Positions 1 to 44,015 of a stretch of DNA of 44,015 nt are shown here, in pieces. The notes under the pieces were generated by a model. It saw only the letters and a program-made list of their open reading frames with translations, was not told where the DNA came from and did no database searches. The stretch comes from an uncultured Hyphomicrobiales bacterium. GTDB taxonomy: Bacteria > Pseudomonadota > Alphaproteobacteria > Rhizobiales > Beijerinckiaceae. Both the position numbers and the translations under genes were made by a program. Location: positions 1 through 44,015 of the forward strand of contig CAISEY010000388.1 of NCBI GenBank assembly GCA_903884435.1, given 5' to 3'. How positions within the stretch are numbered: the stretch's first letter is position 1; the number at the start of each line of letters is the position of its first letter.

Positions 1-581
1 GTCAGGCCGAGGCCCTTCGCCTTGAAATTGAAGGGCGGATTGACGATCGTCGCGTCGATGGAGCCCGAGGCGAGCGCCGCGAAACGTTGCGCCGTCGCGC
101 CCGCGAAAACCAGATCGTAGTCGCCCGGCTTGAGTCCGTTCGGAATGGCCATGCGCTCCAGATAAATCCGGGTGATGTCCTTGATGCCGCCAATCATGAT
201 CGTCTTCTTGCGAAGATCCATCCAGCCCTTGATGTTTTTCCCGGCATAGACCTCGTATGGCGCGACGCTCGCCTCCGTGCGGAACAGGGTGATCCGGGCG
301 CCCTTGTCGATGGCGCGAACGGGATCGACGAGACCGCCCGCGCCCATGTCGACCGAGCCCGCCGCGAGCTGCTGCATGACGCTGGCCGACGAGGAGGCCG
401 CGACATATTCCACCTGCAACTTGCGCGCCTTGTAGAAGCCCTTCTCGATGGCGATGTAGGACGGCCAGTGATTGGCGGCGCCGGCGCCAACCTCCCCGAT
501 GGAGATTTTCGTTTGCGCCATCGACGGGGCGGCGCTCGCCGCGACCGTGGCGGCGAGACCCGCGATCAGAAACATCCGCAC
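1..581 (-). CDS. ABC transporter substrate-binding protein, NMT1/SsuA-like (3' end outside window)
   Basis: The frame is open from the left edge to a start at 581 and encodes the first 193 residues or so of a protein that is about 320 residues in its relatives. It begins with a hydrophobic signal peptide ending near SMAQ, followed by a TKISIGEVGAG stretch and the motifs QQLAAGS, DPVRAIDKG and VFAGATA of periplasmic binding proteins of the NMT1/taurine-nitrate type. I chose the GTG at 581 because GGGGAG lies seven bases upstream; the ATG at 575 is the alternative. It is a close paralogue of the gene just upstream (615-1580), sharing the same motifs in the same order, so the two look like a tandem duplication. 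The ligand is unknown. No permease or ATPase is visible, but they could lie beyond the left edge. Confidence 0.85.
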   Translation of the reverse strand, partial: MRMFLIAGLAATVAASAAPSMAQTKISIGEVGAGAANHWPSYIAIEKGFYKARKLQVEYVAASSSASVMQQLAAGSVDMGAGGLVDPVRAIDKGARITLFRTEASVAPYEVYAGKNIKGWMDLRKKTIMIGGIKDITRIYLERMAIPNGLKPGDYDLVFAGATAQRFAALASGSIDATIVNPPFNFKAKGLGL

Positions 582-614
582 GTCAGAACTCCCCGCGGTT
601 TCGCGCCCGCGCGC

Positions 615-1580
615 TCATTTCGGCGTCATCAGCGAAACGTCCGCGAAACGCGCCAGATCCGCCGATCCATCGATATCCCCGTCGTCTTTCATGATCTTGA
701 TGAGGTTGTCGAGTCCGCTTCCCGGGATGCCGCCAACGCGATCGAAAATTTTGAGCTCCTGATAGAGTTCATATGTCTGGTCGCATTCGCCGCGGTCGAG
801 TTTCGCGTGTTTCACGAGGATATCGACGGCTTCCGCGCGGTTGGCCGGATCGTGGAACCAGTCGACACCCTTCTGGTAGGCGACAAGGAATCCGTCGAGC
901 GCGGGGCGGTTGTTCTTCAGCCAGGCGTGGCTGACCGCGTACCCGTTGAAGGGCACGTCGAGCGAAGTCGGAGCCGACTTGCCAAGCGAGGCCATGCCCG
1001 CCGCGCGCGCCTTGAAGTTGAAGGGCGGATTGACCAGCGTCGCGTCCACGGCGCCAGCGACCAGCGCCTGAAACCGCGCCGCCGTCGCGCCCGCGAAGAC
1101 GAGATCGAAGTCGCCGTATTTCAAGCCATGCGGCGTGATCATGCGCTCCAGATAGAGCCGTGTGTTCCCCTTGGGCGTGTCGTTCATGACCGTCTTGCCC
1201 CTGAGGTCGGCGTAGGTCTTGATCGACGGCTTGACCATGAGTTCGTAGGGCGCGACCTGGCCCTCGATACGGAAGATCGACATGGCCCCGCCCTTGTCGA
1301 TGGCGCGGATCGGATCGGGGAATCCGCCGGACCCCAGGTCAAGCGAGCCGGCGGCGAGTTGCTGGAACACGCCCGCGCTCGTCTGCACCGGCACGTATTC
1401 CGGCGCGACGCCGGCGGCCCTGAAGAAGCCCTTTTCCATGGCGATGTAAGCAGCCCAGTGAAGCGAGGATCCCGAGCCCACGTCGCCGATGCTGATTTTC
1501 GTTTGCGCGTCCGCGCGAGATCCCGACACACATCCAAACGCGATCATGGCCGCGGCGGCGGCCCCCCTGGTCCACTTCAT
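615..1580 (-). CDS. ABC transporter substrate-binding protein, NMT1/SsuA-like
   Basis: A 321-residue periplasmic solute-binding protein with a signal peptide (cleavage near SRADAQ) followed by TKISIGDVGSGSS, QQLAAGSLDLG, DPIRAIDKGG, VFAGATAARFQ and NPPFNFKARA. Proteins of this fold capture small organic ligands for an ABC importer; the ligand cannot be read from sequence. It lies 32 bases downstream of the deacetylase (1613-2494) and 33 bases upstream of its paralogue at the left edge, on the same strand, so the four genes look like one operon. This suggests that the transported compound is a substrate of the deacetylase and amidohydrolase, which is inference. Confidence 0.88.
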   Translation of the reverse strand: MKWTRGAAAAAMIAFGCVSGSRADAQTKISIGDVGSGSSLHWAAYIAMEKGFFRAAGVAPEYVPVQTSAGVFQQLAAGSLDLGSGGFPDPIRAIDKGGAMSIFRIEGQVAPYELMVKPSIKTYADLRGKTVMNDTPKGNTRLYLERMITPHGLKYGDFDLVFAGATAARFQALVAGAVDATLVNPPFNFKARAAGMASLGKSAPTSLDVPFNGYAVSHAWLKNNRPALDGFLVAYQKGVDWFHDPANRAEAVDILVKHAKLDRGECDQTYELYQELKIFDRVGGIPGSGLDNLIKIMKDDGDIDGSADLARFADVSLMTPK

Positions 1581-1612
1581 GCGCTTCCCCTCCTGACGGC
1601 CCGTTCGGGCGC

Positions 1613-2494
1613 TTATTTTCCGGCGAGGACAGTTCGTCCCGCCGAAGCAATTTCCGCGCCTGTCGCGAGCCAGACGCCCTCGTGTTTGCAGATATGCGCC
1701 AGCGCCCGGTCGAGCGCGCCGATGCGGTGCGGCACGCCGGTGATGTAGGGATGCAGCGCGATGGCCATGACGCGCGCCTGGTGCTCGCCCTCGCGCCAGA
1801 GCACGTCGAACTGGTCGCGCATCATGACGAAGAATTCGTCCGCCGTGCGGTGGTATTTTTCATAGGCCGGCTTGTCGTTGATTTCGGTTGAATAGGGCAC
1901 GGACATGATCGTGCGCCCGTCCTCCAGCGTCATGGGATAGGGCTGGTCGTCGTTCACCCAGTCAGCGACATATTCCACGCCGTTGTCGACGAGTTGCTCC
2001 AGCGTGTTCCAGGTTTCCTGCAACCCCGAGCCGAGCCATCCCTTCGGCGCCGCGCCAGTTCCCTTCGTGATCTTCTCGACGGTGCGCCGCACGATGGCGG
2101 CGTCCTCGCCTTCCGGCACCTCGTTGAGACGCTTTGTGTTGGTCTCGTTGTGGCCCATGAATTCCCATTGGCGCTTGCGGCATTCCTCGATGATCTCGGG
2201 ATGCTGCTCGCAAAGGTTGGCGTTGAGCGCCACCGTGCCGCGCGCGTTGTAGCGGTCCATCACCTCCATCATGCGGAAAACGCCGATTCGGTTGCCATAA
2301 TCGCGCGAGGCCCAGCCTGACACGTCCGGCACCTTGCCGCCGCCTCCCGCGGAAACGGGTATCATGTCGGTGAGCGCGAAGAACTCGATGTTGGGAATGA
2401 GCCAGAGCGCCACCCGCGCGCCGTTGGGCCAGCGGGATTTTGGCCGGCGAGTGACGGGCGAATAGGGAAACGGGCCGTAGGACGACGGTTTCAT
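1613..2494 (-). CDS. polysaccharide deacetylase-fold hydrolase, PuuE (allantoinase)-like
   Basis: A 293-residue protein of the NodB/polysaccharide deacetylase fold, closest in style to PuuE-type allantoinases and cyclic-imide hydrolases. Visible marks are VALWLIPNIEFFAL near the N terminus, SRDYGNRIGVFRMMEVMDRY, EFMGHNETNTKRL and the C-terminal HPYITGVPHRIGALDRAL. The classic metal-binding TFDDG and HxxxH motifs of chitin deacetylases are not present in standard form, as is usual in this branch. The start at 2494 overlaps the stop of the upstream amidohydrolase in an ATGA junction, which indicates translational coupling. With an amidohydrolase and binding proteins alongside, opening of a cyclic amide or ureide is a reasonable guess, not shown. 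It is related to the tandem pair at 13919-15853. Confidence 0.85.
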   Translation of the reverse strand: MKPSSYGPFPYSPVTRRPKSRWPNGARVALWLIPNIEFFALTDMIPVSAGGGGKVPDVSGWASRDYGNRIGVFRMMEVMDRYNARGTVALNANLCEQHPEIIEECRKRQWEFMGHNETNTKRLNEVPEGEDAAIVRRTVEKITKGTGAAPKGWLGSGLQETWNTLEQLVDNGVEYVADWVNDDQPYPMTLEDGRTIMSVPYSTEINDKPAYEKYHRTADEFFVMMRDQFDVLWREGEHQARVMAIALHPYITGVPHRIGALDRALAHICKHEGVWLATGAEIASAGRTVLAGK

Positions 2495-3198
2495 GAGCTG
2501 ACTCCGGCGGGGCGCCGACCCTCGAAATGGGCGATGATCTGTTCGGTCTTCATCACGTCGGCGTATTTGTGATGCAGGTCGAACAGATTGACCTTGTGGG
2601 AGAGATCGCTGCGGTCGAAGCAGCATTCCTCGGCCATCGTCATGTGATAGCCGTGCGAATAGCCATCGACCGTCGAGGCGCGCACGCACCCGGACGTGCT
2701 GGTGCCGAAAATCACGAGACTGCGCACGCCAAGCTGCGTCAGATGGGCGGTGAGCGGCGTGCCGTAAAAGGCGCTGGCGCGCTGCTTGGTGATGACGACA
2801 TCGCCCTTTCGTGGCGCGAAATCGGGCCATATCTCCATGTCGTCGTCGACGGGGCCCGAACTTCGCCGGTTGGTCGCCTTGACGAGATCCGGCTTGCTGC
2901 CGTCGCGCGTGTCGCCGGTGGAATAGAAGATGGGCACGCCAGCCTCGCGCGCGGCGGCGATCAACCGTTTCGTCGGCTCGATGGCGTTGAAGGCGTTCAC
3001 GCCGCAGGCCGACGGATAGTCCCGAACGACCTCGTTCACCGGCTTTGGTCCGCCGCGGTAGGACATGTTGTAAAGGTCGATGATCAGCAGCGCGGGGCTG
3101 GGACCGACAAACGTGTCGCGCCTGTAGTGCTTGTAGATATCCAGCACATCGGCGGGTACGACATCCTTCCAGCAATGGTCCTCGAATGAATCGGTCAC
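2491..3198 (-). CDS. isochorismatase-family cysteine hydrolase (N-carbamoyl/ureido amidohydrolase type)
   Basis: A 235-residue protein with the cysteine-hydrolase triad of the isochorismatase family in the expected order: Asp41 in LLIIDLYNMS, Lys138 in VVITKQRASAFYGT and Cys171 in GTSTSGCVRAS. Members with this Cys hydrolyse C-N bonds in N-carbamoylsarcosine, ureidoacrylate, nicotinamide and similar compounds. It is the first gene of a four-gene minus-strand operon and shares an ATGA overlap with the deacetylase gene. Pairing of a cyclic-amide-opening enzyme with a carbamoyl amidohydrolase is known from pyrimidine and hydantoin breakdown, so a ureide-like substrate is inferred. The 272 bases upstream, up to the divergent gene at 3471, show no convincing promoter or palindrome. 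Confidence 0.88.
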   Translation of the reverse strand: MTDSFEDHCWKDVVPADVLDIYKHYRRDTFVGPSPALLIIDLYNMSYRGGPKPVNEVVRDYPSACGVNAFNAIEPTKRLIAAAREAGVPIFYSTGDTRDGSKPDLVKATNRRSSGPVDDDMEIWPDFAPRKGDVVITKQRASAFYGTPLTAHLTQLGVRSLVIFGTSTSGCVRASTVDGYSHGYHMTMAEECCFDRSDLSHKVNLFDLHHKYADVMKTEQIIAHFEGRRPAGVSS

Positions 3199-3470
3199 GG
3201 GCTAGCCTCTCCGGAAAGTCGAATCCCCGGGCCATTCTATGACAGCCCCGCTAAGGCGCAACTCATGTCGCCGCGTCGGAAAACCACGCGACCGGCAGCC
3301 GTTCCCGAGTGTCGTCCGGAGCGCCCCAACGGTGCGCGACTTGCACGGGGCGTCCGTTCGGGTCAAGTATCCAGCGCGGATTTCGGGTTCACTGACGTCC
3401 GATGGAATCTCTTCATGCGCTCGCGACTGTTGCCCGGGGTGCCTGTCTTTGAAAATCCCTCCTCGAGGAA

Positions 3471-4325
3471 TTGATCCAGGATTTCGACGCTGAATCCGCC
3501 CGCGTCGCCTGTTCCCTCCGGGATCATGGCTACGCGATCATTGATTTTTCCGACTCCGGGCTCGACGCGCGAGCCGCGGCGATCATTCGCGCGCTCGCGC
3601 CGAAATGTGATTTCGAAGGCTGGCGCCGCGACGGGCGCGATCTCAGAATGGCCGAGCAATGGCGAACCAACGCCGATGTTCGCGCCATGGCCACGAACGC
3701 CGGAGTGCTCGCGCTGCTGTCGCGCGTCTATGGCCGTCGCGCGTTTCCCTCCTCCACCCTGAATTTTCCATGCGGGTCGCAGCAGCCCGAGCACGGCGAT
3801 CACGTTCATTTCAGCAGCATTCCCGAGCATTTCATGTGCGGCGTCTGGACGCCGCTCGAGGACATAGACGCGACCAACGGCCCATTGTTCTATTACCCCG
3901 GCTCGCACAAATGGCCTGCGTGGCAAAACGAGCATATCGGCGTCACCTGGCGGGACATCGACCACAAGTACAGCCATCTCGGCAAAAAGGAGACGCTCTG
4001 GCGGGAATACGCGCGAAGCCAAGGGGTCGAGCGCCAGCTCTTTCTCGGACGGCGCGGCCAGGCGCTTGTCTGGGCGTCGAACCTCGTTCACGGGGGGACG
4101 CCTCACGATGACAAGTTCCGCACGCGCTGGAGCCAGGTGACTCATTACTTTTTCGCCGATTGCGGCTACACGAAACCTTCGGGCAATGACGTGTTCGCGC
4201 GCCAGATGTCGAGCCGCGATGTTTTCAACATCGTCACGGGCGCGCGCGAAAAATCACGCATAGCCTCTTTCACGCCGCTGCGCGCGCGGCTTCGGGCGTT
4301 GCTGCGACATTGGGAATACTGGTGA
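3471..4325 (+). CDS. phytanoyl-CoA dioxygenase (PhyH)-family protein
   Basis: A 284-residue protein of the PhyH family of Fe(II)/2-oxoglutarate oxygenases. The iron triad is visible as His108-x-Asp110 in QQPEHGDHVHF and a distal His207 in SNLVHGG, followed by an Arg at about 217-219 (FRTRW) suited to bind 2-oxoglutarate. The block FMCGVWTPLEDID followed by GPLFYYPGSHKW is typical of the family. An in-frame stop at 3450 leaves TTG at 3471 as the only early start; it has GAGG just upstream with a short spacer, so the exact start is not secure. The substrate is unknown. The gene converges with the flavoenzyme gene at 4342, leaving only 16 bases between them. Confidence 0.82.
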   Translation: MIQDFDAESARVACSLRDHGYAIIDFSDSGLDARAAAIIRALAPKCDFEGWRRDGRDLRMAEQWRTNADVRAMATNAGVLALLSRVYGRRAFPSSTLNFPCGSQQPEHGDHVHFSSIPEHFMCGVWTPLEDIDATNGPLFYYPGSHKWPAWQNEHIGVTWRDIDHKYSHLGKKETLWREYARSQGVERQLFLGRRGQALVWASNLVHGGTPHDDKFRTRWSQVTHYFFADCGYTKPSGNDVFARQMSSRDVFNIVTGAREKSRIASFTPLRARLRALLRHWEYW

Positions 4326-4341
4326 GCGAGGGCGATGCCCG

Positions 4342-5529
4342 TCAAATCGGAGATTGCGGCGGCCAGCCAGCGAGATGGTGGCCATAGCGCGCGTTGCTCC
4401 GTCCCCAGTTGAGCGTCGTGTGCGCCGTGCCGGCAAAAATATCGCGAAAGGCGCGCTGCATGTAACCCGACGTGGCGAGGCCCGATCCGCCGCAAGCCTC
4501 CATCAGACGCGTCGCCGCTTGCTTGACCAGCTTCGCCACGTAAGCGGAATTGCGCGAGGTCAGAGCGGCGTCGCCCTCGTCGAGCCGATGCCCGGCGCGC
4601 AGTCGAACCATGTTGTTGCGCGCGGATTCGAGCACGAGCAGACGGGCGCATTCGACTTCCGCGCTCGCTTCAGCGGCGCGCGCCATCATGTCCTCCGTCC
4701 CCGGGCGTCCGGGCGCGGCCCCCGCGCCCTCGCGCAGCATGGCCTCGAATTCCTTCACCATGCCGATGGCGACGCCCACGGTCACGGACACGAGCACCGT
4801 GCCGGTAAATCCAAAGATCGGCATGCGGTGAAGGGACTCGGGATTGACGCTCGCGCCGGGCGGATCGCCCGCCGTCACGAGACTTCCATCGAGAACGCGA
4901 TGCGCCGGCACGAAGGCGTCGGCGAGGTCGAAGGAATAGCTGCCGCTCGCGGCCATGCCCATCACGTCCCAGTCGTCCACGATCGAACGATCGGACCCGG
5001 GAACGAGAAAGAAGTGATATCGCGGCTTGCCGTCGTCGCCCGCCAGGAAGCCGCCGACAATGGTCCAGCCGGAATGGGCGACGCCGCTCGAAAACATCCA
5101 GCGGCCGGTGAGCGCGTAGCCGCCGTCAACCCGGCGAACGATCCCCCGCGGGCCATAGGAAGTGGAAACAAGCGTCTCGGGATTGGCGCCCCAGATTTCG
5201 TCCTGCGCCTGTTTCGAAAACATGCCGGCGAGGCAGGGATGATCGGCGAGAACCGTCGCCGCCCACGCCTGACCGCCGCAGCCCTGGCCAAGCTCCATGG
5301 CGATCCGGCAAAGCACGTCCCAGTCCATGCCATAACCGCCGTAACGGCGTGGCTGCACGACGCGCGTGACGCCCGCGGCGCGAAGGTCGTCGATGGTCTC
5401 CCGCGGACACTGGCGGGCCTTCTCCGCCGCGGCCGAACGCGCGCGCAACGCGGGTATCAGCGCGCGGGCTCGCGCGACCAGCGTTTCGGCGTCTGGCTCC
5501 GCGACGACTGACGGCTTCCGGTTCTGCAT
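4342..5529 (-). CDS. acyl-CoA dehydrogenase-fold flavoprotein (HsaA/HpaB-C2-type monooxygenase-like)
   Basis: A 395-residue protein with the acyl-CoA dehydrogenase fold: an N-terminal helical part (ARALIPALRARSAAAEKARQCP, VQPRRYGGYGMDWD), a middle beta domain (GRWMFSSGVAHSGWTIVGG) and a C-terminal helical part ending with ACGGSGLATSGYMQRAFRDIFAG. The helical motifs and the phrase FSSGVAHSGW match the oxygen-using subgroup that contains two-component flavin monooxygenases such as HsaA, rather than fatty-acid dehydrogenases, and no catalytic Glu context of the latter is obvious. The start was set at 5529, where the conserved N terminus begins with an AGGAAA-like site upstream. A flavin reductase partner is not adjacent. 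Confidence 0.82.
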   Translation of the reverse strand: MQNRKPSVVAEPDAETLVARARALIPALRARSAAAEKARQCPRETIDDLRAAGVTRVVQPRRYGGYGMDWDVLCRIAMELGQGCGGQAWAATVLADHPCLAGMFSKQAQDEIWGANPETLVSTSYGPRGIVRRVDGGYALTGRWMFSSGVAHSGWTIVGGFLAGDDGKPRYHFFLVPGSDRSIVDDWDVMGMAASGSYSFDLADAFVPAHRVLDGSLVTAGDPPGASVNPESLHRMPIFGFTGTVLVSVTVGVAIGMVKEFEAMLREGAGAAPGRPGTEDMMARAAEASAEVECARLLVLESARNNMVRLRAGHRLDEGDAALTSRNSAYVAKLVKQAATRLMEACGGSGLATSGYMQRAFRDIFAGTAHTTLNWGRSNARYGHHLAGWPPQSPI

Positions 5530-5675
5530 GGGAGGTTTCCTGCCTGGTTCCGGTTCTGGCGCGTTCAGGATAGCCGCCGCTTCCCCGGACTGTCGAGGCA
5601 AGCGCGCCTGCCGGGCGGTGACATATTGGCGCGCTCCGATATGATGACCCCGTCAAGGAAAGCCGGAGCCAGCCC

Positions 5676-6182
5676 ATGAGCGTCGCCACGACCGCCTCCC
5701 CAGCCGACGGCGACATCAGGCCCGGAGAAATCGCGGTTCCGCCGCCCGCGACGTCTGACGCGAGCGTCTATTTCATCGGGCGTCTTCGCACGCCCTGGGC
5801 GGAGCGGAGAGACTGTCCCCGTCAGGGCGACCGCGTGAATGGTCCCTTGTGCCGCGTCGAAATCAACGAGCCGTGGCGCGCCGCGTTGAAGGGCGTCGGC
5901 CAGCACACCCATCTGCAAATCCTGTACTGGATGCATCTCGCTCGCCGCGACCTCGTCGAACAGAGTCCGCGCCACAACGGACAAACCGCCGGCACTTTCG
6001 CGCTGCGCTCGCCGATCCGTCCCAATCCCGTCTCCACTTCGCTGGTCGAACTCGTCGAGGTCCACCCTGATCATCTCGTCGTGCGCGGCCTCGATTGCGT
6101 CGATGGCACGCCGCTGGTCGATATCAAGCCCGAGAAATGCCCCGAGGCGCCCGTGGAGAAATTCTTGGCGTCCGATCCATGA
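5676..6182 (+). CDS. TrmO/TsaA-like (UPF0066) methyltransferase-family protein
   Basis: A 168-residue protein with the TrmO (YaeB/VirR, UPF0066) signature: an N-terminal VYFIGRLRTPW strand, then FALRSPIRPNPVSTSLVELVEV and LDCVDGTPLVDIKPEKCP. TrmO uses S-adenosylmethionine to methylate N6 of threonylcarbamoyladenosine at position 37 of certain tRNAs. E. coli TrmO is longer, with an extra C-terminal part; short single-domain versions like this are common and their targets are less certain. The ATG at 5676 starts 146 bases away from the divergent flavoenzyme gene. It is not obviously linked in function to its neighbours. Confidence 0.82.
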   Translation: MSVATTASPADGDIRPGEIAVPPPATSDASVYFIGRLRTPWAERRDCPRQGDRVNGPLCRVEINEPWRAALKGVGQHTHLQILYWMHLARRDLVEQSPRHNGQTAGTFALRSPIRPNPVSTSLVELVEVHPDHLVVRGLDCVDGTPLVDIKPEKCPEAPVEKFLASDP

Positions 6183-6302
6183 CGCACCTCGCCACCCCGT
6201 CGTTCACGGCAAAATCCATCTGATCGAAATGGTCGAACACCACGGCTCCGTCTCCGGCGCGCCGCGCGTCGGGCGGCTCGGGGGAACGGCTGGCGGGCGA
6301 CC

Positions 6303-7268
6303 CTACTCCGCCCTGATCCCCGCCTCGCGGATAATCGGGCCCCATTTCTCCATCGTGGCGCGCACGGTCGCACCAAGGGATTCCGGCGTCGAGGCCACGA
6401 TGTCGGCGCCAAGATTCTCCAGCGCCGCCTTCGCCGCGGGCGAGGCCAGCGCGCGTGCCGTGTCGGCGTGTATTTTCGCGACAATGCCGGGCGGCGTGCG
6501 CGCCGCGACGAACAGCGCGAACCAGGAAACCATGTCGAAGCCTGGCAGCGCGGCTTCCGCGATGGTCGGCAGGTCGGGCGCGACGCCGGAACGGGCGGCG
6601 GTCGTCACCGCGAGCGCCCGCAGCGCGCCAGCCTGGACCATCGGCAGCGTCGAGGCCATGGCGTTGAACATCACGTCGATGCGACCGGGCACGAGATCGT
6701 TCAGCGCCTGCCCGCCGCCGCGGTAGGGCACGTGAGTCATTTCAATTCCCGCCATGCGCCGGAACATTTCGCCCGCCAGATGCAGCCCCGATCCGGCGCC
6801 CGCCGAGGCGAAGGTGAGCGGCGCCTTCGCGGATTGCGCGTGGTCGATGAATTCGCGGACGCTTTTCGCCGGCGAGGAATTCGGCACGACCATGATGTAG
6901 GGCAGGCTGCACAGCATCGTCACCGGCGCGAAGTCGGCGACCGGGTCATAACCGGCGGCGGCGTAGAGAAACGGGTTGATCGCGAAGGAGGTTGGCGCGA
7001 GCAACATCGTATAGCCGTCCGCTCCGGCGCGCGCGACCGATTCCGAACCTATGTTGCCGCTGGCGCCGCCCCTGTTTTCGACGATGACCTGCTGGCCCCA
7101 TATTTCCCCGAGTTGGGCGGCGACGACCCGGCCGATCACGTCGTTGGCGCCGCCTGGCGTGAAGGGGATGACGAGACGCACGGGACGCGCCGGCCAGGCC
7201 GGCTGCGCGAACGAAGGCCGCGCGACGAGCGAGGCGGCGGACAGCAGCAGGGCGCGGCGACCAATCAT
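6303..7268 (-). CDS. Bug/TctC-family tripartite tricarboxylate transporter substrate-binding protein
   Basis: A 321-residue periplasmic binding protein with a signal peptide (RRALLLSAASLVARPSFAQ) and the full Bug family pattern: WPARPVRLVIPFTPGGANDVIGR, VIVENRGGASGNIGSESVARA, HVPYRGGGQALNDLVPGRIDVMF and RALAVTTAARSGVAPDLPTIAE. These proteins bind carboxylates or related metabolites for TctAB membrane partners, or act as sensors. No tctA or tctB gene lies nearby. It sits alone, 147 bases downstream of the sox operon and converging with the TrmO-like gene. It is a more typical Bug protein than the three at 17559, 21278 and 25988. Confidence 0.9.
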   Translation of the reverse strand: MIGRRALLLSAASLVARPSFAQPAWPARPVRLVIPFTPGGANDVIGRVVAAQLGEIWGQQVIVENRGGASGNIGSESVARAGADGYTMLLAPTSFAINPFLYAAAGYDPVADFAPVTMLCSLPYIMVVPNSSPAKSVREFIDHAQSAKAPLTFASAGAGSGLHLAGEMFRRMAGIEMTHVPYRGGGQALNDLVPGRIDVMFNAMASTLPMVQAGALRALAVTTAARSGVAPDLPTIAEAALPGFDMVSWFALFVAARTPPGIVAKIHADTARALASPAAKAALENLGADIVASTPESLGATVRATMEKWGPIIREAGIRAE

Positions 7269-7326
7269 TCCTGCCTCCCGGATGAACCACGCCAGAGTTC
7301 CGCGACAGGCTCGACCTTGTCAATCG

Positions 7327-7355
7327 CGCGACCGACGCGGACGAAGTGGGTCGCG
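7327..7355. repeat. inverted repeat in the soxA-Bug intergenic region
   Basis: Seven-base arms CGCGACC (7327-7333) and GGTCGCG (7349-7355) are separated by 15 bases in the 147-base space after soxA and before the Bug gene, both read leftwards. No T-run follows on either strand, so it could be an operator, an mRNA 3' end structure or chance in GC-rich DNA. Confidence 0.25.
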
Positions 7356-7415
7356 ATACCCGAGGCCGCCTGAAAAAGAAGCGGGCGCCATTCCGGCTTT
7401 CAACACGTTCACGCG

Positions 7416-8195
7416 TCAGGGGCGCACGGCGGGCGCGTCCATCGCGAGGCCGCGGGCTCGCCAGGCGAGGACCTGGCCGAGAGCCGCGAATTCTTCCGAC
7501 CCGAAATCATAAGGCAGGGCGCGCATGCCCGTCATGCAATTGCGCAACCGCCGCTGCAGCGAACCCATGGTCTGCCATTCAAGGCGGTACTGCGGGTAGC
7601 CGGTCGGATGCGCCTGCGGGATTCGGGCGCCCGCCAGTTTGCGATCCGGATTGTCGTCATGGCAAATCGCGCAGGACAGATTGAGTTGACCCTGTCGGCG
7701 GTTCCAGATGTCGCGGCCCGTCTCGATCGCGCGGCGGGTTTCCGGGTCTTCCGCGACGGAGATCGGCGCGCCCCTGGACTGACGCGCGAGATAAGCCGTC
7801 AGCGCCAGAAGCTCCTTGCTCTCCCGGGCGAGCGGCGTGGCGCGCTGGCGCTCGACACGGCAGATATTGACGCGATCCTCGATGTCGACGACCTTGCCCA
7901 GCGCCCCGTCAAAGGCGGGATGACGCGCCGCGACGCCCTTCATGCTGATCGCGGCGTCGCCATGGCACCCGGCGCAGGACTGGCGCGCCTCGCCCGCCTC
8001 GCGCCGCCACAGCGCCTCCCCGTCGAGCACCCAGAACATGCCGGGATTGGCGGTGTCGTCGTCCTGTATGGCGCGGATTTCCGGCGCCATGGTCTCGTAG
8101 CTGGAACGACGTTCGGCGAGCGGGATGTCGGCGGCGCGCGCGAACGTAGCGCTGAAAAGCGCAAGGCCGGCGAAGGCTGTGGACAGCCAGCTCAT
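7416..8195 (-). CDS. soxA: SoxA, diheme cytochrome c subunit of SoxAX
   Basis: A 259-residue secreted cytochrome with signal peptide (cleavage near FARAAD) and two haem sites, Cys74-xx-Cys77-His78 (SCAGCH) and Cys175-xx-Cys178-His179 (SCAICH). A third conserved cysteine, Cys220 in RNCMTGMRALPYDFGSEEF, corresponds to the persulfurated haem-ligand Cys at the SoxAX active site, where thiosulfate is oxidatively joined to the carrier SoxYZ. The second haem region and GSEEFAALGQVL tail match the family well. The start overlaps the soxZ stop in an ATGA junction. It is the last gene of the fccA-fccB-soxX-soxY-soxZ-soxA run; soxB, which normally follows, is absent from the window. Confidence 0.93.
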   Translation of the reverse strand: MSWLSTAFAGLALFSATFARAADIPLAERRSSYETMAPEIRAIQDDDTANPGMFWVLDGEALWRREAGEARQSCAGCHGDAAISMKGVAARHPAFDGALGKVVDIEDRVNICRVERQRATPLARESKELLALTAYLARQSRGAPISVAEDPETRRAIETGRDIWNRRQGQLNLSCAICHDDNPDRKLAGARIPQAHPTGYPQYRLEWQTMGSLQRRLRNCMTGMRALPYDFGSEEFAALGQVLAWRARGLAMDAPAVRP

Positions 8196-8512
8196 TCGAC
8201 CGTGATGTTCACGGATTCAACGACCTCGAAATCCTTGTCGCCCGTCCATTTGAAGGCGATCATCCCGCTCTCCGTCGCGATGGTCGTGAAGGAAATGAAG
8301 GGATTGGCCGCGATGGCGGAGGAGAGGCGCGCGCTGAAAATCTCCTCGCCGTTGTAAGTGCAAACGAAGGCGTCGATGATCTCGCGTGGAATGAGCGCCC
8401 CGTTGTAGCCGACGCGAAAACCCGTCTCCATGGGATGCTGAATCAGCGTCTTGATCTCGAAAATCTCGCCGCGCCTGACCTTCGCGGGAACGTTGATGAG
8501 AGCGCGCGCCAT
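8192..8512 (-). CDS. soxZ: SoxZ, partner of the SoxYZ sulfur carrier
   Basis: A 106-residue protein matching SoxZ over its full length: RALINVPAKVRRGEIFEIKTLIQHPMETG, an immunoglobulin-like core with EIIDAFVCTYNGEEIFSARL and the C-terminal GDKDFEVVESVNITV. It has no signal peptide of its own, in line with export of SoxYZ as a folded complex carried by the Tat signal of SoxY. It starts two bases after the soxY stop, with GAGGATC upstream, and ends in an ATGA overlap with soxA. Confidence 0.94.
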   Translation of the reverse strand: MARALINVPAKVRRGEIFEIKTLIQHPMETGFRVGYNGALIPREIIDAFVCTYNGEEIFSARLSSAIAANPFISFTTIATESGMIAFKWTGDKDFEVVESVNITVE

Positions 8513-8514
8513 GA

Positions 8515-8994
8515 TCAGAGATCCTCGAGACAGGCGGCGATGGTGACGATGACGTCGGCCGATCCGCTCCAGAACGTGCCGTCGCTCATCCGCGCGATCG
8601 CGATGACTTTTTGCGTGTCGGCGAGCTTGATTCGCGTCGATACGATCCCCCGCCCGGCGCGCGGACCAAGCTTGATGGAAATAACGTGCGGTTGCGGATT
8701 TTTTTCGTTGAAGACATGAATTTCCCGAACGTGATCGGCCTCCGTCATGGGGCTGTCGATCTTCACCACCATCGGCACGGTGTTGCCATTCTCTACGAGT
8801 TGGGGAATGTCGAGTTCGACCCGGCCCTGATTGACCTTCGCGTCGCCGACGATCTTGCGGATTTCCGCCTGCATCGTCTCGGGCGTCGCGGAGGCGCGGT
8901 CGATCGCCAGCGCCTGCAGGGCGCCCGCGCCAGCGAGGGCGCCGGCCGCCCGCGTCAGGAAATCGCGCCGCGACGACGCGTCCGATCGGATCAT
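8515..8994 (-). CDS. soxY: SoxY-type sulfur carrier with atypical C terminus
   Basis: A 159-residue SoxY-family protein with a twin-arginine signal (SSRRDFLTRAAGALAGAGA) and the usual body: IRKIVGDAKVNQGRVELDIPQLVENGNTVPMVVKIDSPM followed by HVREIHVFNEKNPQPHVISIKLGP. SoxY carries sulfur intermediates on a Cys in a C-terminal GGCGG tail. Here the tail reads VTIAACLEDL: the Cys is kept, five residues from the end, but the flexible glycines are gone and extra residues follow it. I set the start at 8994, where GGAGG lies eight bases upstream; 9009 is an alternative that overlaps soxX more. Whether it is fully able to act with SoxAX and SoxB is open. Confidence 0.9.
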   Translation of the reverse strand: MIRSDASSRRDFLTRAAGALAGAGALQALAIDRASATPETMQAEIRKIVGDAKVNQGRVELDIPQLVENGNTVPMVVKIDSPMTEADHVREIHVFNEKNPQPHVISIKLGPRAGRGIVSTRIKLADTQKVIAIARMSDGTFWSGSADVIVTIAACLEDL

Positions 8995-8995
8995 G

Positions 8996-9454
8996 TCACT
9001 TGCCTCCATCCCGCAGGCTCGTCAAAAAAGCCACCACGTCCTCGATCTGCTCCGCCGTGAGCAGCGTCTTGCCGGCGAAGGCCGGCGCGACGCGCGTCAG
9101 GCCGTCAATTCGATAATAGGAAGGCATGATCGTGTCCGGGTTGAGGCGGCTCGCGTCCACGACACGCAATCGCAATTGCCCTTCGGTCCAGCGAGAGCCC
9201 GCGCCCGTCATATCAGGCGCGAGATTGCCCTGGAACCGCTCTCCGGGAAACGGACCGGAATGGCAGAGCAGGCAGAGGCCTGTCTGGCGGTTGATAACGA
9301 TGTCGCGGCCGCGGGCGGGATCTCCTGGCTGCCCGGTGAGCGAGGCCGGTATGACGTCGCCGGCGACGACCGGTGAGCCGGAAGCCCCCTGCGCCAGGGC
9401 CGGCGGCGCCATCGCCGCCAAAAGAGCGAGCGCCGGCCCCGCGGCGTGGCGCAT
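8996..9454 (-). CDS. soxX: SoxX, monoheme cytochrome c subunit of SoxAX
   Basis: A 152-residue secreted cytochrome c with a signal peptide (cleavage near PALAQG), one haem site Cys61-xx-Cys64-His65 in GLCLLCHSGPFPGERFQGNLAPDMTG, and a likely axial Met110 in TIMPSYYRI. These phrases are characteristic of SoxX, which accepts electrons from SoxA during thiosulfate coupling. The start at 9454 lies five bases after the fccB stop. The long upstream extension of the same frame overlaps fccB and is not used. It ends one base after the likely soxY start. Confidence 0.93.
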   Translation of the reverse strand: MRHAAGPALALLAAMAPPALAQGASGSPVVAGDVIPASLTGQPGDPARGRDIVINRQTGLCLLCHSGPFPGERFQGNLAPDMTGAGSRWTEGQLRLRVVDASRLNPDTIMPSYYRIDGLTRVAPAFAGKTLLTAEQIEDVVAFLTSLRDGGK

Positions 9455-9459
9455 CGCGC

Positions 9460-10740
9460 TCAGCCGAAAGTTTCCGCGCCAATCGTATGGAACCAGCCAT
9501 CGGCCAGGGCGGCTTCCTGCGCCCGTGTCGCCGCCGGAGCATCCAGAGGACTCGTGCCGCCCGCGCCCTCGATATCGACGAGTTGTCCGTTCGCCGGTTT
9601 GTACACGCCGGCGACCGTTATGCCGTAACCGGGCGCGACAATCGAATAGCACGTGTTGATCAACCGCGGCTCCTCGGGTTGTCCGCCGGCGAGCAGCCGG
9701 ACAATCGCCGCGGCGCAAACCTTGGCCTGGGCATTGGCGGAAAAGGCTGATTTCGGCATCGCCCCCATCACCGCCGCGTCGCCGAGGACGTGAATGTCCG
9801 GCTGCAGCGTGGACGTGAACGCCACGGGCTCGACGGGGCACCAGCCGGTGCGATCGGCGACCCCGGCCTTCCCGGCGATGGCGCCCGCCTTTTGCGGCGG
9901 AATGACATTGGCGACGGCGGCCTTGTGGACTCCGAAATCGGTCGTCAATGTGAGCGTGGCGGGATCGACCCCCGTCACCTTGCCGCCCGAGGAGAGCGAA
10001 ACCCATTCGAGATGCTCGGGATAAAGGTCCTTCCAGGCGTTCTGGAACAGGCGCTGCTTGGAAAAAACGTCCTTGGCGTCAAGCAGGATCAGTTTCGACC
10101 TGGGCTTTTTCGTCTTGAGATACCAGGCGATCAGGCTGGCGCGCTCGTATGGACCAGGCGGACACCGGAACGGATTGGCCGGAGCCGACATGACGACGAG
10201 GCCGCCATCTTCCATGGATTCGAGCTGACGGCGCAGAAGCAGGGTCTGGGCGCCCGCCTTCCAGGCGTGCGGCATCCGCTCGGCGGCGGATTCGGTATAG
10301 CCGGGCAGACCATCCCAGCGCAGATCCACGCCCGGGGAGAGGACAAGCCGGTCCCAGGAAAGACGCGAACCGTCCACGAGCGTCACGGTGCGCGCCCCCG
10401 GATCGACGTCCGTCGCGGTCTGGAACACGAGTTTCACGCCATCGCGCGCGATGGCCTCATATCCGAATTGCTGGTCCTTCAACTCGCGCAAGCCGGCGAT
10501 CACGCCGTTGCTGAACGGGCAGGCGGTAAACGTCTGGCTCGACTCCACCAGTGTCACGTCGAGTCGCGGATCAAGGCGTTTGAGCGCGCGCGCGCAACTC
10601 GCTCCGCCAAATCCACCGCCAACCACGACAACCTTGCCCGCCGCGCCCTGGGCGATGGCGGGAGCGGCGATAGCCACGCTCGCCGCGCTGGCGCCAAACG
10701 CCTGTATCGCGCCGCGCCGGGTGAAATTGCCCTTGAACAT
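9460..10740 (-). CDS. fccB: FccB/SoxF, flavocytochrome c sulfide dehydrogenase flavoprotein subunit
   Basis: A 426-residue FAD protein with an N-terminal twin-arginine signal (FTRRGAIQAFGASAASVAIAAPAIAQG), an FAD-binding VVVVGGGFGGASCARAL site and the FccB hallmarks FTACPFSNGVIAGL, NPFRCPPGPYERASLIAWYLK, DRTGWCPVEPVAFTSTLQPDIHVLGDAA and INTCYSIVAPGYGITVAGVY. The cysteines in these segments include the redox-active pair used in sulfide oxidation. It would oxidise sulfide in the periplasm and pass electrons to the cytochrome encoded 25 bases upstream. The ATG at 10740 has GGGAGG upstream; an in-frame ATG at 10755 is possible. It leads directly into soxX. Confidence 0.93.
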   Translation of the reverse strand: MFKGNFTRRGAIQAFGASAASVAIAAPAIAQGAAGKVVVVGGGFGGASCARALKRLDPRLDVTLVESSQTFTACPFSNGVIAGLRELKDQQFGYEAIARDGVKLVFQTATDVDPGARTVTLVDGSRLSWDRLVLSPGVDLRWDGLPGYTESAAERMPHAWKAGAQTLLLRRQLESMEDGGLVVMSAPANPFRCPPGPYERASLIAWYLKTKKPRSKLILLDAKDVFSKQRLFQNAWKDLYPEHLEWVSLSSGGKVTGVDPATLTLTTDFGVHKAAVANVIPPQKAGAIAGKAGVADRTGWCPVEPVAFTSTLQPDIHVLGDAAVMGAMPKSAFSANAQAKVCAAAIVRLLAGGQPEEPRLINTCYSIVAPGYGITVAGVYKPANGQLVDIEGAGGTSPLDAPAATRAQEAALADGWFHTIGAETFG

Positions 10741-10765
10741 CAGGCCTCCCGTCATTGGTTCGATG

Positions 10766-11062
10766 TCAGTCCCGCAATCCGGCGTACCAGGCCGCAATGG
10801 CCCCGATCTCGTCGTCGGAAAAACCTCTCGCGATCCTGTCCATGATCGTCGCGGGACGACCTCCTGTCCTGAAGGCCCGCATGGCGGCCACGATGTCCGG
10901 CGCCGCGCGACCGACGAGGCGCGGCGCGGGCGTGTCGATGGACTTGCCAGCGGGGTGGCACCCCGAACAAGAAGTCGCACCGGCCGGCGATGCCGGAGTC
11001 TGCGCCATGGCCGGCGAGGCCAGAAAAAAAGCCAAAATTGCAAACGACGCGCGCGCTGACAT
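10766..11062 (-). CDS. fccA: small monoheme cytochrome c (FccA-like)
   Basis: A 98-residue secreted class I cytochrome with signal peptide (cleavage near SPAMAQ), one haem site Cys32-xx-Cys35-His36 (SCSGCHPAG) and a likely axial Met near residue 74 (GGRPATIMDRIARGFSDDEI). A single-haem cytochrome of this size directly before fccB is the usual partner of the flavoprotein in flavocytochrome c. It also lies 50 bases after the molybdenum hydroxylase gene, with a strong hairpin between, so it could also accept electrons from that enzyme. No strong ribosome binding site is seen. Confidence 0.85.
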   Translation of the reverse strand: MSARASFAILAFFLASPAMAQTPASPAGATSCSGCHPAGKSIDTPAPRLVGRAAPDIVAAMRAFRTGGRPATIMDRIARGFSDDEIGAIAAWYAGLRD

Positions 11063-11081
11063 TTGCCGATCCGATGCGAGA

Positions 11082-11103
11082 GCGGCGGCCCGGAAGCCGC
11101 CGC
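11082..11103 (-). terminator. GC-rich hairpin between the Mo hydroxylase gene and fccA
   Basis: A perfect eight-base stem GCGGCGGC / GCCGCCGC closes a six-base loop in the 50 bases after the stop at 11113. In the direction of these genes no U-run follows, so it is at best a weak or attenuating terminator, or an mRNA end-stabilising structure. Read on the plus strand it is followed by GTGTTTT. Its first seven stem bases equal those of the hairpin at 13887-13908. Confidence 0.45.
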
Positions 11104-11112
11104 GTGTTTTCG

Positions 11113-13290
11113 TCAGGTCTGGGTGAGATTATGATTCATCAGGGGAACGCTGCGAATGCGTTTGCCCGTCGCCGCGAAAATGGCGTTGAGCACCGCCGGC
11201 GCCGCGACGGAAATCGTCGGTTCGCCGACGCCGCCCCAGAAGCCGCCCGACGGCATGACGATGACCTCGATTTTTGGCATCTCGTCCATGCGCATCACGT
11301 TATAGCTATCGAAATTCGTCTGTTCGACCGCCCCGTTCTTCACCGTGCATTCGCCGTAGAGGAGCGCCGAGAGGCCATAGACGAAGGAGCCCATGACCTG
11401 ACGCTCGATCTGCGCCGGGTTGACCGCGTGACCAGGATCGGTCGCGGCGACAATCCGGTGGATTTTCACCTTTCCGTCCGTGACCGAAACCTCGGCGCAC
11501 GCCGCGACATAGCTGCCGAACGTGTGCATGGAGGAAAGACCCTGGAAAACACCCTTCGGCGCCTTGCCGTAGCCAGCCCTGGCGGCGACCGCGTTGAGAA
11601 CAGCGAGCTGTTTGGGCTTGAGCAGGCCGCGACGGAACTCCAGTGGATCCTTGCCGGCGGCGTGCGCGAGTTCGTCGATGAAGCTTTCGACGTAAATCGC
11701 GTTGTGGTTCGAGTTCACGCCGCGCCAGAAGCCCGCCGTGAGGTGGGTGTTGCGCATCGCGTGGTCGATGAGCAAATTCGGAATGTTGTAACCGAACGCG
11801 CCCTCGGGGCTCGACGCGGTCAGGCCCTGGAAGGTCGCGCCGTCCATGCCGTTTTCGAGGCGCTCCGGCGCCAGCGAGGCCAGGATCGACTGGCCGGAAA
11901 TGCGCATGTGCAGCCCGGTGACATTGCCGGCGGCGTCGAGAGCGGCTTCCATCTTGCACTGCGTGATCGGGTGATAGGAGCAATGCGTCATGTCTTCTTC
12001 GCGAGTCCACATCAGCTTGACGGGCACGCCCGGCATCTGTTTCGCGATCTGGACGGCCTGGATGACAAAGTCGGTCCGGCCGCGGCGCCCGAAGCCGCCG
12101 CCAAGCTGGGTCTGGTAGACTTCGCATTTTTCTCCGGGCAGGCCGGAGGTCGCGATCACCGCGGCGAGGGCTCCCTCGGCGTTCTGCGTCGGACACCAGA
12201 CCTCGCACCGGTCCGCCGTGTAGAGCGCGGTGGCGTTCATCGGCTCCATCGCCGCGTGGTTCAGGAACGGGTAGGAATAAACCGCCTCGACCTTCTTGAC
12301 AGCGCCCGCGAGGGCCGTCTTCGCGTCGCCCGCCTTGTTGCCGACGTAGGCCTGTTCGGCGGAGAGCCCTTCCTTGAGGAACTCGGCGATCGAAGCGCTG
12401 GAAACCTTGATGTTGTCACCCTCGTCCCAGACGATCGGCAAGGCCGCGACGGCGGTTTTCGCGTTCCAGAACGTGTCGGCGACCACCGCGACGCCGGAAT
12501 CGCCAACCTGGACGACTTTCTTGACGCCGCGCATCCCCTCGATCTTGGCCGCGTCGAAGCTCTTGATCTTGCCGCCATTGACCGGGCAATCACGGATGGC
12601 CGCGATCAGCATGCCCGGACGCTTCACGTCCACGCCGAACTGATGCTTGCCGACCACCTTGTCGGCGGTGTCGAGCCGCTTGAGCGGCTTGCCGGCGATC
12701 TTCCAGACCTTGGGATCCTTCAGTTCGATGGTCTTGGGATCCGGCGGCGTGATCTTCGCGGCGGCTTCGGCCACCTTTCCATAGGTGGTCTTGCGCTTCG
12801 AGGCCTTGTGCGTGATCACGCCCTTCTCGACCGTGCACTCGGAGGCCGGAACCTTCCATTCATTCGCGGCGGCCTGGACGAGCATGATGCGCGCGGCGGC
12901 GCCGCCCTTGCGGACGTATTCCTGGGAGGTGCGGATAGCCTGGCTGCCGGTCGAGTTCATGGCGCCCCAGACGCGCTTGCGCGCGAGGTTCTGGCCCGCG
13001 GTGGGATAAATCGTGGAAACCTTCGACCAGTCGCAGTCCAGCTCCTCCGCCACGAGCTGGGCGAGGCCGGTGAGGCTGCCCTGGCCCATGTCGGGGCGCA
13101 CGACGCGAATGACAACCTTGTCGTCGGGTTGCACGACGACCCAGGCGTTCACCTCGGGCGTCTGTGTCGAGGCAGGCGCGCCGGCGGCGGTCTGGGCGCC
13201 GGCGACGGGGATGGAAAGGCCAAGCGAAAGGCCAGCGGCGGACGTACCGACGATAAACGAGCGGCGGTCGAACTTGGGCATGTCGTTCAT
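11113..13290 (-). CDS. molybdopterin-binding large subunit, isoquinoline 1-oxidoreductase beta (IorB)-like, Tat-exported
   Basis: A 725-residue protein of the xanthine oxidase family in the IorB branch, with an N-terminal twin-arginine signal (KFDRRSFIVGTSAAGLSLGLSIPVAGAQ). Molybdopterin-binding segments are visible: RPDMGQGSLTGLAQLVAEELD, QLGGGFGRRGRTDFV, GFWRGVNSNHNAIYVESFIDELA and the C-terminal GGVGEPTISVAAPAV, which holds the catalytic Glu of the family. Known members hydroxylate N-heteroaromatics or oxidise aldehydes with water as oxygen source. The small 2Fe-2S subunit lies 14 bases upstream and no FAD subunit is present, so electrons probably leave through a cytochrome. The start at 13290 begins the Tat signal. 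The substrate is unknown. Confidence 0.9.
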   Translation of the reverse strand: MNDMPKFDRRSFIVGTSAAGLSLGLSIPVAGAQTAAGAPASTQTPEVNAWVVVQPDDKVVIRVVRPDMGQGSLTGLAQLVAEELDCDWSKVSTIYPTAGQNLARKRVWGAMNSTGSQAIRTSQEYVRKGGAAARIMLVQAAANEWKVPASECTVEKGVITHKASKRKTTYGKVAEAAAKITPPDPKTIELKDPKVWKIAGKPLKRLDTADKVVGKHQFGVDVKRPGMLIAAIRDCPVNGGKIKSFDAAKIEGMRGVKKVVQVGDSGVAVVADTFWNAKTAVAALPIVWDEGDNIKVSSASIAEFLKEGLSAEQAYVGNKAGDAKTALAGAVKKVEAVYSYPFLNHAAMEPMNATALYTADRCEVWCPTQNAEGALAAVIATSGLPGEKCEVYQTQLGGGFGRRGRTDFVIQAVQIAKQMPGVPVKLMWTREEDMTHCSYHPITQCKMEAALDAAGNVTGLHMRISGQSILASLAPERLENGMDGATFQGLTASSPEGAFGYNIPNLLIDHAMRNTHLTAGFWRGVNSNHNAIYVESFIDELAHAAGKDPLEFRRGLLKPKQLAVLNAVAARAGYGKAPKGVFQGLSSMHTFGSYVAACAEVSVTDGKVKIHRIVAATDPGHAVNPAQIERQVMGSFVYGLSALLYGECTVKNGAVEQTNFDSYNVMRMDEMPKIEVIVMPSGGFWGGVGEPTISVAAPAVLNAIFAATGKRIRSVPLMNHNLTQT

Positions 13291-13304
13291 GGTTGCGTCC
13301 CCCT

Positions 13305-13754
13305 TCAGGCCTTGGCCGCCGCGTGAATCGCCTCGCGAACCTGCTGATAGGTGCCGCAGCGACAAATATTGGTGATGGCGGCGTTGATGTCCGCGTCGGT
13401 CGGCTTCGGCTTGCTCTTGAGCAGCGCCGAAACCGCCATGATCATGCCGCTCTGGCAGTAACCGCATTGAGGAACGTCGTTATCGACCCAAGCCTTCTGC
13501 ACCTTGGTGAGAACGCCGTTCTGGGCAAGTCCCTCGATGGTGGTGATCTGCTTGCCGCCGACGGAGCTGACGGGAACGGAACAGGACCGCGTCGCGACGC
13601 CATCGATGTGAACCGTGCAGGCGCCGCACTGGGCGATGCCGCAGCCGTATTTCGTGCCCGTCAGGCCAATCGAGTCGCGAAGCACCCACAAAAGCGGCGT
13701 GCGCGGATCGACGTCCGCCTGAAAGGTTTTGCCATTGACGTTGAGAGACGCCAT
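13305..13754 (-). CDS. 2Fe-2S small subunit of the IorAB-like molybdenum hydroxylase
   Basis: A 149-residue ferredoxin-type subunit of the xanthine oxidase family. The plant-type 2Fe-2S site is Cys38, Cys43, Cys46 and Cys58 ([20 protein letters not shown]), and the second site is Cys97, Cys100, Cys131 and Cys133 ([18 protein letters not shown]). It has no signal peptide, so it would be exported with the Tat-tagged large subunit, as proposed for IorAB-type enzymes. It begins the unit that continues into the large subunit. The 164 bases upstream contain the hairpin at 13887-13908 and no clear promoter. Confidence 0.93.
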
Positions 13755-13886
13755 CTTTCACTCCCCCTGTGCGCGCGAGGCGCTGAATTGAGCGCCACAC
13801 GGGCGCGAAAACTTTCAACCAGCGCTGTTTATCCGGTCGCGGGCGAAAAATGAAGTTGCAATTTCGTGATCGCCTGGGCGTTGACA

Positions 13887-13908
13887 GCGGCGGAAATCGT
13901 CCCGCCGC
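13887..13908 (-). terminator. hairpin ten bases after the deacetylase stop codon
   Basis: A perfect seven-base stem GCGGCGG / CCGCCGC with an eight-base loop lies just downstream of the stop at 13919 on the minus strand. No U-run follows, so it is a tentative terminator that would separate the deacetylase/TPP-enzyme unit from the molybdenum hydroxylase unit. Confidence 0.4.
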
Positions 13909-13918
13909 CCCGCGGGCC

Positions 13919-14848
13919 TCAACCGGCGCGATAACTTTTCGCCTTGTCGATGGCCTCCTGGCCGCCCAGCCCGAGACCCAGGCCATACAGCCGGTCTGAA
14001 TTCACCGCCTCGGGATAAAAGGCGGCGAGGTCGTGGTCCGGATAGTTGTTCAGCATCCAGTCCGCGATTTCGCCGCGTGTCGTGATCCAGACCTTTTCGT
14101 GGTTCTTCACGTAGCGAATCAGCTCCTCCAGGGGACGCACCCTGTGGGCGTTGGCGTGGTGCGGATGAGAACCGTAAGCGAGCATTTTCGGATAGCCTCG
14201 CTTGCCCTCGTCGTAAAGCGCGTCGAAATAGTCCCGCCATTGCTCGACGATCTCGCGCGGCGTCAACGTCTGGCGCGCGGCCGGCGTGTCGGACACCGCG
14301 TAGCTCGTCTGGCCGACAATTTTCCCGCCAGCCACCGGAATGATGAACCGAACTTCGGCATTGCGAAGGCCACAGGAATATTTGAACCCCTGATCCGCCA
14401 GAATCTGGAAAGTCTCCGCCGTCAGGTGGCCGCCCGCGCTTGAAAAGCCGTACGCGCGCTTGCCCGTGACTTTTTCAATCGCGGCGTTGGTGCGCCGGAT
14501 CGCGTCCGCCTGTTCATCGGCGGTCATGTCGTAGAGAAATTCATGCGTCCAGCCCTGAACGATGAATTCGTGGCCGCGCTCCGAGAGGGCCCGAGCCGCT
14601 TCGGGAAACAACGTCACGGTCAAGCCATCGACGTAGCAACTCGTGCGAATGTCGTGACGCTCCCAGAGGTCAGTCAGGCGCTGGATACCGCCCGTGTCGG
14701 CGAAGGCGTTTTCATAAACCGGCCGCATCGCGCGCTTGTATTTCGCGTTCGGCTTCGCTCCGACGGCGTGTTCCGGCACTTCCCACGACATATTGAACAC
14801 GACGGCGACATGGGCGCCGCCGGGCCATTTGAAATCGGCATTGTACAT
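13919..14848 (-). CDS. polysaccharide deacetylase-fold hydrolase, first of a tandem pair
   Basis: A 309-residue NodB-fold protein. Visible segments are HVAVVFNMSWEVPE, RTSCYVDGLTVTLFPEAA, HEFIVQGWTHEFLYDMT, YGFSSAGGHLTAETF and a C-terminal YGSHPHHANAHRVRPLEELIRYV. These match the uncharacterised branch of PuuE-like hydrolases, thought to act on C-N bonds rather than on polysaccharides. It is a clear paralogue of the gene immediately upstream (14891-15853): both end with NYPDHDLAAFYPEAV and a GLGLGG/GIGLGG tail. It is the last gene of a minus-strand unit that starts with the Bug-type binding protein at 18584. The substrate is unknown. Confidence 0.85.
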   Translation of the reverse strand: MYNADFKWPGGAHVAVVFNMSWEVPEHAVGAKPNAKYKRAMRPVYENAFADTGGIQRLTDLWERHDIRTSCYVDGLTVTLFPEAARALSERGHEFIVQGWTHEFLYDMTADEQADAIRRTNAAIEKVTGKRAYGFSSAGGHLTAETFQILADQGFKYSCGLRNAEVRFIIPVAGGKIVGQTSYAVSDTPAARQTLTPREIVEQWRDYFDALYDEGKRGYPKMLAYGSHPHHANAHRVRPLEELIRYVKNHEKVWITTRGEIADWMLNNYPDHDLAAFYPEAVNSDRLYGLGLGLGGQEAIDKAKSYRAG

Positions 14849-14890
14849 GATTTTCTCCCCGTGGCTATTCGCCCCTCGTTGCCGGATCGC

Positions 14891-15853
14891 TCAGGTCTTG
14901 CGGAAACTCAGGGCCTCCTCCACGGCCTCCTCGCCGCCGAGACCGATGCCAAGGCCGTAATGCCGGTCGGAGGCGACAGCCTCCGGATAGAAGGCGGCGA
15001 GATCGTGATCCGGATAATTGTCCAGCATCCAGCGAGCGATTTCGCCGCGAGTCGTGATCCAGACGCGAGGCTTCGACTTCACGTATTCGATGATCTCCTC
15101 GAGCGGCTTCGTGCGGAAAGCGTGGGCGAGAATTGGATGCGTGCCGTAGGCGAGGAATTTCGGATGACCTCGCTGGCCTTCCTCGTACATCCCGTCAAAA
15201 CCATCCTTCCACATTCCGAGAATATCGCGCGGCGTGGCGTCGGACACGCTGTAGTTCGAGAAGTCCGTCAACGCGTAGCTTGTCTGGCCCACCATCTTGC
15301 GACCATTGCAATTGATGATGAACGGCACGTCCGCGTTGCGCAGACCGCAGACGTAATCAAGGCCGAGATCGGCGCAAATGGGGAACGTTTCCGCGGTGAC
15401 GTGACCGCCGGGACTCGAAAAGCCGGTGGCCATGATGCCAAGCAGTTCAAAGACCTCTTTCGTCCGGCGCAGGGAGTCCGCCTGTTCCTCGACTGTCATG
15501 TCCCAGAAATAATTGTGGTTCCAGCCCTGCACGAGAAATTCGTGCCCTTCGTTCGCCGCCTGTTTCGCTAGGTCCGGAAACAGCGAGACCGTGTGACCGT
15601 CGGCGTAACAGCTCGACTTGATTCCATGGCGCCTCCAGATGTCGAGAAGCCGCTGCATTCCGCCTGTCTCCGCGTAGGCGTGTTCGTATATCCACCGCAT
15701 GCCCCGCTGGTATTGCGCGTGAGGAGGGACGCGCTCATGCGCCTTCTGGTTGTTTTGCGGCGTGCCGAGGGACTTTTCCCAGGTCTCCCAGGACATGTTG
15801 AACACGACGGCGATATGCGCGCCGTCCGGCCATTCGAACTTGCACTTGTACAT
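14891..15853 (-). CDS. polysaccharide deacetylase-fold hydrolase, second of a tandem pair
   Basis: A 320-residue paralogue of the neighbouring deacetylase-fold protein, with HIAVVFNMSWETWE, SSCYADGHTVSLFPDLA, EFLVQGWNHNYFWDMT, GFSSPGGHVTAETFP and YGTHPILAHAFRTKPLEEII. It differs at several positions that line the active site in the fold (SPGGHV for SAGGHL, HPILAH for HPHHAN), so the pair may act on different substrates or as a heteromer; this is inference. The start at 15853 has GGAGGG just upstream. It begins 13 bases after the stop of the TPP-enzyme gene, within the same transcription unit. Confidence 0.85.
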   Translation of the reverse strand: MYKCKFEWPDGAHIAVVFNMSWETWEKSLGTPQNNQKAHERVPPHAQYQRGMRWIYEHAYAETGGMQRLLDIWRRHGIKSSCYADGHTVSLFPDLAKQAANEGHEFLVQGWNHNYFWDMTVEEQADSLRRTKEVFELLGIMATGFSSPGGHVTAETFPICADLGLDYVCGLRNADVPFIINCNGRKMVGQTSYALTDFSNYSVSDATPRDILGMWKDGFDGMYEEGQRGHPKFLAYGTHPILAHAFRTKPLEEIIEYVKSKPRVWITTRGEIARWMLDNYPDHDLAAFYPEAVASDRHYGLGIGLGGEEAVEEALSFRKT

Positions 15854-15866
15854 GATCCCTCCGAAT

Positions 15867-17534
15867 TCAGACGAGCCGGGTCTTGTCGCGATTGGCCGAG
15901 GGCGATTGCGCCTCGCGGCTGACGACGACGTCGACAAGCGCCGGCCCGCCATTGGCGAGCGCGGCGGCGATGGCCGCGTCCAGTTCCCCAACCTTCGTGA
16001 CGCGCACTCCAAAGGCCCCGAACGACCGCGCCACCGCGGCGAAGTCAACGTCGCGGAAATCCAGAACCGACTTCACCACGCGCTGGTGCCGCTTCTGTGT
16101 CTGGTATTCCGAAGCGAGACACGCATTGTTGAGAACGATGACCACCGCGGGGATGTTGCAACGCAAGGCCGTCTCGAATTCGGACATGTGATAAAGCATT
16201 CCGCCATCGCCAGTAATGGCCACCACGCGGCGATCCGGCGCCCCGATCGCGGCGCCCAGCGCGCCGGGGAACACCCAGCCGAGCGAGCCATTGGCGCGAA
16301 TCATGGTTTGCCCGGCGGCGACCGGAAACAGCGCTCCGACCCAGCCGCCATGCGCGCCGGTGTCGGCGCCAATCACGTCGCTCGGCCCCATCGCGCGACG
16401 AGCCGCGGCGATCACGTCGGCTGGATGAATCCCGTCCACCTTCTGCACCGTCGACAATTCCGCCGCGTTCTCGCGCCAGATCGCGAGCCTTTCGGCCATG
16501 CCTTTCGCCCAGGCGGTTCGCTCACGCGCGAGCTTGCGCGCGTTGACGATGTCCAGGGCCGCGGCGAGCGCGAGTTTCGCGTCCGCGGCGACGCTCGCGA
16601 CGGTGCGATAGTTATGCCCGGGAATCTGCGGATCGGCGTCAATGTGGAACAGTCGTTTCTGTTCGAAAGGAAGAGTCCAGCGATGAGTGGCGAGCCCGCC
16701 GAGCCGCGTTCCAATGGCCAGGATCGCGTCGCATTCACGCACGGAATCGTTGCCGATCTTGCGGGAATTACGGCCAATGACGCCCATCGCGAGATCGTTG
16801 GCCTCGTCGATGGCGCCCTTGCCGCCAAGCGACGTCGCGACCGGAATCGACAGGGCTTCCGCGAAAGCCGTGAGTTCGTTCCAGGCCCGTGAAATCACGA
16901 CGCCCTTGCCCGCGACGATCAGCGGACGCTCGGCCTTCATCATGCCCTCGACGATCGCGGCGAGCCTGGCGCGATCCGGCGGCGCGCGGAAGGAATTGAC
17001 GGTGTCGATGTCCTCCTCGCGAAAGATTTCCTCGCCGGATTCCATCTCGAACATGTCCGCGGGAATTTCGAGATGAACCGGACCTGGCGACGGCGAGAGG
17101 GCGACGCGAATGGCGGCGCGCACCATCGCCGCGGCGCGGTCCGGCGAGGAAACCGTCTTGTTCCACTTGGTGACGCCGACATGCAGCGGAATGCCATCGA
17201 GCTCCTGGTATTCGAACCGGTCGCGCGAGGGCATCGAAATCGAGGAGGTCAGGGAAATCACGGGGCTCTTGGCCCAAAGTGGATCGGCGAGCGCGCCCGC
17301 GAGATTGGCGACGCCCGGACCGCGCTGGCCATAAACAAAACCGGGCTTTCCGGTCATGCGAGCGTAGCCGTCCGCCATGTAAACAGCCGCGTTTTCCGTG
17401 CGGCAATTGATGATTTCGATCTTTTCATCCTCGAGTGCGTACCAGAGATCGTGATCGCCGCCACACAGGCAGAAGAATTTTTCGGTTCCATAGGCGGCGA
17501 GCGTCCTGGCGATCGCCTGTGCGACTGTCGGCAT
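15867..17534 (-). CDS. thiamine-diphosphate-dependent enzyme, acetolactate synthase-like
   Basis: A 555-residue protein with the three domains of the acetolactate synthase/benzoylformate decarboxylase superfamily. The N-terminal pyrimidine-binding domain has the catalytic Glu in NCRTENAAVYMADGYARMTG; a central domain carries GKGVVISRAW; the C-terminal domain has the diphosphate/Mg site GDGGMLYHMSEFE followed by NNACLAS. Such enzymes decarboxylate or join 2-oxo acids, or hydrolyse cyclic diketones. It lies in an operon with two deacetylase-fold hydrolases and a Bug-type binding protein, so a role in degrading an imported compound is likely. It is not an anabolic ilvB, as no small subunit is present. 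Confidence 0.85.
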   Translation of the reverse strand: MPTVAQAIARTLAAYGTEKFFCLCGGDHDLWYALEDEKIEIINCRTENAAVYMADGYARMTGKPGFVYGQRGPGVANLAGALADPLWAKSPVISLTSSISMPSRDRFEYQELDGIPLHVGVTKWNKTVSSPDRAAAMVRAAIRVALSPSPGPVHLEIPADMFEMESGEEIFREEDIDTVNSFRAPPDRARLAAIVEGMMKAERPLIVAGKGVVISRAWNELTAFAEALSIPVATSLGGKGAIDEANDLAMGVIGRNSRKIGNDSVRECDAILAIGTRLGGLATHRWTLPFEQKRLFHIDADPQIPGHNYRTVASVAADAKLALAAALDIVNARKLARERTAWAKGMAERLAIWRENAAELSTVQKVDGIHPADVIAAARRAMGPSDVIGADTGAHGGWVGALFPVAAGQTMIRANGSLGWVFPGALGAAIGAPDRRVVAITGDGGMLYHMSEFETALRCNIPAVVIVLNNACLASEYQTQKRHQRVVKSVLDFRDVDFAAVARSFGAFGVRVTKVGELDAAIAAALANGGPALVDVVVSREAQSPSANRDKTRLV

Positions 17535-17558
17535 GAATCTTTCCTGTTTTCCGGCGGT

Positions 17559-18584
17559 TCATTTTGTCGAGGAGATGATTTTCTGAATTCGGGCGACGAC
17601 CTCGGGCGGCGTCGCGTAAACACGCGTCGTCAGTTCGGCCAGCTCTTCGCCGCGGACCGGATCGATATCGGCGTTCGCGCGCGCGGCCTCGGCGAGAAAA
17701 GCGGCGTCCTTCATGGTTTTCTGAAAGGCGTCGCGCAAGGCCTCGACGCGGTCCTTCGGCACGCCCTCGGGGACCGCGAAGGGGCGACCATAGTCCTGCC
17801 TCGCGTACATGAGTTCGAACAATTGCCGTTCCTCAGGCGTCTTTCCCGTCGGGAACATCGGCACGTCTTTCAGCTCCGGGTGCTGGCGCATGCCAAAGGC
17901 GCCGAGAACACGGACCTCGTTCGCTTTCACGGCGTCCTGGTAATCCGTCTTGTAGGAACCGAGCGCGAGACCGCCATTGCCATGGATTTCGCCGCGGCGC
18001 ATCGCGAGCTGCGTCTCCGGACCGCCGGGATAACCCTTGATGATCCTGAATTTCGTGCCCGCGAGCGTGTTCGTCAAAAGAGGAAAGTCGTAAGGCGCCG
18101 CGCCGGGCGACGTCGCGCCGAGAATGACCTCCATCCGGAAGAGATCCTCGAACGTCTTCGCCGGCGCGTCGCGCCAGACGACGAGAATATGCGCTTCCCG
18201 GCTGGTGCTGCCGATGAAGGCGAACTTGCGCGCGTCGAACTTGCCGGCTTCGGGATCGAGAAGCGGCGTCGTCGGCATGCCATTGTTGAAGACGCCGAAG
18301 ACCGTGCCGTCACGCGGCGTGATGGAACCGAACTGGTTGGCGAGCAGGAGGCTGCCGCCGCCCGGCACGTTTTGCGGGACAACCTTTGGCTCGCCGGGAA
18401 TGTACCGCGCGATATGACGGGCCACCATGCGCCCGACGATGTCATAGACACCGCCCGGCACGGAGCCGATCTGCAGGAACACGGTTTTACCCCTGTAAAA
18501 GTCCGCGGCCGATTGCGCGCGCGCGAACACCGGAGCGACAATCGCGAGGGCGCAAAGCGCCACCCGCGCGAGGGGGTGTGACAT
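17559..18584 (-). CDS. divergent Bug-like substrate-binding protein
   Basis: A 341-residue secreted protein (signal cleavage near VFARAQS) of the tripartite tricarboxylate receptor group but in a divergent branch: it begins DFYRGKTVFLQIGSVPGGVYDIVGRMVARHIARYIPG and has NVPGGGSLLLANQFG, RDGTVFGVFNNGMPTTPLLD and ARQDYGRPFAVPEGVPKDRV. The gene at 21278-22306 is a paralogue with the same DFYRGK, PTTPLL and QEYGRP blocks, encoded on the other strand. It is the first gene of the minus-strand unit with the TPP enzyme and deacetylases. No TctAB membrane genes are present, so how it delivers its ligand is unknown. Confidence 0.85.
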   Translation of the reverse strand: MSHPLARVALCALAIVAPVFARAQSAADFYRGKTVFLQIGSVPGGVYDIVGRMVARHIARYIPGEPKVVPQNVPGGGSLLLANQFGSITPRDGTVFGVFNNGMPTTPLLDPEAGKFDARKFAFIGSTSREAHILVVWRDAPAKTFEDLFRMEVILGATSPGAAPYDFPLLTNTLAGTKFRIIKGYPGGPETQLAMRRGEIHGNGGLALGSYKTDYQDAVKANEVRVLGAFGMRQHPELKDVPMFPTGKTPEERQLFELMYARQDYGRPFAVPEGVPKDRVEALRDAFQKTMKDAAFLAEAARANADIDPVRGEELAELTTRVYATPPEVVARIQKIISSTK

Positions 18585-18666
18585 TCGTTCCTCCCGTGCG
18601 CCACGACGAGCGCGCGTTCGGGTTACGTTACGACTTCACCGCCGCGCTCGGCAAGTCCGGCGACAA

Positions 18667-18683
18667 CACGCGTCTTGCGCGTG
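18667..18683. promoter_or_regulatory. palindrome in the divergent region, possible operator
   Basis: A perfect inverted repeat CACGCG-TCTTG-CGCGTG sits near the middle of the 177-base gap between the divergent Bug gene (starts 18584) and the SDR gene (starts 18762). Its place suits a regulator controlling both catabolic units. No regulator gene is in the window, and GC-rich DNA produces such repeats by chance. Confidence 0.3.
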
Positions 18684-18761
18684 CGGGAGAAGGCCGGTAG
18701 TTTTCTCGCAACGATCCGAGCTGGTTTTCGGCCCCGGACTTTCGCGAGGAAAGGCTCCAAG

Positions 18762-19490
18762 ATGCCGGTCGCCATGATCACCGGGGGCGCTAGCTGGTTC
18801 AGCCGGGAGACGACGCGCCTTCTGCTGGCAGAAGGCTGGCGCGTCGTTCTCGGGGAAATCAACGAGACGAATCTCGCGGAAGTACTGGGCGAAATCGGCG
18901 ACGCGCGCGTGACCGGAGGAAAGCTCGACGTCACCGATCTCGCGATGGTGAAGAGCTTCGCCGACAAGATTTTCAGGGATTTCGGGTCCATCGACGCGCT
19001 GGTGAACATCGCCGGCGGCACAAACTATCTGGGGATGCCGCGCTTGCCCTTCCATGAAACGAAGCCGGAGAACTGGGATCTCGTTTTGAGGCCCAATCTT
19101 TATGGAACCCTTAATTGCTGCCACGCGGTTCTGCCGCACATGATCGCCGGAAAGCGCGGCTCGATCGTCAACATTTCCTCGGGCATGGGCCTGCGCGGTT
19201 CCGCCCGGATGACGACCTATTCCGCCGCGAAAGCGGCCATCATCGGTTTCACGCGGGCGCTGTGCCAGGAAGTCGGGCAATACAACGTCCGCGTGAATTC
19301 CATCGCGCCAGGCAGCGCCGAATCGCGCTGGCAACCGGATGTTTCGAAAGGCGGCGAGAGACTTCCACCCATCGGTTCGCGCACCAGCGCGCGGGATGTC
19401 GCGAACGCCATTGCGTTTCTGATCTCCGACAAGGCGAGCCACATGACCGGCGCGTGTCTCGATATTTCAGGCGGCACGTCGCTGCATTGA
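18762..19490 (+). CDS. short-chain dehydrogenase/reductase with degenerate glycine motif
   Basis: A 242-residue SDR. The catalytic residues are present: Ser139/140 (VNISSGMG), Tyr153 and Lys157 (TTYSAAKAAIIGF), plus VNIAGG and LDVTDL of the cofactor pocket. The N-terminal nucleotide motif, normally TGxxxGxG, reads TGGASWFS, with Trp12 and Ser14 where glycines are expected, which is odd for an NAD(P)-binding enzyme. The ATG at 18762 starts at the conserved first strand and has GAGGA upstream. It opens a plus-strand unit with the flavin monooxygenase, a small protein and a Bug-type binding protein. Confidence 0.85.
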   Translation: MPVAMITGGASWFSRETTRLLLAEGWRVVLGEINETNLAEVLGEIGDARVTGGKLDVTDLAMVKSFADKIFRDFGSIDALVNIAGGTNYLGMPRLPFHETKPENWDLVLRPNLYGTLNCCHAVLPHMIAGKRGSIVNISSGMGLRGSARMTTYSAAKAAIIGFTRALCQEVGQYNVRVNSIAPGSAESRWQPDVSKGGERLPPIGSRTSARDVANAIAFLISDKASHMTGACLDISGGTSLH

Positions 19491-19500
19491 GGACAAGTGA

Positions 19501-20985
19501 ATGAACCCCGACACAGCGACGCTCGATCCGGGCGCGAGACCCGCCGCCGGCCGCTCCATCAAATCTCTCGCCGAACTGGAAGCCGCGGCGCTCCGGGATC
19601 TCGAAATCCTCGATTATCCGCTCAAATCCTGGATTCGACCCGTGGCGCGGGAAGACGGCGCGCATGTCTTCGACGTGGTCGTGATCGGCGGCGGGCACAG
19701 CGGGCTCTGCGCGGGCATGGCGCTGAAGCGGGAGAAAATTCTCAATTCGATCATTCTCGACGAAAACGCCGCGGGAGAAGAAGGCCCATGGCAAACCTAC
19801 GCGCGGATGCCGGACCTGCGCACGCGAAAGTCGGTCACGGGAGCCGAACTCGGATACCCCAACCTCACCTATCGCGCCTATTTCGAAGCGCGGTTCGGCG
19901 CGGCCGCCTATGAAAATCTCAAGCGAATCACCTGCGACGAGTGGACCTCGTATCTTCAGTGGATGCGCCGGTTGCTCGACGTGCCCGTGCGCAATGGCGT
20001 CAGGGTTGATTTGATCGATCGGGTCGGCGGCGTCTTCCGCCTTTCCACGCGGGAGAACGGAAAATCGGGTCTGGTGTACGCACGTCGAATCATTCTCGCC
20101 TCCGGCCCCCTCTCGACCGGCGGGACGAACATTCCCGAGCCCATCGCCGAAGGCCTGCCAAAACACGTTTACGGGCATGTCTACGACCATGTCGATTTCG
20201 GCGCGCTGAAGGGCAAGGCCGTCGCGGTCATTGGCGCCGGCGCCTCCGCCTTCGACAACGCGGGAACCGCTCTTGAACAAGGCGCCGGTGAGGTCCATCT
20301 CTTCGTCCGCCGGCCGCATATTCCCCGTCTCAGCCTGATCCGCTGGACGGATTTTTCCGGATTCCTCAACACCTACGCCGATCTCGACGACGACCAGCGC
20401 TGGAAACTCGCCGCCGAGGTGCAGCGCAATCCCTCACCTCCGCCAATCCGGGCGCTCAATCGCGTCGACAAGAGGCCAGACTTCCACATTCATTTTTCCT
20501 CGCCGGTTTCATCGGCGAGGATGGACGGCGACAAGGTCGTCATTGTCACGGCGACGGGCGAGCATCGGGTGGATCACGTCCTCTGCGCGACCGGCTTTTC
20601 GTTCCGCCTCGACAAGGCGCCGCTGTTCGCCTCCATCGCCAAACACATCGCGCTGTGGCGGGATCGCTACACGCCGGAAAGCGGCGGGTCCGACAAGTTT
20701 CCATGGTCTCCCTATCTCGGCCGGCACTATGAATTCGTCGAGAAAATTCCCGGCGAGGCGCCCTGGCTCAAATATATTTTCAACTTCACGCAATCGGCGA
20801 CGCTCAGCATGGGGCCGACAGGCCGGGTCAGCGGGCTGAAATATGGCGTCCGACGCCTGATGATTGGCGTCGGGAATTCCTTCATGCGCGAGGACTTCGA
20901 GACGCATCTTGCCTCGGTCAGGCGTTACAACGATTCAGAACTCGACGGACACCCATGGGTGGAAAAACCGCTGGCAAAGGTCTGA
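19501..20985 (+). CDS. flavin-containing monooxygenase-like NAD(P)/FAD oxidoreductase
   Basis: A 494-residue flavoprotein with two dinucleotide-binding folds: FDVVVIGGGHSGLCAGMAL near residue 60 for FAD and KAVAVIGAGASAFDNAGTAL near residue 240 for NAD(P)H, the arrangement of flavin-containing monooxygenases. Between them lie EEGPWQTYARMPDLRTRKS and RIILASGPLSTGGTNIPEP. An N-terminal extension of about 55 residues precedes the first fold. The start has GAGGA eight bases upstream and follows the SDR gene by ten bases. It could oxygenate a heteroatom or carbonyl in the compound handled by this cluster; the substrate is not known. Confidence 0.83.
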   Translation: MNPDTATLDPGARPAAGRSIKSLAELEAAALRDLEILDYPLKSWIRPVAREDGAHVFDVVVIGGGHSGLCAGMALKREKILNSIILDENAAGEEGPWQTYARMPDLRTRKSVTGAELGYPNLTYRAYFEARFGAAAYENLKRITCDEWTSYLQWMRRLLDVPVRNGVRVDLIDRVGGVFRLSTRENGKSGLVYARRIILASGPLSTGGTNIPEPIAEGLPKHVYGHVYDHVDFGALKGKAVAVIGAGASAFDNAGTALEQGAGEVHLFVRRPHIPRLSLIRWTDFSGFLNTYADLDDDQRWKLAAEVQRNPSPPPIRALNRVDKRPDFHIHFSSPVSSARMDGDKVVIVTATGEHRVDHVLCATGFSFRLDKAPLFASIAKHIALWRDRYTPESGGSDKFPWSPYLGRHYEFVEKIPGEAPWLKYIFNFTQSATLSMGPTGRVSGLKYGVRRLMIGVGNSFMREDFETHLASVRRYNDSELDGHPWVEKPLAKV

Positions 20986-20998
20986 CCGGGAGCGGGCA

Positions 20999-21274
20999 AT
21001 GGAATTGTTCGACAGGCGCCCGGCAATTCTGACGGGCGGCGCGCGGATCGACCCGAACGGCAACCCGACGGCCGCTCGCGCGGTCGATATCGCCCTCGCG
21101 CGCTCCGTCGCCGCCATGGCCGAGACCACCACGGCCGGGGATCGCCGCGCAAGGCGCGGCAAGTCTGCCGGGGCTTCGGTTCGCCTCGCGGGGCCCATCG
21201 ACACGCTTGACCTCGAGTTGCCTCGCGATCCGGAAAATCCGCTGGCCTCGACGGCGCTGCTGGAGAGGCATTGA
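20999..21274 (+). CDS. small uncharacterised protein
   Basis: A 91-residue protein that I do not recognise. It begins MELFDRRPAILTGGARIDPNGNPTAA, is rich in Ala and Arg, has no signal peptide, membrane segment, Cys or metal motif, and ends LASTALLERH. It lies 13 bases after the monooxygenase gene and three bases before the Bug-type gene, so it is tightly inside the operon, which supports it being real. A role as a small accessory of the monooxygenase is possible but unsupported. Confidence 0.65.
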   Translation: MELFDRRPAILTGGARIDPNGNPTAARAVDIALARSVAAMAETTTAGDRRARRGKSAGASVRLAGPIDTLDLELPRDPENPLASTALLERH

Positions 21275-21277
21275 ACC

Positions 21278-22306
21278 ATGAAGAACCGCCTGAAATGCTT
21301 CGCGCTTGCCTCGATGTTGTTCAGCGCGGTCGCCGGCGGACAGGTCCGGGCGCAGGACGCGGTGGCTGATTTTTACCGTGGCAAACAGATTTTTCTGCGC
21401 ATCGGCTCGGCCGCTGGCTCTGGCTACGACCTCGCGGGACGCATCGTCGCACCATATCTGGCAAAATATCTGCCGGGAAATCCGCAGGTCATCGTCCAGA
21501 ACGTGCCGGGCGCGGGCGGGCTAACGCTCGCCAACCAGCTTTACAACACGGCGCCCAGGGACGGCACGGTGCTGGGCCTCGTCTCCAACGGCCTGCCGAC
21601 GACGCCGCTGCTGGCGCCGGACCAGGCCCGGTTCGACGCGACGAAATTCGCCTGGATCGGCAGCAACGCGCCGGAAACGCAGATCATCGTGCTCTGGCAC
21701 ACCGCGCCGGCGAAATCGATCGCGGACTTGTTCAAGGTCGAGACCATCGTTGGCGCGACGGCGCCGGGTTTCGCGATTTACGACATGCCCGCGGTTCTCA
21801 ACGCGCTCATGGGAACGAAGTTCAAGATCGTCACCGGTTATGAAGGAACCGCGCAAATCGATCTGGCAACGGAACGCGGCGAAGTTCATGGTCAGGCGGG
21901 CCTCGGATGGATCAGCGCCAAGGCGCGCAACATGGGCGTTATCAACGCCGGGAAATTCATCGTTCACGCGCAATTCGGCCAGAAGAAGCACCCGGATCTC
22001 CAGCACGTTCCGCTGTTTCCCCTGCCAGAGGACGAAACCAACCGTCAGGCCATGCTGATGATGTTCTCGCGCCAGGAATATGGCCGCCCGTTGCTGCTGC
22101 CGCCGGGCGTGCCCGGCGAGCGCATCGCCGCCCTTCGCAGGGCATACATGGCCGCGATGAAAGATTCCGATCTCCGGTCCGACGCGGAACGCGCCGGCCT
22201 CGAGATCAATCCCGTCAGCGGCGAGGAACTCGACGCGCTCACCCGGGAAGTGATGGCGACAAAGCCGGCCGCGGTGGCGAAATTGAGGGCCATTTTGTCG
22301 CCCTGA
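21278..22306 (+). CDS. divergent Bug-like substrate-binding protein
   Basis: A 342-residue secreted protein (signal cleavage near QVRAQD) of the same divergent branch as 17559-18584, with DFYRGKQIFLRIGSAAGSGYDLAGRIV, NVPGAGGLTLANQLY, RDGTVLGLVSNGLPTTPLL and SRQEYGRPLLLPPGVPGERI. The two paralogues head or close opposite-strand units of the same cluster and probably bind related ligands. The start lies three bases after the small protein's stop. No membrane component of a transporter is encoded nearby. Confidence 0.86.
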   Translation: MKNRLKCFALASMLFSAVAGGQVRAQDAVADFYRGKQIFLRIGSAAGSGYDLAGRIVAPYLAKYLPGNPQVIVQNVPGAGGLTLANQLYNTAPRDGTVLGLVSNGLPTTPLLAPDQARFDATKFAWIGSNAPETQIIVLWHTAPAKSIADLFKVETIVGATAPGFAIYDMPAVLNALMGTKFKIVTGYEGTAQIDLATERGEVHGQAGLGWISAKARNMGVINAGKFIVHAQFGQKKHPDLQHVPLFPLPEDETNRQAMLMMFSRQEYGRPLLLPPGVPGERIAALRRAYMAAMKDSDLRSDAERAGLEINPVSGEELDALTREVMATKPAAVAKLRAILSP

Positions 22307-22403
22307 GCGGTTCGCTCTGGCGCGGGCTTGTTTCACCCTTGCCGCCTGACGGGATTTTCATGCTATGCCGAGCGAAATCGTCATTTTCTGACCGGAGCTT
22401 TTC

Positions 22404-23357
22404 ATGCCGGATGGCCTCATGAAGGCGCGTCTCACCGCGATACGCTACGCCGCCCACGAAACAAATCTCTATGAATTCCGCCGTCTCGACGGCGGACGCT
22501 GGCCGTCCGCCACGCCCGGGGCGCATATCGATCTGCATCTGCCAAACGGGATGATGCGGCAATATTCCCTGGTTCACGCGGGGGACGCGCCCGAAGTCTA
22601 CGTGGTCGGCGTGAAGCGGGATCGCACGAGCCGGGGTGGTTCGAAATTCATGCACGAGCAACTGCGCGTCGGCGAGGAACTCGACATCGGCGGGCCCCGC
22701 AACAATTTTCCGCTGAACGAAACGGCGACGAACTCGATTCTCTTCGCGGGCGGCATCGGGATCACGCCGATCATGTGCATGATCGAACGGCTGGAGACGC
22801 TCGGGCGCTCCTGGAAGCTCTACTATTCCTGCCGCTCCCGCGCGGAGACCGCGTTCCTGCGCGAGTTGCGGGACATGGCCGGCGACCGGGTCGTCTTCAA
22901 CTTCGACGAGGAAAACGGCGGCAAGTTCCTCGACCTCGGGGCCATCGCGGCTTCGGCCCCCGTCGGCGCGCACCTTTATTGTTGCGGTCCGACGCCCATG
23001 CTGAAGGCCTTCGAGGCGGCGACGGCGTCTCTGCCGCGCGACCGGGTTCATATCGAATATTTCACCGCCGCCGAAGCGGCGGCGACGGAAGGCGGCTTTG
23101 TCGTCGAACTTCGCCGCTCGAAGCGCGAAATCGCCGTGCCGCCTGGCAAGTCCATTCTGGAAATGCTGCGCGAGGCCGGGGTCGAGGTGACGACCTCGTG
23201 CGAGGAAGGCGTTTGCGGCGCCTGCGAAACGACGGTGATTTCCGGCACGCCCGATCACCGCGACATGATTCTCACCGCTTCCGAACGCGCGGCGAGCAAG
23301 ACCATGATGATCTGCTGCTCCGGTTCGAAGAGTGAACGCCTCGTGCTGGATTTGTGA
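22404..23357 (+). CDS. phthalate dioxygenase reductase-type (PDR/VanB) oxidoreductase
   Basis: A 317-residue reductase with three domains in PDR order: a flavin-binding barrel (GAHIDLHLPNGMMRQYSLV), an NAD-binding domain (ILFAGGIGITPIMCMIE, LYCCGPTPMLKAFE) and a C-terminal plant-type ferredoxin with the four cysteines in TSCEEGVCGACETTV and MMICCSGS. Such proteins pass electrons from NADH through FMN and 2Fe-2S to an oxygenase, usually a Rieske enzyme. No Rieske oxygenase gene is in the window, so its partner is elsewhere or is another enzyme type. It lies 97 bases after the Bug-type gene and converges with the aldolase gene. Confidence 0.9.
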   Translation: MPDGLMKARLTAIRYAAHETNLYEFRRLDGGRWPSATPGAHIDLHLPNGMMRQYSLVHAGDAPEVYVVGVKRDRTSRGGSKFMHEQLRVGEELDIGGPRNNFPLNETATNSILFAGGIGITPIMCMIERLETLGRSWKLYYSCRSRAETAFLRELRDMAGDRVVFNFDEENGGKFLDLGAIAASAPVGAHLYCCGPTPMLKAFEAATASLPRDRVHIEYFTAAEAAATEGGFVVELRRSKREIAVPPGKSILEMLREAGVEVTTSCEEGVCGACETTVISGTPDHRDMILTASERAASKTMMICCSGSKSERLVLDL

Positions 23358-23390
23358 AGGACGCTCCCGGGCGCCCTTCTGGCTGGACGA

Positions 23391-24158
23391 TCAGGCCTTG
23401 AATTTTTTCGCCAGCGCGTCCGCGCTTTTCGCGAGAAGGCCCACGTCGGCGCCCACCGCGACGAACAGATAGCCCCATTCGATATAGCGCTTCGCCTCGT
23501 CCTCGTTGCCGGTGAGGATTCCGGCGGGCTTTCCAACTTTCCCGAGCCGATCGACCGCCTCCTTCAGCGCCGCCTGTACGACAGGGTGGCCGGGATGGCC
23601 AATGTATCCGAGGGATGCGGCGAGATCGGAGGGGCCGATGAACACGCCATCGACGCCATCGACCGACGCTATCGACTCGATATTGTCGAGCGCCGCCCGC
23701 GTTTCCGCCTGCACGAGCACGCAGATTTCCTCTTCGGCGCGCTGGAGATAGTCGCCCACCCGGCCATAGCGGGCCGCGCGCCCGCTCGCGGTGACGCCGC
23801 GAACGCCGCCTCTTGGGGGATATCGCGTCGCGGCCACCGCGCGACGGGCTTCCTCCGCGTTCTGTACGTAGGGCAAAAGCACCGTTTGCGCGCCAATGTC
23901 GAGCACGCGCTTGATCAGAACCGTGTCGTTCCAGGCCGGCCGAACAACCGCGGACGCGGTTCCCGGCATGATCGCCTGCAACTGGGCGAGCAGATCGGGA
24001 ACCTCGTTGGGCGAATGCTCGGTGTCGAGCACCAGCCAGTCAAAGCCGCTATAGGCGACAAGTTCCGCCGCGATGCTGGAGCAGAGGCTGCACCAAAGCC
24101 CGACCTGCAATTCGCCGCGCGCCAGCGCGTGTTTGAATTTATTTTTCGGGAGATCCAC
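23391..24158 (-). CDS. HpcH/HpaI-family class II aldolase
   Basis: A 255-residue protein of the HpcH/HpaI aldolase family, which cleaves 4-hydroxy-2-oxo acids to pyruvate and an aldehyde with a divalent metal. Marks are GLWCSLCSSIAAELVAYSGFDWLVLDTEHSPNE, VVRPAWNDTVLIKRVLDIGAQTVLLPYVQ, the metal-ligand region CVLVQAETRAAL and GVFIGPSDLAASLG. No ATG fits; GTG at 24158 starts the conserved N terminus and has AGGTG upstream, inside the end of the preceding hydratase gene. Hydratase followed by aldolase is the classic last pair of meta-cleavage and homoprotocatechuate pathways. Confidence 0.9.
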   Translation of the reverse strand: MDLPKNKFKHALARGELQVGLWCSLCSSIAAELVAYSGFDWLVLDTEHSPNEVPDLLAQLQAIMPGTASAVVRPAWNDTVLIKRVLDIGAQTVLLPYVQNAEEARRAVAATRYPPRGGVRGVTASGRAARYGRVGDYLQRAEEEICVLVQAETRAALDNIESIASVDGVDGVFIGPSDLAASLGYIGHPGHPVVQAALKEAVDRLGKVGKPAGILTGNEDEAKRYIEWGYLFVAVGADVGLLAKSADALAKKFKA

Positions 24159-24165
24159 GCCACAC

Positions 24166-24948
24166 CTATATGAATTGAATGGAGAGACTGCCAAGCGGAC
24201 CGAAATCAGCCTGCAATGTGTCGCCCTTCCTGGCGAAGACAACCCGCGTGAACGAGCCCGCGAGGACGATATGGCCAGGCTCGAGCGCCACGCCATGCGT
24301 GCCGAGTTTGTTGGCGAGCCAGGCGACGCCCATGGCGGGATGGCCCAGCACGCCGGCGGCGAGCCCGGTCTCCTCGACCTCGCCGTTGCGCAACATCATG
24401 CCGCCAACCCAGCGTAAATCGACGTCGAGCGGCCCAACCGGGCGTCCGCCGAGCACGAGGCCGGCGCCCGCGCCATTGTCGGAAATCGTGTCGTAGATTT
24501 TCCGGACGTCCTTCAGGCGCGCGTCGACGATCTCCATGGCGGGGACGACATATTCGGTCGCGCGCAAAACGTCCGTGAGATTGACCCCCGGCCCGTTCAG
24601 GGTCTTGCCCATGACGAAGGCGAGTTCCACCTCGACGCGCGGCAAACAGAAGGAATCATGTTTCGCCTTGCCGCCATCGGGTATCATCAACGTATCGAAG
24701 AGATAGCCATAATCTGGCTCGTCGATCATCGACGACCGTTGCATGGCCTTCGAGGTGAGTCCCACCTTGTGGCCAATGATTTTCGCGCCCCGCGCGACCT
24801 TGCGCCGGGCGCCCTCGGCGGAAATGGCGTAGGCGTCGTCAAAGTCAATGTGCGGCCAGGTCATGGACAGTTGTGTCGCCTGCACGCGGTCGCGCTCGGC
24901 CTTCTCGAGCACGTCGGCGGCGGCGAGGCGTTCGGCGTCGGTCATCAT
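24166..24948 (-). CDS. 2-oxopent-4-enoate / 2-oxohept-3-enedioate hydratase-type (MhpD/HpaH) protein
   Basis: A 260-residue fumarylacetoacetate hydrolase-fold protein of the hydratase/decarboxylase branch, with DAYAISAEGARRKVARGAKIIGHKVGLTSKAMQ, PDYGYLFDTLMI, LPRVEVELAFVMGKTL (metal ligands) and VPAMEIVDARLKD. The hydratase adds water to a 2-oxo-enoate to give the 4-hydroxy-2-oxo acid that the downstream aldolase splits, seven bases away. Start taken at 24948; 24945 is equally possible. It diverges from the cupin gene, leaving 161 bases without a clear promoter motif. Confidence 0.88.
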   Translation of the reverse strand: MMTDAERLAAADVLEKAERDRVQATQLSMTWPHIDFDDAYAISAEGARRKVARGAKIIGHKVGLTSKAMQRSSMIDEPDYGYLFDTLMIPDGGKAKHDSFCLPRVEVELAFVMGKTLNGPGVNLTDVLRATEYVVPAMEIVDARLKDVRKIYDTISDNGAGAGLVLGGRPVGPLDVDLRWVGGMMLRNGEVEETGLAAGVLGHPAMGVAWLANKLGTHGVALEPGHIVLAGSFTRVVFARKGDTLQADFGPLGSLSIQFI

Positions 24949-25109
24949 GTCACGGGGTCTCCGGGAATCGGGCCGGCGCAAGATGATGCCCCTTGAGCCC
25001 GGCGGCAAGTGTCCTCTACTGTCTTCCCGGGGAAACGCGTGTCGAAACCGGACGCCGCCGGGACGAACGATGTAACGGCGCGAGCGTTCTCGCCAGAAGG
25101 AGGGCAGCC

Positions 25110-25991
25110 ATGAAAGTCGTTCAAGCCGGTGAAGTCGAACGCCGGCGCGGTCTCGAGCATCGTGGCGGCACGTTTTTTTCGCGCACGCTGGTCTGCGGCG
25201 AGCCTGGAACGCCCGGAAACTTCAAATTGTCGCTTTCCGAAAATGGGACGGATCATTACGGTCCGCGCCACAGGCACAATTTCGATCAATACAGGTACAT
25301 GGTCTCCGGCGTCGCGGATTTCGAGCGAGACGGAAAGCTTGGTCCGGGCATGCTCGGTTATTTTCCCGAGGGCGTCTTTTACGGACCACAGACAAATCTC
25401 GAACAGACCTTCGTCATCGTGCTCCAGTTCGGCGGCGCCAGCGGAAGCGGCTACCTCCTGCCGGCGCAGGTCAAACGCGGAATGGAGGAACTGAAAGCCT
25501 TCGGGCGGTTCGAGGAGGGGCTTTTCGTCCGAAATCCAGGGGTTCCAGGACGCAAACGCACGGATCCCTACCAGGCGATCTGGGAACATTTCCACGGACG
25601 CGAAATGACCTATCCGAAAGCGCGATACGAGGCGCCCACGCTCGTCAACGCCGGGAACTTCGAATGGGTTGAAACAGGCGAAGGCGTCGATGAAAAGCTT
25701 CTCGGCGTCTTCACGGAACGGCGCACGGAAGCCTCGCTCCTCCAGCTGGCCCCTGGCGCGCGCCTCGAGGCGCGCGGCCGAGGGCTCTGGATCGCGCTTG
25801 ACGGCGCGGGTCGCGTGGGCGGAGACCCCATCCGGCAATACACCTCGCTATTTCTCGACAAGGGCGAAAGCGCGACGATTGAAACCACCGTCACAACGCA
25901 ATTTCTACACTATGGCTTGCCAGACTTGGCCGGGCTGGCGGACACGCGCGGAAGGTCCGCGACGGTGGGCGACCGGGAGGCGCGAGAATGA
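25110..25991 (+). CDS. cupin-fold protein of unknown substrate
   Basis: A 293-residue protein with an N-terminal cupin domain: HYGPRHRHNFDQYRYMVSGVADFERDGKLGPGMLGYFPEG carries His residues in place for metal binding and the glycine turns of the beta barrel. A second, weaker barrel-like half (SLLQLAPGARLEARGRGLWIALDGAG) follows. Cupins include ring-cleaving dioxygenases, isomerases and binding proteins, so the reaction cannot be named. The start has AAGGAGGG seven bases upstream, and the end overlaps the next binding-protein gene in an ATGA junction, so the two are coupled. Confidence 0.78.
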   Translation: MKVVQAGEVERRRGLEHRGGTFFSRTLVCGEPGTPGNFKLSLSENGTDHYGPRHRHNFDQYRYMVSGVADFERDGKLGPGMLGYFPEGVFYGPQTNLEQTFVIVLQFGGASGSGYLLPAQVKRGMEELKAFGRFEEGLFVRNPGVPGRKRTDPYQAIWEHFHGREMTYPKARYEAPTLVNAGNFEWVETGEGVDEKLLGVFTERRTEASLLQLAPGARLEARGRGLWIALDGAGRVGGDPIRQYTSLFLDKGESATIETTVTTQFLHYGLPDLAGLADTRGRSATVGDREARE

Positions 25992-26986
25992 GAATCGCCG
26001 CCGTCCGGCTCGGCCTCGCCTTCGCGACGCTGGCCGCCGCCAGCGCGAACGCCGATGACTTTTATCGCGGCAAGACAATGACCATGGTTGTCGGCTTCGC
26101 TCCAGGCGGCGGCATCGACACGTCGGCGCGCGCCGTCGCGCGGCACATTACGCGGTTTATTCCCGGGTCTCCAAACATCGTGATCCAGACGGTTGAAGGA
26201 GCGGCGGGCGTCGTCGCGGCGAATTATCTCGAAAAGCGCGTGTCACCGGATGGTCTCACCATCGCGGTTCCAGGCCGGAGCTGGTTCCTCGAACCCTTGC
26301 TGAAAAACCCGAACGCGCAATTCGACCCCGCGAAATTCTCCTATATAGGCTCGACCGGAACCATGAATTCACTGCTCTGGGTGAACGCGAATTCCGGCCC
26401 GAGAACCATGCGCGAGTTCACCAACAGTCGGGAACCCATCGTTTTTGGCGCGCTGGGCGCTGGCATGCCCACGGCGATGGTCGCGGCGATCCTCGCCGCG
26501 AGCGGAATGCCCTTGCGGCTCGTCAGCGGCTACCCTGGGTCCGCGCGATTGTTGCTCGCCTTGCAGCAAGGCGAGGTGCAAGCGGTTTTTCTGACAGAGG
26601 ATTCATTCAGCCTTCACAAGGAACTCATCGAGCAAAAGCGAGTTCTCCCGATTTTGCAGTCGCGGCCCTTACAATCGGATATACCCCTCGTGAGCGAATT
26701 CGTGCCGACGGATCTTCGCCCTGTTCTGGAACTTTCGCAATCCGGGGAAACACTGGGCATGATGGTCGCGGCGCCGGCAAACATTCCCGCGGATCGACTC
26801 GACATATTGCGAAGCGCGTTCATGGCGATGGCCAACGACGACGAATACAGGGCGGATGTCGCCAAATTCGAGACAACACGAACCGCGCCGCTGGACGGCG
26901 CGATTGTCACGAAAATGATGCGAGACCTCGCGGCCAGCGCTACTCCAGGAGTCGTGGCGACGTTCAACCGGCTGAAACAGCAATAG
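25988..26986 (+). CDS. divergent Bug-like substrate-binding protein
   Basis: A 332-residue secreted protein (signal cleavage near ASANAD) in the divergent Bug branch: DFYRGKTMTMVVGFAPGGGIDTSARAVARHITRFIPG, QTVEGAAGVVAANYLEKRVSPDGL and SGYPGSARLLLALQQGEV. It is less similar to the other two members at 17559 and 21278 than they are to each other, lacking the PTTPLL and EYGRP blocks. It is coupled by overlap to the cupin gene, which hints that the cupin acts on the ligand of this protein. Confidence 0.84.
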   Translation: MRIAAVRLGLAFATLAAASANADDFYRGKTMTMVVGFAPGGGIDTSARAVARHITRFIPGSPNIVIQTVEGAAGVVAANYLEKRVSPDGLTIAVPGRSWFLEPLLKNPNAQFDPAKFSYIGSTGTMNSLLWVNANSGPRTMREFTNSREPIVFGALGAGMPTAMVAAILAASGMPLRLVSGYPGSARLLLALQQGEVQAVFLTEDSFSLHKELIEQKRVLPILQSRPLQSDIPLVSEFVPTDLRPVLELSQSGETLGMMVAAPANIPADRLDILRSAFMAMANDDEYRADVAKFETTRTAPLDGAIVTKMMRDLAASATPGVVATFNRLKQQ

Positions 26987-27020
26987 ATCCGGCGCTTCGT
27001 CCGAAACGTTCCTCCGGGGC

Positions 27021-27054
27021 GCGTCCTGGCGGCTTGCTCGTCCGGGCAGGGCGC
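27021..27054. terminator. possible bidirectional terminator hairpin
   Basis: In the 89 bases between the convergent ends of the Bug-type gene (26986) and mntH (27076), an eight-base stem GCGTCCTG / CAGGGCGC (one G-T pair) closes an 18-base loop. No T-run follows on either strand, so the assignment rests on position and pairing only. Confidence 0.3.
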
Positions 27055-27075
27055 TCTCCGCGGCCTGAATTCCGT

Positions 27076-28392
27076 TCACCCGGGCAATCCTGGAATTTCC
27101 ATGCCCAGGGTCAGAACCAGCAACAGGATGTTCAACACGATAACGACAGCGGCGGCGGCGACCGCCAACGCGGTGACATAACGCGAGTTCACGAAATCGC
27201 CCATGACTTCGCGGCTGGAGGTCATGTACACCAGCGCGATCATTGGCGCCGGAAGCACCAGGCTGAGCACCACCTGACTCATCACAAGCGCCTCGGTGGC
27301 GCGAACCCCCGCCGCGACAACGATGAAGGCCGGGACCAGCGTCACGATCCGGCGAACCCACAGGGGAATTCCGAACCGCACGAAGTCCTGCATGATTCCC
27401 TGTCCCGCCATCGTTCCAACGACGGAACTCGAAAAGCCGGACGCCAGCAACGACAGCAAAAAGACGAAGGCGGCGGCGCCGCCAAGCAGGGGGATCAACG
27501 TGCGATAAGCGGTTTCTATCTCGGCTATGTCGGAGTTGCCCGCGCTGAACACGGTCGCGGCCATCGAAACCATGGCCATGTTGACCAGGCCGGCAAACCC
27601 GAGCGCCAGCAAGACCTCGCGATTCGACCAAGCGAGAACCCTGCTTTTTTCATCGTTGTTGTGCGTCGGCACCCGATCCATGGTGAGGCTGGAATGAAGA
27701 TAAATCGCGTGCGGCATGACCGTCGCGCCGAAAATCCCGACGGCGAGCGTGACCGCGCGCGCGTCCGGCAATCGCGGCGTCACAACGCCGGCCAGAACAG
27801 CGCTCCAGTCGGGCGGCGCGAAAAACACTTCGATCAAATAACATCCGCCAATCGTGAGCACGAAACAGGCGATGATGAATTCCATGGGCCTGAAGCCATT
27901 TTTCTCGATGGAGAGAATGGCCATCGCCACGGCTCCCGTGACCGCGACGCAAAACAAAAGAGGCAAGTTCGTGAGCAGGAACAGCCCGATCGCAGCTCCA
28001 AGAACCTCGGCGAGGTCGGTCGCCATGGCCGCGATTTCGCTCGCGATCCACATGGCCATGACGACCGGCCTCGGCAACCTGTCGCGACAGAGCGCCGCGA
28101 GACTCGAACCCGTGACGATTCCGAGCTTGGCGGACAACGCCTGAAACAACATCGCCGTCAGGTTTGCCAGAAGCACGACCCACAGGAGTTGATACCCGAA
28201 TTTCGCCCCCGCTTCTATATTGGTCGCGAAGTTACCCGGGTCCATGTAAGCAACCGACGCGATCACCGCCGGACCCACGAACGGCAAAAACCCGCGCGGC
28301 CCAGCCACGCGCCCGTCGAGCGCGGCCCGGGCGGCTTTGACGGTCCGCGTCGTCAATCCCGGATTCATCGCGTGGTCCACCAGGCCGGTCAT
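27076..28392 (-). CDS. mntH: MntH, Nramp-family manganese/divalent metal transporter
   Basis: A 438-residue inner-membrane protein with about eleven hydrophobic segments. The Nramp metal-binding motifs are present: MDPGNFATN in the first membrane segment and TVMPHAIYLHS in the sixth. It imports Mn(II), and possibly Fe(II), with protons. The frame stays open further upstream, but I place the start at 28392 because a promoter and an MntR-like operator occupy 28413-28457; ATG at 28368 is another option. No good ribosome binding site marks either start. It follows tusA on the same strand after 251 bases and appears to have its own promoter. Confidence 0.92.
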   Translation of the reverse strand: MTGLVDHAMNPGLTTRTVKAARAALDGRVAGPRGFLPFVGPAVIASVAYMDPGNFATNIEAGAKFGYQLLWVVLLANLTAMLFQALSAKLGIVTGSSLAALCRDRLPRPVVMAMWIASEIAAMATDLAEVLGAAIGLFLLTNLPLLFCVAVTGAVAMAILSIEKNGFRPMEFIIACFVLTIGGCYLIEVFFAPPDWSAVLAGVVTPRLPDARAVTLAVGIFGATVMPHAIYLHSSLTMDRVPTHNNDEKSRVLAWSNREVLLALGFAGLVNMAMVSMAATVFSAGNSDIAEIETAYRTLIPLLGGAAAFVFLLSLLASGFSSSVVGTMAGQGIMQDFVRFGIPLWVRRIVTLVPAFIVVAAGVRATEALVMSQVVLSLVLPAPMIALVYMTSSREVMGDFVNSRYVTALAVAAAAVVIVLNILLLVLTLGMEIPGLPG

Positions 28393-28412
28393 GGGAAGCT
28401 CATGCGTGAAAA

Positions 28413-28428
28413 TGTAGCCTTGGTTACA
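28413..28428 (-). promoter_or_regulatory. MntR-like operator upstream of mntH
   Basis: The 16-base near-palindrome TGTAGCC-TT-GGTTACA has one mismatch between its seven-base arms. Read in the mntH direction with its flanks it contains TAACCAAGGCTACA, resembling the E. coli MntR box core TAGCAAAGGCTATG. It lies immediately after the putative -10 element, over the expected transcription start, where a repressor would block mntH when Mn is plentiful. Confidence 0.55.
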
Positions 28429-28457
28429 ATAGTTGGTCGCGACACCTAATTTGTCAA
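28429..28457 (-). promoter_or_regulatory. putative sigma-70-type promoter of mntH
   Basis: On the minus strand a perfect TTGACA (28452-28457) is followed after 17 bases by AACTAT (28429-28434), a weak -10 element. The expected start falls inside the adjacent operator, which supports the pair as a regulated promoter. Confidence 0.45.
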
Positions 28458-28643
28458 GACGATCGATGCCGGGTCTGGACACCATCCTGGTTTCGACGGC
28501 GGCGTGACCGCCACGGTATACGGATTTCCCGGTATGTGGCGTCCCGATCGGCGCACCCCGTCCTCGCGGGACTCTCCGCCATCGACTGCCCCACCGGACT
28601 CCATCGCCGGAAGGAATGGGTGGACAACGACGACAGCCAAGTC

Positions 28644-28868
28644 TCAGGCGCCCGGCGCGCGAGTCACGATGACAAAGCGAAACCAGCGCCCCTCCGCGGC
28701 CCCGCTCACGAGTTCGTGCCCGCCCTTGTGAACAAAGAGAGGAATATCAATCTGGCTGAGCGGATCAGTGCTCACGATCTCAAGTCGCGATCCCGGAGGC
28801 TGTTGTTTGACAAACTCCTTGACGCGCAAGACGACTTCGGGACAATTCAAGCCCGATAAGTCGAGCAT
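28644..28868 (-). CDS. tusA: TusA-family sulfur carrier protein
   Basis: A 74-residue protein of the TusA/SirA/YedF family: MLDLSGLNCPEVVLRVKEFVK with the sulfur-carrying Cys9, then STDPLSQIDIPLFVHKGGHELVSG and a terminal FVIVTRA strand. The usual CPxP reads CPEV here. TusA proteins carry persulfide sulfur for tRNA thiolation, for molybdenum cofactor and formate dehydrogenase maturation, and in oxidative sulfur pathways. The ATG at 28868 has GGAGA nine bases upstream. It diverges from the formate dehydrogenase operon across 258 bases and lies 10 kb from the lipoate-sulfur locus, so either role is possible. Confidence 0.85.
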   Translation of the reverse strand: MLDLSGLNCPEVVLRVKEFVKQQPPGSRLEIVSTDPLSQIDIPLFVHKGGHELVSGAAEGRWFRFVIVTRAPGA

Positions 28869-29126
28869 TTCAGGTTTCTCCAGCGTTTTTTGAAACTGAC
28901 CTGTTTTCAGGATTTCTTCACGCGATATTGCGGCGTCGTTCCGGAAAACAGCCAGGGGACAGGCAATTCCCAAGACGCCAATCCGGAACACCCGCGAGAC
29001 GACGCCCGGATCCGACATACCACCATTTGATGAACCCCGGGTATTTGACCTCGACCGGGAAGCCTGTTTAGCTCTTGATACGGTTTTCCCTAAATGGTGA
29101 GCCGGAAAATTGAGGAGCGAACACCC

Positions 29127-32100
29127 ATGCTGAGAGAAATCTCGCGACGGCGGTTCCTTGGAACCGCGGGCGCGGGTATTGCCGGCACCGCGATCGGAGC
29201 CCTGGGTTTTGAAGATTCCGGACAGGCGCTCGCCGCCTCGATCCGTGATTTCAAACTGGCCGGCACGACCGAGACCCGCAACACCTGCACATATTGTTCC
29301 GTGGCTTGCGGAATCATTCTCTATTCGAAGGGCGCGGACAAGGCTGCCGGGAAAAAAGGGAAGATCGTCCACATCGAGGGCGATCCGGACCATCCCACCA
29401 ATCGTGGCACGCTATGCCCGAAGGGCGCCGCCCTGCTCGACACCGTGAACGCGGAAACGCGCACGAAATACCCGATGGTGCGCAAGCCTGGCTCCGACAA
29501 ATGGGAACGCCTGAGCTGGGACGCCGCTCTGGACCGAATTGCCGGGCTGATGAAGGCCGACCGCGACGCGAACTTCATCGCGAGGAACCGCGATGGCGCG
29601 ACCGTCAACCGCTGGACGACGACGGGTTTTCTCGCGGCGTCCGCGACGACGAACGAGACGGCGTGGATGACCTACAAGGTCGTTCGCTCCGCCGGCATGG
29701 TGGTGTTCGACAACCAGGCGCGTGTTTGACACGGCCCGACGGTATCCAGTTTGGGTCCGACGTTTGGCCGTGGCGCAATGACGAATTCCTGGACGGACAT
29801 CCGCAACACGGATCTCGTCGTCATCATGGGCGGCAACGCCGCCGAAGCCCATCCTTGCGGCTTCAAATGGGTCACGGAGGCGAAAGCCAACCGGGGCGCG
29901 AAACTCATCGTCGTCGATCCGCGCTACACGCGTTCGGCGTCCGTGGCGGATTTTTACGCTCCGATCCGTCAGGGCTCCGACATCGCGTTCCTGCTCGGCG
30001 TGATCAATTACTGTGTCCAGAACGACAAGGTGCAGTGGGAGTACGCGAAGAACTACACGTCCGCCGCCTTCATCGTTAAGGAGGGTTTCGCCTACAAGGA
30101 CGGACTGTTCACCGGCTATGACGAGAGCAAGCGCGACTACGACCGCGCCAGCTGGCAGTACGAATTCGACGAGAACGGCTTCGCGAAAGTGGACCCGACG
30201 CTTCAGCATCCGCGCTGCGTCTGGAACCTGATGAAGCAGCACGTGGCGCAATACACGCCCGAACTCGTCGAACGAATTTGCGGCACGCCCAGGGAAGCCT
30301 TTCTCACGGTCGCGAAAATGATCGCGGAGACGTCGGCGCCGGACAAGGTTATGACGTCGATGTACGCGCTCGGCTGGACCCAGCATTCCAAGGGATCGCA
30401 GAACATCCGCTGCATGGCGATGCTTCAGCTCATCCTTGGAAACATGGGCATGCCCGGCGGTGGAATGAACGCGCTGCGTGGTCATTCCAACATCCAGGGT
30501 CTGACCGACCTCGGGCTCATGTCCAACCTGTTGCCCGGGTATCTCACGCTCGCGAGCGACCGGGAAGCGACGCTCGACACCTACATGTCGACGCGCGCCT
30601 TCAAGCCGGAACGGCCCGGCCAGATGAGCTACTGGCAGAACTACAAGAAATTTTTTGTCAGCTTCCAGAAATCCATGTGGGGAGACGCGGCCACCGCGGA
30701 GAACCAGTGGGCCTATGATTATCTGCCAAAGCTGGACGTGCCGTCCTACGACGTTTTGCGCGCGTTTGAATTGATGCATCAGGGCAAGATGAATGGCTAC
30801 TTCTGCCAGGGCTTCAACCCGCTGATGAGCTTTCCGAACAAACGGAAGATCGCCGCGGCCCTGGGCAAGCTGAAGTTCCTCGTCGTGATGGATCCGTTGC
30901 AAACGGAGACCGCGCGTTTCTGGGAAAACCATGGCGAGTTCAATCCGTCGGAACCCGCCAAAATCCAGACGGAGGTGTTCGAACTGCCCACCACCTGCTT
31001 CGCGGAAGACGAGGGTTCACTGACGAACTCTTCACGCTGGTTGCAATGGCACTGGGCCGGACAGGACGCGCCCTTCGAAGCGAAGTCCGACGTCTGGATC
31101 ATGGCGCAATTGTACAAGCGGCTGCGCGCGCTTTACGAAAAGGATGGCGGCGCGTTCGCGGAACCGCTCACGAAACTGACCTGGAACTACAAGAACCCCG
31201 ACGAACCGACGCCGGAAGAACTCGCCCGAGAGTTCAACGGCTCGGCGCTCGAGACCGTGAAGGATCCGAACGACCCCACCAGGAACATTCTGGAGAAAGG
31301 CAAGCAATTGCCGGGCTTCGCCGCCTTGCGCGACGACGGAACGACGGCTTGCGCCAACTGGATTTATTCGGGTTCGTTTACAGAAGCCGGCAATAACATG
31401 GCGCGGCGGGACAACCGCGATCCGTCCGGTCTTGGCGTTTTCCAGAACTGGTCATTCGCATGGCCGGCGAACAGACGGATCCTCTACAATCGCGCCTCCG
31501 CCGACTTGCGGGGCAAGCCCTGGGATCCCAGGCGCGCGCCCATCGCCTGGAATGGCGAAATCTGGACGGGGCCGGATATTCCGGACATCGCGCCAAACGC
31601 GAAGCCCGAAGTGATGATGCCCTTCATCATGACGAACGAGGGCGTCGGTCGCCTCTTCGTGCGTGGCCTGATGAAAGACGGGCCCTTCCCGGTTCACTAC
31701 GAACCGTTCGAGAGCCCGATCGCCAACCCGATTGCTCCGAAAATTCAGGGTAATCCGGCGGCGCGGGTGTTCCAGGGCGACATGGAGCAGTTCGGCAATT
31801 CGAAGGAATTCCCCTACGCGGCGGTGACCTACCGACTCACGGAACACTTCCATTACTGGACCAAGCACAATCGCGTGAACGCGGCCTTGCAGCCTGAATT
31901 CTTCGTGGAAATTTCAGAAGAGCTCGCGAAGGAGAGGGGCATCCAGAAGGGCGGGTGGGTGCGTGTCGACAGCGCGCGCGGCTACGTCAAGGCGAAGGCA
32001 GTCGTGACGAAACGCATCAAGCCAATGAAATGCGACGGAAAGACAGTGCACATCGTCGGCATCCCCATTCACTGGGGTTTCATGGGCGCGGCGAAGAAAG

Positions 32101-32213
32101 GCTTCGGCGCGAATTCGCTGACGCCTTTCGTCGGCGACGCCAATATCGAGACGCCGGAGTTCAAGGCTTTCCTGGTCGACATCAAGCCGGACTCCGGTCC
32201 GGTGACCTCGTGA
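29127..32213 (+). CDS. fdnG: selenocysteine-containing formate dehydrogenase-N/O alpha subunit
   Basis: The catalytic subunit of a periplasmic, membrane-bound formate dehydrogenase; it oxidises formate to CO2 at a molybdenum bis-MGD centre. It has a Tat signal (ISRRRFLGTAGAGIAG), a 4Fe-4S site at Cys54, Cys57, Cys61 and Cys97 (NTCTYCSVACG, GTLCPKG), and an in-frame UGA at 29727-29729. The flanking residues QARV-U-HGPT and the following TFGRGAMTNSW equal those around selenocysteine in E. coli FdnG, so the UGA is read as Sec201 and not as a stop; the frame then continues to 1,028 residues, the family's usual length. The ATG at 29127 follows GAGGAG. It is followed by fdnH after 15 bases. Automated calling would split this gene in two. 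Confidence 0.97.
29733..29769 (+). promoter_or_regulatory. SECIS-like hairpin directing selenocysteine insertion
   Basis: Directly after the UGA, 29740-29759 folds as CGG / CCG, a bulged U at 29743, then AUCCA / UGGGU around a loop of the RGYYU type (AGUUU if the last A-U pair opens). A bulged U below a short stem and this loop are features bound by SelB in the E. coli fdhF and fdnG elements. GGCC at 29733-29736 and 29766-29769 can close a lower stem. Drawn by eye. Confidence 0.75.
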
Positions 32214-32228
32214 GGGAGGACGGGAACG

Positions 32229-33128
32229 ATGGCTACTCTTGAAATCGTCCGCCAGTCCGCGACAAGCGGCGGGATCGCCGGACCGCTCGCCGCCAGAGAC
32301 GACTTTCAGGTCGTCAAACTGATCGACACGTCGAAATGTATTGGCTGCAAGGCCTGCCAGTCGGCGTGTCTGGAGTGGAACGATCTGCGCGAGGAGGTCG
32401 GCATCAACGCCGGCGTGTACGACAACCCGCACGATCTCAGCGAGAACACGTGGACGCTCATGCGTTTCACGGAATGGGACAATCCCGAGAACGGCAAGCT
32501 CGAGTGGCTCATCCGCAAGGATGGCTGCATGCATTGCGCCGACCCCGGCTGTCTCAAGGCCTGCCCGTCGCCGGGCGCGATTGTCCAGTACTCAAACGGC
32601 ATCGTCGATTTCAATCACGAGGCCTGTATCGGGTGCGGCTATTGCGTGAAGGGCTGCCCCTTCAACATTCCGCGAATTTCGAAGGCAAACGAAAAAGCCT
32701 ATAAATGTACGTTGTGCGTCGACAGGGTGTCCGTCGGGCAGGGTCCGGCCTGCGCGAAGGCCTGCCCGACTCACGCGATCTCGTTTGGCACGACCGTCGA
32801 GATGAAGTCGCTGGCCGACAGCAGGATCGCCGATCTCAGATCGCGCGGCTTCAAAAACGCCGGACTCTACAATCCTCCAGGCGTCGGCGGAACGCATGTG
32901 ATGTACGTGCTGCATCACAACGACCAGCCTGAAATTTACGCCGGACTCGCGAACAATCCTCGTATTTCTCCCGTCGTCGAATTGTGGAAGGGCGCGACCA
33001 AATACGCTGGCTTCGCGATCATGGGCCTCACGGCGCTGGCGGGTCTCGTTCACCACGCCGTCATGGGCGCCAACCGCGTCACGGAGCAGGACGAAAATGA
33101 AGGCGAGCGGATCAAGGAGGGCAAGTAA
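32229..33128 (+). CDS. fdnH: formate dehydrogenase beta subunit, four 4Fe-4S clusters
   Basis: A 299-residue electron-transfer subunit. Four cysteine groups of the 4Fe-4S type are visible: [37 protein letters not shown] and [22 protein letters not shown] single membrane segment near the C terminus ([20 protein letters not shown]) anchors it, as in E. coli FdnH. It conducts electrons from FdnG to the cytochrome b subunit. It starts 15 bases after fdnG, with GAGGACGGG upstream, and its stop overlaps the fdnI start by one base (TAATG). Confidence 0.96.
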
Positions 33129-33796
33129 TGGCCATTGACCCGCAAGTGGTCGAAAAACACGCGGTGTCCCGGTACACCACCGGAGCTCGCATCAATCACT
33201 GGATCACCGCGATCACCCTCGTTCTGCTGGCGACCAGCGGCCTGGCGCTGTTTCACCCGGTGCTGTTCTGGCTGACAGGACTGTTTGGAGGCGGGGCCGC
33301 GACGCGCGCGATCCATCCATGGCTCGGCGTAATCCTGTTCTTCAGCTTCGCCGGTCTCTTCTTTCGTTTCGTGTCGTTGAACGCCTGGAACAAGGACGAC
33401 ACGGAATGGATGAAAAACCTCGGCGCGGTGGCGAAGGGCGAGGAAGACAAGCTCCCGGAGCTCGGCAAATACAATGCCGGTCAAAAGCTCGTCTTCTGGG
33501 GCATGTCGCTTCTGATTCTCGGGCTGATTTCGTCCGGAGTCGTCATCTGGGACAAATATTTCGATCACCTCTCCGGCGTCGATCAGAAGCGTGTCGCACA
33601 ACTGGCGCATTCATGGCTCGCCGTCGGCGCCATCACCATCTGGATTGTCCACGTTTACGCGGCGATCTGGGTGCGCGGCACAATCCGCGCCATGACGCGG
33701 GGCTCTGTCACGGCCGGCTGGGCTTTTCGACACCATCGAAAATGGCTGCGCGAGGAAGCCCGCAAACCGGTCGGGACGACCGGAAAGGCGCCCTGA
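33128..33796 (+). CDS. fdnI: formate dehydrogenase gamma subunit, cytochrome b556
   Basis: A 222-residue membrane protein with four predicted helices and the histidines that hold two b haems, including RINHWITA in the first helix, the HPWLGV segment after it, and HSWLAVGAITIWIVHVYAAIWVRG in the fourth. It takes electrons from FdnH and reduces quinone on the cytoplasmic side of the membrane. It is coupled to fdnH by a TAATG overlap. A gap of 133 bases, holding only a weak four-base hairpin, separates it from fdhE. Confidence 0.95.
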   Translation: MAIDPQVVEKHAVSRYTTGARINHWITAITLVLLATSGLALFHPVLFWLTGLFGGGAATRAIHPWLGVILFFSFAGLFFRFVSLNAWNKDDTEWMKNLGAVAKGEEDKLPELGKYNAGQKLVFWGMSLLILGLISSGVVIWDKYFDHLSGVDQKRVAQLAHSWLAVGAITIWIVHVYAAIWVRGTIRAMTRGSVTAGWAFRHHRKWLREEARKPVGTTGKAP

Positions 33797-33929
33797 TCGA
33801 ACGTGATTTTTCGTGGGCGGTGCGGTAGCGTGCCGCTCGCGCTGTTTCCGATCTCCTGCCGACGCCAAGCGTGTCCGCCATACTCGCGAAACACGCAACC
33901 CCAAGACGTGACCCGTGAGGTTCGTTCGT

Positions 33930-34847
33930 ATGTCGCAACCTGTCGCGCCACAATTTCAGCCAGTTCACATCGGCGAGGAAGCCAATCCGCCGGCCGTTGT
34001 ATTGCCGAATCCAGAGAGCCTGTTCCGCTCCCGCGCCGATCGCCTGCGCCAACTGGCGCCCGATCATCCACTCGCCTCCTATCTTCGATTTCTGGCTTCG
34101 CTCGCCGATGCGCAGGCCCGCGTTCTCGCGGGTCTGCCCCCTCCGACGCTCCCGGCTTCCGACGAGTTCGAACTCGCCCTCCAGCACGGCATGGCTCCAA
34201 TCGCGCGCGCGCGGGTCCCGATCGACGACGTCGCCATGACGACGCTTGAACGATTACTCGCGGAGACCGGCGAAATTGCAATGCCCGACGCGGCGGCGGC
34301 GGCGCGCGACGGGGTCGTCGCCGCCGACATGAGCGAGCGGCGCGCGATGATCGTGAACCTCGTCGCCGATTCAATCCCGGCGGAGGAAATCGCGGAACAC
34401 ATTTTCGTCGCCGCCGCGCTGCAAATTCATTTCACCCGGCTCGCTTCACTGCTGCCCGCGGAACGGATCAAGGCCACCGGCGACGGCGCCTGTCCCGCGT
34501 GCGGGGGACCGCCGGCGACGTCAAGCGTCGTCGACTGGAGCCGGTCTCAGGCCGCGCGGTTCTGCGCCTGCGCAACCTGCGCGACGAAGTGGCACGTCGT
34601 GCGCATCAAGTGTGTCGGCTGCTCCTCGACAAAGGGCATTCACTATCTTCACGTCGAGGGAGCCGCCGACACGATCAAGGCGGAATGTTGCGACGAGTGT
34701 GGCTGCTACCTGAAGATTCTTTACGCCAGCAAGGATACGTCGCTTGATCCGGTCGCCGACGACATCGCGAGCGCCGGACTCGATCTGATGGTCAGGGAAC
34801 GGGGCTTTCGGCGCCTTGGATTTAACGCCTTTCTGGCTGGCCTCTAG
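33930..34847 (+). CDS. fdhE: FdhE, formate dehydrogenase accessory protein
   Basis: A 305-residue cytoplasmic protein of the FdhE family, a rubredoxin-like metal-binding chaperone needed for formation of active membrane-bound formate dehydrogenase. Cys pairs for metal binding are CPACGG, CATC, CVGC and CDECGC, spread over residues 190-280. The N-terminal half is helical and binds the apo-enzyme in E. coli. ATG at 33930 has GAGG nine bases upstream; GTG at 33915 is possible. It lies 18 bases before selA. FdhD, the other accessory, is not in the window. Confidence 0.93.
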   Translation: MSQPVAPQFQPVHIGEEANPPAVVLPNPESLFRSRADRLRQLAPDHPLASYLRFLASLADAQARVLAGLPPPTLPASDEFELALQHGMAPIARARVPIDDVAMTTLERLLAETGEIAMPDAAAAARDGVVAADMSERRAMIVNLVADSIPAEEIAEHIFVAAALQIHFTRLASLLPAERIKATGDGACPACGGPPATSSVVDWSRSQAARFCACATCATKWHVVRIKCVGCSSTKGIHYLHVEGAADTIKAECCDECGCYLKILYASKDTSLDPVADDIASAGLDLMVRERGFRRLGFNAFLAGL

Positions 34848-34865
34848 AACCGGCGGGTCTCATCA

Positions 34866-36290
34866 ATGACCAAAGTGGTTCACACTGAAGGCGAATCGGC
34901 GAAGTTCGCGCGGCTTCCTTCGGTCGACCGCGTGATGGCCTGCGACGCGGGACGCATCGTCTCCGCCCGCTTTGGACAAAGCGCCGCGGCGGACGCGATC
35001 CGCGCGCAGATCTCGATATCGCGCGCGAATTTCGCCAGCGGCGAGGATTTTCATCCGCCAGACACGGAAACGGTCGCCCGGGCCGCGCTGGCGACGCTGG
35101 AAGCGCTCGACGCGCCATCGCAGCGCCGGGTGTTCAACCTGACGGGAACGGTGCTTCACACCAACCTCGGGCGCGCGACGCTGTCCGAGGAAGCCATCGC
35201 CGCGGTCGTGGAGTCGATGCGCCATCCCACGAATCTCGAATTCAACCTCGCCAGCGCGGCGCGGGGCGAGCGAGACGACCATGTGCGCGGCCTCGTGCGC
35301 GAACTCACGGGAGCGGAGGACGCCTGTCTCGTCAACAACAACGCCTCCGCGGTGCTCCTCGCGCTGAACACGCTCGCCCGCGGCAGGGAAGCCATCGTCT
35401 CTCGCGGTGAACTCATTGAAATCGGCGGCGCGTTCCGCCTGCCCGACATCATGCAACGCGCAGGCGCGAAATTGCGCGAGGTGGGCACGACGAACCGCAC
35501 GCATATCCGTGACTTCGAGGCGGCGATCGGTCCGCGCACCGGCGCCATTCTGAAGGCGCACGCCTCGAATTACGCCATACTGGGGTTCACCGCCGAAGCT
35601 CCTCCCGCGGAGATCGCGAAAATCGCGCGGAGCGCGGGAACGCCATTCATCGACGATCTTGGTTCCGGAACGCTCGTCGATCTTTCACGCTGGGGCTTGC
35701 GACGCGAGCGCACCGTCCAGGACGCGCTGCGCGACGGAGCCGACCTCGTGACCTTCTCAGGAGACAAACTCCTCGGGGGGCCTCAGGCGGGATTCATCGT
35801 CGGGCGCGCGGATCTCGTTCGCGCTTGCGCGAAGAATCACCTGAAGCGCGCGCTGCGTCTCGACAAATTGCGCCTCGCCGCGCTCGAGGCGACGCTGAAG
35901 CTTTACAGAAACCCCGACAAGCTCGCCGAGCGTCTGCCAGCTCTGCGTTATTTCAGCCGGACACGCGACGAGATTTCGGCGCAGGCCAATCGCTTTCTGC
36001 CGTTCTGGTCCCGAGCACTTGGCGCGGGCTGGACCGGGAGCGTGATCGATTGCTCGAGCCAGATCGGCTCGGGAGCGTTGCCGATGGAATCCCTGCCCGG
36101 AGCGGCCCTCGCGGCAAGCCCGGACTCAAGGCGCAAGGGCCGCGCGCTTGATTCACTGTCCCGCCGCCTGCGTGAACTTCCAGTCCCCGTCATCGGACGC
36201 ATCCACGAGGACGCCCTCCAACTCGACTTGCGCTGCCTCGACGACGAGGACACTTTTGTCGCGATGCTCGATCAAATGACGAAGGCCTGA
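34866..36290 (+). CDS. selA: SelA, L-seryl-tRNA(Sec) selenium transferase
   Basis: A 474-residue pyridoxal-phosphate enzyme that turns Ser-tRNA(Sec) into Sec-tRNA(Sec) with selenophosphate. Family segments are RVFNLTGTVLHTNLGRATL, DDHVRGLVRELTGAEDACLVNNNASAVLL, TTNRTHIRDFEAAI, FIDDLGSGTL and the cofactor lysine Lys301 in TFSGDKLLGGPQAG. The length is typical. It lies 18 bases after fdhE and three bases before the Sel1-repeat gene. The selenophosphate synthetase selD is not in the window. Confidence 0.96.
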   Translation: MTKVVHTEGESAKFARLPSVDRVMACDAGRIVSARFGQSAAADAIRAQISISRANFASGEDFHPPDTETVARAALATLEALDAPSQRRVFNLTGTVLHTNLGRATLSEEAIAAVVESMRHPTNLEFNLASAARGERDDHVRGLVRELTGAEDACLVNNNASAVLLALNTLARGREAIVSRGELIEIGGAFRLPDIMQRAGAKLREVGTTNRTHIRDFEAAIGPRTGAILKAHASNYAILGFTAEAPPAEIAKIARSAGTPFIDDLGSGTLVDLSRWGLRRERTVQDALRDGADLVTFSGDKLLGGPQAGFIVGRADLVRACAKNHLKRALRLDKLRLAALEATLKLYRNPDKLAERLPALRYFSRTRDEISAQANRFLPFWSRALGAGWTGSVIDCSSQIGSGALPMESLPGAALAASPDSRRKGRALDSLSRRLRELPVPVIGRIHEDALQLDLRCLDDEDTFVAMLDQMTKA

Positions 36291-36293
36291 CCG

Positions 36294-37085
36294 ATGTTGT
36301 CCTCGCTGTTTGGCAGCAAAATGAAAGAGCCGGACATCGAGGATCTCCTCGCGGAAGCGAAGGCGCTCGCGGAGCGCGGGGAATTTGAAGCGGCGCTCGC
36401 GATCTGGGGGCCCCTCGCCCACAAGGGGGTCGCTCGCGCGGCCAATAACGTTGGCGCCTGTTTTTCGGGCGGTCTTGGAGTCACACGCAACCTGGAACTC
36501 GCCGCGCGCTGGTTGACCATCGCCGCGGAGGCCGGGGATCCCGCTGGCCAGAGAAACCTCGCGACGGCCTTTTTTCAGGGTCACGGGGTCGAACAGAATT
36601 TCCAGGTCGCCTTGCGTTGGTACCGGGCCGCCGCGGAAGCGGGCGACGCGGCAGCGCAGGATATGTTGTCCTGGATGCTGCTCGAGGGGGGAACCATCCC
36701 GGGAGATCCCGTTGAGGCGCGTCGATGGGCGGAAGCGGCGGCAAGCCAGAACGTCGCCAGCGCCATGACACGCATGGGTATGATCTATCACGACGCACTC
36801 GGCGTCGAAAGGGACGCAACGGCGGCCGCAAGCTGGTGGGCGAGGGCCGTGGAAGCAGGCGACGCCGACGCGATGGCGATGCTTGGAGCCGCGAACCATC
36901 TCGGACAGGGTGTTGATCGCGACTCCTTGCGCGCGATGGTCCTGCTGATCCTTGCCCGGCAGGGCGGCTCCGGTCTCGCGCAAACTTTCTTTGGCGCCGT
37001 TCAGGCGTCGCTTCCGCCAGGCGGGTTTGAACAAGCCGGACGTCTGGCCGCCAGTATTCAGGCGACGCGGAGTCCCCTCCGATGA
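36294..37085 (+). CDS. Sel1-repeat protein between selA and selB
   Basis: A 263-residue protein made largely of Sel1-like (TPR-type) helical repeats, about five of them: AANNVGACFSGGLGVTRNLELAARWLTIAAEAGD, AGQRNLATAFFQGHGVEQ, AAQDMLSWMLLEGG, SAMTRMGMIYHDALGVERD and DAMAMLGAANHLGQGVDRD. No signal peptide or catalytic motif is seen; such proteins usually hold other proteins together. It begins three bases after selA and its stop overlaps the selB start in an ATGA junction, so its product is made with the Sec machinery. A function in Sec decoding is inferred from position only. The name Sel1 refers to a yeast/worm gene and not to selenium. Confidence 0.88.
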   Translation: MLSSLFGSKMKEPDIEDLLAEAKALAERGEFEAALAIWGPLAHKGVARAANNVGACFSGGLGVTRNLELAARWLTIAAEAGDPAGQRNLATAFFQGHGVEQNFQVALRWYRAAAEAGDAAAQDMLSWMLLEGGTIPGDPVEARRWAEAAASQNVASAMTRMGMIYHDALGVERDATAAASWWARAVEAGDADAMAMLGAANHLGQGVDRDSLRAMVLLILARQGGSGLAQTFFGAVQASLPPGGFEQAGRLAASIQATRSPLR

Positions 37086-39172
37086 TCGTTGGCACCGCCG
37101 GTCATATCGATCATGGAAAAACGTCCCTGGTGAAAGCCATCACCGGCATCGACGCCGACCGGCTCAAGGAAGAGAAAGAGCGCGGCATCACCATTGATCT
37201 CGGCTTTGCTTACTGGCCACAAGAGAATGGCGAAACCATCGGATTCGTGGACGTTCCAGGCCACGAGCGATTTGTGCACACGATGCTCGCGGGCGCGCAA
37301 GGAATCGATCTCGTCATGCTCGTCGTCGCGGCCGACGACGGCGTCATGCCACAAACACGCGAGCATCTTGAAATCATCGAACTACTCGGGCTTGGCCGGG
37401 CCATCGTGGCGCTGACCAAGGTTGACAGGGTGTCGCCCTCGCGAATTGTCGAAGCACGGAATGAAATAGCGGCGCTACTCGCGCCGACACGGCTGAACGG
37501 GAGTCCTGTTTTCCCGGTTTCCAGCAACACGGGCCACGGCGTCGCGGAACTTTCATCCAGTCTGCGAGACATGGCCAAAGTGACTGGAAGACGCTCGGAA
37601 AATCGGGAATTCCGGCTCGCCGTGGATCGCAGTTTCGTACTCCAGGGCGCTGGCGTGGTCGTCACCGGCATGGCGCTCGACGGGAGCGTGAAAGTCGGAG
37701 AGGAAGTAATCGTGTCTCCATCGGGCATACTGGCCCGCGTTCGTTCGATCCACGCCCAAAATAATCCGACGCAAACCGGCAAGGCCGGCGATCGCTGCGC
37801 CCTGAACCTCGCGGGACCGGGCATCTTCAGGGACGTCGTTGGAAGAGGCGAAATGGTGACGACCGCGGCCAGCCACGCGCCGACACAGCGTATCGACGCC
37901 GCGCTCGCGTTGTCGCGAACGCCAGGTCAGGCGTTGCGCCAATGGATGCCCGCGCGGTTGCATCACGGAACCGCCGAAGTTGGAGCCAGGGTGGTTCTGC
38001 TGGATGACGGGACCCCGGACCCCGATGGGGCCGTGCGTATTCAACTGGTCCTGGAAAAGCCCCTGGCCGCGCGCGCGCTCGACCGCTTTATTCTCAGGGA
38101 CGTCACGGCGAGCAGGACCATCGGCGGCGGACGTTTTATCGATCTGCGGGCGCCCGACCGGAAACGGCGGACGCCACAACGCAGGGCGATCTTCGACGCG
38201 CTCACGAGGGATGCGCCCCGGGACGCTATGGCCGCGTGGCTGGAGGGGCCGGCGCTCTTTCTGGACATCGATCTTTTCGCGCGTGACCGTGGATTGACCC
38301 GGACGCAGATCGAGGACCTGACATCCGGGTTGAACGCCGTGATTTTCGGGGTTGGTGGAGCCAGGTTCGCGTTTGCGAGCGAAAAGCTGAATGTCCTGAA
38401 ATCCTCCGTGCTTTCCACGCTGGAAAACTTCCATGCGTTCAATCCGGACCGTCCAGGACTGGGCCTCGAGGCCCTGCGGTTTCAGATAGCGCCAATAATT
38501 CCGGCTGCACTTTTTCGCGAAGCGCTGAGAATGCTCGCTTCCGGGGGGATTGTCTCCATTGATGGCGGCTGGGTTCGTTTGTCAGCCCATCGCATCGAAC
38601 TCTCTTCCGAAGACGAGAGGCTCCAGACTATCATCGCTCCGATGCTCGATGGCGCCGCACGGTTCCGTCCGCCCCGCGTCAGGGATATTGGCAAGATCAC
38701 GGGAGTTGACGAGGAGCGGGTGCGAAACCTTTTCAGGAGACTTTCCCGGCGGGGCGAAATCGACGAAATCGCTGCAGATCATTTTTTTCTCAGGCCTGTC
38801 GTCGCCGAAATGGTCCGGGCTGCCCAACAAACCCAGGGACGGCCCGGAAACTGGTTTACCGCCGCCGCGTTCCGCGACGCACTTGAAGCGGATGGCCAAA
38901 TCGTTGGACGCAAGGTCGCGATCCAGATACTTGAATTCCTTGATCGTCAGGGCGTAACGATCCGCCGCGGAGATCAACGACGGGTCAATCCGCTCCGCTC
39001 GGACTTGTTTGAGTCCGCCCAGGACGAAACGGGTCGGGGAAGAGAATCGCTCCCGGTGGAGCGGCCGGACTTCAAATCCGGTTGGGGCCGTGAGACGGTC
39101 CCAGGTGGGTTCGACTCCCATTCTCTTCCGCCAGCCCCTCGCGAGGAGCCCGACCATGCCAACGGATACTGA
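37082..39172 (+). CDS. selB: SelB, selenocysteine-specific elongation factor, frame running through selC
   Basis: An EF-Tu-like GTPase that brings Sec-tRNA(Sec) to UGA codons marked by a SECIS. The G domain is clear: [39 protein letters not shown] and LTKVDRV, followed by two EF-Tu beta domains and C-terminal winged helices ([55 protein letters not shown]) that bind the hairpin. SelB would normally finish soon after [11 protein letters not shown] (about 39010). Here no stop occurs; the frame crosses the entire tRNA-Sec gene and ends at 39172, 17 bases inside the next gene, giving 696 residues with about 45 residues coded from 39038 onward. A frameshift in the sequence is the alternative. Confidence 0.93.
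39038..39133 (+). tRNA. selC: tRNA-Sec (anticodon UCA)
   Basis: All parts of a bacterial tRNA-Sec are present: an eight-base acceptor stem GGAAGAGA / TCTCTTCC, a six-base D stem CGCTCC / GGAGCG, an anticodon stem CCGGA / TCCGG around CTTCAAA with the TCA anticodon, a long variable arm GGGGCCGT / ACGGTCCC, a T arm with TTCGACT, discriminator G and an encoded CCA. The extended acceptor and D stems distinguish it from tRNA-Ser. It lies entirely inside the open frame of selB, on the same strand, and ends 22 bases before the next gene's start. No separate promoter is evident. Confidence 0.97.
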
Positions 39173-39614
39173 CGTTTTCCTGGCGCACTACGAAGCCGCG
39201 GCCCGGCGTGGCGAACGCGAGGAGCGGGAGTTCCGCGACAATTATTTCAGCAAGCTCGCTGAACTGGAACGGGTTCGAATTCTCGCCAATCGACGTAGCA
39301 ATCTGCTTTCCACGACAACGCGAGCCATCGAGGGCATGGCGGAAGACGAAAACGCGCGCGACCTCGTGGCGCTTGTTCTCGAAAACGAAGTCGGCCTGTC
39401 ACGGCGAAACCCGCAACACGCCATCGTGATCGACAGATTTCACTTAGTGACCGACGCGATCCTGGAGTCGCTGGCTCCTGACAGCCACTTCGATGTCAAC
39501 GATGGCTGGCGAACCGTCGAGGAATTCGAGACCTGGTACAGGGAGCGGACAGGCCAGGAGTTTTTCGCGCTCCGCGACATCTATGTGCAGGAGACGCCCC
39601 GTGTCGATTTCTGA
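39156..39614 (+). CDS. uncharacterised protein between selC and the lipoate genes
   Basis: A 152-residue protein that I do not recognise. It has an acidic-basic helical N-terminal half (YEAAARRGEREEREFRDNYFSKLAELERVRILANRR), then VLENEVGLSRRNPQHAIVIDRFHLVTDAI and a C-terminal WRTVEEFETWYRERTGQEFFALRDIYV. No Cys, signal peptide or membrane segment is present. The ATG at 39156 has GAGGAG seven bases upstream. It overlaps the end of the selB frame by 17 bases and the next gene by 14, so it is translated as part of the chain that leads into the LipS-type genes. It may belong to the sulfur-oxidation locus. Confidence 0.72.
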   Translation: MPTDTDVFLAHYEAAARRGEREEREFRDNYFSKLAELERVRILANRRSNLLSTTTRAIEGMAEDENARDLVALVLENEVGLSRRNPQHAIVIDRFHLVTDAILESLAPDSHFDVNDGWRTVEEFETWYRERTGQEFFALRDIYVQETPRVDF

Positions 39615-40008
39615 GACCATCGACACGGCGGACGCCCGGACCGATTTCGATGAATGGATTCGCCACGAGTACGCGAGCGGAAATCCACGAGGATTTACCG
39701 CTTTCGTGGTTCTGGTGAAGATCAAGAAAAAGGATGTCGAACCTCTTTGCTCGACATACATGCACGTCATCGGCAACGAGACGGATTGGGGTGAAATCAC
39801 CACTCTCCTGGCGGGAAGCGGGATGACGTGGGACGCGGCGGCCTTTTTCCCGAAAAGGGATTTTCGTTCCGGGGGCCCCCTGGACAATCCTTCCGCCCGG
39901 CTGCTGCTTCTCGATCAGGAAGCAAAAATCAGGGAGAACAGGCTCGCGATCAACGACGGATATTTCTTCGACGCCTGGGGTCGGCGGATGCGCGTGGAAG
40001 AGACGTGA
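39601..40008 (+). CDS. uncharacterised protein coupled to a radical SAM gene
   Basis: A 135-residue protein of unknown family. Visible stretches are DFDEWIRHEYASGNPRGFTAFVVLVKIKKKDVEPLCSTYMHVIGNETDWGEITTLLAGSGMTWDAAAFFP, then DNPSARLLLLDQEAKIRENRLAINDGYFFDAWGRRM. It has a single Cys and looks soluble and cytoplasmic. The GTG at 39601 has AGGAG seven bases upstream and lies inside the preceding gene; its TGA overlaps the next ATG (TGATG). This tight coupling to the lipoate assembly genes suggests a role in that system. Confidence 0.72.
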   Translation: MSISETIDTADARTDFDEWIRHEYASGNPRGFTAFVVLVKIKKKDVEPLCSTYMHVIGNETDWGEITTLLAGSGMTWDAAAFFPKRDFRSGGPLDNPSARLLLLDQEAKIRENRLAINDGYFFDAWGRRMRVEET

Positions 40009-41045
40009 TGTCGAACAACATCGACTTCACCCCGGATGTGATCGACGCCTTCGATTTGAACTCGATTTGCGAAGAAGGTGAAATCGATATTTCCATCGCA
40101 CGCGAATTGTTGCGTGAATGCGCGTCCTTCAGTCGGCGTCCTTTTCGCGCCTCGACACCCGGCTTTCGCGACTTCGACACGGACGAGCTTGGGGCTTGCC
40201 GCAAGTCCGCGACTTTTCCCGCGTTCTCCATCACCGGCGGCGCCTGCGCGCTGGACTGCGCGCATTGCCACGCAAGCATACTGAAGCCTTTGATTCCAGC
40301 TGGGGAGCCGCTTGCCTTCGAACGACTCGCGACGAGCATGATCGAACAGCGGGGCATGCGCGGCTTTCTGCTGTCCGGCGGTTCGAACAGGCGCAACGAG
40401 GTCCCTTTCGATCGATATTTACCGGCGATCGAACGAATTAAGTCCGTGCATCCGGATGTCGAGATTCTCGTTCACACCGGGCTTGTGTCCAGGGAGCGGG
40501 CCCGGAGACTGGCCAGTTCCGGCGTCGATGTCGCCATGCTCGACATCATCGGCGCTCGTGAAACCATTCAGGAAGTTTACAATCTCGACAGGCCCGTTGG
40601 CGATTTCGAGGAATCACTCGCGGCGCTTGTCGATACCGGAATGAAGGTGGTTCCGCACATCGTCGCCGGACTTCACTTCGGCCGTTTGCTCGGAGAGACA
40701 AACGCGCTTGGAATCATCGCTCGCCATAGAACCGAATCGGTCATCATTGTCGTGCTCATGCACGCCTTCGCCGACGCGGGACGGTTTGGTCCCGTGAATG
40801 TTCGCGAGATCGCGGGATTTTTCTCGTTGGCCCGCGGAACCCTGAACGATCGGCTTCTGATGCTTGGATGCGCACGCCCGCATGGAAAAGCGCGTCGACA
40901 ACTCGACCTTTACGCGATGTTCGCGGGTTTCGACGGGATTGCCTATCCCGCCGACGGCGTCCTGCGTCTGGCGCGCCTGCTCGGGCGCCCCGCGGACCAC
41001 AGTTTTTCCTGTTGTGGCGGTCGTTCTTGCCCGGGGGTCGCATGA
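40008..41045 (+). CDS. radical SAM protein, LipS-type lipoyl synthase candidate
   Basis: A 345-residue radical SAM protein with the Cx3Cx2C cluster motif at Cys80, Cys84 and Cys87 (GGACALDCAHCHAS) and a C-terminal Cys-rich tail (Cys335, Cys336, Cys341 in SCCGGRSCPG) that could hold an auxiliary cluster. It is not a standard LipA, which has a CX4CX5C motif. Beside a second radical SAM gene, a lipoate ligase and lbpA, it fits the two-protein lipoyl synthase LipS1/LipS2 known from archaea and from sHdr-type sulfur oxidisers, in which the proteins insert sulfur at C6 and C8 of an octanoyl group. I cannot say which of the two it is. TGATG overlap with the gene before. Confidence 0.85.
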   Translation: MSNNIDFTPDVIDAFDLNSICEEGEIDISIARELLRECASFSRRPFRASTPGFRDFDTDELGACRKSATFPAFSITGGACALDCAHCHASILKPLIPAGEPLAFERLATSMIEQRGMRGFLLSGGSNRRNEVPFDRYLPAIERIKSVHPDVEILVHTGLVSRERARRLASSGVDVAMLDIIGARETIQEVYNLDRPVGDFEESLAALVDTGMKVVPHIVAGLHFGRLLGETNALGIIARHRTESVIIVVLMHAFADAGRFGPVNVREIAGFFSLARGTLNDRLLMLGCARPHGKARRQLDLYAMFAGFDGIAYPADGVLRLARLLGRPADHSFSCCGGRSCPGVA

Positions 41046-41046
41046 C

Positions 41047-42243
41047 ATGGCCTGCACTCCGACGCCTTTCCCATCGCCACGCGTACCGGATCCCGTCCCC
41101 CGCGAGATGAGAAACGGCGCTCCGGTGAAGCGCGACGGGCTCGAGCCAGCCGGGGTCTATCGTCCACGGCGGCGCAAAACTCCGCAGATGCGCTCGCCGG
41201 ATTACGTGCAGCTTTCCACCGCCGCCGCGATCACGCTCGGCCTGATCCCCGGACAGATGCACAGATGCAAATGCACCGGCTGTCTCAATCTTCTCATCAC
41301 TTATCCCGAGGGATGCCGGGCGAATTGCGCCTATTGCGGTCTCGCCCGTCACCGCGAGGCGAAGGAGAATTACGCGGATCGCAATTTCATTCGCGTCGAC
41401 TGGCCAGCGGCGCCACTGATCGAAATTATCGATCGGGTTAGCGACATGCGCGGCGCAACCGCGTTTCAACGCATGTGCATCTCGATGATTACCCATCCAA
41501 ATTCGGACCGGGACGCCAAGACCATTCTCGAAAACTGGATGGCGCGAATTCCCCGCGAGCAAATTCCCGTGTCGATTCTTTCGAACCCCACCACGATGAA
41601 CCGCCGCGATGTGCGGGATCTGCACGATCTAGGCGCCGATATCTTCACGGTCGCGCTCGACGCCTGCACACCCGCGATTTTCGAACAAACAAGAGGCAAG
41701 GGTGTCGACAGCCCTCATTCCTGGAACACATACTGGAGCGTTTTGGAATTCGCTCGCGAGATTTTCGGCGTCGATCGCGTGGGCATGCATCTCATCGTCG
41801 GTCTCGGCGAGACCGATTTCGACGTGCTGAAAATCTGCGCGGACCTGGTGAATCTCGGGTGCCATTCTCATTTATTCTGCTTCTATCCCGAACACGGAAG
41901 CCTGATGGATCAGACGCCGGCGCCGTCGCGCGCGCGCTGGAGACGCATTCAACTCGCCCGTTATTTGCTTGAGTACACTGGTCATCCCTTCGAGGCTCTC
42001 GGTTTCGGTGGCGACGGAGAGCTTCTGCGCTTCGGCATGGCTGAACCGCAATTGACCGCAATCGTGAACACCGGCTTGCCGTTCCGCACCTCGGGATGCC
42101 CTGGCAAGGAACGACCGGATATTTCGGCCTGCGACAGACCCTATGGCGACAGTCCTCCCTCCGACATCGCCAGCTATCCATTTCAGCCCAACGGCGGGGA
42201 TCTCCGGCGTATCCGCAGGCAGCTCGGAGGCCCGCCCACATGA
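41047..42243 (+). CDS. radical SAM protein, LipS-type lipoyl synthase candidate (partner)
   Basis: A 398-residue radical SAM protein, biotin synthase-like. The Cx3Cx2C motif is Cys90, Cys94 and Cys97 (EGCRANCAYCGLAR); a second Cys group just before it, Cys74, Cys76 and Cys79 (HRCKCTGCLN), could bind an auxiliary cluster that is used up as sulfur donor. Further segments are FQRMCISMITHPNSDRDA, ILSNPTTMNRRDV and MHLIVGLGETDFD. Start at 41047, one base after the previous stop; the first 45 residues are Pro/Arg-rich and may include a later true start. The stop overlaps the ligase start in an ATGA junction. With 40008-41045 it probably forms the LipS1/LipS2 pair. Confidence 0.85.
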   Translation: MACTPTPFPSPRVPDPVPREMRNGAPVKRDGLEPAGVYRPRRRKTPQMRSPDYVQLSTAAAITLGLIPGQMHRCKCTGCLNLLITYPEGCRANCAYCGLARHREAKENYADRNFIRVDWPAAPLIEIIDRVSDMRGATAFQRMCISMITHPNSDRDAKTILENWMARIPREQIPVSILSNPTTMNRRDVRDLHDLGADIFTVALDACTPAIFEQTRGKGVDSPHSWNTYWSVLEFAREIFGVDRVGMHLIVGLGETDFDVLKICADLVNLGCHSHLFCFYPEHGSLMDQTPAPSRARWRRIQLARYLLEYTGHPFEALGFGGDGELLRFGMAEPQLTAIVNTGLPFRTSGCPGKERPDISACDRPYGDSPPSDIASYPFQPNGGDLRRIRRQLGGPPT

Positions 42244-43325
42244 GACATACCCTTCGAATCGCGGATTCCGGCTTGTGTTCGGCGCGACGGAATCTTAGCC
42301 TCACTGAAGCTCTTTGCCGGAGACGCCAGGAAGATGGAACTCCCGACACGTTGCGCTTCCAGCACTTTCCGCGCAGCGCGATCATTGGGCGCCATCAAAG
42401 ACTCGAGAAGGAATTGAACCTGGAATGGATAGCGGCGAACGGTGTCGAAACCGCGCGCCGCATGACCGGCGGCGGCGCGATCGTGATGGGCCCGGGAATT
42501 CTGGGCTGGGAATTGATCATCGCGCGCGATCGGGCGCCGCGGGATCTGGAAGCCGTTTCCGGGCTCGCATGCAATGGCGTCGCGCGGGCCTTGCGAAGTT
42601 TCGGAATCGACGCGGCGTTCCGTCCACGCAACGACATCGAAGTCGATGGTCGCAAGATTTCCGGAACAGGCGGATATTTCGACGGCACCGTGCTGGTTTT
42701 CCAGGGAACCGTGCTTGTCGAACTCGACCGCGATTTTCTTGCAAAGGCGCTCGTGCTTCCCGCGCATAAACTGGGAAAGCGTGGATTGAAGTCGTTCAAT
42801 GAGCGAATTTGCGATCTTCGGGACGTCATGGGGTCTTGTACACCGGCGTTGAAGGAATTGGGGGACGGAATCGCGGAAGGCATATGCGATCAATTTGGAT
42901 TCGAGCCATTGACGGGTGAAATTTCAGAATGGGAACTTTCGCTCGCGGCGCTCGTTCACGACGAGGAAATCGGGACCGACAGTTTTGTCCGCGGGACGCT
43001 GGATTCCCTGGCCGCGCCGGGAAGGTCCTGCGTCGTTCGTGATCTCTCCGGCGGGCGAGTCGAGATCGCCTTGACGTTCCTTAACGGGCTCGAGGCCATT
43101 GCCGATCAAATTTTGATCACGGGCGATTTCTTCGTCACGCCACCTCGCGTGATCCCCGATCTCGAAGCCCACTTGCGCGGGATCGCCGCACGGAATCTCG
43201 AGGCTGCGACAATTGCATTTCTCTCCTCCCGTTCGGCGAAATTTCTCGGCATTGACGCAAACGAGATCGCGAAATCAGTGGGCGAGGCGGCCAGCATCCG
43301 CGGCGCGGGGACAAAAAATGGATGA
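42240..43325 (+). CDS. lipoate:protein ligase of the sLpl type
   Basis: A 361-residue protein of the biotin/lipoate ligase fold with an LplA-like catalytic domain and a C-terminal accessory domain. Ligase motifs are TARRMTGGGAIVMGPG, NDIEVDGRKISGTGGYFDGT with the conserved Lys139, and LPAHKLGKRGLKSFNERI. In sHdr-LbpA gene clusters a dedicated ligase called sLpl(AB) attaches lipoate or octanoate to LbpA; location between the LipS pair and lbpA supports that role. It is coupled to the upstream gene by ATGA and overlaps the dsrE start by eight bases. Standard LplA reads RxxGGGxVFHD at the first motif; the IVMGPG variant differs. Confidence 0.88.
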   Translation: MRHTLRIADSGLCSARRNLSLTEALCRRRQEDGTPDTLRFQHFPRSAIIGRHQRLEKELNLEWIAANGVETARRMTGGGAIVMGPGILGWELIIARDRAPRDLEAVSGLACNGVARALRSFGIDAAFRPRNDIEVDGRKISGTGGYFDGTVLVFQGTVLVELDRDFLAKALVLPAHKLGKRGLKSFNERICDLRDVMGSCTPALKELGDGIAEGICDQFGFEPLTGEISEWELSLAALVHDEEIGTDSFVRGTLDSLAAPGRSCVVRDLSGGRVEIALTFLNGLEAIADQILITGDFFVTPPRVIPDLEAHLRGIAARNLEAATIAFLSSRSAKFLGIDANEIAKSVGEAASIRGAGTKNG

Positions 43326-43704
43326 AGCCCCAAAACGATTGCTGATCATTCTCGTGAACACCGATCCACGCAACGGTGAAGAGCTTGGCGCGCCGTTCTA
43401 TCACGCAGCGGTCGCCGCCGCCCTCGACTATCGGGTGGACGTTATATGCACCGCGACCGCCGGACGCCTGCTAAAAAATGGCGTGGCCGCGGAGCTGAGG
43501 GTGAAGCCCGGCGCGGACAAAACCGTCCATGACTTTATTCGGGACGCACATCGTCACGGCGCGAAGTTTTGGGCTTGTCCCGCGAATTTCGATCTGTTCG
43601 ACATGACCGAGGCGGATCTGATACCCGAATGCGCCGGCCTGATGAGCACCGCGAAGATGATCACGGATCTCATGGACGGAGAATGCCGCGTATTGACCTA
43701 TTGA
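43318..43704 (+). CDS. dsrE: DsrE-family protein of the sulfur-oxidation locus
   Basis: A 128-residue cytoplasmic protein of the DsrE/YchN fold, beginning RLLIILVNTDPRNGEELGAPFYHAAVAAALDYRVDVICTATAG. Candidate sulfur-binding cysteines are Cys44, Cys87 (FWACPANFDLFD) and Cys105 (PECAGLMS). DsrE-type proteins take part in sulfane-sulfur transfer together with TusA in sulfur oxidisers, and genes of this type accompany hdr-lbpA clusters. It overlaps the ligase gene and lies three bases before lbpA. Confidence 0.83.
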   Translation: MDEAPKRLLIILVNTDPRNGEELGAPFYHAAVAAALDYRVDVICTATAGRLLKNGVAAELRVKPGADKTVHDFIRDAHRHGAKFWACPANFDLFDMTEADLIPECAGLMSTAKMITDLMDGECRVLTY

Positions 43705-43707
43705 CCC

Positions 43708-44015
43708 ATGTTGAAAATTCGAGGCTGCCTGTTTCCTTCACATCTTCTCTATGATGTCAGGAATCACATCTGGTACGAAATGCTGGACGATGGTTCGTTC
43801 CGCGTCGGGATGGATTCCGTCGCGATCGCGCTCGCCGGGGATCTGCTCGCGTTTACGCCACGGCGGGCGGGGCGCCCTCTGGAGGCGGGCAAGGCTTGTG
43901 CTGTTCTCGAAAGCGGAAAGTGGGTTGGAGCCGCGAGAATTATTTTCGATGGCGTGGTGGAGTTGGTTAACGACGCCATGATCAATCGCCCGTCACTCGC
44001 CAATCGCGATCCTTA
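43708..44015 (+). CDS. lbpA: LbpA, lipoate-binding sulfur carrier (GcvH-like), cut by right edge
   Basis: The frame is open from ATG 43708 to the window end and gives 102 residues of a GcvH-like protein usually near 140-160 residues. It reads RGCLFPSHLLYDVRNHIWYEMLDDGSFRVGMDSVAIALAG, then EAGKACAVLESGKWVGAARI, with the lipoyl-bearing Lys71 in ESGKWVG. The N-terminal GCLFP with Cys7 and the LAFTPRRAG block separate LbpA from glycine-cleavage GcvH. LbpA carries sulfur intermediates for the sHdr heterodisulfide-reductase-like complex. It follows dsrE by three bases; the hdr genes would be expected to the right. Confidence 0.9.
   Translation, partial: MLKIRGCLFPSHLLYDVRNHIWYEMLDDGSFRVGMDSVAIALAGDLLAFTPRRAGRPLEAGKACAVLESGKWVGAARIIFDGVVELVNDAMINRPSLANRDP

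Follow-up and report, generated by a model that had tools for sequence, protein, structure and literature searches.

Nesting of selC, the tRNA-Sec gene, within selB is known from diverse Alphaproteobacteria (Mukai 2021, PMC8124441). The same study put forward, as a hypothesis, a brake in which cutting by RNase P leaves a nonstop selB mRNA. It also reported that the tail residues are alike among nested loci and that in many nested cases, though not in all, the stop codon of selB overlaps the beginning of the following ORF. Two reviews repeat the arrangement and the model (PMC9312934, PMC13188914); the passages concerned mention no experiment, and our literature search found no experimental test of the nested selB-selC model.

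We analysed a locus of this kind in a contig of 44,015 nucleotides from an uncultured Hyphomicrobiales bacterium, the whole of which we call the window. It is a further, deep-branching instance of the published nested arrangement, its SelB grouping with that of locus L006 (tree support 97). An earlier note on this DNA, made from the letters alone, had arrived at the brake idea, which is an independent rediscovery of the 2021 proposal. No test of translation accompanied the published model; the statistics on frame, linker and trailer described here now indicate that the frame is translated.

The selB frame and its tRNA-Sec gene

The features of the locus are as follows.

29094..32213, forward strand: formate dehydrogenase alpha subunit with an in-frame TGA at 29727-29729 (named by reading the sequence, not by family search)
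29724..29782, forward strand: SECIS element (Rfam SECIS_3; 79.2 bits, cut-off 63)
33915..34847, forward strand: fdhE (TIGR01562)
34866..36290, forward strand: selA (TIGR00474, 547 bits)
36294..37085, forward strand: Sel1-repeat protein between selA and selB (PF08238, four stretches)
37082..39172, forward strand: selB reading frame, 696 codons (open-frame list; TIGR00475, 411.9 bits, cut-off 242.25)
39011..39037, forward strand: linker, 9 codons from the conserved DLF end of SelB to the tRNA; in relatives of varying length, nearly always a multiple of 3
39038..39133, forward strand: selC, a tRNA-Sec of 96 bases with encoded CCA and anticodon TCA, in selB phase 0 (ARAGORN)
39134..39169, forward strand: trailer, 12 selB codons 3' of the tRNA, overlapping the ORF2 start (from the sequence; pN/pS in relatives)
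39170..39172, forward strand: selB stop codon TGA, inside ORF2 (from the sequence)
39156..39614, forward strand: ORF2, a small helical protein of 152 aa (102 bits against an HMM of the ORF2 of 25 other loci, window excluded)
39601..40008, forward strand: ORF1, about 135 aa, 3' of ORF2 (family HMM 3e-27, window not among the seeds)

The TGA-interrupted formate dehydrogenase is likely to be the Sec client of the selenium system. The Rfam tRNA-Sec model (RF01852), which is without the CCA, matches 39038-39129 at 85.2 bits against a gathering cut-off of 47. The earlier note's reading that no stop precedes or interrupts tRNA-Sec in the selB frame, and that selB runs 17 bases into the next gene, is confirmed by the coordinates: the ORF2 ATG occupies 39156-39158 and the last base of the selB TGA is base 17 of ORF2. 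TIGR00475 places the end of SelB homology at residue 635 (38986) and Pfam SelB-wing_3 at residue 634, with the conserved DLF end at 39010, in agreement with the note's placing of the normal family end near 39010. Its tail of about 45 residues coded from 39038 onward proves to be 44 residues long. The extension (...DETGR followed by GRES...) opens with a Gly from the GGA of the tRNA, and the tRNA part ends in a Pro from the CCA. Exactly 652 selB codons lie 5' of 39038, placing the expected RNase P site at 39037/39038 on a codon boundary; a cut there would remove the selB stop, as the note had argued, and a stopless message of 652 codons would remain.

The open frame of one window is by itself no evidence of selection, because a random 53-codon frame at 66% GC is stop-free with a probability of about 0.28, and because 64 of the 84 loci whose selB stops before the tRNA, and so makes no use of it, nevertheless have tRNA-Sec open in frame 0. 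Both figures favour passive read-through, in which an ancestor lost its stop and tRNA-Sec was stop-free in that frame by chance, with no selection acting. Evidence for a kept frame comes from conservation over relatives, not from the single window.

The host genome (461 contigs, 93.5% complete, 6.9% contaminated) has a tmRNA, and a second Rfam tRNA-Sec match over the cut-off (49.2 bits) that ARAGORN did not call as tRNA-Sec. It also holds a second SelB without selC nearby (L152:7412-9415, contig C342), 52% identical to the window SelB and neighboured by matches, below cut-offs, to thioredoxin reductase and UGSC-family (seleno)protein models. Since it groups with a different SelB clade, this SelB may mark a second Sec locus or be part of the 6.9% contamination. 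Among 19 further genomes of this family, 3 carry a SelB at E <= 1e-60, 34-35% identical to that of the window. Beside the selenium operon, after ORF1, a lipoate assembly cluster (39828-43325) shows matches to LipS1, LipS2 and lipoate ligase that fall below NCBIfam cut-offs.

Frame conservation and coding signal among relatives

We assembled SelB loci from searches at E <= 1e-60, which gave matches in 30 of 397 genomes from the order and in 54 of 385 from the class, and at E <= 1e-100, which gave them in 14 of 43 genomes from another order in the class and in 29 of 103 and 79 of 198 genomes from two families; these draws overlap in part. To them were added 80 named loci, the best 80 of 586 contig matches. 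Weak SelB matches (five and two) were left out of the locus set, and tRNA starts in 97-nt ARAGORN calls were set by acceptor-stem pairing. From 288 loci, 277 were classified, 11 fetched for other reasons being excluded. In 99 the tRNA was nested in selB, in 84 selB stopped before selC, 7 were partial, 7 had selC more than 400 nt away and 60 had no selC near. The remainder comprised 1 reversed locus, 2 at contig ends, 12 duplicates and 5 without the C-terminal part. The earlier note had proposed to look for the same open frame in relatives, and 99 of the 277 loci have it; a stop before selC in all relatives, which the note would have taken as counting against it, is not what we found (99 nested vs 84). 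Two deeply searched families supply about two thirds of the nested loci, so these counts are not a census.

Some loci depart from the common pattern at the tRNA. In two the selB stop lies immediately 5' of the tRNA (L091, TAA adjacent; L046, TGA one base away), perhaps through recent re-gain of an early stop. In four others, from several lineages (L019, L074, L093 and L167), a selB TGA falls at about the same place in the tRNA, 45 bases past its start; selB stop residues 46-48 were reported for Dyella and Luteibacter (Mukai 2021, PMC8124441). For 17 of 30 plasmids among the matches listed, the SelB match has no counterpart in the distributed gene table; annotators may omit coding genes in which a tRNA lies.

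The phase of the tRNA relative to selB is almost invariant. It sits on a codon boundary (phase 0) in 98 of the 99 nested loci, with 27 different in-frame linker lengths; in the 84 stop-before loci the three phases occur 34, 24 and 26 times. Stops within the tRNA do not impose phase 0, since the other two frames of nested tRNAs are open in 93 and 89 of the 99. An assembly indel, which might have opened the frame artificially, is unlikely because 97 of the other 98 nested loci have the same phase as the window. The sole out-of-phase nested locus (L279, phase 2) has a selB that crosses the tRNA and ends 133 nt after it, deep in ORF2.

Trees of 167 SelB cores of at least 44% identity turn this into a test of how the phase was kept. 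On a FastTree phylogeny, nested loci required at least 55 changes of linker length and 1 change of phase, and stop-before loci, a neutral comparison since part of their linker is non-coding, at least 27 and 12. The corresponding numbers on a second tree (IQ-TREE) were 56 and 1, and 27 and 12. Simulated indels of 1-2 bases left a locus still 'nested' in 66-83% of trials, so under neutrality the survivors should be mostly out of phase. With an expected frameshift share of about 0.6, the single phase change in nested loci has P ~1e-20, a rough binomial on parsimony minima that is good to an order of magnitude at best. Nested status itself changed at least 14 times on the SelB tree, gain and loss not being told apart. 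The comparison suggests that these bacteria actively keep the selB frame open through the tRNA.

Substitution patterns on either side of the tRNA point the same way, selection being evident before it and, more weakly, after it. In disjoint close pairs of nested loci, pN/pS in the selB frame was 0.48 for the linker (bootstrap 0.37-0.61; 19 pairs) and 0.62 for the trailer (0.45-0.92; 20 pairs), with values of 0.89-1.42 in the other frames of both segments. The trailer is weaker evidence than the linker because it also holds the start and Shine-Dalgarno-like signals of the gene that follows, a strict Shine-Dalgarno-like motif being present in 45 of 69 trailer regions. Translation through the tRNA is supported in so far as linker and trailer are both coding-like in the selB frame. 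The stop-before controls comprise 4 pairs each: pN/pS was 1.07 in the 36 nt after the tRNA, and the non-coding stretch that precedes selC had 0.69, with 1.6 and 0.78 in its other frames. The latter value makes the non-nested loci less than clean controls and is a point for passive read-through. Even so, pN/pS below 1 on both sides of the tRNA in nested loci, together with the frame test, disfavours that explanation, which we consider very improbable.

The tRNA-coded stretch itself behaves differently. Its pN/pS was 0.94 in frame 0 vs 0.99 and 0.87 in the other frames (37 disjoint pairs), or 0.76 vs 1.46 and 0.74 with 117 overlapping pairs, and there was no codon-position bias in its changes (82/62/71 in nested, 66/43/66 in non-nested loci). 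These tests gave no sign of peptide-level selection on the tRNA-coded part. Tail residues are alike over the 22 nested loci compared, as would be expected if the tail were a useful SelB domain in its own right; yet the tRNA explains that likeness, pN/pS is like that of the other frames and many relatives have no such tail. We regard a functional tail as highly improbable.

Possible coupling to ORF2 and ORF1

The two small genes that follow selC in the window belong to two families found 3' of selC in 70 of the 99 nested loci (family HMMs matched in 71 and assigned a start in 70). We infer from their position that they correspond to the ORF1 and ORF2 of Mukai. The window copies match no Pfam or NCBIfam family. 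Two Pfam names that appeared at E 0.004-0.007 in 1-2 of 50 ORF2 members were taken as chance. Sequence searches of the PDB gave a best E of 0.022 for ORF2 and nothing at E <= 1 for ORF1. The predicted structures of ORF2 and ORF1 are confident (pLDDT 93 and 91), with no PDB fold match at E <= 0.001.

ORF1 or ORF2 follows in 70/99 nested loci, 7/84 stop-before loci (two of them more than 1 kb away) and 9/60 loci without selC nearby. With the ORF start taken from the HMM, 48 of these 70 nested loci have a selB stop that overlaps it, 44 as ATGA-type and 4 as TGATG-type contacts. By the letters at the selB stop alone, these 70 have ATGA in 54, GTGA in 4 and TGATG/TAATG in 2, and the 29 nested loci without ORF1/2 have 4 of each. 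Trailer length to the ORF start (<= 50 nt, 57 loci) changed at least 25 times, and 8 of these changes altered the frame. Among the selC-less loci with ORF1/2, a direct selB/ORF overlap is kept in 6 of 9 (ATGA in L018, L020, L021 and L030; TGATG in L022 and L025), which supports a coupling independent of selC; five of the six come from one genus (f35/g42), so they stand for two lineages and are not independent.

Loss of the small genes offers a further comparison. Genus g73 has lost ORF1/2; of its 12 loci 7 are nested and the other 5 no longer have the frame, through about 4 loss events, which suggests relaxation once ORF1/2 are gone. The difference from ORF-bearing loci has p = 0.010, or 0.046 if two frame losses with the ORF kept are also counted. 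A paired phylogenetic test of nesting against ORF1/2 went in the right direction but fell short of significance (median p 0.125 over 9 supported pairs).

Against coupling stand the 29 of 99 nested loci in which ORF1/2 was not found, among them a Hyphomicrobium-type clade that is nested in 12 of 12 loci. Clades lacking the ORFs show 9 linker-length changes without a phase change and are still coding-like, with pN/pS of 0.41 in the linker (6 pairs) and 0.47 in the trailer (5 pairs). Moreover, the overlap in the window itself is a looser one of 17 nt, and the window ORF2 lies in a different relative frame from most loci. The linker frame is held tighter than the trailer frame (39:1 vs 17:8, p = 0.0014), which coupling alone does not predict. 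In the three Hyphomicrobium-type loci read (L086, L078 and L013) a SelD-like gene, named by reading, lies convergent just past the nested selB-selC.

These same observations bear on the brake, advanced both by Mukai 2021 and by the earlier note, in which the frame would be kept so that maturation of tRNA-Sec removes the selB stop and SelB per transcript falls. The coincidence of the RNase P site with a codon boundary in 98/99 nested loci, the tmRNA available to rescue stopless messages, the persistence of nesting with a coding-like linker and trailer in clades without ORF1/2, and the tighter hold on the linker than on the trailer are all in its favour. However, a brake alone needs no coding constraint 3' of the tRNA, yet the trailer has a pN/pS of 0.62 (a value blurred by the ORF start signals), and the trailer frame is biased with respect to the start that follows. 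The 14 or more changes of nested status argue that a brake is dispensable, and some selC-less loci keep the selB/ORF overlap. As the reason for the open frame, we hold the brake to be a possibility, though a doubtful one. Comparative evidence fits coupling somewhat better than the brake as the main reason. That coupling to the next gene is the main constraint keeping the frame, with competition between ribosome and RNase P as its consequence, we judge to be an evenly balanced proposition.

A further rival is that tRNA-Sec comes not from the selB transcript but from a selC promoter inside selB, so that the overlap would have little effect on SelB. A promoter at the end of selB was proposed for the reversed Shewanella case (Mukai 2021, PMC8124441). 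A scan of 38600-39300 found no sigma-70-like site (0 found, 0.1 expected), although such a scan catches alphaproteobacterial promoters poorly, and synonymous change shows no marked drop over the last 45 selB core codons of nested loci (0.42-0.43 vs 0.42-0.55 elsewhere). An internal promoter of this kind seems to us unlikely.

A proposed dual role for selC, and comparison with described systems

Building on the anatomy, the conservation, the selection around the tRNA and the association with ORF1/2 starts, we propose the following. selC would sit in a tight operon between selB and the small gene ORF2, and ribosomes finishing SelB would run over the tRNA segment, stop at or inside the ORF2 start, where they could re-initiate, coupling ORF2 translationally to selB. 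Alternatively, the tRNA stretch of the RNA may take up its fold and be excised by RNase P, with the 5' cut at 39037/39038. If the genes are co-transcribed, one transcript would yield either tRNA-Sec or full-length SelB with ORF2. A cut message would encode residues 1-652, all of normal SelB, and tmRNA would presumably clear it. Cutting and clearance together would tie the levels of SelB and tRNA-Sec to each other; any such effect on levels is likely a consequence, not necessarily the reason for which the frame is kept.

Our tentative overall reading, put forward as a working model, is that selC may be a dual-coded RNA. Selection would keep the tRNA translatable in one phase as a ribosome bridge from selB to ORF2/ORF1, and ribosome passage and RNase P, competing for one RNA segment, would together determine how much SelB, tRNA-Sec and ORF2 protein are made relative to one another, coupling being the first or stronger constraint from which the brake follows. 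A functional tRNA gene inside a translated frame implies that one RNA cannot serve both roles simultaneously. Coupling to ORF2 is a concrete rival to the brake, and the two are separable by experiment.

The window resembles the nested loci of Mukai 2021 in most respects. The whole tRNA-Sec, 96 nt long, lies in the selB frame on the same strand; a Gly (GGA) opens the extension and the CCA is read as Pro; the cluster runs formate dehydrogenase, selA, Sel1, selB; and the selB stop overlaps the next ORF, with small ORFs downstream. It differs from the usual nested loci in that the overlap is 17 nt long instead of an ATGA or TGATG contact, and in that ORF2 and then ORF1 are both present. In the Roseomonas-type overlap of selB and ORF2 without selC (Mukai 2021), the selB stop likewise overlaps the start of an ORF1/ORF2-family gene, but there, as in the other selC-less loci, no tRNA lies between selB and the ORF. 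Finally, Mukai 2021 (PMC8124441) points to a mitochondrial case, the tRNA-Lys within cox1 of Armadillidium, which is likewise a whole tRNA in frame and in the same direction; it differs in belonging to a compact mitochondrial genome, where no argument from operon coupling applies.
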